The notes under the pieces: generated by a model
The model's input: the letters and a program-made list of their open reading frames with translations, nothing else
Databases searched by the model: none
Told to the model about the DNA's origin: nothing
Origin: a virus
IMG/VR virus record: IMGVR_UViG_3300022725_000007
Location: 1-24,572 of that record
Direction: 5' to 3' (one strand)
DNA length: 24,572 bases
In this document: piece after piece, positions 1-24,572 of the stretch
How positions within the stretch are numbered: position 1 is the stretch's first letter
How the letters are laid out: each line of letters begins with the position of its first letter
Program-made: the position numbers and the translations under genes

Positions 1-140
1 TGGCGGCGATGACGGGCTACGGCGCGGCGGCCCGATGGTCCGAGCTCGAGCGCGGAAAGCGCGCTCCGGGCGGCGCCGTGATCCGCCTCATCCGGGCCTA
101 TCTGGACGGCTACAGACCGCCAGACTGGCCGTCTACCTGA
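1..140 (+). CDS. C-terminal fragment of a helix-turn-helix-like phage regulator (partial)
   Basis: An open frame enters from the left edge (codons in phase from base 3) and stops at TGA 138-140. The visible 45 residues include GYGAAARWSELERGKRAPG and then LIRAYLDGYRPPDWP. The pattern of a helix with W-x-E-x-E-R-G-x-R-x-P, followed by a helix ending in a tyrosine-rich tail, resembles the end of Xre/Cro-type DNA-binding domains, where a recognition helix and a 'wE.G.r.P' turn precede the last helix. The gene start and any N-terminal domain lie outside the window. Its stop overlaps the end of the convergent leftward gene by 8 bp, a compact phage-like arrangement. It may regulate the control region to its right, but that is inference. 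It could instead be a non-regulatory DNA-binding protein. Confidence 0.55.
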   Translation, partial: AAMTGYGAAARWSELERGKRAPGGAVIRLIRAYLDGYRPPDWPST

Positions 141-381
141 CGCGCCATGTTCTGACGCCTTTCCGGCCATCAACCTCAGCGACCCTCGTGGTAAACCTTG
201 CCGTTGCGGCAATCGAGCCCGATCTCTTCAGGCTCGATATAGATGATGTGATCGCCTTGTGTGCGACAGGCGCGAAGAAGCTATCGCCAACCTCCATCTG
301 AGCAAGCGGGTACTTTGGCGGACGCCCGCCAGCGGTAGTGGCCGCTTGCGGGATGGGTACGCCCTTCTCTATCTCATACAT
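133..381 (-). CDS. Small conserved phage protein of unknown function
   Basis: This leftward ORF encodes 82 residues from an ATG at 381-379. A leftward AAAGGAC sequence lies about 9 nt upstream and is a good ribosome binding site. The N-terminal half has a basic stretch with GRPPKYPLAQMEVGDSFF. The C-terminal half has ARFTTRVAE and ends GVRTWRVR. The pattern 'KYP...MEVGDSF' followed by a basic 'FTTR...R.WRV' segment recurs in small phage and plasmid proteins of unknown role, to the best of my recognition. No membrane segment or signal peptide is visible. It is the only leftward gene and belongs to a different transcription unit from the late operon. A small nucleic-acid-binding or regulatory role is possible because of its basic composition, but nothing proves it. 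Confidence 0.72.
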   Translation of the reverse strand: MYEIEKGVPIPQAATTAGGRPPKYPLAQMEVGDSFFAPVAHKAITSSISSLKRSGSIAATARFTTRVAEVDGRKGVRTWRVR

Positions 382-403
382 TATCAGTAGTCCTTTATTG
401 GGT

Positions 404-431
404 ATTTTATGGGTAAGACGTTAACGGTAAA
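404..431 (-). promoter_or_regulatory. Leftward promoter candidate for the 133-381 gene
   Basis: On the minus strand a TTTACC -35-like element (plus coordinates 426-431) and a TAAAAT -10-like element (404-409) are 16 nt apart, just upstream of the leftward gene. One copy of the TTAACGGT box (421-428) overlaps the -35 element, so a protein bound to that box could block this promoter. Assignment is by consensus matching only. Confidence 0.4.
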
Positions 432-438
432 TCGTCAA

Positions 439-460
439 GACCGGAAACTGGTTTCCGGTC
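439..460. promoter_or_regulatory. Perfect 22-bp palindrome, operator candidate
   Basis: Two 10-nt arms, GACCGGAAAC and its exact complement, flank a 2-bp centre (TG). A perfect dyad with almost no spacer is better suited to binding a dimeric repressor as DNA than to forming an RNA hairpin. It lies upstream of the leftward promoter candidate, in the divergent control region. Confidence 0.5.
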
Positions 461-468
461 GCCAGATG

Positions 469-484
469 ACCCCTCATATGGGGT
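469..484. promoter_or_regulatory. Short perfect inverted repeat ACCCC-N6-GGGGT
   Basis: The arms ACCCC (469-473) and GGGGT (480-484) flank TCATAT, which is itself nearly self-complementary. It stands 8 bp from the 439-460 palindrome. It may be a second operator or half of a composite site. Confidence 0.35.
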
Positions 485-499
485 ATTTGCGCCCGATGG

Positions 500-526
500 G
501 GGGGTTAGCGGATTCCGCTAACCCCC
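500..526. terminator. Strong 12-bp stem-loop without a clear U tract
   Basis: The arm GGGGGTTAGCGG (500-511) pairs perfectly with 515-526 around an ATT loop. The stem is very stable, but only TTAA follows on the plus strand and ATCGGG on the minus strand, so it is not a classical intrinsic terminator either way. It could block transcription between the divergent units, be a pause or antiterminator-loading hairpin, or be a DNA-level palindrome. Confidence 0.4.
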
Positions 527-572
527 TTAACGGTCGTTCGGATTTACCGCTTCGGTTTGAATGATTTCAATG

Positions 573-581
573 TGTTATAGT
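573..581 (+). promoter_or_regulatory. Extended -10 promoter candidate for the late operon
   Basis: TG-T-TATAGT at 573-581 is an extended -10 element in the only AT-rich stretch of the region (about 550-596). No good -35 sits 17 nt upstream, which extended -10 promoters tolerate. A transcript starting near 588 would carry the 597-660 hairpin in its 5' leader ahead of the NusG-like gene. Confidence 0.4.
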
Positions 582-596
582 CTAAATATGGGTTAT

Positions 597-660
597 CGGT
601 CTTAACGGTCTACAAGCTTCTAAATTACATCAATCATATGCTTGTATACCGTTAAGACCG
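597..660. repeat. Long 21-nt inverted repeat upstream of the antiterminator gene
   Basis: Bases 597-617 and 640-660 are complementary over 21 nt with one mismatch, separated by a 22-nt AT-rich loop. Each arm holds a TTAACGGT box. It may be a double operator, since two inverted boxes would bind a regulator dimer or tetramer. It could also be an RNA hairpin at the head of the late transcript where an antitermination factor loads. No T tract follows, so it is not a simple terminator. Confidence 0.6.
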
Positions 661-744
661 CTTTGACCCTCTTGCCCCGATCCGCGTCTTGAGGCATCCT
701 GTTCATGCCAAACCCCGAGCGACCCCGAGGCAGAGGTCGACGTA

Positions 745-1347
745 GTGACATACCTGGACCTGAATATCGGTGACGCGGTTCCCGCCAGCGGAGCGCGGCC
801 CGCCGTGTGCGGAAGCCTGTCAGAGCCCGAGTGGTACATCCTGCGCGTCCCCGGCGGTAGGGAGTTCGAGGCACAGGCCCGGCTCGACGATATCGGGGTC
901 CATTCCTGCTTTCCGAAAAAACAGGTCTCGCGGCCGGACAGGCGGGGGAAGTTGTCGAGGGTCGACGTGCCGGCGGTGACGGGGTACGTCTTCGCGAAGT
1001 TCTGGCAGATGCCGGTCTGGTCGGAGCTTCGTCGGCGTCGGTTGATAATCGGGCTGGTGTGCAAGGAAACACCCTTCGGCCCGGTGCCGTACCGGGCAAC
1101 CGAAAACGATGTCCGGACATTCATGGGCATCCCGACCGTTGAGGAAGAAATGCAGGCGCAACGGCGCGAGGCGTTGCGGGTCAGGCCCGGCGATCAGGCG
1201 CGGGTGCTGGTGGGCAGCGACATGGTGCTGGTGGTCAGGGTGCGGGACGTGTCGGGCGGTCGGGTGTTCTGGGAAACGGATAACGGCATTCCGGGCTCTA
1301 CAGCCGAAAAAAGGTGCGAGAGACTTGCGCCGAACGGCGCGGCGTGA
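745..1347 (+). CDS. NusG-like transcription antitermination protein
   Basis: The protein of 200 residues starts at GTG 745, with AGAGG eight bases upstream. Residues about 30-95 look like a NusG N-terminal (NGN) domain: [19 protein letters not shown], a '[10 protein letters not shown]' segment, then VTGYVFAKF. These match the NusG/RfaH pattern 'Wy.l....g.E..a...L...g...f.P......r.......lf.gYvF'. Residues about 150-185 ([10 protein letters not shown] followed by VSGGRVFW) resemble a KOW-type beta-barrel. NusG paralogues bind the RNA polymerase clamp helices and suppress pausing or termination. Its position at the head of the packaging genes, downstream of a hairpin-rich leader, suggests that it drives late transcription through the internal terminators. 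That role is inferred from family and position; the NGN call itself is fairly secure. Confidence 0.8.
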
Positions 1348-1556
1348 GTGAGGCCTTGACGAAAACAGAAAATGCAGACATGTTCCCACACAAGACCGGC
1401 AGGCCCGAACCGAGCCGACGGCCAGCTGCGAGAGTGCCACCCCCGATGAAAATCGCAGGCAGGGGCGGTGCTACTGCAATTCCGGAACCCGCGGCGCAGC
1501 GCGCATGGCGTCAACGTCGCATGGCGGGTGCGGGAAAATCAGAAAAGGAACGAGAC
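1348..1556 (+). other. Gap between the NusG-like gene and terminase small subunit
   Basis: These 209 bp contain no convincing gene. A GTG at 1344-1346 overlaps the previous stop and opens a frame that runs in phase into the terminase small subunit, giving a 71-residue low-complexity basic extension (many Pro, Arg and Ala). I regard this as non-coding because a far better ribosome binding site precedes ATG 1557. The segment just ahead of the terminase small subunit is a common site for a phage packaging (cos or pac) signal, but no specific motif is visible. Confidence 0.35.
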
Positions 1557-2102
1557 ATGACGTATCGGGATGAGGCCGGGCGCTTCCTTCCCGGAAACCG
1601 ATTCTGGGAGGCGCGTAGCAGCGCGGGACCGAAGCCGAAGTTCTCCGACCCGGATCATCTCTGGGCATCGTGTGTCGAATATTTCGAGTGGGTTGAGGAT
1701 CACCCGCTGCATGAAGCCAAGGCATTCGCGTTCCAGGGTGAGGTGACGGTAGCGAGCCTTCCCAAGATGCGCGCGATGACGATTGAGGGCATGTGCCTGT
1801 TTCTGGACGTGACGCGGCGCCAGTGGACAGAGTGGCGATCGTCGCGCCCGGATTTGCTTCACGTCATCACACGGGCCGAGGCGGTCATCCGCGATCAGAA
1901 GTTCTCCGGGGCCGCCGCGGAGTTGCTGAACCCGAATATCATCGCCCGTGATCTTGGGCTTGCGGACAAGTCGGAACTGACAGGCAAGAACGGCGGCCCG
2001 ATCCAGACCGAAGAGGTAACGGCACGTGAGCGCATCAACAGCCGCCTTGCTAGCCTCGCAGCCGGAGGCGGTGAGGAAGAAGATACTGGCGAGCCTGAGT
2101 GA
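1557..2102 (+). CDS. terS: Terminase small subunit
   Basis: The protein has 181 residues from ATG 1557, preceded by AAAGGAA at about 8 nt. The N-terminus ([13 protein letters not shown]) is typical of phage small terminases. The middle has [20 protein letters not shown], a helix-turn-helix-like segment resembling the P22 gp3-like packaging family ('t..glalyLgis..t...w'). It is followed by an '[21 protein letters not shown]' segment that matches the usual end of these proteins ('...n..iar.LGl.dk.e'). The small subunit recognises viral DNA and loads the large subunit. An in-frame extension back to GTG 1344 is possible but looks non-coding. The last 77 bp overlap the start of terL in another frame, a normal phage arrangement. 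Confidence 0.8.
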
Positions 2103-3333
2103 CGCCGACCTCGCGCAGCTCGAATTCGACTGGCGATTCTGGGCGCGGCCGGAACAGATTGCACCGGATGGCGACTGGCTCACATGGGTCATCAACGCCG
2201 GCCGGGGCTTCGGCAAGACGCGGGCCGGGGCCGAGTGGGTGCGGGAACAGGTCTACGTCGGCTGCCAGCGGATCGCGCTGATCGGAGAGACGTATAAAGA
2301 CTTGGTGGAGGTTATGTGCTTCGGAGACAGTGGGCTCGCGTCCGTGTTTCCGGATCACGAGAAGCCGAAGATCGTGGCCAACCCGAACGTGCAGGTCACG
2401 TTCCACACCGGCGCGATCGCCTTGGGCTACAACGCGACCCAGCCGGCGCAGCTTCGCGGCCCGCAGTTCGACGCCGCATGGTGCGACGAGCTGGCCAAGT
2501 GGCGCTACGCCCGCGAGACATGGGACATGCTGCAATTCGGCCTGCGTCTGGGGGAGAGGCCGCGCGCACTGGTCACGACCACGCCGCGGCCGATCCCCGT
2601 CCTGCGGGAGATCATGGCAGACGAAACGACCGTGACGACGCGGGGCAGCACGTTCGACAATGCCGGCAACCTCGCCGGATCGTTTCTGCGCAAGATCAGG
2701 GACCGCTATGAGGGCACGCGACTGGGCCGGCAAGAGTTGAATGCCGAGATCCTCGACGACCTGCCCGGCGCGCTCTGGACGCGGGATATGTTCGACGCAT
2801 ACCGGATCGGCAAGGCGCCGGACATGTCGCGCATCGTGGTTGCGGTGGACCCGAGCGGAACGGCGGGCGACGAGGATGATGGCGACAGCATCGGTATCGT
2901 GATAGCGGGCCGGGGGGTCGACGGGCGCGGGTATGTTCTGGCCGACTGGACGTGCAAGCTGAGCCCGGATGGCTGGGGCCGCCGGGCAGTCGCGGCCTAC
3001 AGGGAATTCAAGGCGGATCGGATCATCGCGGAACGTAACTACGGCGGGGCGATGGTCGAGCACGTCATCCGCACTGTGGACAAGTCGGCAAGCTACAAGG
3101 AAGTCGTCGCGTCGCGCGGAAAGGTGGCGCGGGCCGAACCGGTCGCGGCGCTCTATGAGCAAGGCAAAATAAGCCATATAGACGCATTGCCGGAACTTGA
3201 AGATCAGTGTTGCCTGATCGGCCCGGACGGCTTCATCGGCGAGGGCTCGCCTGACCGGGCGGATGCGCTGGTTTGGGCTTTGACCGAGTTGATGCTGGAC
3301 GGCTCGACCTACGACTGGAAAGGCGCGATATGA
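2026..3333 (+). CDS. terL: Terminase large subunit (ATPase and nuclease)
   Basis: The protein has 435 residues from GTG 2026, with AAGAGGT about 9 nt upstream. The ATPase domain shows a Walker A at residues 59-66 (GRGFGKTR), a Walker B ending D154-E155 (FDAAWCDE) and a coupling motif TTTPRP near 184-189. The RNase H-like nuclease domain shows D275 in VAVDPSG, E336 in IIAERNYGG and D413 in [10 protein letters not shown], a complete acidic triad. The length is normal for this Terminase_6/GTA-like group. The protein pumps DNA into the prohead through the portal and cuts the concatemer. Its stop overlaps the portal start (ATGA). Confidence 0.95.
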
Positions 3334-5171
3334 CGAAGCCGCACTACCGCATGACCGCATCGGGCGATATTATGCCCGCGATCCGTGCGGCGGACGGGTT
3401 TCAGAACCTTGTCGCGAACATGGGCACGTCGCGCGACAAGGCGGCGGCCAACGGCTACATTGTCGCGCCGCTTTCCGACCTGGACTTGCTCAACGCTTAC
3501 CGCGGATCATCCGTGGCAAAGGCGGTTGTCGATTATCCTGCCGACGACGCCTGCCGGGAGTGGCGGGAGTGGCAAGGGGATGCACGGCAGATCACCGCGC
3601 TTGAGGCTGAGGAAAAGCGCCTCGGCGTGCAAGCCAAGGTTCGCGATGCGCGCATCCGGTCGCGGCTTTACGGCGGGTCGGCTATTTTCATCGGCACCGG
3701 CGACGCCGACACCACCAAGCCGCTTGCGCCGGAGCGCATCCGCAGGGGCGGCGTCAAATACCTGACCGTGCTGGACCGGCAGGAACTTGGCGTTGAGCGG
3801 CTGCAAATGGACCCGTCCCTGCCCGGCTACGGCAAGCCGGAAATGTACCGCCTGACGGGCGGGTCCGGGCGGATCGTGGATATTCACCCGTCGCGCCTGA
3901 TCGTGTTCACGGGCGATGATGTGCCGCACAACAGCACGGCCCAATCGCTGCACGGCTGGGGCGACAGTGTGCTTCAGACGGCCCTGGAAAAGGTCGGTCA
4001 CCTCGACGGCACGATGGCCAATGTCGCAAGTCTGGTGTTCGAGGCGAAGGTCGACGTAATCAAGGTAAAGGACTTCACGCAAAACCTGCGGGACGGCGGG
4101 AGCGCGTATGAGACGCTGATGCTGAAGCGGTTCGGGCTGGCGGCCACGGCTAAGGGCATCAACGGCGCGCTGCTTCTGGATGGTGAGGAAGACTATCAAC
4201 AGAAGTCGGCCAGCTTCGCCACCCTGCCGGACGTGATGGACCGTTTTATGCAGATGGTCAGCGCGGCCAGCGGCATCCCCATGACACGGCTGTTCGGCAT
4301 GTCGCCGGCGGGCATGAATGCGACCGGCGATAGCGACATGCGGAACTACTATGATCGTGTGAAGCAGGAACAGACGCTCGACATCGAGCCGGCCATGCAG
4401 GTGTTTGATGAGTGCCTGATCCGCTCGGCGCTCGGGTCGCGGCCCGAGGAGCTGCATTTCAACTGGCGGTCGCTCTGGCAGATGAGCGAAAAGGATCAGG
4501 CCGATGTCGCGATCAAGCTGGTTCAGGCCGCCGAGGGGATGGAGCGCATGGGCGCGGCCTCGATGGATGCGGCGGGTCGCGCCCTGGTCAATGCCCTGAC
4601 CGAGATAGGCGTGTTTCCGGGGCTGGAATCGGCTATCGAGGAATATGGCGAAGGTGAGCCGATCGAACGAGAAGAGGTGGACCCGTTGACCGGTGATCCG
4701 GTTAAGGCGTCAGACGCCTCGCCGCGCACGCTCTATGTGCGTCGGGATGTGGTGAACGCCGAGGATATCATCGAGTGGGCAAAAGGACAGGGTTTCAAGA
4801 CCACGCTGCCGGCTGATGACATGCACGTCACCATCGCGTTTTCCCGTGAGCCTGTGGACTGGATAAAGGTGGGCGAGGCTTGGGATGCCGAGGTCAAGGT
4901 GGCCAAGGGCGGTCCGCGCATGATGGAGCGGTTTGGCGAGGCTCGTGTTCTACTGTTCGCCTCATCGCAGTTGTCATGGCGACATGAGGAAATCAAGGGT
5001 GTCGGGGCGTCGTGGGATCATCCGGAGTATCAGCCTCACATTACGATCTCCTATGACCCGGGCGCACCGGACCTGAGCGAGATAGAGCCGTACGCCGGCG
5101 AAATCATCCTCGGGCCGGAAATCTTCGAGGAAATCAACCCGAAGTGGGCAGAAGGGATCAAGGAAAAATGA
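3330..5171 (+). CDS. Portal protein (DUF1073/Acb1-like) with C-terminal 2H phosphoesterase domain
   Basis: The protein has 613 residues from ATG 3330, with GGAAAGG about 5 nt upstream and an ATGA overlap with terL. Residues about 1-440 look like a DUF1073-type portal: DGFQNLVANMGTSRDK, then VVDYPADDACREW, then IPMTRLFGMSPAGMNATGDSD, and HFNWRSLW. After an acidic linker (about 440-470), residues 473-613 contain two H-x-T motifs: H499 (HVTIAFS) and H570 (HITISYD), 71 residues apart. That is the 2H phosphoesterase signature also used by the anti-CBASS nuclease Acb1 of T4, which cleaves cyclic nucleotide messengers. The portal forms the dodecameric DNA gate. The extra domain may give immune evasion, but activity is inferred from motifs alone. 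Confidence 0.88.
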   Translation: MTKPHYRMTASGDIMPAIRAADGFQNLVANMGTSRDKAAANGYIVAPLSDLDLLNAYRGSSVAKAVVDYPADDACREWREWQGDARQITALEAEEKRLGVQAKVRDARIRSRLYGGSAIFIGTGDADTTKPLAPERIRRGGVKYLTVLDRQELGVERLQMDPSLPGYGKPEMYRLTGGSGRIVDIHPSRLIVFTGDDVPHNSTAQSLHGWGDSVLQTALEKVGHLDGTMANVASLVFEAKVDVIKVKDFTQNLRDGGSAYETLMLKRFGLAATAKGINGALLLDGEEDYQQKSASFATLPDVMDRFMQMVSAASGIPMTRLFGMSPAGMNATGDSDMRNYYDRVKQEQTLDIEPAMQVFDECLIRSALGSRPEELHFNWRSLWQMSEKDQADVAIKLVQAAEGMERMGAASMDAAGRALVNALTEIGVFPGLESAIEEYGEGEPIEREEVDPLTGDPVKASDASPRTLYVRRDVVNAEDIIEWAKGQGFKTTLPADDMHVTIAFSREPVDWIKVGEAWDAEVKVAKGGPRMMERFGEARVLLFASSQLSWRHEEIKGVGASWDHPEYQPHITISYDPGAPDLSEIEPYAGEIILGPEIFEEINPKWAEGIKEK

Positions 5172-6328
5172 CCGAACATCGCTTTACGGATCGCGCCGAG
5201 ATCGGCGGTATGCGCCGCACAAATGACGGGTATCTTGTCGGCGAAGTGCGTTGCGCCCGCACGGGATGCCAGACTTATTTCGGGTCGGAACTTGGCCTGA
5301 CCGATGCCGATCGGGTGACGGTCTATCGCCCCGAGAGTGCGGTATTCAGTCGGGACAGTCTGGCGACCTTCGCCGGCAAGCCCGTGACCGTGAACCATCC
5401 GCCAGAGAATGTAACCGCGGACAACTGGAAAGAGTTCGCTGTTGGTGACGTTGGCGGGGATATCGCCCGCGATGGCGAATTCGTTCGCGTCCCGATCAAG
5501 TTGATGGACGCGGCGGCGATCAGGTTGGTCGAAGACGGCAAGCGCGAAATTTCAATGGGCTATATGACGCCGATCAGGATGGAAGACGGCGTGGCCCCCG
5601 ACGGCACGAAATATCAGGCGGTTCAGACCGGGCCGATCAGGATCAACCATCTGGCGCTTGTGGACCGGGCGCGCGGTGGTGACAAGCTTCGCGTCGGTGA
5701 CGGCGCGAAAACATGGGGCGCGGCGGCGTGCCCTCTTACGCACCCGAGCGGGAAAAAGGAGACAGTTATGTCCGATGCTCTCAAGACGGTGGTGCTGGGC
5801 GACAAGGCCGCGCATGTCGCGGTTGAGGATGCCCAGATCATTGAACAGTTCAAGGCCGATCATGCAAAGGCCGTGGCCGATGCCGAAGCCAGACACGAAA
5901 AGGCCATCGCGGACAAGGACGCCGAGATTGCCAAGAAGGATGCCGAAATCGACAGGCTGAAGAAAGATCAACTTTCGGATGCCGACCTCGACAAGCGCGT
6001 CCGGGACCGGGCCGACCTGATCGGCAAGGCCAGCGCCATCACCAGGGACGCGGATATCAAGGGTCTGTCTGACGCCGATATCCGCAAGGCCGTGGTCAAG
6101 GCGATACTGGGAGACGCGGCGATTGCCGACAAGTCCGACGCCTATATCGAGGCGCGTTTCGACGTGCTGGCGGAGGATGCGATCAAGGGCGACGCCTTTG
6201 CCGATACGGTCAAGTCCGGCGTCCACAGTGATGCCGACTTCACCGTGGCCGACAAGGCTTATGCTGAAAACGTCACCGATCTGAGCACCGCATGGATGGG
6301 CGGCGCCAGCAAGCAGAAGGAGGCCTGA
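5168..6328 (+). CDS. DUF2213-type prohead protease fused to scaffold
   Basis: The protein has 386 residues from ATG 5168, overlapping the portal stop by ATGA. Residues 1-190 match the DUF2213 prohead protease pattern: TDRAEIGGMRRTNDGYLVGE, then YRPESAVFS, AGKPVTVNHPP, REISMGYM and IRINHLALVDRARGG. H79 in VNHPP, the serine in ISMGY and the later H (INHLALV) are conserved-looking and could be catalytic, as in other phage maturation proteases with a His/Ser arrangement. From about residue 200 the chain changes to an alanine-, lysine- and aspartate-rich coiled coil (KADHAKAVADAEARHEKA and on), typical of a scaffold. The two parts direct capsid assembly and then remove the scaffold. A separate internal start makes the scaffold alone (see 5768-6328). 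Confidence 0.85.
   Translation: MTEHRFTDRAEIGGMRRTNDGYLVGEVRCARTGCQTYFGSELGLTDADRVTVYRPESAVFSRDSLATFAGKPVTVNHPPENVTADNWKEFAVGDVGGDIARDGEFVRVPIKLMDAAAIRLVEDGKREISMGYMTPIRMEDGVAPDGTKYQAVQTGPIRINHLALVDRARGGDKLRVGDGAKTWGAAACPLTHPSGKKETVMSDALKTVVLGDKAAHVAVEDAQIIEQFKADHAKAVADAEARHEKAIADKDAEIAKKDAEIDRLKKDQLSDADLDKRVRDRADLIGKASAITRDADIKGLSDADIRKAVVKAILGDAAIADKSDAYIEARFDVLAEDAIKGDAFADTVKSGVHSDADFTVADKAYAENVTDLSTAWMGGASKQKEA
5768..6328 (+). CDS. Nested in-frame scaffold protein from an internal start
   Basis: ATG 5768 lies inside the protease gene in the same frame and has a near-ideal ribosome binding site, AAAGGAG, ending 6 nt upstream. This is better than the site for the full-length protein. It would give a 186-residue protein (MSDALKTVVLGD and on) made almost entirely of the charged coiled-coil part. 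Phage lambda makes its scaffold Nu3 from an internal start in protease gene C in the same way. The site falls exactly at the junction between the protease domain and the coiled coil, which supports real use. Confidence 0.7.
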   Translation: MSDALKTVVLGDKAAHVAVEDAQIIEQFKADHAKAVADAEARHEKAIADKDAEIAKKDAEIDRLKKDQLSDADLDKRVRDRADLIGKASAITRDADIKGLSDADIRKAVVKAILGDAAIADKSDAYIEARFDVLAEDAIKGDAFADTVKSGVHSDADFTVADKAYAENVTDLSTAWMGGASKQKEA

Positions 6329-6331
6329 GCG

Positions 6332-6814
6332 ATGGCCGTGCAAAGCACCTACTCCGACAACATGGCGGCTGCCTATGCCGGCATGATTGCCAACACCGAG
6401 CCGAATGTACTGATTTCCCGCACCGTCGAGACGGCGGCGGGCATCGGCTTCGGCGTCCCCGTTATTCAGGGCACCGCCGACGATGGATGCGACGTGGTTG
6501 CCGCCTCGACAGATACCATCGTCGGCATCACCGTGCGCGATCAGTCGACCGAGGATGACACGTTCGCACGGTTCGACAGCGCGCTGTTGATGCGCAAGGG
6601 CGTGCTGTGGGTAACTGTCACCGATGCCGGCGGCGTGTCGGCGGGGGATGCTGTCTGGGTGAAGGTATCCGACAGCACATTCTCCAACGCCGACGCCGGG
6701 TCGGACGGCTCTGTGAAAATCAACGATGCTCGCTGGGAGTCGAGCGCCGCCGACGCCGCGCTGGCGAAAATCCGTTTTGACCTCGACGGCGGCTGCACCG
6801 CCGGCGCCAGCTAA
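6332..6814 (+). CDS. Capsid cement / decoration protein
   Basis: The protein has 160 residues from ATG 6332, with AAGGAGG upstream. It begins MAVQSTYSDNMAAAYAGMIAN and contains a beta-rich domain with GFGVPVIQGTADDGCDVV, then VVAASTDTIVGITVRDQS and AGDAVWVKV. This matches the small beta-sheet cement proteins (DUF2190-like or P22 cement type) found between the protease and major capsid genes, where the 'G..v..gt........a......G...r' pattern recurs. It would bind the outside of the expanded capsid and stabilise it. Position between scaffold and capsid gene supports the call. No membrane segment is present. Confidence 0.8.
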   Translation: MAVQSTYSDNMAAAYAGMIANTEPNVLISRTVETAAGIGFGVPVIQGTADDGCDVVAASTDTIVGITVRDQSTEDDTFARFDSALLMRKGVLWVTVTDAGGVSAGDAVWVKVSDSTFSNADAGSDGSVKINDARWESSAADAALAKIRFDLDGGCTAGAS

Positions 6815-6826
6815 GGAGGCTGAGCA

Positions 6827-7777
6827 ATGAATATGAGCACCAAGCAGTTCAACGATGCCATGCAGGCATCGCTGGGCTTCGCGCAGAAGCAGACCTCGCA
6901 TATCGAGGCGGGCGTCTATCGCTTCAGGTATCCCGAACTGGATTACGCCAGCCTCATTCCGGTCGACACTTCGGCGGGAGAGTTCGTGAAGTCCGTTACC
7001 TACTACTCGATGGACGGCGCGGGCGCGGCCAAATGGCTGAACGGCAACGGCAAGGACGTGCCGGTCGTCGGGATGCAGATGGAAAAGCATGAGACGGCGG
7101 TTCACACTGCCGGTATCGGCTATTCCTATGGCTACGAAGAGGTCAATCAGGCGCGCATGCTGGGTATTCCACTCGACGGTGAAAAGGCGCGCATCGCGCG
7201 CCGTGCTTATGAGGAAATGGTCTACGATGTTGCCCTGAACGGCGATTCCAACAAGAACTTCGAAGGCCTGTACGGCTATACGGGCGTTCCCTCGGCCACC
7301 GCCACGGCGGACGGCACCGGCTCGACCGCGACGTGGTCGACCAAGACCCCGGATCAGATCATTCGCGACGTGAATGCGATCCTGACCGGCATCGTGACTG
7401 CCACGAAGGAAACTGAACTGGCCGACACGCTGATCCTGCCGACCGAGCGGTTCAACTCCATCGCCTCGACGCGCCTGACCGACACAAACATGACCATTTT
7501 GGAGTTTATCCAGAGGGCCAACGTGTACACGGCGCAGACCGGGCAGCAACTGACCATTCGCGGCAAGCGCGGGCTTCTGACCAAGGGCTCGGGCTCGACT
7601 GCGCGGATGATCGCCTATCGCCGGGCGCCGGACGTGCTGAAACTGCATATCCCGATGGTGCACCGCTTCTTCCCGGTGCAGATCGAGGGCTTCCAGTTCA
7701 CCATTCCGGGCATGTTCCGGCTTGGCGGCCTGGACGTGCGCCTGCCCAAGGCCGTCAGCTATATTGACGGCATTTGA
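6827..7777 (+). CDS. Major capsid protein (DUF2184, HK97 fold)
   Basis: The protein has 316 residues from ATG 6827, with AAGGAGG seven bases upstream; a second ATG two codons later could also be used. It has features of the DUF2184/encapsulin-like major capsid family: an N-terminal arm ending in YRFRYPELDYASLIPVDTS, then ETAVHTAGIGYSYGYEEVNQAR, RRAYEEMVYDVALNGD and FEGLYGY, then LADTLILPTERFN and the C-terminal PGMFRLGGLDVRLPKAVSY. The HK97-fold subunit builds the icosahedral shell. The gene is followed by a strong stem-loop at 7791-7815, common after capsid genes, which are the most highly expressed in such operons. Confidence 0.9.
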   Translation: MNMSTKQFNDAMQASLGFAQKQTSHIEAGVYRFRYPELDYASLIPVDTSAGEFVKSVTYYSMDGAGAAKWLNGNGKDVPVVGMQMEKHETAVHTAGIGYSYGYEEVNQARMLGIPLDGEKARIARRAYEEMVYDVALNGDSNKNFEGLYGYTGVPSATATADGTGSTATWSTKTPDQIIRDVNAILTGIVTATKETELADTLILPTERFNSIASTRLTDTNMTILEFIQRANVYTAQTGQQLTIRGKRGLLTKGSGSTARMIAYRRAPDVLKLHIPMVHRFFPVQIEGFQFTIPGMFRLGGLDVRLPKAVSYIDGI

Positions 7778-7790
7778 GCGTGTTCCGCGA

Positions 7791-7815
7791 GGGGCCGGGT
7801 TGTCCCGGCCCCTTT
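7791..7815 (+). terminator. Stem-loop after the major capsid gene
   Basis: GGGGCCGGG (7791-7799) pairs perfectly with CCCGGCCCC (7804-7812) around a TTGT loop and is followed by TTTC. The stem is strong and the U tract short, so termination is probably partial. Such hairpins often tune capsid mRNA against downstream genes and protect its 3' end. Confidence 0.65.
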
Positions 7816-7838
7816 CATGAGCGCGAAAGGATGGCGAG

Positions 7839-8201
7839 ATGAAAATCACCAATACCACGAAAGGCGATATCGGCCTGCAACCCGATCTGATCGTGCACGC
7901 CGGCGGGTCCCTGGATATCGCCAGCGAGACGCTGACCTGGGCAAAGGCCCTGCCGAGTGTGAAGCATCACTTCGTGCTCGGTCATCTGGTTGAGGCCTCT
8001 TCGCCGGCGCCAAAGCCCGCCAACCCCGACCGCGCGGCCATCATTGCCGGCATCATTCGCGGGCTTGGCGGGGATGACTTTACCAAGGGCGGCAAGCCCG
8101 AGGTGAGCGCGATCAACGCGGCGATGGTCAGGGATGCCGAGCCGGTCACCGCCGCCGAGCGTGATGCAGTCTGGGATAAGATGGAGGATGAATATCAATG
8201 A
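7839..8201 (+). CDS. Phage head-region protein of unknown function
   Basis: The protein has 120 residues from ATG 7839, with AAAGGA about 7 nt upstream. It begins MKITNTTKGDIGLQPDLIVH and has a proline-rich linker (SSPAPKPANPD), then a helical second half (DRAAIIAGIIRGLGGDD followed by AERDAVWDKMEDEY). I do not recognise a named domain. The N-terminal beta-rich part resembles small proteins located just after the capsid gene in several siphoviruses. Its stop overlaps the next start (ATGA), so it belongs to the head-completion operon. A role in head or neck assembly is inferred from position only. Confidence 0.7.
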   Translation: MKITNTTKGDIGLQPDLIVHAGGSLDIASETLTWAKALPSVKHHFVLGHLVEASSPAPKPANPDRAAIIAGIIRGLGGDDFTKGGKPEVSAINAAMVRDAEPVTAAERDAVWDKMEDEYQ

Positions 8202-8464
8202 GCAGCCCCCTTGCCCCCCTCGGCGCGCCTTATGGCCCATCGGCTCCGGCAACGGATTGCCTTGTGCTTTCGGCGCCTGCCTCCGATACCGCCCTCGATC
8301 CGCCCGCCCGGTCTTTCAAGGTGCTGACCAACGGGACCGTCAGTGTCACGACCTTGCAAGGCAACGACCGGACGTGGGCCGAGACCGCGGGTACTATTGT
8401 GCCGCTTTCCATCACGACCGTTCTGGCCGCGACCACGGTCGATCTGCTTCTGTTCCGGGATTGA
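8198..8464 (+). CDS. Small virion-associated protein, possibly head spike base-like
   Basis: The protein has 88 residues from ATG 8198, which overlaps the previous stop by ATGA and has GGAGG upstream. The sequence includes SFKVLTNGTVSVTTLQGND and GTIVPLSITTVLAATTVDLLL. The pattern of a small beta-rich protein with a 'G.iiPl.i..v.a..t....l' segment resembles the short 'spike base' protein family known from Rhodobacter capsulatus gene transfer agent heads. I hold this at moderate-to-low certainty because the match is by eye. It would sit on the capsid surface as a base for fibres. It could instead be another minor head protein. Confidence 0.6.
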   Translation: MSSPLAPLGAPYGPSAPATDCLVLSAPASDTALDPPARSFKVLTNGTVSVTTLQGNDRTWAETAGTIVPLSITTVLAATTVDLLLFRD

Positions 8465-8467
8465 CCG

Positions 8468-8857
8468 ATGACCGCGACGGTTGCCGGCTGGATCACATAC
8501 GCCTCTGATCGGGGCGATACCGTTGCCGATGACGCGGATAGCGCGGCGGCTCTGGTGCGGGCGCAAGACTATATCGCCTATCACTACCAGAACCGGTTCG
8601 GTGGCGCCGTGACGGTCGATGAGGATGTTCTGGACGCGGCGACCTATGAGGCGGCCAAGCTGGAACTGGCCACACCGGGCTTCTGGTCCAAGACCTACAC
8701 GCCCGATCAACAGAAGGTGTTGACCAAGGTTGGCGATATCCAGTGGACCGTGCGCGGTAACGCAAGCGGCTCCGACGCGGCCACGCCGGTTTCCACCAGG
8801 ATCGAGGGCATGTTGCGCCCCTACATGATCACCGTGGCGGGGGCCTATGTGGTATGA
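8468..8857 (+). CDS. Head-tail connector (DnaT-like / gp6-type adaptor)
   Basis: The protein has 129 residues from ATG 8468. It begins MTATVAGWITYASDRGDTVADDADSAAALVRAQDYIAYHYQNRF (given here for orientation, residues 1-44) and continues with DAATYEAAKLELATPGFWS and a C-terminal GMLRPYM segment. The helix-rich layout with 'A..aL..A..yi......f' followed by 'A.yeaA.lEl' matches the small phage connector proteins often labelled DnaT-like or gp6-like. These rings bind under the portal and begin the neck. The next gene starts inside its stop (ATGA). The role comes from pattern and position; a direct ssDNA-binding role is unlikely here. Confidence 0.7.
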   Translation: MTATVAGWITYASDRGDTVADDADSAAALVRAQDYIAYHYQNRFGGAVTVDEDVLDAATYEAAKLELATPGFWSKTYTPDQQKVLTKVGDIQWTVRGNASGSDAATPVSTRIEGMLRPYMITVAGAYVV

Positions 8858-9234
8858 GCGGCGCGGAGATTGCCGATGAGGTTGCCGCCGCTATCGCTGA
8901 GGCTGGTGCGGAGACGGGCGCGGGCGTGCCGCTCGCAGGCATTATCGTGCGCGTGTCTGGCGCGGATGAGGGGGTATATCCGCCGACGCCGGGGGTAGAA
9001 ACGGAATACGATTGCACGCTGATCTTGAGCAAGTACAGCGCGCGGGATCGCGATGGAACGAATATCACCGACCGCGACCTGAGGGCGATGATCGGCCCGG
9101 ACGCCGAGACGGAGCCGGAAAACGGCGATAAGTTGCGGGTCGGGGGCCTGACCTACAGCGTGATCAACATCACGCCGTACAAGCCGGGCGGGGTGGTTCT
9201 GTATTACATCGCTCAAGTGAAGGCTGGCGAGTAA
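8854..9234 (+). CDS. Head closure / neck protein candidate
   Basis: The protein has 126 residues from ATG 8854. It begins MSGAEIADEVAAAIAEAG and has a beta-rich middle (LAGIIVRVSGADEGVYPP) and an end with LRVGGLTYSVINITPYKPGGVVLYY. The final 'g..y.v..v.p..p.g....y...v' pattern is typical of head-closure proteins (SPP1 gp16-like), which plug the connector after packaging and carry the tail. It lies in the expected place after the connector. The next gene's ATG shares the final A of its TAA stop. The family is not certain. Confidence 0.65.
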   Translation: MSGAEIADEVAAAIAEAGAETGAGVPLAGIIVRVSGADEGVYPPTPGVETEYDCTLILSKYSARDRDGTNITDRDLRAMIGPDAETEPENGDKLRVGGLTYSVINITPYKPGGVVLYYIAQVKAGE

Positions 9235-10259
9235 TGGCCCGCGACACCCGCGCCGCCTTTTTGCGCGAGTTGGCCAGGCATGAGCCGGCTCTTGTGCGCG
9301 CCTTCGAAGAAGCCGTGCGGAGTGCCCGCGACGCCGTGGTGCTGCGCATTCTGGAAGAAGCCATCCGGCGCGGCGATATCGAGTTCGCGGTGCAGATGCT
9401 GGCCCGGCGGGATTACTTCAAGGCCCCGCTTGATCAGTCGATAATCGAGATTTTCAACGCCGGGGGGGTCTACCAGGCGAACCTTGCCCCAAAGCGGAGA
9501 GAAAATACCGCGCCCCGGCTGGCGGCGCGGTTCGACATCCTCAACGAAACGGGGATCGAGACGGCGCGGCGTCTGGCTGGCGATCTGATTACGGAAATCA
9601 CCGAAGATCAGGCAGCGATGATCCGGCAGACAATAACCGAGGGACTGAGCGAAAACAGGGGCTATGCCCGGATTGCCCGCGATCTGGTCGGCAAGACGGT
9701 CGGCGATCGGCGCGTCGGCGGAATGATCGGGCTGCACAGCCGTCAGGCAGAGGCAGTCAGGCGGGCGCGGGCAGAGCTTGAGGCGGGGGAATACGCCAAG
9801 TACCTGAGCCGATCCGGCAACATCCGAAACCAGAGCCTGGACAGGGCCGTCGAGAGGGCCATACGCACCGGCAAGCCGATGACACAGGCCGAAATCGACA
9901 GGTCCATCCGGGCCTATTCAGACGGCCTGCTGAAGCAACGGGCGCGAGTGATCGCGAGAACCGAGGGCAATGCGGCAATGAACCTTGGCCGCCGTGAATC
10001 GATCCGCCAGCAAATCGAGAATGGCGTCATTCGCGCCGATCTTGTCACCAAGACATGGGTTGCGACCCTTGGGAAATTCACCCGCGATCACCACAAGGAG
10101 CTGAACGGCACCAATCTGAAATGGGGCGAGAAATTCATTTCGCCCAAGACCGGTTTTGCGATGGACGGGCCGCATGATCCCGACGCGCCGCCCGTCGATA
10201 CGGTGAACTGCCGGTGCTTCGCGCGGATCGAGGCAGACTATCTGGCGATGGCGGAATGA
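9234..10259 (+). CDS. MuF-type minor head protein
   Basis: The protein has 341 residues from ATG 9234 (TAATG overlap). The first 140 residues are helical and charged. The second half has the Mu protein F-like domain: 'RARVIARTEGNAAMNLGRRE', then KTWVATLGKFTRDHHKELNGT, GEKFISPKTGFAMDGPHDPDAPP and the terminal NCRC motif (VDTVNCRCFARIEADY). The D/H-x-x-L-N-G block and the closing NCRC are diagnostic of this family. MuF proteins are minor head components that enter with the DNA or help portal assembly. In many phages the gene lies directly after the portal, so its place after the connector genes is a small rearrangement. Confidence 0.9.
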   Translation: MARDTRAAFLRELARHEPALVRAFEEAVRSARDAVVLRILEEAIRRGDIEFAVQMLARRDYFKAPLDQSIIEIFNAGGVYQANLAPKRRENTAPRLAARFDILNETGIETARRLAGDLITEITEDQAAMIRQTITEGLSENRGYARIARDLVGKTVGDRRVGGMIGLHSRQAEAVRRARAELEAGEYAKYLSRSGNIRNQSLDRAVERAIRTGKPMTQAEIDRSIRAYSDGLLKQRARVIARTEGNAAMNLGRRESIRQQIENGVIRADLVTKTWVATLGKFTRDHHKELNGTNLKWGEKFISPKTGFAMDGPHDPDAPPVDTVNCRCFARIEADYLAMAE

Positions 10260-10684
10260 CAAAATCCTTCTCTGCAAGCGTCAAGAATTGGTCCGACAAG
10301 GCCATTCGCAACGCCGACCTGATCGTCAGGCAATCCATTCAGGATGTTGGCCGGGAAATGACGCAGCCCAAGGACGGGTTGATGCGCGGCGCGCCCTTCG
10401 AGGAAGGTGTGGTGCCGGTTGATGAGGGCGAGTTGATCAACAGCTCGTTCGTTGACGTGGCGGGGGTGCAGAAGGTCAGGGGCGGCGGTGAGCAGCCGCC
10501 CGACTTCACGGCCGCGCTGGCGGGCTTCAAGGCCGGGGATTTCACGGTGATTGGTTTCACGGCGCCCCACGCCCGGCCAGTCGAGTACGGGCAAGGAGGC
10601 GTGCCGGGCAGGTTTTTCGTGAGGAACGCGGTCCAGCAATGGAACGGCATCGTGCAGCGAAACGCGGCCCGGCTGAAGGACTGA
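10256..10684 (+). CDS. HK97-gp10-like tail completion / neck protein
   Basis: The protein has 142 residues from ATG 10256 (ATGA overlap). It begins MTKSFSASVKNWSDKAIR and contains a helix, then DEGELINSSFVDVAG, VIGFTAPHARPVEYGQGG and a C-terminal FVRNAVQQWNGIV. The order 'L..S....' then 'Yg...a.y.E.G....G..F...a' fits the HK97 gp10 family, which lies between neck and tail terminator. It would help attach the tail to the filled head. The usual next gene, the tail terminator, appears only 2.1 kb further on, because the accessory cassette separates them. Confidence 0.75.
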   Translation: MTKSFSASVKNWSDKAIRNADLIVRQSIQDVGREMTQPKDGLMRGAPFEEGVVPVDEGELINSSFVDVAGVQKVRGGGEQPPDFTAALAGFKAGDFTVIGFTAPHARPVEYGQGGVPGRFFVRNAVQQWNGIVQRNAARLKD

Positions 10685-10717
10685 CCGAAGAAAAGTGTAG
10701 TTGACAGGGAAATATAG

Positions 10718-10746
10718 TTGACCCGGCACATACGGTGCGCTAGAAA
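10718..10746 (+). promoter_or_regulatory. Cassette promoter candidate (sigma70-like)
   Basis: TTGACC (10718-10723), a 17-nt spacer and TAGAAA (10741-10746) form a good sigma70-like promoter with 5/6 and 4/6 consensus matches. An 8-nt direct repeat TAGTTGAC at 10698-10705 and 10715-10722, offset by 17 bp, overlaps its -35 element and could be an operator pair. A promoter in the middle of a late operon is unexpected and supports an independently expressed cassette. Confidence 0.5.
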
Positions 10747-10821
10747 TTCAGGTGCCGAGAAGGCGACCCCCGAAACCGCGTCAACGGTTGATCGGGGGCC
10801 TGAACCGAAACCTGAATAGCG
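10738..10821 (+). ncRNA. Foldable leader: nested hairpins before the cassette genes
   Basis: Complementary arms are nested. CCCCCG (10767-10772) pairs with CGGGGG (10793-10798), and AACCG (10774-10778) pairs with CGGTT (10785-10789), around a CGTCAA loop. GCC (10754-10756) can pair with GGC (10762-10764). ATTCAGGT (10746-10753) pairs with ACCTGAAT (10810-10817), and CGCT (10738-10741) with AGCG (10818-10821). Together these give a three-way-junction-like fold. The outer arm overlaps the promoter -10, so the full fold would exist only in read-through RNA or DNA. The inner hairpin would be in the cassette transcript. Confidence 0.45.
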
Positions 10822-10923
10822 CAGGCCGCGGTCTGAAAGGAGCATATGCACGGTTACGGGTTGCCATGCAATCCGGTCGTTGCGCTCACAGACTTGAACT
10901 TGCGCCGCGTGGAGAAAATCACG

Positions 10924-11679
10924 ATGGCGATGAAGAAAGCAGAAAGCACCATTGAAATTCCCCCCATTCATCGGGGCGAAATCATCATCAGGATCATCGG
11001 GCAGACACCGATGTTCATGAACCGGATGGCCGCGAAGGCCAAGCAACAGCTTCTGGTAGGGGGCCGAAAGAAAACGACGGCGGACAAGGCCAAAATCAAG
11101 CATGACCCGCTGGCGGAGTATCGAGACAGCATGGAGCGATACCCCGGCGATGGCCCAACTCGTTTGGCAATGCGTGTCGTGGCGCTCAAGGCGGCAATGT
11201 GCACGGCGGCGCTGGAGACGGCGGGCATCACCAAGACAAGCGCGCAGCGTCTTCTGTTCATGCCGGGCGATCTTGTCCCGCTCTACGGCACGCCGCAACT
11301 TCGCATGGACGTGGTTCGCAGCGCGGACATCAACCGCACGCCGGATGTCAGAACGCGGGCATTCTTGCCGAGGTGGGGCGCTGAGGTCAGGGTGCAGCAC
11401 ATTCTGCCGCAGCTGCCGACTTCCAGCGTTTTGACGCTCGCCGCCAATGCCGGCATTCTCGTTGGCATCGGGGACTTTCGGCAGGAAAAGGGCAAGGGCG
11501 CGTTCGGCAGTTTCCGGGTTCTTGGCGAAGGTCAGCAAGATGACGAATGGGATGATCTGATCGAGAACCACGGCGCGACGGCGCAGGCCAAGGCAATCGA
11601 CGATCCCGAGTTTGCCGACGACGATACAGCCGAGTTGATGGAGTACTTTGGCGAAGAATTCGCGCGGAGGGCTGGTTGA
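10924..11679 (+). CDS. Cassette protein A, unrecognised; RAMP/Cas7-like features
   Basis: I chose ATG 10924 (251 residues) because GGAG lies 9 nt upstream. An in-frame ATG at 10846 has AAGGAG only 3 nt away and would add 26 unconvincing residues. I do not recognise a named family. Near the start is a predicted strand, GEIIIRIIGQTPMFMNRM, like the first strand of RAMP proteins ('i.G.tPl.m'). A lysine-rich loop follows (KAKQQLLVGGRKKTTADKAK). Towards the end AAGILVGIGDFRQEKGKGAFG looks like a glycine-rich RNA-binding loop before a strand (SFRVL). The C-terminus is acidic. These features suggest an RNA or nucleic-acid-binding protein, but it is a weak by-eye match. The gene shares one base with the next and is followed by the GGCNN array. 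Confidence 0.72.
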   Translation: MAMKKAESTIEIPPIHRGEIIIRIIGQTPMFMNRMAAKAKQQLLVGGRKKTTADKAKIKHDPLAEYRDSMERYPGDGPTRLAMRVVALKAAMCTAALETAGITKTSAQRLLFMPGDLVPLYGTPQLRMDVVRSADINRTPDVRTRAFLPRWGAEVRVQHILPQLPTSSVLTLAANAGILVGIGDFRQEKGKGAFGSFRVLGEGQQDDEWDDLIENHGATAQAKAIDDPEFADDDTAELMEYFGEEFARRAG

Positions 11680-12167
11680 TGGCACGTTTCACGAAGGCTC
11701 TGCGCCAGCGGATACTGGATGACTTCACGCGCCAGAACAACGGATGGTTCGATCCGCGCGCATTCGTGCTGCATGTGCGAGACACTGGCCCGGACCATCC
11801 GGCCTACGGCTGGTTCGAATGGGATGACGCCAAGGCGGCGGAGGAGCATCGTGTCTGGCAGGCCCGGACGTTTGCTCAGGGATTGCGTATCGAGTTCAAG
11901 GTGGAGACTGTCGAGCGCGGCTCGTTTACGGTGTCGGCACCTCAATTCGTGTCGCCCCTTGATGCGCGCGCGAGCGGCGGCGGCTACTTTCAGACCGACC
12001 CGACAGACGCGGAGCATATGGCGGAGTTTGCGAAGCAGGCCGCGCAGCATCTTCGCTGGTGGCTTCGCCGGTATGGGGCGGTTGTGGTTGCCGCCGGCGG
12101 CGATCTGGGGGCGCTGACCGATCTCGCTGAGGCGCTTGAGGGACCGAAGGGGGAAGCGGCGGCCTGA
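11679..12167 (+). CDS. Cassette protein B, unrecognised
   Basis: The protein has 162 residues from ATG 11679, whose A is the last base of protein A's TGA stop; GGAGG lies 8 nt upstream. This tight coupling implies co-expression. The N-terminal third is FDPRAFVLHVRDTGPDHPAY followed by GWFEWDDAKAAEEHRVWQAR, an aromatic-rich block. The middle is beta-rich with FTVSAPQFVSPLDA, and the C-terminal part is helical (HMAEFAKQAAQHLRWWLRRY). I cannot assign a family. There are no membrane segments, no signal peptide and no clear catalytic motif. The stop codon is followed one base later by the first unit of the GGCNN array, so the array is effectively the gene's 3' untranslated region. Confidence 0.72.
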   Translation: MARFTKALRQRILDDFTRQNNGWFDPRAFVLHVRDTGPDHPAYGWFEWDDAKAAEEHRVWQARTFAQGLRIEFKVETVERGSFTVSAPQFVSPLDARASGGGYFQTDPTDAEHMAEFAKQAAQHLRWWLRRYGAVVVAAGGDLGALTDLAEALEGPKGEAAA

Positions 12168-12700
12168 CACGGCAGGCGGGGCTTGGCCCGGCCCGGCCGG
12201 GCGTGGCGAGGCGAGGCAAGGCGCGGCAGGCATGGCCTGGCGAGGCTCGGCACGGCAAGGCATGGCAGGCGGGGCTCGGCGTGGCAAGGCAGGCGGGGCG
12301 CGGCAGGCATGGCGGGGCTGGGCAAGGCGCGGCCAGGCTGGGCGCGGCAAGGCAAGGCAGGCGGGGCAAGGCACGGCAGGCATGGCCTGGCGAGGCAGGC
12401 GGGGCGCGGCAAGGCGTGGTTCGGCTTGGCTAGGCCAAGCAGGCGGGGCGCGGCTGGGCACGGCAGGCGGGGCAAGGCACGGCTAGGCCAGGCATGGCAC
12501 GGCTAGGCAGGCAAGACAAGGCACGGCGTGGCGGGGCAAGGCAAGGCAGGCAAGGCTTGGCTTGGCTGGGCCGGGCTCGGCGGGGCAAGGCAGTCGCGGC
12601 CTGGCGCGGCCCGGCATGGCAAGGCAGGGCTTGGCGTGGCAAGGTAAGGCAAGGCAGGCAAGGCAGGGCTAGGCATGGCGCGGCTAGGTAAGGCAAGGCC
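12168..12700 (+). repeat. GGCNN pentamer array of about 105 units
   Basis: The 533 bp are built almost wholly from units GGC plus two variable bases. Nearly all 16 dinucleotides occur as the variable part (AA, AC, AT, GG, GC, GT, GA, CT, CC, TT, TC, TG, TA and others). A 4-base unit, GGCA, recurs and often comes just before GGCGG or GGCAT. Rare exceptions include GGTTC, GGTAA, GACAA and one 9-base unit near 12590. A 21-base identical segment starts at 12225 and again at 12375, exactly 150 bp apart. The constant GGC with free variable bases is unlike a simple slipped microsatellite and implies selection on the triplet and its spacing. It lies between the cassette genes and the terminator, so it would be transcribed. 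Confidence 0.95.
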
Positions 12701-12719
12701 GAAACGGTTAAATTGAAAG

Positions 12720-12747
12720 AAGGCGGCACCTTTTGGTGCCGCCTTTT
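12720..12747 (+). terminator. Strong intrinsic terminator ending the cassette
   Basis: AAGGCGGCACC (12720-12730) and GGTGCCGCCTT (12735-12745) form an 11-bp perfect stem with a TTTT loop; T residues follow (12744-12747). On the opposite strand TTCTTTC follows the hairpin, so it may act in both directions. It stops cassette transcription just before the tail terminator gene. Confidence 0.85.
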
Positions 12748-12760
12748 CATGAGGTGGCTT

Positions 12761-13153
12761 GTGTCGATAACAGACGGTCAAGCAGCATTGATCCGCAGGA
12801 TCGTCACGATGGACGATCCGCCGAATATCGCCCTGCCAAACGGGCCGGGTGTCGGCCTGCCGCGCTATGTGGTGCAGGAGGCGGGCGGATCGCAGCGCAC
12901 ATTCGACATGGCCGGGACGGTGGAGAGTTTCCCGGAAATCGTCGTGCGCGTCGAAACCGAAGATGGCGAGTACGCCACCGAAAACAACACGCTTGTCAAG
13001 GCGCTGGTGGCCCGGTTCAAGCCCGGCGCCCGCTTTGATGGCATCACCATACTGGACGCGGCCGACCCGAGGCCGCCGATCACGGGCGGGGGCATCTATG
13101 CCGTGCCGGTGATCATTCGCGGGCGCTACGTGTTCAACAGCGCGATTACCTGA
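12761..13153 (+). CDS. Tail terminator protein
   Basis: I chose GTG 12761 (130 residues) because GAGGTG lies about 4 nt upstream. An in-frame ATG at 12749 sits at the end of the terminator tract with no ribosome binding site. The sequence runs VSITDGQAALIRRIVTMDDP, then LPRYVVQEAGGSQR, EIVVRVETEDGEYATENNTL, FKPGARFDGITILDA and VPVIIRGRYVF. This matches the small alpha/beta tail terminators (lambda gpU / DUF4128 type), with 'R......v.G...g...V..P..y....' near the C-terminus. It caps the tail tube and joins it to the neck. Its place after the gp10-like gene, separated by the cassette, fits normal phage order. Confidence 0.72.
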   Translation: MSITDGQAALIRRIVTMDDPPNIALPNGPGVGLPRYVVQEAGGSQRTFDMAGTVESFPEIVVRVETEDGEYATENNTLVKALVARFKPGARFDGITILDAADPRPPITGGGIYAVPVIIRGRYVFNSAIT

Positions 13154-13166
13154 CCAGGAGGCCGTG

Positions 13167-13349
13167 ATGGCTGAAATCAAGAAGAAGCCCGCTCCCGAGC
13201 GGGTTCAAATCGTGTGGCCGAAGACCGGGGCAACAGCCCGACCTTTCGCCAAAGACCTTCAGAAGTGGCTCGATAAAGGCTGGAAGCGCGTCGAGCCGAA
13301 ACGCAAAGCGCCTAAGTTTGGGGCCGACACCAAGGAGACTGATCAATGA
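13167..13349 (+). CDS. Small basic phage protein, unknown function
   Basis: The protein has 60 residues from ATG 13167, with AGGAGG five bases upstream. A GTG three bases earlier is too close to that site to be the start. It is rich in lysine, proline and tryptophan (IKKKPAPERVQIVWPKTG, then KWLDKGWKRVEPKRK). I do not recognise it. It lies between the tail terminator and tail tube genes and its stop overlaps the next start (ATGA), so it belongs to the tail operon. Small proteins of this kind occur at the same place in other siphoviruses. A tail-assembly role is inferred from position only. Confidence 0.7.
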   Translation: MAEIKKKPAPERVQIVWPKTGATARPFAKDLQKWLDKGWKRVEPKRKAPKFGADTKETDQ

Positions 13350-13834
13350 CACGCAACAACATCGGAAAAACGCTCTATGTCGCGCAGGCTCTGCCCGCGA
13401 CCAACAATGCCGCCGGCTTCGAGGCCCTGACGTGGGTACAGGTGAAGGGCTTGCAGGTTCTGCCGCAGTTGGGCGTCACGCACGCGGATATCGAAGTGCC
13501 CGACCTCGGCACCGGCTTCACGTCCACCCTCAAGGGTGCGGCAACCGGGGTAGAGAGCACCATGTCATTCTACACTGTCGCCAGCGATCCGGGGCAGGTG
13601 GACGTTCTCGAGCAGGCCGAAGACCAACAGGGCCTTTTGTCCATCAAGATCGTGACCGGCTCCGGCACGGATAGCGGGGACGGCCCGGCCCCGGTAACGG
13701 GTGACCCGGTGCAGTATGCACAGGGCATCTGCAAGAACTATCAGCAAGTCCAGGGCGATAATACCACGCATGAGGGGTTCACCGTCGCGTTCCGGCAGAA
13801 TGAGTTTACTGTGAACGGCACCGAGCCCGCCTGA
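13346..13834 (+). CDS. Major tail tube protein
   Basis: The protein has 162 residues from ATG 13346, overlapping the previous stop by ATGA. It begins MTRNNIGKTLYVAQALPATN and shows FEALTWVQVKGLQVLPQLG, then STMSFYTVASDPGQVDVLEQ and EGFTVAFRQNE. This pattern of a short N-terminus, a beta-sandwich and a late '...f.v....g' strand is typical of lambda gpV/HK97-like tube subunits of this size. Hexameric rings of it stack on the tape measure to build the non-contractile tail. The position before the chaperones and tape measure supports the call. It is followed by a stem-loop at 13859-13894, as is common after highly expressed tube genes. Confidence 0.8.
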   Translation: MTRNNIGKTLYVAQALPATNNAAGFEALTWVQVKGLQVLPQLGVTHADIEVPDLGTGFTSTLKGAATGVESTMSFYTVASDPGQVDVLEQAEDQQGLLSIKIVTGSGTDSGDGPAPVTGDPVQYAQGICKNYQQVQGDNTTHEGFTVAFRQNEFTVNGTEPA

Positions 13835-13858
13835 TCCGGCGTAGTCCTCCCGCGTCGG

Positions 13859-13894
13859 GGGCCGGTGTTCTGTTGGGATGGCAGACACCGGCCC
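13859..13894 (+). terminator. Stem-loop after the tail tube gene
   Basis: GGGCCGGTGT (13859-13868) pairs perfectly with ACACCGGCCC (13885-13894) around a 16-nt loop. The loop holds GGGATGG (13875-13881), which can instead pair with CCATCCC downstream (13898-13904 or 13906-13912), giving a competing fold. No U tract follows, so it is more likely an mRNA-processing or attenuating hairpin than a full terminator. Confidence 0.5.
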
Positions 13895-13924
13895 GAACCA
13901 TCCCGCCATCCCGAGGGTTGAACA

Positions 13925-14356
13925 ATGGACTTCACGCAGTATGACAGCCGCGCCGCGGCAGAGGAGGGGCGCGAATTGCACCTCGCGCACCCGGCGACCG
14001 GCGACCTTCTGTACGACGGCGACAAGCCTTGCATTGTCATCGTGCGGGGTAACGAGTCCCGCGCGGCGCAACAGGAAATGGCCAGAATAAGGGCCGCGAA
14101 GGTCGCCGACAAGGATGATGATGTCAGTAGCCTTGAGCAGGTTCATGGCCGTTTGGTGGAGGCCGTCCGGCCTCTGATCGTCGGGTTCGCGAATATCAAT
14201 CGCGGCAAGGTGAAGGCCAAGGCCCCCGACGACGTGGATTGGTTCCTGAATCTCCAAATGGTGAATGGGCGCGCCGATGAGCGCAGCTTCGCCGAACAGG
14301 TGGCCGCGTTTGCGACCAAGCGTGCCAATTTTTTGGGAGTGCCCTCGAAAGGCTGA
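13925..14356 (+). CDS. Tail assembly chaperone G (frame 0)
   Basis: The protein has 143 residues from ATG 13925. It begins MDFTQYDSRAAAEEGRELHL and has HPATGDLLYDGDKPCIVIV, then SRAAQQEMARIRAAKV and a helical end ERSFAEQVAAFATKRANF. Between the tube and tape measure genes this is the expected place for the lambda gpG-type chaperone, which keeps the tape measure soluble and recruits tube subunits. Its last codons overlap a slippery site from which a fraction of ribosomes continue into the T part (see 13925-14697). The frame 0 stop is TGA 14354-14356. Confidence 0.75.
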   Translation: MDFTQYDSRAAAEEGRELHLAHPATGDLLYDGDKPCIVIVRGNESRAAQQEMARIRAAKVADKDDDVSSLEQVHGRLVEAVRPLIVGFANINRGKVKAKAPDDVDWFLNLQMVNGRADERSFAEQVAAFATKRANFLGVPSKG

Positions 14357-14697
14357 TCCTCGCGGCTGCCCAACTTGGCTACCTGCACGCCAAGCCGAAG
14401 GGTTCCGACCAGACATGGCTTGAGCAAAACGGTGGCCCCTGGGGGTTGCCTGAGTTCGGGGCCGAGGGGTATCTTTTCGAGGCGTTCATAGAATTGGGGT
14501 GCGCGCAGGCGGTCGGCATGGGAGTTGGACCGCTATCGTGGGTGGAGATAACATCGTTTGCCACCGCGACCGCGACGATCTCGGAGCCGTGGGAGTTTCG
14601 GGCAATCCGGCGGATGAGCGAGTGCTATCTGGCGGAATACGAAAACGGGAAAAAGCCGCTGGTGATACCGCCGGCGGAGCGTGATGGCGGGGCATGA
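13925..14697 (+). CDS. Tail assembly chaperone G-T fusion by -1 frameshift
   Basis: The heptamer T TTT TTG at 14329-14335 fits the X XXY YYZ slippery pattern in frame 0. A -1 shift reads GGG at 14335 and continues with GSALERLILAAAQLGYLHAK, then WGLPEFGAEGYLFEAF and PWEFRAIRRMSECYLAEYE to TGA 14695-14697. The fused product is 257 residues. The T part has no good start of its own, which indicates that it is made only by frameshifting. G and G-T pairs with this organisation are widely conserved in siphoviruses, and their ratio controls tail assembly. Frameshift efficiency cannot be judged from sequence. Confidence 0.85.
14329..14335 (+). other. Ribosomal slippery site T TTT TTG
   Basis: Six consecutive T residues precede G in the right phase for -1 slippage near the end of the G gene. 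It is the only such run nearby in a GC-rich region, and it lies at exactly the point where the downstream frame stays open for another 120 codons. No strong downstream hairpin was identified by eye. Confidence 0.85.
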
Positions 14698-14724
14698 CCG
14701 CGCCTCGGCGCGCGTTCAGGGGAT

Positions 14725-17532
14725 GTGCAATTGACCGATTTTGCCGAACTTGTCGCCACCATCGACTCATCCGGGGTCCGGCGCGGCGGTGATGAACTCA
14801 AGAGGTTCACCAAGACCGCCGAGGATACCGAGCGCAAAACCAAGGGCGCAACGGACCGGATGGCTGCGAACTACAATCGCGCCGGGTCAAATATCTCGGC
14901 CACGCTCGGGCGGCTGACGGGACGTCTGGTTGCTCTTGGGGCCGCCGCCGTCAGTATCGGGCAGGCGGGGCGGACGCTGGCGCAATTCGACGGCGCCATG
15001 TCGAAGGTAGCGGCAATCACCGGGGCAACCGGGGCCGAACTGGACAACATGCGCGGCCTCGCCCAGCAACTCGGCAGCACAACCGAATTCAGCGCCACTC
15101 AGGCGGCGGATGCGTTGACGTTCCTTGGCATGGCCGGGTTCGAGGCATCGGAATCAATGACCGCCCTGCCCGCCGTTCTGGACCTCGCGACGGCATCGGG
15201 CATGGATTTGGCGCAGACCGCCGACATCGCGTCGAACGTGCTTTCCGGCTTTGGCATGGCGGCGAGCGAGTCCGCGGATGTCGCGGACGTTCTGGCGGCG
15301 GCGGCAACCAGCGCGAACACCAATGTTTCGCAGCTTGGGCAGGCCATGTCCACAGCCGCGCCCATTGCGGCATCGCTCGGCATCGGGCTTGAGGAAGCGG
15401 CGGCGGCGATCGGCGTGATGTCCGATGCCGGTATTCAGGGCGAACGTGCGGGGACGGCTCTGCGCGGTGTTCTGGCCGGCCTTGCCAACCCGACCAAGGC
15501 GGCGCGCGATGCGCTGGCCGAGTATGGCTTGACTGCCGCAGAGGTCAACCCGGAAACTGAGGGCCTTGTGACGGTCATGGCGCGCATGCGCGACGCCGGT
15601 ATTTCGACCGCCGATGCGATGACCATCTTTGGCCGGGAGGCGGCATCGGGTGCGCTGGTGTTGGTCAAGGGTGCAGACCGGTTCCGCGATTTCACCGGGG
15701 AGCTGCGCGAAGCCGACGGCGCGGCGGGCGATATGGCGGCCACCATGCGCGATAACCTGGGCGGTGACATGAAGGGGCTGATGTCTTCGGTCGAGGGCCT
15801 GATCCTCGCCCTGGGCGACGCCGGGTTGACGGCGGTTCTGCGCGGGGTGGTGCAGGGTGTTACCGGATTTGTCCGGGGTATTACGGCCATAGTATCGGCT
15901 ATATCGGACGGTGTCGGGGCGGTGTCGGAATTCACCCGGCAGCTTTTTGGCATTCAAAGCGCCGAACAAATACATGAGACGGCGATTGACAACGTCACTA
16001 TCGCGCTCGGTGACCAGATGCGCGCGACCGAAGCGCTGCACCGCCTTATTGCAAGCGGCATTCCGATGACTCTGGACATGGTTGAGGCAGAGCTCGCAAA
16101 GGCACGGGCACGTCGTCAGGGAATTGATCAGTTGGTGCGCGAGCGGCAGGAGCTTGAGCTACAGAGCCTCGGCTATTTTGATTTGCTTAAGAGCATCGCG
16201 GACCATCGCAAAGCCCTCGACGCATTGCGGGCGCCCGGCGATGATATCGACCAGATGCCCTTACGCCTGCGAGATTCCTATACCGAACTCGAAGCGAAAA
16301 TTGCGAGCCTGTTGCAACAGCGGCAGGAGATGCTTGATAAGGTGCGAAGCTCGAATCACCTCCGAGAGGACGAAGCGGATACGCTCGCTCAGATCAAGGA
16401 GAATATTGCTAACCTGCGCGCGCGGCAGTCGGAACTGAATGGCGAAACAAAAACCAGCGTTGTTCTGACCGAGCGCCTTGGGATGGCGGCTCAGAAAATA
16501 TCATTTGAAAACGCTACGGCGTCGGCGATCACACTATCCCGCCAACTCGGCGTGAGCCTTGCGATCGCCCAGCAACTTGACCAGGCGGGTTTTGATTACG
16601 GCGATATCTCCCCCGAGCGACTTAGTTTTGCAGTACCGACAACAGGTTCTAGCCCTTCCTTTGGTTTTAACCCTTCCTTTGCTACAACCCTGGGTGAAGG
16701 GCCGCTAACCTTTTCCGGCGAAACCATAACACAGTACGAGGCCATGCGTGCCCGCGCCAGGGACGTTCTGGCGGCGGTCGATAGCATGGGGGCATCTGTC
16801 AGCGGTGCGGCATCAAGGCAGCAAGAACTGAACGACGTTGCCCGCGTGACCCAGCAGATACTTGGTGAGGTTAACAAGGAGGCGGTCACCTATGCGGACG
16901 TGGTGACGCAACTCAGTCAGCTTCTGAACGAGGGCGCAATTTCTCAGGAACAATTCAACGCGGCGGTTGATCTGGCCGATGAAAGATTGAATAATGTGGA
17001 CGATGCCGGGCGGGCCACGGGGGAGAGGCTGGGAAACATGTTTTCTTCTGCCATCCGCAATGCGGAGTCCCTTTCCGAAGCGCTGACAAACATTGCCGAC
17101 CAACTGTTGGACATGGCCCTCGACTCGGCCCTCAAGGACCTGTTTGCGGGTCTTTTTGGCGGTTCCAGCGGCGGCTCTATCGGCGGTTCCAGCGGCGGTT
17201 TCCTGAGTTCCATATTCTCGGGACTGCATGACAGCGGTGGTTTCATTTCCAGCGGCAAGGTCGGGATCGTCGGAGAGCGCGGGCCGGAAATCGTGCGCGG
17301 CCCCGCGCATGTCGTGTCCCGAGCCGATACCGCCAGGGCGATGAATGGCGGGCCGGGCATCACCGTGCAGGTGATCAACAATCACCCCACGGGCAGGGTA
17401 AGCACGCGCACGCAAAAGGGTCCGGACGGGCGAGAGGTGTTGATTGCTGAGGTCAACGACGCGGCGGCGGCAGGGCGCCTGACCGGGTTCGACTCTCGTT
17501 ATGGGCTGGGCACAAGGGCGAGGGCGCGCTGA
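14725..17532 (+). CDS. Tail tape measure protein
   Basis: The protein has 935 residues from GTG 14725; a TTG two codons later (14731) has the better-spaced AGGGG site and may be the real start. Residues about 75-300 match the TP901-1/T-type tape measure core: AQFDGAMSKVAAITGATGAE, then ADALTFLGMAGFEASES, LDLATASGMDLAQTADIASN and TAADAMTIFGREAASGALV-like blocks. Residues about 365-400 are hydrophobic (VVQGVTGFVRGITAIVSAIS). A long coiled-coil follows (about 450-570), then a lower-GC stretch (about 585-672), and a Gly/Ser linker near 811. The length would set a tail of roughly 140 nm at about 1.5 angstrom per residue, and the protein is ejected with the DNA. The lower-GC part may be a recombinational replacement. 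Confidence 0.95.
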   Translation: MQLTDFAELVATIDSSGVRRGGDELKRFTKTAEDTERKTKGATDRMAANYNRAGSNISATLGRLTGRLVALGAAAVSIGQAGRTLAQFDGAMSKVAAITGATGAELDNMRGLAQQLGSTTEFSATQAADALTFLGMAGFEASESMTALPAVLDLATASGMDLAQTADIASNVLSGFGMAASESADVADVLAAAATSANTNVSQLGQAMSTAAPIAASLGIGLEEAAAAIGVMSDAGIQGERAGTALRGVLAGLANPTKAARDALAEYGLTAAEVNPETEGLVTVMARMRDAGISTADAMTIFGREAASGALVLVKGADRFRDFTGELREADGAAGDMAATMRDNLGGDMKGLMSSVEGLILALGDAGLTAVLRGVVQGVTGFVRGITAIVSAISDGVGAVSEFTRQLFGIQSAEQIHETAIDNVTIALGDQMRATEALHRLIASGIPMTLDMVEAELAKARARRQGIDQLVRERQELELQSLGYFDLLKSIADHRKALDALRAPGDDIDQMPLRLRDSYTELEAKIASLLQQRQEMLDKVRSSNHLREDEADTLAQIKENIANLRARQSELNGETKTSVVLTERLGMAAQKISFENATASAITLSRQLGVSLAIAQQLDQAGFDYGDISPERLSFAVPTTGSSPSFGFNPSFATTLGEGPLTFSGETITQYEAMRARARDVLAAVDSMGASVSGAASRQQELNDVARVTQQILGEVNKEAVTYADVVTQLSQLLNEGAISQEQFNAAVDLADERLNNVDDAGRATGERLGNMFSSAIRNAESLSEALTNIADQLLDMALDSALKDLFAGLFGGSSGGSIGGSSGGFLSSIFSGLHDSGGFISSGKVGIVGERGPEIVRGPAHVVSRADTARAMNGGPGITVQVINNHPTGRVSTRTQKGPDGREVLIAEVNDAAAAGRLTGFDSRYGLGTRARAR

Positions 17533-18140
17533 TGGCAGTTCAGTTCTGGCCCACCAGTCTGCCGCAATCGGTTCAGATGGGTTTTTCCGCGCAGGCGGGG
17601 GACGCCCGGCACGTTTTCGAGTCGGATGTCGGAGAACCGATATCGCGGCCGCGCACGACCGGCGCGATCGAGGCGTATGAGGCGGCCATCACGTTGACGG
17701 GCGACGATATTGCCGCATTCAGTACCTTCTTTCATACCGACCTGTCACAGGGCACTCAGCGCTTCATTTTCCGCGACCCGGATGATGGCGCGGTGCGCTG
17801 GTGGAAGTTTGCCGCGCCGCCGCGCCGTCAGGTTCCGATATCGCGGGTGGCGCAGATCAGCATGTCCCTTCTGAAGCTTCCCGGCACGCCCTGGTTTGCC
17901 GATTACGTTCCTGCCGGAGTAAGTCGGGTGCCCTATTTCGTGGCCGATTACGCGAACGCGGCCTACGGCATCGACGGCGAGACGGTCGCGGCGTCCGCCC
18001 TGCCGACCATCGCGGGCACCTATCTGGTAGAGCGCACCACGGCAACCGCCGTTACATCGGCCATCGAGACGCTGGTTGCAACCGACATCCCGGCCACGGC
18101 GCCGGGCACGACAACGAAAATCCTCGGGTTCGAGACATGA
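17532..18140 (+). CDS. Distal tail-like minor tail protein
   Basis: The protein has 202 residues from ATG 17532, whose A is the last base of the tape measure stop (TGATG). It begins MAVQFWPTSLPQSVQMGFS and has ISRPRTTGAIEAYEAAITL, then FHTDLSQGTQRFIFRDPDDG and QISMSLLKLPGTPW. The order 'W...LP......y.......ir....' then '..F...y...l..G...F.......' is typical of tail-tip proteins encoded right after the tape measure gene (lambda gpM-like position). The C-terminal 70 residues are beta-rich with many Ala and Thr and could be a small extra domain. It would connect the tail tube to the tip hub. Confidence 0.7.
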   Translation: MAVQFWPTSLPQSVQMGFSAQAGDARHVFESDVGEPISRPRTTGAIEAYEAAITLTGDDIAAFSTFFHTDLSQGTQRFIFRDPDDGAVRWWKFAAPPRRQVPISRVAQISMSLLKLPGTPWFADYVPAGVSRVPYFVADYANAAYGIDGETVAASALPTIAGTYLVERTTATAVTSAIETLVATDIPATAPGTTTKILGFET

Positions 18141-18649
18141 GTTCGCGCAGCCTGACCACGGCGCAGCGCGCCGATCTGGAAAACCCGGCATCGCCAAACG
18201 CCAATCTCGGGTTCCTGACAATCTGGCACAGTCGCCTGCCCGAGCCGGTGCGGATCGTGTCGGATGTTCTCGACTATCAGATCGGCGATGACCTCTATGT
18301 CGCGGTGCCCTTCGACATCGGCCTGTTCAACGACGATGACCAGATGCCGCGCCTCGAAGTCATCGCGCCCAATATCGACCGGCGTATCGGGCTGGCGCTT
18401 GAGCAGTCGAGCGACCCGGCCAGGGTTCGGCTGGCGGTGTATTCCAGCGCGGATTTCGACCTGTCGGTCAACCCCCGAACGGTGATCAGTGGGCCTGCGG
18501 CCCTCTACAGTTTCGAGGGGTTCGAGGGGCAGACGGCGACGGTAAATGCGTCGGCGGTATCGTTGCGGGTGGGGCGGCCCGACATGGGCAACGAGCCGTG
18601 GCCGCACATCCGCGCCACGCAGGTTCGGATGCCGGGGCTGTTCCTGTGA
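18137..18649 (+). CDS. DUF1833-type tail tip protein
   Basis: The protein has 170 residues from ATG 18137 (ATGA overlap). It begins MSSRSLTTAQRADLENPASP and has LGFLTIWHSRLPEPVRIVSD, then VAVPFDIGLFNDDDQMPRLE and NIDRRIGLALEQSS, and it ends PWPHIRATQVRMPGLFL. This resembles the phage DUF1833 / lambda gpL-position family, in which 'l.i.h..l...i....d' is followed by 'f...lP.......p...l...N.....'. These proteins link the distal tail to the hub. The next gene begins at the overlapping GTGA, so production is coupled. Confidence 0.72.
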   Translation: MSSRSLTTAQRADLENPASPNANLGFLTIWHSRLPEPVRIVSDVLDYQIGDDLYVAVPFDIGLFNDDDQMPRLEVIAPNIDRRIGLALEQSSDPARVRLAVYSSADFDLSVNPRTVISGPAALYSFEGFEGQTATVNASAVSLRVGRPDMGNEPWPHIRATQVRMPGLFL

Positions 18650-19050
18650 GTTTCGCGGCGGGATATGTCGGCCTGCCCTATCGCGCGGGCGGGCGGGATC
18701 GCGACGGGGTGGATTGCTGGGGGCTGGTGCGGCTGGTCTATGCCGAGTGCCTGCAAATCGACCTGCCTCTTTATGGCGAGGTCGCGGCGACCGACTATCG
18801 CTCGGTCGCCCGGCAGATCGCGGGCGACCGTGACACCGGCCCGTGGCGTCCGGTAACCGAGCCGCGCGCGTTTGACGTGGCAATCATGAGGCACGGCGCG
18901 TCGCAACTGATCTGTCACGTCGGGGTGATGATTGACGCCCGCAGGGTGCTGCACGTCGAGAGGTTCAAGAACACATGCACCGAGGCCGCGAACCATCCGT
19001 TGATCGCGCCCCGGATCACGGGCTGGCGGAGGCACGCGGAATGTCTGTGA
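18646..19050 (+). CDS. NlpC/P60-type tail peptidase
   Basis: The protein has 134 residues from GTG 18646, overlapping the previous stop as GTGA. The sequence has the papain-like NlpC/P60 layout: C24 in DCWGLV, H91 in CHVGVMI and H103 in VLHVERF, with the usual spacing. These give the catalytic Cys-His pair and a third polar residue. Tail-associated NlpC/P60 domains (lambda gpK-like) cut cell-wall peptides so that the tail tip can cross the peptidoglycan. The domain covers nearly the whole protein and there is no signal peptide, as expected for a virion enzyme. Its end overlaps the TipJ gene start by 10 bases. Confidence 0.88.
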   Translation: MSFAAGYVGLPYRAGGRDRDGVDCWGLVRLVYAECLQIDLPLYGEVAATDYRSVARQIAGDRDTGPWRPVTEPRAFDVAIMRHGASQLICHVGVMIDARRVLHVERFKNTCTEAANHPLIAPRITGWRRHAECL

Positions 19051-21734
19051 TCTGCGTTCATCGCGACCCTTTCAGCCTGATGCCCCGGCGCTTCGACCTG
19101 CCCGAAGGCGCGTCGCTGGCGGACATGGCCGCGCGGATCGAAACGCTGCCCGAGGGCTGGCCCCGGCACGAGCATGACGTGATCGCGATCAACGGGCACG
19201 TCATTCCGCGCGGGTGTTGGCCGATGATCCGGCCCAAGCCGGTGGCCGGGAACGGATGCCCGGTGGTGGTCGAGTTTTTCGCGCCGCCGATGGGCGGCGG
19301 CGGGTCGGGCGACGGCAAGAATGTCGCCGGGTTGCTGGCGTCGATAGCCTTGACGGTGGCGACGAGCGGCATCGCGAGCGGCACGTTTCTGAGCGGCCTG
19401 TCTGGGAACATTTCAACCGCGCTGGGTATCGGCGCGGAAGTGGGGCGCGGCCTTTTGGCCGCCGGAGTGGGCCTGCTCGGTTCGACCGTCCTTTCACGGT
19501 TCGCGCCGGGGGGTGATGGCCCCCCGCCATCGACGGGGGCGATTCCCGGCCTCGGGTCGGCCTCGATCGCGGGCAACACGTTGTCGCCCAACGGCGCAAT
19601 CCCGCGCGTGCTGGGCGCCCGCCGGGTGTTTCCGCCCTTCGCCTGCCATCCGCTTGCCTACTACGACGGGCAGGCCGAGGTGGTCGAGGCGGTGTTTGCG
19701 CTGGCGGGGCCGCACGACATGACCGAGCCGCGTTTCGGTGAGGTGGACGCCGACGAAATCGCCGGGGTGCAATATGAGTATGTCACCGGCTGGCCGGGCG
19801 AGGTGCCTTTGACGCTTGTGAAGAGGTACGGCAAGAGCGACGCGAAGCGCCAGAAGCTCGAAGGCCACAAGACGCAGGAAGACGGGCTGAACCTCGATCT
19901 GGCGATGACCGACGGGCTTGAGGCCGCCGTGCCCCAGCCCGTGATGAGCGCGACGGGCGCGTCGCCCGATGAAATATGGCTTGACTTGAATTTCCCGGCG
20001 GGCCTGTACAATCGCGAGTTAGACACTCAGGAATTGCGTGTGCCAATTCGGGTGCGCATTCGCCGTCGTGGCGAGACCGATTGGCTCAACCTGCCGGAGC
20101 TGCACTACAAGGCGGCGGTGAGTCAGGAAAGGCGGTGTTCTATCCGGCTGATCTGGTTACCCGACGATCTGGGAATGTCAGCGGCGGAGACCGGAACGGG
20201 GTGGGTCGAGGCGCGCGTCAACGCGCCGGGGCAGGCGGTCGAGCCGGTGACGATGACCTACACCGCCGATGCCTCGTTTTACGCCGGATCGGGGTCGGTG
20301 TTTGTCAAGAAGGGCACTGGCGGACCCGCCGGTTCGAGCGGCGTGCGCAACGTGGTGCTTGACGAGCACGAAGCGAAAATATATTTCAACGAGAACACGC
20401 ATCCGCGCGGCGAGTACGAGGTCGAGGTCAAGCGCGGATACACCTTCGTTGACAGCATCTACAATGACAGTAACTACACCATCCTGACCGGACTATCATG
20501 GGTTCGCGACTTTTTCGGCTATGAGGCATCGGGGCAGCCGCATATCTCGACATCGCGCAAGACGCTGATTGATGAGGTGGCGCTGATTCGACTATCGAGC
20601 GTCTGGAACGCACAGCCGGTGCGCGATGGGAACCTGGCGCTGGTGGCGATCAAGGCGCGCGACGTGCAGCTTGAGCCGTTCAGCGTGCTGGCGCAGGGCT
20701 ACGTCCGCGACTGGGACGGCACGGGATGGAACGACTGGGCGCTGACCGACAACCCCGCGCCGTATATCCGAGATATTCTTGGCGGCACGCTCAATGCCGA
20801 CCCGGTTCCGGATGAAATCATCGACGATGCGGGGCTGGTGGATTTTCGTACCGCCTGCACGACCGAGGGCTACAGCGTCAACGCGGTCATCGACGACGCG
20901 AGCGTCATGGACGCGCTGACACTGACCGCCGGCGCCGGGTACGCCTTGCCATACCACTCCGAGCTCTTCGGCGTGGCGCGGGACAAGGACCGATCCGCCG
21001 ACGATCCGGTGCAGTATTTTTCGCCGCACAACATGGCCGACTATTCGTTCGCCAAGGAGTTCGCGCGCCTGCCGGCCGGATTGCGGATCACCTATTTCGA
21101 CGCCGGCCGCAACGAGGCGCGCCAGATCACCGAGCCCGAGGGCGCGTGGCCGACGATCCAGGTATCCTACGACGCACTTGTGACCGAGGCCGACGCCCGC
21201 GCCCGCGCCCGCTATGAACTCGGCGCGATGCGTCATCGCGCGACGATCCATTCCTGGACCGCCCCCGCCGAGGCGCTGGTCTGCCGCAAGGGATCGCTGG
21301 TCGGCCTGACAACGGACGTATTGCATCGCTGGGGCGGGTCCGGGCGGATCGAAGCCGCCGAGTTTGACGGTTCGGGCGACGTGACGGCGATCATTCTCGA
21401 CACCGCGCCGACGCTGCTTGAGCATGACGATTGGGCCGATATCGACGATTTGCGCGATGTTGATGACATCGGCCTGATCGGGCTGCGCACGGGCGTGACG
21501 ATCCGGCGAGCCGGGGGCGCGGCCACGACGCACGGCGTGACGCTGACCAGTGACGGGACGCGGCTGGTGCTGGATACGCCTGCCACCCTGACCGGACTCG
21601 CGCGTGGTGATCTGGCGATGACGGGCGTGATCGGGCGCGAGGTGCGGCGGCTGGTCGTGGTCGGGATGACGTATCAGGGCGAACTGACATGGCGTGTCAA
21701 CGCCGTCGACGAAGCCCCGGAACTGTGGAGCTAG
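19041..21734 (+). CDS. TipJ-family tail hub / host specificity protein
   Basis: The protein has 897 residues from ATG 19041, with GGAGG about 8 nt upstream. Residues 1-90 hold a short N-terminal domain (ending VVVEFFAPPMGGGGSGDG). Residues about 95-155 form a hydrophobic, glycine-rich stretch (LLASIALTVATSGIASG and on). The core (about 185-600) has the J-like hub order: NGAIPRVLGARRVFPPFAC, then EVVEAVFALAGPHDM and YVTGWPGEVP. The end is beta-rich (GLTTDVLHRWGG, then GEDV-type loops). This fits TipJ/lambda J proteins, which form the trimer at the tail tip that carries receptor-binding parts. Length is shorter than lambda J (1132), so a separate fibre gene downstream probably carries the outermost binding part. 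Confidence 0.85.
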   Translation: MSVICVHRDPFSLMPRRFDLPEGASLADMAARIETLPEGWPRHEHDVIAINGHVIPRGCWPMIRPKPVAGNGCPVVVEFFAPPMGGGGSGDGKNVAGLLASIALTVATSGIASGTFLSGLSGNISTALGIGAEVGRGLLAAGVGLLGSTVLSRFAPGGDGPPPSTGAIPGLGSASIAGNTLSPNGAIPRVLGARRVFPPFACHPLAYYDGQAEVVEAVFALAGPHDMTEPRFGEVDADEIAGVQYEYVTGWPGEVPLTLVKRYGKSDAKRQKLEGHKTQEDGLNLDLAMTDGLEAAVPQPVMSATGASPDEIWLDLNFPAGLYNRELDTQELRVPIRVRIRRRGETDWLNLPELHYKAAVSQERRCSIRLIWLPDDLGMSAAETGTGWVEARVNAPGQAVEPVTMTYTADASFYAGSGSVFVKKGTGGPAGSSGVRNVVLDEHEAKIYFNENTHPRGEYEVEVKRGYTFVDSIYNDSNYTILTGLSWVRDFFGYEASGQPHISTSRKTLIDEVALIRLSSVWNAQPVRDGNLALVAIKARDVQLEPFSVLAQGYVRDWDGTGWNDWALTDNPAPYIRDILGGTLNADPVPDEIIDDAGLVDFRTACTTEGYSVNAVIDDASVMDALTLTAGAGYALPYHSELFGVARDKDRSADDPVQYFSPHNMADYSFAKEFARLPAGLRITYFDAGRNEARQITEPEGAWPTIQVSYDALVTEADARARARYELGAMRHRATIHSWTAPAEALVCRKGSLVGLTTDVLHRWGGSGRIEAAEFDGSGDVTAIILDTAPTLLEHDDWADIDDLRDVDDIGLIGLRTGVTIRRAGGAATTHGVTLTSDGTRLVLDTPATLTGLARGDLAMTGVIGREVRRLVVVGMTYQGELTWRVNAVDEAPELWS

Positions 21735-21737
21735 GAC

Positions 21738-22649
21738 ATGACGACACGCGACCTGCCATCCTCGGCGGCAACGGCGGACGGCGAAGACACGCTGGATATC
21801 TATCACGCGCTGATCACCGCGCTGCTTGATGCGTCGGTACTGCCGCTGACATCTGTTGGCGGCACGGCGAATGCGATCACGGCGGATGTTGACCCGGAAA
21901 TGCCTGCGTCCGGACTGGTCGCGGGCATGAAATTCTCTGTCACATGGGCCAGCGCGAATACCGCGACGGCGGTGACGCTCAATGTTGACGGGTCTGGCGC
22001 CAAGGACATCGTGACTGCCTCGAACGGGGTGCTGACAGTCGGGCAGATCGCCGCCGGGCGGCGCGATATCGTCGAGTATGACGGCACATCGTATCGGCTG
22101 ATGACCGGCGGCGCGACCCAGACTGACGGCGCAAGCGAGGTGTTCGAGTACCTGTCTTCGGATACTTGGACAAACAACTACAGCGCCGGGCGGCTGGTTT
22201 TCGTCGAACTGTGGGGCGCCGGGCAGGGGGGCAAAACATCAGGATCTCCGATTGATGGCGGCAATGGTGGCGAGTACGCCTGGGGCCTGTTCCGGGCGGG
22301 CGACCTGGGGGCGACCGAGACCATTGTCGTACCCTCGACCACGGCGACGGGCAGCAACGGCGGCGATTGCACTTTCGGGTCGGTCCTTGCGGCGAAGGGG
22401 GGCGGCAAATCGGGGGCGGCGTCGGCCCGGACATGGGAGGGCGGCGGGAGCGCGACCACTATCTCTCTGGGGTCAAACGCCATCATGGGCGGCGGCGCCG
22501 GCGGCAACAGTACGGGCACGGTCGTGGCGGGAACAAGTCGATACGGCGGCAACGGCGGCGCCAGCGGCGTCGCGGGCAGTGTGCCGGGCGGCGGCGGCGG
22601 CGCGCTTGCTCAGGGCGGCGCGGGCAAGGCCCGCGTCACGGTATTCTGA
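21738..22649 (+). CDS. Glycine-rich tail fibre / adhesin
   Basis: The protein has 303 residues from ATG 21738. Residues 1-130 look like a fibre shaft or attachment domain (MTTRDLPSSAATADGEDTLD, then GTANAITADVDPEMPASGLV and FSVTWASANTATAVTLNVDG). Residues about 155-295 are extremely glycine-rich with runs such as GGGGGALAQGGAGKA and GGNGGASGVAG. Such strings can form polyglycine type II helices like the adhesin Gp38 of T-even phages, or a jelly-roll 'glycine-rich domain'. Either would serve as a receptor-contact module. The repetitive glycine codons favour recombination and variation. Location directly after TipJ supports a tip or fibre role. Receptor identity cannot be inferred. Confidence 0.78.
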   Translation: MTTRDLPSSAATADGEDTLDIYHALITALLDASVLPLTSVGGTANAITADVDPEMPASGLVAGMKFSVTWASANTATAVTLNVDGSGAKDIVTASNGVLTVGQIAAGRRDIVEYDGTSYRLMTGGATQTDGASEVFEYLSSDTWTNNYSAGRLVFVELWGAGQGGKTSGSPIDGGNGGEYAWGLFRAGDLGATETIVVPSTTATGSNGGDCTFGSVLAAKGGGKSGAASARTWEGGGSATTISLGSNAIMGGGAGGNSTGTVVAGTSRYGGNGGASGVAGSVPGGGGGALAQGGAGKARVTVF

Positions 22650-22660
22650 GGGGGCGGGCG

Positions 22661-23092
22661 ATGCGACTAGCACAGATCGAAAGCGGCGTGGTGGCGAATG
22701 TGGTCGAGGTGCGGCCTGGCGCGGTTCCGGGCTTCATGGCCGGCTGGCCCGAGGCGGGGCCGGATGTCGGGATCGGGTGGGCATGGGATGGCAAGGTCTT
22801 CGCCCCGGCGCCGCCCCCGCCCGTGACCGCGGAACAGGTCAAGGCCGAGGCCGAGCGGCGTATTCTCGCGGTAGCGCCCGAGTGGCGGCAACGCAACCTG
22901 CTCGCGCGGGGGGCGGAGCTGGCGAATATCCGCCACGACCGGAAATTGACATCCGGCGAAAAAGCCGAGGCCGACGCAATCAGCGCCGTCTGGACCGCGA
23001 TCGCGGGGCTGCGCGCGGCATCCGACGCGCTGGAGGCCATGAGCCCGATTCCGCAAGACTTCACCGATGACGAATACTGGAGGCAGGCATGA
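22661..23092 (+). CDS. Fibre-assembly or fibre-associated protein candidate
   Basis: The protein has 143 residues from ATG 22661, with GAGGGGG upstream. It begins MRLAQIESGVVANVVEVRPG and has WPEAGPDVGIGWAWDGKVF, a proline-rich turn (APAPPPPVT) and a helical C-terminal part (EAERRILAVAPEWRQRNLLA) ending FTDDEYWRQA. The combination of a short beta domain that reads 'v.......G.vw.....F' with a helical tail resembles phage tail fibre assembly chaperones and DUF4376-like proteins next to fibre genes. The likeness is moderate. Its stop overlaps the next start (ATGA). Confidence 0.65.
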   Translation: MRLAQIESGVVANVVEVRPGAVPGFMAGWPEAGPDVGIGWAWDGKVFAPAPPPPVTAEQVKAEAERRILAVAPEWRQRNLLARGAELANIRHDRKLTSGEKAEADAISAVWTAIAGLRAASDALEAMSPIPQDFTDDEYWRQA

Positions 23093-23370
23093 TCTGGTTA
23101 GCGGTTTTTGGCGGCGCCGAGGCGCTGGTGTTCGTGGTCTACGGGCGGCGCGCATACATGCAACGCTTGTGGAACATGCTGATCGCCATTGATCAGGCGG
23201 GCAACGCCTACATCGGCGGCGACCCGGATGAAACAATCAGTAGCCGGGCGGCGCGACAGGCGCACAAGTGGGGGTGGCGGCTGCTCGGGCGCATCCTCGA
23301 CGCCATTGACCCCGGACACATGGCCCGATCCGTTGAGGCGGATGAAGGCAAGAACGCGGCATGGGAATGA
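23089..23370 (+). CDS. Small membrane-anchored protein of the phage lysis-region type
   Basis: The protein has 93 residues from ATG 23089. An N-terminal hydrophobic segment (MIWLAVFGGAEALVFVVYG) is probably a transmembrane helix. The rest holds LIAIDQAGNAYIGGDPDETIS, then SRAARQAHKWGW and a final IDPGHMARSVEADEG. The block 'aiDq..N...gGdPDETiSsRa' with a following 'iD..H...s' is a recurrent signature of short prophage proteins, often near lysis genes, whose role is unknown. It is not a recognisable holin or endolysin. A membrane-associated role is inferred from the N-terminus. Confidence 0.75.
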   Translation: MIWLAVFGGAEALVFVVYGRRAYMQRLWNMLIAIDQAGNAYIGGDPDETISSRAARQAHKWGWRLLGRILDAIDPGHMARSVEADEGKNAAWE

Positions 23371-23382
23371 GAGGGAACTGAT

Positions 23383-24084
23383 ATGGCGACAGTAAACGTT
23401 ACGGCTGAAGGCACCATCGCTAAACCCGGCACCGGCACGGCTACCGGGGGCACCGTGCGATTCGTGTTGAGCGGCTCCGACGTGGATACGGCCAATGGCG
23501 ACGTGTTGCCCGCGACCTACACCGAGGCGGCGGTAGTCAGCGGCTCGGGGTGGGCGACCGTGCAGCTGTGGCCCAACAGCCGGGGGGCCAGAGCGACAAC
23601 CTACAGGGTGTATCACACCGGCGAGACAGCAGCCGGCGCGTTCGACGTGCTGCTTGGCAGAATTTCAGTGCCCGAGGCCGGGGCGCCGCACAATCTGGCC
23701 GACCTTCTGGCCGCTGGCGCGCCGACCGTCAACGCGGTCTACATGGGCATCATCACGCAGGCTCAATATGACGCGGCGATCGCGGTGACCAGCGTCACCC
23801 TTCTGACCAAGACCGTCGACCACACGCTGGTGGCCGATGACGAGCGCAAGACCATCGGTTTCGACAGCGCGTCGGACCTGACGCTGACCGTTCCGGCGGA
23901 CGCGACGCACGACTTCGCGGTCGGCGCGCAGTTCTCGGTTCTGCGGCTGGGCACCGGGCTGGTGTCGGTGGCGGGCGCGGGCGGGGTGACGGTGAATGGC
24001 ACCTATGGCCTGGACCTGGTCAAGCAGTTCTCGGCGGGGGCGCTTTTCAAGCGCGCCGCCAACGACTGGATTTTCCTTAACTGA
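23383..24084 (+). CDS. Probable tail fibre or virion surface protein
   Basis: The protein has 233 residues from ATG 23383, with GAGGGAACTGAT upstream (GAGGGAA about 7 nt before the ATG). It begins MATVNVTAEGTIAKPGTGTA and shows a beta-rich first part (GGTVRFVLSGSDVDTANGDV), a LPATYTEAAVVSGSGWATVQ segment, then LTLTVPADATHDFAVGAQF and a final VSVAGAGGVTVNGTYGLD with LFKRAANDWIFLN at the end. The C-terminal half matches the 'sl.l..........f..G....i...G.g.v.v....g.......g......W.l' pattern common in phage fibre tips and hub adhesins. I cannot name the family. Position after the fibre genes supports a virion surface role. Confidence 0.7.
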   Translation: MATVNVTAEGTIAKPGTGTATGGTVRFVLSGSDVDTANGDVLPATYTEAAVVSGSGWATVQLWPNSRGARATTYRVYHTGETAAGAFDVLLGRISVPEAGAPHNLADLLAAGAPTVNAVYMGIITQAQYDAAIAVTSVTLLTKTVDHTLVADDERKTIGFDSASDLTLTVPADATHDFAVGAQFSVLRLGTGLVSVAGAGGVTVNGTYGLDLVKQFSAGALFKRAANDWIFLN

Positions 24085-24102
24085 CGACAAAGGGGTACGA
24101 AA

Positions 24103-24189
24103 ATGCTGATCGAAGACAAGTTCGAATGGGCGCGCCCGGTGCAGATCATGGCGACCGGCACCACCGCGACCATCGTGATCTGGGATTGA
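24103..24189 (+). CDS. Very small gene (28 residues) between fibre genes
   Basis: ATG 24103 follows AAAGGGG by about 8 nt and encodes MLIEDKFEWARPVQIMATGT plus TATIVIWD before TGA 24187-24189. Codon use is GC-rich like its neighbours, the ribosome binding site is good, and the gene fills the space between two genes with only 18 and 4 bp to spare. The function is unknown; it may be a small fibre-associated peptide. Confidence 0.5.
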   Translation: MLIEDKFEWARPVQIMATGTTATIVIWD

Positions 24190-24193
24190 GCCG

Positions 24194-24572
24194 ATGCTGG
24201 GCCTTGGAGTCACGCTCTGGCAGCCGAATTCATTCTCTCCGCTGGCCCTTTTCGCCAACGGCGAGCGCGGCGGGTTCTGGGATGCAACGGACCTGTCCGC
24301 GATGTGGCAGGACACGGGCGGCACGACGCCCGCCGCCGCCGACCAGACGGTGGCGCGAATCGACGACCTCAGCGGCAACGGCCATCACTTCACTCAGGCC
24401 ACCCCCAGCGCGCGCCCGATCCTGCGCACCGACGCGGCTCTGCCCGCGCTGGAATACGACGGTACGGATGACAGCATGTCATCTGTCACTCCGGCCTCGG
24501 ACTGGGCCTGGGCGCACCAGCAGGGCGGCGTGACCATCGGCGCCGCCGCCACGGTCGCGCACCGCACCGATA
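24194..24572 (+). CDS. Lectin-like tail or fibre protein, truncated at the right edge
   Basis: An open frame begins at ATG 24194 and runs to the end of the window without a stop (at least 126 residues). After a short hydrophobic start, the sequence has RGGFWDATDLSAMWQDTGGT, then ARIDDLSGNGHHFTQATPS and LPALEYDGTDDSMSSVTP. The block 'l.D.SGnG....q....rP......g...l.fdG.dD.l' is the usual opening of LamG/concanavalin-like domains in phage and bacterial surface proteins. It is probably a carbohydrate-binding fibre or a large virion protein. The missing C-terminus prevents a full call. Confidence 0.7.
   Translation, partial: MLGLGVTLWQPNSFSPLALFANGERGGFWDATDLSAMWQDTGGTTPAAADQTVARIDDLSGNGHHFTQATPSARPILRTDAALPALEYDGTDDSMSSVTPASDWAWAHQQGGVTIGAAATVAHRTD

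Follow-up and report, generated by a model that had tools for sequence, protein, structure and literature searches.

What is the function of a short non-coding region that is crowded with copies of one DNA word and lies directly in front of the packaging genes of a phage? The window analysed here, a 24,572-base IMG/VR phage fragment, contains such a region of 363 bp. We consider it to be probably an iteron-type origin of phage DNA replication that is recognised by the replication protein Rep, because in related phages the repeated boxes change together with the predicted DNA-binding C-terminal tail of Rep.

A single 9-bp box occurs nine times

The original prediction, made from the window alone, described a region with four octamers and dense dyads, far above chance. 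This description holds: the octamer TTAACGGT is found four times in the window (421+, 527+, 602+ and 648-), all within 421-655, versus an expected count of 0.18 over the whole window, and four or more copies occur in 0 of 100 dinucleotide shuffles. The dyads are present as well. They are not independent of the octamers; both are direct or inverted copies of a single 9-bp box, [GC]TTNNCGG[TA], whose consensus is post hoc, defined after inspection of the sequence. Nine copies are located at 420-656 (region 382-744), where the rest of the window predicts 0.34. With the looser pattern [GC]TTNNCGG, 1000 shuffles of the region resulted in a mean of 0.56 and a maximum of 4 copies. The features of the region and its neighbouring genes are as follows.

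3..140, plus strand: 3' end of an XRE-type helix-turn-helix gene (phrog_14076), whole in the related locus L003
133..381, minus strand: gene for a small DUF7303 protein (Pfam PF23978, 8.8e-8), adjoining box 1
420..428, plus strand: box 1, GTTAACGGT
440..448, minus strand: box 2, GTTTCCGGT, left arm of the 22-bp dyad 439-460
451..459, plus strand: box 3, GTTTCCGGT, right arm of the 22-bp dyad 439-460
504..512, plus strand: box 4, GTTAGCGGA, left arm of the central dyad, position conserved in the related locus L166
514..522, minus strand: box 5, GTTAGCGGA, right arm of the central dyad
526..534, plus strand: box 6, CTTAACGGT
592..600, plus strand: box 7, GTTATCGGT, head to tail with box 8 (9-bp period), conserved in L166
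601..609, plus strand: box 8, CTTAACGGT, within the left arm of the 21-nt inverted repeat
648..656, minus strand: box 9, CTTAACGGT, within the right arm of the 21-nt inverted repeat
541..650, no strand: candidate unwinding element, an AT-rich stretch between and across both groups of boxes
672..720, plus strand: conserved leader with a TTG motif and a GCCAA..CCCG motif, from an alignment of 7 leaders
745..1347, plus strand: gene for a NusG-like transcription antiterminator (Pfam NusG 3.9e-8; phrog_6386 7.1e-13)

The dyad at 439-460 has 10-nt arms with 100% complementarity, the dyad at 490-536 is built around the core GGGGGTTAGCGG / CCGCTAACCCCC, and the inverted repeat 597-617/640-660 matches at 95% over 21 nt; further dyads are weaker. 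The boxes form two groups (420-534 and 592-656) around an AT-rich stretch. Here the AT content over 100 bp reaches its maximum for the window (0.67 versus a mean of 0.363; windows starting at 541-571), and the same holds in all four records tested, the window and 3 of 3 related phage records. The densest repeats also coincide with the box region in three of these four records. The window is the exception: the exact-repeat density of its box region is exceeded by 51 of 809 windows of 330 bp, 28 of them outside a separate GGC tract. The latter is an intergenic tract of about 530 bp (12170-12700) that consists of degenerate NNGGC pentamers, with 103 GGC versus about 25 per 530 bp window-wide and 84 of 102 gaps of exactly 5 nt. 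Three whole phage records show no switch in GC skew at their boxes.

The NusG-like gene is followed by the small and large terminase genes, which start within 1 kb rightward of the boxes, and then by portal, capsid and tail genes. The portal gene (3273-5171) carries in the same frame a C-terminal anti-CBASS Acb1 domain (PF23474, 2.1e-44, residues 485-627). The NusG-like protein of the window had no match among phages by tblastn, nor in the scan of genome contigs; a blastn search with the box region returned no plasmid match and, among phages, one 27-nt match (E 0.3).

Related phages carry the same or other boxes at the same place

The original prediction required the boxes to be conserved in relatives, and they are kept in both L003 and L166. 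The former is a twin of the window (NusG protein 99% identical). The latter, part of the 41-kb phage record G003, is more distant (terminase 72%, NusG 61% identity); its octamers are found at the same place, the boxes stand out as islands of identity when both regions are aligned, and [GC]TTNNCGG occurs 9 times versus 0.66 expected. Among viral contigs, the pattern GTTATCGGTNTTAACGGTNTAC (A-type) is found only in L079 (the same locus as L003) and L286 (the same locus as L166); it is absent from all 394 genomes of the family to which G001, a Rhodobacteraceae MAG, belongs. The contigs of the window and of L003 both end before any rep gene. Between contig edge and boxes they contain the XRE and DUF7303 genes, in L003 also another small frame, and no contig extending L003 leftward was found. 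At the start of the DUF7303 gene, L003 differs from the window by one base (L003 position about 650-660) and lacks the in-frame ATG, reflecting either a sequencing error or a different start.

Eight boxes of the window's consensus are also found in L074, adjoining a cut gene. Here, CCGCAAACG repeats (117-270) are located just past the gene end cut by the contig edge and shortly before terminase-like genes; the array looks like a further candidate origin of the window's kind. Pairs of the octamer occur in L055, L113 and L212, of which L055 appears unrelated on reading.

Other relatives have different repeats at the corresponding place: CGATTATT in L165 and L175, the word ACAGTTCGTA in L244 and L245, CTATTTGC-type repeats in L248 and a TGTCCAA type in L251. 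In L246, L249 and L250 (48-51% Rep identity) no clear array and no over-represented repeat was found. NusG-like genes follow in L244, L245, L248, L249 and L251, as well as in L166 and L175.

The repeats change together with the C-terminal domain of Rep

A rep gene is located upstream of the repeats in L166, L165, L175, L244, L245, L248 and L251, separated from them by extra frames in L165 and L175. In L166, L165 and L175 it encodes a protein of 800-815 aa with Prim-Pol (PF09250) and DUF3987 domains (Pfam). The C-terminus of the L166 protein is predicted to fold into a winged helix (pLDDT 90.9) that resembles winged helices in the PDB with Z up to 11.1 (top: VIA); a PDB sequence search with Rep gave no match. 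The Rep proteins of the relatives are predicted to possess a C-terminal dsDNA-binding domain, as is characteristic of SaPI/PICI-type modules. The phage of the window presumably has a Rep of the L166 type, encoded to the left of the window.

The comparison of L165 and L166 is the most direct. The two are 94.5% identical over 2487 bp, a match that stops at the final Rep codons ahead of the winged helix, and 92.1% identical over 2782 bp starting just before NusG. The single unmatched block consists of the last approximately 60 Rep codons and the intergenic box region: the helicase cores are 98% identical, the winged helices 33%, and the repeat similarity is 0.04. Since the NusG and terminase genes are in the matched part, neither NusG nor the small terminase explains the change of boxes.

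The same association is found across loci. For 26 non-redundant loci (30 before removal of near-duplicates, L285 having been omitted) repeat similarity tracks winged-helix identity with a Mantel r of 0.90, a statistic that ignores phylogeny. The partial r given the core is 0.68 (0 of 5000 permutations, phylogeny being outside the model), and the core given the winged helix yields r = 0.11 (p = 0.10). Leaving out the large host-genome group reduces the set to 11 loci, with r = 0.74 and a partial r of 0.73 (p = 0.0002). The repeat region was defined as 0-420 nt after the rep stop, or 250-670 nt for L165 and L175 to account for the intervening frames. An over-represented 7-mer just downstream of rep was found in 24 of 31 loci at p <= 0.05; in L261 and L269 the top 7-mer is CGCGCGC, which is not a box. 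By comparison, the swap and the Mantel tests together suggest that repeat specificity in the relatives is set by the C-terminal domain of Rep.

Host genomes and named phages

Among the 394 genomes of the family, 20 contain a related Rep, one of them being G001 itself; among 385 genomes from the class, matches were found only in G001 and G737. The other 19 host-genome loci have, by eye, CTTTCAA/CCTTCAA-type repeats directly after rep, with ACTTCCGTCAA / ACTTACGTCA-type repeats instead in L273 and L274; in two of the 19, L257 and L267, repeats did not exceed shuffles. The next gene in these loci is not NusG. In L264 a test identified it as RuvC-like; in the remaining 18 the following coding sequence looks the same by eye.

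From 156 records of named phages with a match, 17 were picked by hand. In eight of them the primase gene is immediately followed by a strong array with an over-represented 7-mer; the other nine have no over-represented repeat there. The array words are as follows.

RHph_TM3_3_14B (Rhizobium phage), AP-16-3: AATTCCAAA
phiAxp-1, Axy18, Axy19, shaaii_LB5: TGTTTTCGGT
nyashin_LB6, Lucius: CATACAAC

The phages phiAxp-1 and nyashin_LB6 have a common array layout, with words that differ throughout (by eye); their Rep proteins are 85.8% identical overall and 68.5% at the C-terminus. A term search of the phiAxp-1 genome paper (PMC4764938) found no 'iteron', and the sole mentions of 'repeat' and 'origin' concern other matters. 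Clusters of 8 boxes of the window's consensus are present in phiAxp-1, Axy18 and Axy19. The winged helix of phiAxp-1 appears unrelated, so the code is not one-to-one and similar words with different readers are possible. The phages nyashin_LB6 (Achromobacter, L299) and Lucius (Sphingomonas, L300) have CATACAAC-type repeats in common and Rep C-termini that are alike by eye, which we regard as a lead on the recognition code.

Origin or another kind of site

As an origin, the region would function as follows. Through its C-terminal winged helix, the Prim-Pol/DUF3987 primase-helicase Rep, encoded left of the window, would bind the 9-bp boxes. It would then load on the AT-rich DNA between and across the box groups 420-534 and 592-656, open the duplex there and prime DNA synthesis. 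The origin would be placed just before the NusG-like antiterminator and packaging genes. Sequence comparison establishes the array with its AT-rich core, its place behind rep in relatives and its co-change with the winged helix; from these we infer that Rep binds the boxes and that replication starts in this region.

The same comparison cannot by itself separate an origin from an operator bound by Rep. In the case of an operator, Rep bound at the boxes would repress or activate transcription, either its own or that of the late operon led by NusG, coupling replication to late expression. Their position just upstream of the conserved leader and the NusG gene is consistent with this, and the co-change of Rep and boxes is explained equally well. 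Three observations argue against it: in the 19 host-genome loci the array next to rep is followed by a RuvC-like gene and not by NusG; an AT-rich core would be expected for an origin, whereas an operator has no need of one; and no sigma70-like promoter was found on the plus strand at 300-800. We consider a purely regulatory site rather unlikely. Overlapping divergent promoters, which had also been proposed, receive little support: the only sigma70-like match is on the minus strand (431..404), with 0.4 expected by chance, and no terminator-like site was found alongside. The leader at about 672-720, which is outside the module swapped between L165 and L166, may contain the NusG promoter and transcript start.

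It had also been suggested that the region looks like a master switch for late genes, with the partial regulator at the left edge (XRE) as its binder. What remains of this is an array of protein-binding type directly before the NusG and terminase genes; the boxes track the Rep winged helix and the 19 host-genome arrays lack NusG, which makes a master switch less likely. A second role of the boxes in late transcription is possible. An operator of either the XRE or the DUF7303 regulator is very improbable, even though both genes adjoin the boxes in the window and in L003. XRE is rejected as the binder, since it was not found in G003 despite the same boxes, and L034 and L043, with a 61%-identical XRE, have neither octamer nor box cluster. 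As for DUF7303, the DUF7303-like neighbour in L175 adjoins CGATTATT boxes, and a rep-like gene is near in only one of 79 other DUF7303 loci (L080-L158), which also speaks against the protein as a general companion of origins.

A packaging site (cos/pac) bound by the small terminase would suit the terminase genes less than 1 kb to the right, yet is highly improbable: the comparison of L165 and L166, with NusG-terminase DNA 92% identical and wholly different boxes, leads us to reject it, and arrays next to rep also occur without an adjacent terminase. Least probable of all are RNA hairpins acting in the NusG leader; the RNA fold of 597-660 is far better than shuffles (z -10.1), but the matching stretch of L166 reaches z -2.8, with pairing retained at the boxes and lost beyond, and there is no Rfam match; we reject an RNA leader.

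Comparison with known replication modules

The preferred reading as an origin draws on the layout, which is like that of SaPI/PICI origins and unlike the stem-loop proposed for pRN1 and BIP-1. According to PMC7581432, SaPI Rep, a self-loading initiator helicase, recognises iterons directly downstream of its own gene via its C-terminal domain, and PICI origins consist of an AT-rich region flanked by two sets of iterons (PMC6092414); two such groups are found in the window (420-534 and 592-656). SaPI and PICI are satellites, whereas here whole tailed phages are concerned; their helicases belong to the DUF927 and Primase_Cterm/D5 families (PMC7581432), whereas here Prim-Pol is fused to DUF3987; and, unlike in SaPI/PICI, the array here precedes the NusG-led packaging operon.

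P4 alpha likewise combines primase, helicase and a C-terminal DNA-binding domain in one protein that acts at repeats (in part after PMC4234260 and PMC6092414). The P4 primase is of the Toprim type (PMC4234260), whereas the proteins of L166, L165 and L175 have the Prim-Pol domain PF09250. The pRN1 protein ORF904 and phage BIP-1 show the same domain composition, with Prim-Pol, helicase and winged helix in one protein and an origin just downstream of the initiator gene. For these, PMC4234260 proposes a large stem-loop and reports no iteron origin; here the box array is conserved, and a conserved large stem-loop was not found (the stem has z -10.1 in the window and z -2.8 in L166). A literature search, with most subscription journals outside its scope, found no work joining DUF3987 with iterons, or phage primase-polymerases with iteron origins. 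Since the design of the array resembles known origins, we do not regard it as a new kind of system.

Implications

To our knowledge, most replication origins of tailed phages are unmapped. For many Prim-Pol/DUF3987 phages, cultured ones such as phiAxp-1 among them, origins can be predicted purely from sequence by the layout of a rep gene, matched iterons and the next operon. As a tentative proposal, more likely wrong than right, the Rep winged helix and its matching iterons may constitute an exchangeable cassette that is swapped as a unit between near-identical Prim-Pol/DUF3987 phages and sets the origin compatibility of co-infecting phages; in the lineage of the window, box-bound Rep may in addition govern the adjacent NusG antiterminator, such that the origin would act as a switch from replication to late expression. 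The swap between L165 and L166 and the change between phiAxp-1 and nyashin_LB6 are ready natural experiments for studying the choice of DNA word by a winged helix, and the same swaps bear on whether the type of origin decides which phages can co-replicate.

Follow-up and report, generated by a model that had tools for sequence, protein, structure and literature searches.

What occupies positions 10,685 to 12,748 of a virus genome, between the head and the tail genes of its late operon, with two coupled genes and a long short-period repeat? The window considered here is the whole stretch of 24,572 nucleotides (IMG/VR virus record IMGVR_UViG_3300022725_000007, positions 1 to 24,572). An earlier note on this DNA had described the segment as an autonomous, moron-like insertion with an array but no obvious toxin, immunity or surface gene. 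The analysis indicates, with a probability of about 0.9, that the cassette is a locus of the Viral Interference Programmable Repeat (VIPR) kind, a new member of a recently reported class, present as an accessory insertion and carrying a tetramer-punctuated array. VIPR was the one matching system found in a literature search.

VIPR was reported in 2026 in a preprint from the Doudna laboratory (PMC13142463). As described there, the system comprises a RAMP-type protein, Vipr, an accessory gene (vap) and vrRNAs in which GGY and NN alternate. A minimal locus needs just vipr and a vap gene, and most such loci are found in phages. The vrRNAs are 9–16 repeats long and recognise double-stranded DNA with one base skipped between NN pairs; for Escherichia phage SUSP1, Vipr was shown to bind vrRNA, and DNA under this 1-nt-skip code. 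The targets assigned in the preprint are rival elements, and phages are thought to use the system against rival phages. Seven types are distinguished, SUSP1 and P. fulva representing type II, and staggered arrays with overlapping vrRNAs appear in fig. S18. VIPR has also been proposed as an ancestor of the CRISPR RAMP proteins.

Organization of the Cassette

The segment contains, in order, a leader, gene 1, gene 2, the array and a hairpin terminator (Table 1). To its left the late operon encodes a DUF2213 head protease, a cement protein, the major capsid protein and the minor head and neck proteins; to its right follow the tail terminator, the major tail protein and the tape measure. The tail terminator gene starts at 12749 (ATG) or 12761 (TTG), gene 1 has an in-frame alternative start at 10846, and the ATG of gene 2 overlaps the stop codon of gene 1 as TGATG. 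The insert is genuine and a function can be assigned to it, and the leader, coupled genes, array and terminator listed in the earlier note all lie between the neck and tail terminator genes. That note had also held that tight ATGA packing is broken only here, which is incorrect, as intergenic gaps of ~60–120 nt are present elsewhere in the window; the two noncoding stretches of the cassette are by far the longest.

Table 1. Features of the VIPR cassette and its flanking genes (window coordinates).
Feature	Position	Strand	Evidence or remark
Minor head / head morphogenesis gene (Mu F-like), left flank	9234..10259	+	Pfam PF04233, PHROG 3517
Neck / tail completion gene, left flank	10256..10684	+	PHROG 169, E 4e-14
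Leader, 239 nt	10685..10923	+	Structured RNA ~10733-10828; fold z -3.6
vipr (gene 1), 251 aa	10924..11679	+	PHROG 4652, PDB 36pp, hhalign with SUSP1 Vipr, predicted fold
vap (gene 2, accessory protein), 162 aa	11679..12167	+	Homologue in 68/81 vipr loci; PHROG 15946
vrRNA array, GGY-NN pentamers and 14 GGCA tetramers	12171..12699	+	Steps of 5 and 4 bases only
GGCA tetramer starts, first 7 of 14	12171, 12225, 12264, 12288, 12302, 12356, 12375	+	Example span 12225..12228
GGCA tetramer starts, last 7 of 14	12394, 12438, 12462, 12506, 12545, 12589, 12653	+	
Hairpin terminator, 11-bp stem, possibly bidirectional	12720..12745	.	Fold z -5.1
Tail terminator gene, right flank	12749..13153	+	Weak PHROG 179 and Pfam PF13554 matches

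The claim that the unit is autonomous is only half supported. The hairpin is convincing as a terminator, but no promoter passes a sigma-70 consensus scan, and the promoter-like TTGACC-N17-TAGAAA candidate near 10717-10745 is weak. The structured part of the leader folds as a long hairpin, and none of the fetched loci contains a sequence related to it. Rfam gave no match anywhere in the window.

A separate, pseudoknotted RNA is conserved directly 5' of vipr in many alphaproteobacterial VIPR loci and is absent from the window (L012:4885-5003, L017:4885-5003, L016:4885-5003, L099:5885-6003, L062:4875-5003, L073:4874-5003 and others). In its outer stem the GGAG ribosome-binding site is base-paired. 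Both-side changes occur in 12 of its 24 pairs, 95.8% of cells are paired (34–42% when the alignment is slid), and strong matches to its covariance model (E < 1e-4) fall solely 5' of vipr. Among seven relatives, Rfam returned a tRNA and nothing for this RNA.

The Vipr Protein and Its Accessory Partner

Gene 1 and all 35 of its aligned relatives match PHROG 4652 and no other PHROG, the family that SUSP1 Vipr matches end to end (E 1.4e-96), SUSP1 Vipr being taken as the larger of the two small genes flanked by vrRNAs in the SUSP1 genome. Searched against PDB sequences, the gene 1 profile found a single match, 36pp, 'SUSP1 Vipr protein' (E 1e-4), and hhalign aligned the profile with SUSP1 Vipr along the region of the glycine-rich loop (probability 95.9%, E 6e-9). 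The AlphaFold model of the protein (pLDDT 89) was submitted to two structure searches, in which CRISPR Cas7-type RAMPs made up the matches listed throughout (Foldseek E down to 5e-5; Z up to 9.7), and a Cas7/Csm3-type RAMP fold is accordingly predicted. From these sequence and model comparisons, gene 1 is a Vipr protein, a putative guide-RNA-binding RAMP. The earlier note was right that neither protein looks structural, but its remark that no immunity gene is apparent is overturned by the identity of gene 1, for which the array would be the putative guide RNA.

Gene 2 encodes a conserved accessory protein, to judge from its homologues in 68 of the 81 compared vipr loci, which comprise viral contigs and prophages; PHROG 15946, which it matches, is a family of unknown function. 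It bears no sequence relationship to SUSP1 Vap1 by hhalign (probability 0.6%). Its structure model is confident (pLDDT 93) and gave no PDB match, though a weaker fold relation may exist. Neither protein matched Pfam or PADLOC.

The GGY-NN Array and Its Punctuation

The array is a gap-free, single register of GGY-NN pentamers interrupted solely by the 14 GGCA tetramers. It advances in 96 steps of five bases and 14 of four, with no other step size; 107 of its 111 anchors are GGC or GGT, and all 16 types of NN letter occur. Its register (chain) score is 177; none of 200 dinucleotide-shuffled versions of the array exceeded 15.4, and elsewhere in the window the score reaches 8.2. The segments between tetramers measure 10, 7, 4, 2, 10, 3, 3, 8, 4, 8, 7, 8, 12 and 8 pentamers, and the 5' edge holds an additional two-pentamer fragment. 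Only 3 of the 15 segments thus contain nine or more repeats and several have 2–4; some short segments have the same letters as the beginning of longer ones (AT CT GA; GG AA AC). The array may therefore be partly degenerate, or its guides may span tetramers.

The same punctuation recurs in relatives. Arrays parsed beside most of the related genes comprise 4745 pentamer steps, 501 tetramer steps and ~18 others, with tetramers usually spaced by 7–12 pentamers (the mode of the family). Junctions of the form GGC(A/G/T)-G(G/T)C at the tetramers occur in the relatives as well and are mostly GGCGGTC or GGCAGGC. Gain and loss of units could be compared in five mycobacteriophages whose loci are nearly identical. 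The presence or absence of two complete tetramer-bounded units sets L086 apart from L143, and that of one such unit sets L145 apart from L147. Because units come and go exactly at tetramers in these phages, the tetramers are read as natural guide boundaries, and on this comparative evidence the GGCA tetramers look like delimiters of individual guides. Between near-identical unit pairs, changes per site amount to 0.057 at NN and 0.039–0.048 at GGY, a small excess from too few cases.

Very large VIPR arrays, of up to ~500 repeats, were seen in some relatives (L062:6440-8894, L057:3483-4898 and L020:3955-5361).

Comparison with Known Systems

The closest described counterpart is the VIPR system of SUSP1. 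A GGY detector run blind on the SUSP1 genome placed one vrRNA before and three after a pair of small genes, in agreement with the description in PMC13142463. Both loci are phage-encoded two-gene units with a RAMP-type Vipr of PHROG 4652, an adjoining small vap gene and a GGY-NN repeat RNA. They differ in that SUSP1 has four separate, GGT-rich vrRNAs, each with a structured tail, whereas the window has one continuous, GGCA-punctuated array whose guides abut without tails between them, and an accessory protein unrelated by sequence to Vap1. Type II features, namely discrete vrRNAs with an invariant 3' tail and a vap1 homologue, were sought in the window and neither was found. The architecture of the array may be the one that the preprint calls 'staggered' (fig. 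S18).

The main text of PMC13142463 does not mention the tetramer punctuation. It is conceivable, though the odds are somewhat against it, that the locus belongs to a VIPR branch with tail-less tiled guides delimited solely by a one-base-short repeat (GGCA/GGCG), in which a slip in the filament register would mark the guide ends and units would be exchangeable as cassettes. If so, register slip would constitute an array grammar absent from that main text. The punctuation also suggests a way in which guides could be separated from one another and swapped although no CRISPR-type repeat is present.

Class 1 CRISPR-Cas effectors (Cas7/Csm3) share the RAMP fold with a glycine-rich loop, but the cassette holds no CRISPR repeats, spacers or cas genes, and its guide letters would be NN pairs spread between GGY triplets. 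A CRISPR array was accordingly rejected, as the steps are of 5 and 4 bases only and form no repeat-spacer pattern, and membership of a known defence family was set aside in view of the lack of a PADLOC match. Prophage morons resemble the cassette as accessory units between late genes, variably present and with their own terminator; they differ in content, which here would be an RNA-guided interference system.

Proposed Mechanism and Search for Targets

By analogy with the published system, the array would be transcribed into vrRNAs with a GGY scaffold and hypervariable NN letters, and the GGCA tetramers would delimit the individual guides. Vipr subunits would coat the vrRNA much as Cas7 does crRNA, each probably covering one pentamer. 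A rival phage, satellite or prophage would be recognised when the NN letters pair with its double-stranded DNA, with one target base skipped between pairs, and the bound complex would block transcription of the target, an effect that the accessory protein probably strengthens. For this locus, RNA expression, DNA binding, the 1-nt-skip rule and the silencing of rivals are all inferred from PMC13142463. The targeting step in particular rests on that source because no natural target above chance was obtained at the window locus.

Searches with the one-base-skip pattern over IMG/VR, the host genera and the fetched loci gave no natural target above chance. A local all-against-all comparison of the window and ~100 loci showed no excess for skips of 0, 1 or 2, and local matches at skip 3 were rejected because they came from arrays left unmasked in sister loci. 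Of four window guides searched against IMG/VR, three yielded chance-like matches with no extension. Segment 2 matched 19 of 20 letters in a single phage family, within a gene for a 975-aa tail or tape-measure-like peptidase and with the skipped base falling at codon position 3 (the wobble position). Its letters in reversed order gave three matches at 16-letter stringency, as many as the real order. For this reason segment 2 is not claimed to have a target, and the match is suggestive at most. Guides from Bradyrhizobium, Microvirga and Aureimonas prophages, compared with their own genera or family, gave nothing or only chance-level two-mismatch matches, and the matches of a mycobacteriophage guide fell in unrelated low-GC phages.

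Alternative Explanations

Four observations weigh against the VIPR reading: no target exceeded chance, few segments reach the repeat number reported for vrRNAs, no 3' tail structure lies between the guides, and the excess of changes at NN over GGY is small. The lack of a target for the guides, the segment lengths of 2–12 pentamers and the short segments that repeat the starts of longer ones would also suit a decayed VIPR locus, in which vipr and vap persist while slippage and deletion have scrambled the array and left no working guides. This is unlikely: the register is perfect across 110 steps with nearly all anchors intact, both genes are open and conserved, and the decayed array of L091 looks quite different, its register being broken. 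Still more improbable is a self-regulatory or packaging-related role, in which the RAMP and its repeat RNA would form a complex on the phage's own DNA or RNA and time late expression. The position within the late operon is in keeping with such a role, as is the pseudoknotted leader of some relatives, which would mask the vipr ribosome-binding site; yet the window and ~100 loci, used as a database, hold no excess of 1-nt-skip matches, the insertion position varies, many related phages lack the cassette, and PMC13142463 assigns rival elements as targets.

Slippage can expand GC-rich short repeats, and the array could in principle be a low-complexity expansion 3' of two unrelated genes with no RNA-guided function. 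This explanation is hardly credible given the gap between the observed register score and that of the shuffles, the recurrence of the same architecture in dozens of phages whose NN letters have diverged, and the RAMP homologue encoded next to the repeat. An interference locus of the VIPR kind is the preferred reading.

Insertion Site and Distribution of Relatives

The accessory nature of the insertion, as proposed in the earlier note, is borne out by related phages. An IMG/VR search found no relatives of the minor head protein, and empty sites were therefore drawn from isolate phages. Paracoccus phage Pkon1, Sinorhizobium phage phiLM21, Synechococcus phage Yong-M2-251 and Rhizobium phage RHph_TM3_3_3 share the minor-head/neck order and have no VIPR between the neck gene and the tail-terminator position, the latter identified by annotation and gene order. 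A Sulfitobacter plasmid-prophage (L087) likewise runs from neck to tail-terminator position without VIPR, which it carries after the tail tube instead, and in Pararhodobacter (L099) the minor head and neck genes have VIPR between them. Because related phages lack it or carry it elsewhere, VIPR is regarded as an accessory cassette in a variable head-tail slot. In Pkon1 a toxin-antitoxin pair (L157:8033-8638) occupies the slot between minor head and neck that VIPR holds in L099, which suggests that this slot is an insertion hot spot.

Relatives of gene 1 were found in at least 80 viral contigs, in prophages of Bradyrhizobium, Methylobacterium, Microvirga, Aureimonas, Pararhodobacter and others, and on plasmids (one Sulfitobacter plasmid-prophage and one Paracoccus plasmid), with more distant relatives in Gordonia, Mycobacterium and Pseudomonas phages. 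The locus and its ~100 relatives extend VIPR to alphaproteobacterial phages, phage-plasmids, and Gordonia and Mycobacterium phages, in all of which the genes carry hypothetical annotations. The mycobacteriophage carriers infect M. smegmatis mc2 155 and offer a genetically tractable model. The VIPR loci of Gordonia and F1 Mycobacterium phages (L085, L086 and L143-L147) lie near antirepressor and excisionase genes, and their VIPR genes are annotated as hypothetical proteins only. The LESphi2 prophage of Pseudomonas aeruginosa LESB58 encodes a distant homologue of Vipr, preceded by two GGY-NN stretches (L084:3564-3868 and 3971-4555).

What the first reader, a model, noticed from the sequence alone, without database searches (positions are those of the whole stretch)
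12168..12700. GGCNN array: constant triplet with variable 2-nt spacers, over 100 units
Over 533 bp the GGC triplet recurs every 5 nt (sometimes 4) while the two spacer bases take nearly every possible value. Replication slippage would give identical units. A fixed triplet with free spacers instead implies that something counts or binds GGC at a set spacing. The known parallel is the TRAP-type RNA target, where (G/U)AG triplets are separated by 2-3 nt and bound by a ring of subunits. Each unit is half a B-DNA turn, so a DNA-binding role is also possible.
Basis: partly seen in the sequence, partly recalled or inferred. Interest (0 to 1): 0.85.

Follow-up and report, generated by a model that had tools for sequence, protein, structure and literature searches.

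The report
Phage RNA-guide array (VIPR system)
The GGC-plus-two-variable-bases array is the guide-RNA array of a VIPR system, a recently described CRISPR-related machinery that phages use against rival phages, in which the variable base pairs jointly spell out a gapped DNA target.

Summary
In detail: about 109 units of GGC+NN at 12171-12701, mostly every 5 nt, using all 16 dinucleotides. It is not an unknown TRAP-like target. It is the guide array of a VIPR system (bioRxiv 2026, PMC13142463). The gene two upstream (10924-11679) encodes a Vipr protein. A profile of 60 homologues finds a single PDB sequence, SUSP1 Vipr (E 2.4e-5). The predicted fold is Cas7/Csm3-like (RAMP). An accessory gene (11679-12167) and a hairpin terminator complete the cassette.

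Most relatives carry same-strand arrays, cut into guides by a 4-nt unit (GGCA here, GGCG in a sister clade). Guides from several relatives match conserved phage DNA-metabolism genes under the published 1-nt-skip rule: a Sak4-like annealing ATPase, a helicase and a RuvC-like resolvase. The matches are in codon register and stop at the punctuation. One 8-unit guide gave at least 120 hits in IMG/VR, 119 of 120 in one gene motif. Three patterns of equal length from the window gave 3-24.

No secure target was found for the window's own guides, and no expression or binding was tested. "Free" spacers, TRAP and the B-DNA role do not.

The parts
10924..11679 (+). vipr gene: Cas7-like RAMP protein, 251 aa from ATG 10924 (the ORF is open from ATG 10846); conserved GxGDFRQEKGKG loop
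   Evidence: Profile of 60 homologues hits only SUSP1 Vipr 36pp in the PDB, E 2.4e-5; hhalign with the SUSP1 protein, probability 96%, E 2.3e-9; AF2 pLDDT 89; top folds are Csm3/Cas7; phrog_4652
11679..12167 (+). vap: accessory protein, 162 aa; its ATG overlaps the vipr stop (TGATG)
   Evidence: tblastn relatives in 70 loci, 55 aligned; AF2 pLDDT 93; no PDB fold match; not detectably related to the gene beside SUSP1 Vipr; phrog_15946
12171..12701 (+). vrRNA (guide) array, about 109 GGC-NN units, 14 of them 4-nt units
12175..12224 (+). guide segment 1, 10 units: GG TT CC CC CG GT GA GA AA GC
   Evidence: one phage (3 contigs) matches 19/20 nt in register, suggestive only
12229..12263 (+). guide segment, 7 units: AT CT GA TC AC AA AT
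12306..12355 (+). guide segment, 10 units: AT GG TG AA GC CA TG GC AA AA
   Evidence: no exact hit in IMG/VR
12398..12437 (+). guide segment, 8 units: GG GC AA GT TC TT TA CA
12466..12505 (+). guide segment, 8 units: GG AA AC TA CA AT AC TA
   Evidence: 24 scattered IMG/VR hits
12510..12544 (+). guide segment, 7 units: AA AA AC GT GG AA AA
12549..12588 (+). guide segment, 8 units: AA TT TT TG CG TC GG AA
12593..12652 (+). guide segment, 12 units, beginning with GTC after GGCA (the punctuation form of the sister clade)
   Evidence: 5 scattered IMG/VR hits
12720..12745 (.). hairpin AAGGCGGCACC-TTTT-GGTGCCGCCTT, a likely (two-way) terminator closing the cassette
   Evidence: scored on the - strand; the + strand has a short T run at the end of the stem

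Best explanation
The array is the guide-RNA (vrRNA) array of a phage VIPR system. The cassette vipr-vap-array-terminator would be transcribed rightward. Vipr subunits, each a Cas7-like RAMP protein, would line up along the RNA, one per GGC triplet, and present the two following bases for pairing. Successive NN pairs then read a DNA target written NNxNNx, with one skipped base per pair that usually falls on the codon wobble position. Each guide runs from one 4-nt unit (GGCA) to the next, because that unit shifts the 5-nt register. Bound DNA of a rival phage would be repressed. Shown here: anatomy, homology, fold, array conservation, and the skip-1 code plus targets for relatives' guides. Taken from the preprint: RNA expression, RNP formation, DNA binding and repression. 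Inferred: that this copy is active and that the 4-nt unit delimits guides.
For: Preprint PMC13142463 describes GGY/NN vrRNAs, Vipr and the 1-nt skip rule. The profile of 60 homologues finds only SUSP1 Vipr in the PDB, E 2.4e-5, and hhalign to the SUSP1 protein gives E 2.3e-9. The AF2 model (pLDDT 89) matches Csm3/Cas7 subunits, VIA Z up to 10.0. Arrays sit on the vipr strand beside vipr in most of the relatives fetched. 119 of 120 encode S[DE]KTGKPD[IM]RG or its close variant in register, and nearly all also match guide units left out of the pattern. Three patterns of equal length from the window gave 3, 5 and 24 hits. In the local set, exact hits were 326 at skip 1 versus 0, 0 and 2 at skips 0, 2 and 3; part of the 326 is by construction. 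Other guides found the same gene and a helicase at skip 1 only. None of the 14 units beyond the punctuation matches the target's main next codon. A guide of the window's own GGCA clade (L006) hits a RuvC-like resolvase in 57 of 118 rows.
Against: No secure target was found for the window's own guides. Five of its segments have only 2-4 units, so this copy may be partly degraded or rearranged. The repeated 3' tail of SUSP1-type vrRNAs is not seen. The vap is not detectably related to the SUSP1 one. No expression data are available. The array RNA folds somewhat better than shuffles (z -3.2), which a guide does not need.
Confidence: 0.94

Rival explanations
1. The array is a degraded or non-functional VIPR array: same origin, but its guides no longer match living targets.
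For: Five of 13 segments have only 2-4 units; there are internal duplications; AA is over-represented (22 of 97 units); no secure target was found.
Against: vipr and vap are intact and align over full length. 104 of 111 triplets are exactly GGC, a register that would erode without selection. Only four of its guides were scanned in IMG/VR, and a guide without a database match is not unusual.
Confidence: 0.2
2. TRAP-like regulation: an RNA target bound by a ring protein that counts triplets and controls the neighbouring genes.
For: A fixed triplet with 2-nt spacers; the array is most likely co-transcribed with the genes.
Against: The protein beside it is a Cas7-like RAMP. The spacers carry target information. 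Arrays in relatives reach about 500-600 parsed units and are cut into guides, far more than a TRAP ring needs (own knowledge).
Confidence: 0.02
3. Coding or simple-sequence repeat: a low-complexity G/A/R-rich protein, or microsatellite expansion.
For: Overlapping ORFs run partly through it on both strands.
Against: No frame is open across the window array, and only 11 of 52 arrays of 300 nt or more have an open frame throughout. The spacers take all 16 values and 4-nt units break the frame.
Confidence: 0.02
4. The array RNA silences mRNA by antisense pairing rather than guiding to DNA.
For: Targets lie in coding genes.
Against: The guides matched to the Sak4, helicase and RuvC genes have the same sense as the mRNA, so they could pair only with the template DNA strand. 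The preprint shows dsDNA binding by SUSP1 VIPR.
Confidence: 0.03

Closest known systems
VIPR systems (PMC13142463, preprint 2026), SUSP1 / P. fulva type II
   Same: Vipr RAMP protein with a GxGD-R loop, one accessory gene, phage-borne, GGY/NN repeats on the vipr strand, 1-nt skip targeting of rival mobile elements (the last for relatives of this copy).
   Different: SUSP1 has separate vrRNAs of about 100 nt, each followed by an invariable tail (pattern seen; tail from the preprint). Here the guides are contiguous, with no tail seen between them and a 4-nt unit between guides. The vap is not detectably related. Vipr is longer (251 vs 195 aa).
Other VIPR types of the preprint (staggered arrays with overlapping vrRNAs, hammerhead-interspersed arrays, single vrRNAs)
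   Same: The staggered type may be exactly this architecture.
   Different: Could not be compared: the supplementary figures were not readable here.
Class 1 CRISPR effectors (Csm3/Cas7 backbone)
   Same: Fold of the backbone subunit, VIA Z up to 10.0; a periodic interruption of guide pairing (preprint).
   Different: No CRISPR repeats, no other cas genes seen in the window, non-contiguous guide code.
TRAP (trp RNA-binding attenuation protein) targets
   Same: Triplets at 2-3 nt spacing read by a multi-subunit protein.
   Different: No TRAP-like protein was found beside the array; the array is long and its spacers carry information.

Membership tests
VIPR system | Vipr: RAMP-family protein homologous to SUSP1 Vipr | tested here: met
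   sequence; fold
VIPR system | Non-coding array of GGY/NN tandem repeats beside vipr, same strand | tested here: met
   most homologous loci have one too
VIPR system | Accessory (vap) gene next to vipr | tested here: met
   Conserved neighbour: tblastn relatives in 70 loci. Which of vap1-6 it is could not be told; it is not detectably related to the gene beside SUSP1 Vipr
VIPR system | Carried by a phage or provirus | tested here: met
   IMG/VR record; flanked by head and tail genes
VIPR system | NN pairs specify targets by the 1-nt skip rule (for this Vipr family) | tested here: met
   Guides of relatives L045, L046, L047, L052, L071 and others
VIPR system | The window's own guides match natural targets | tested here: inconclusive
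   Best case segment 1, 19/20 nt in one phage; the rest at chance level
VIPR system | vrRNA transcribed and bound by Vipr; DNA binding and repression | not testable with these tools
   Needs RNA-seq, pull-down and a reporter assay
VIPR type II (SUSP1-like) | Separate vrRNAs of 9-16 units, each followed by an invariable 3' tail | tested here: not met
   Contiguous array with no interrupting sequence between segments; SUSP1 for comparison
CRISPR-Cas | Identical repeats separated by unique spacers, with cas operon | tested here: not met
   5-nt units instead; the genes beside the array are vipr, vap and phage structural genes
TRAP target | A TRAP protein gene that reads (G/U)AG triplets | tested here: not met
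   The triplet is GGC and the adjacent gene is a RAMP; a TRAP gene elsewhere in the phage cannot be excluded from a 24.5-kb fragment

The most novel reading that the evidence does not exclude
In this Vipr family a 4-nt unit inside an otherwise 5-nt periodic RNA is the punctuation of a tail-less guide array. It shifts the register by one base, so an RNP can form only between two such units. That would be a comma code for contiguous RNA guides. Independent phages aim such guides at the same few DNA-metabolism genes of rivals (Sak4-like, helicase, RuvC-like).
Probability: 0.55. Interest if true: 0.72.

Novelty: new member of a known kind. Interest (0 to 1): 0.6.

Why it matters
A blind reading of raw sequence reached a guide array of a system reported only months earlier. 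The family found here tests the published decoding rule on sequences and targets found independently, and the rule holds. It gives concrete natural targets (Sak4-like annealing ATPase at three sites, helicase, RuvC-like resolvase) and suggests how tail-less arrays are divided into guides. This makes the array-reading question directly testable in alphaproteobacterial lysogens such as Methylobacterium, Bradyrhizobium or Aureimonas.

Tried and rejected
Rfam: no family in the window. DNA search of 50,697 phage records: no match. Pfam, NCBIfam and PADLOC: no family for vipr or vap above cut-off. Guides against the loci around vipr only: no signal at any skip length, which fits targets lying in other phages. 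Whole-guide pattern of L083 in 266 Bradyrhizobium genomes: none. L009/L011 guide core: one chance-like hit. Window segment 1 in 240 alphaproteobacterial genomes: 2 hits versus 3 with the reversed control. L006 guide in 79 Methylobacterium genomes: 3 hits, none in the RuvC gene, about the chance number. Treating the window's 4-nt units as 1, 2 or 3 target bases, or dropping them, gave no clear excess over the reversed control. Accessory protein: no PDB fold match from Foldseek or VIA; absence of a match does not show a new fold. sigma-70 promoter scans: nothing upstream.

Full report
OBSERVATION. The array is real and non-random. GGC occurs 103 times in 12171-12700, with 84 spacings of 5 nt and 12 of 4 nt. 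Markov sequences of the same dinucleotide content give about 6 five-nt spacings, at most 16. All 16 dinucleotides occur between the triplets (entropy 3.69 bits) and neighbouring identical units are not in excess. A dynamic-programming parse gives 111 units from 12161 (two of them inside the end of the upstream gene): 97 five-nt and 14 four-nt units, 13 of the latter GGCA.

SETTING. The window is a 24.5-kb virus record with terminase, portal, capsid, neck, tail and tape-measure genes (some of these names rest on reading the ORF translations). The array follows two overlapping genes: 10924-11679 (phrog_4652, unknown) and 11679-12167 (phrog_15946, unknown). The hairpin at 12720-12745 follows the array. 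The cassette sits between a tail-completion/Neck1 gene and a tail-terminator-like gene. In relatives it lies elsewhere, for example beside portal, tail-fibre, tape-measure or anti-repressor genes, so it behaves like a mobile accessory cassette.

IDENTITY. A literature search for repeats of this kind found a 2026 preprint on VIPR systems (PMC13142463). It describes phage-encoded Vipr RAMP proteins with guide RNAs of alternating GGY/NN, read on DNA by a 1-nt skip rule. Tests here: 80 IMG/VR loci and 9 genome loci encode relatives of 10924-11679. A profile of 60 of them finds exactly one PDB sequence, SUSP1 Vipr, E 2.4e-5. hhalign against the SUSP1 protein gives 96%, E 2.3e-9, over the GxGDfR region. 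The AlphaFold model (pLDDT 89) matches Csm3/Cas7-type CRISPR subunits in the top rows of Foldseek and VIA (Z up to 10.0, about 150 residues aligned). In SUSP1 the same GG[CT]NN search finds runs on both sides of its vipr gene.

ARRAYS IN RELATIVES. Most homologous loci have GGY-NN arrays on the vipr strand. Long arrays are cut by a 4-nt unit: GGCA in the window's clade, GGCG followed by GTC in a sister clade. Intervals between them are commonly 39-64 nt, that is 7-12 five-nt units. Between homologous guides of close relatives, differences by position in the unit are 12, 46, 53, 20, 39 (490 units; none of 10,624 unrelated pairs passes the same identity cut), so the NN positions change less than triplet positions 2-3.

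TARGETS AND THE CODE. Guides in L046, L047, L071 and L075 share eight NN pairs (one base differs in L046) while many of their triplets differ. Searched with one free base per pair, the eight gave at least 120 IMG/VR hits. 119 of 120 encode the motif S[DE]KTGKPD[IM]RG (A for S in a few) in codon register. The units left out of the pattern also match: GA before in all 119 (L071 guide) and GG GC TA after in 116 (L047 guide). The gene is a Sak4-like ssDNA-annealing ATPase (AAA_24). Equal-length patterns from the window gave 3, 5 and 24 rows. In the fetched loci, other guides match the same gene at a second site (L045, GKYETVFID) and a nearby helicase (L052, KSTMIQM). Guides of L037 and L054 match a third site (VWFVGIL) with 1-3 mismatches. 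With guides used to choose the loci left out, at least 8 units and at most one mismatch, skip 1 gives 110 hits against 9, 4 and 3 at skips 0, 2 and 3; 27 of the 110 are the two window guides that were also scanned for. None of 14 units beyond the 4-nt punctuation agrees with the target's main next codon, so each punctuated segment appears to be one guide. A guide of the window's own clade (L006, Methylobacterium) matches the C-terminus of a RuvC-like resolvase in 57 of 118 listed rows; with only 14 specified bases many of the other rows are chance. These guides are in the mRNA sense, so they could pair only with template DNA.

THE WINDOW'S OWN GUIDES. Four segments were scanned in IMG/VR. Segment 1 matches one phage (three contigs) at 19 of 20 bases, in register, antisense, in a 976-aa frame. 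By a rough estimate about one such match or fewer is expected by chance, so it is only suggestive. The others are at chance level. Several segments have only 2-4 units, so this copy may be partly rearranged.

ACCESSORY PROTEIN. The 162-aa protein is conserved beside Vipr (tblastn relatives in 70 loci) and modelled with confidence (pLDDT 93). It matches no solved fold in the searches made and is not detectably related to the gene beside SUSP1 Vipr. Its role is unknown; the preprint says vap proteins appear to act on DNA.

VERDICT. The array is the guide array of a VIPR system: a new member of a known kind. The contiguous, punctuated layout may correspond to the preprint's 'staggered' type, whose figures could not be read. 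Transcription, RNP formation and activity of this copy are inferred, not shown.

Noticed in passing
window 10690-10800: Between the neck gene and vipr lie two TTGACA/TTGACC-like boxes and an inverted repeat CCCCCGA...TCGGGGG; possibly the cassette's promoter region. Consensus scans found nothing.
   Followed up: partly
L009 and L011 arrays (same metagenome 3300043313): Two phages of one sample share many guides with single NN changes, as if sampling a common guide pool or tracking target variants.
   Followed up: partly
L063 5392-7894 (also L064, L058): Very large array, about 509 parsed units and 45 four-nt units; L058 parses to about 612 units.
   Followed up: no
L002 2355-6834: Genes before and after the VIPR cassette match the N-terminal and C-terminal parts of one portal profile (phrog_2271), so the cassette may have entered a portal gene or lie beside a split portal.
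   Followed up: no
L087 10768-10830, L088 10750-10817, L014 4750-4817: Short extra arrays between vipr and vap, beside the main array after vap; other loci have arrays before vipr.
   Followed up: no
L266 10280-10783: A contig fetched as a carrier of the RuvC-type target itself encodes a vap relative, so targeted phages may carry their own VIPR.
   Followed up: no
phages collection, e.g. Gordonia phage UmaThurman 32792-33316, Mycobacterium phage Brocalys 32963-33478: Distant Vipr relatives (about 33-35% identity) annotated as hypothetical proteins in cultured actinobacteriophages; arrays not checked.
   Followed up: no
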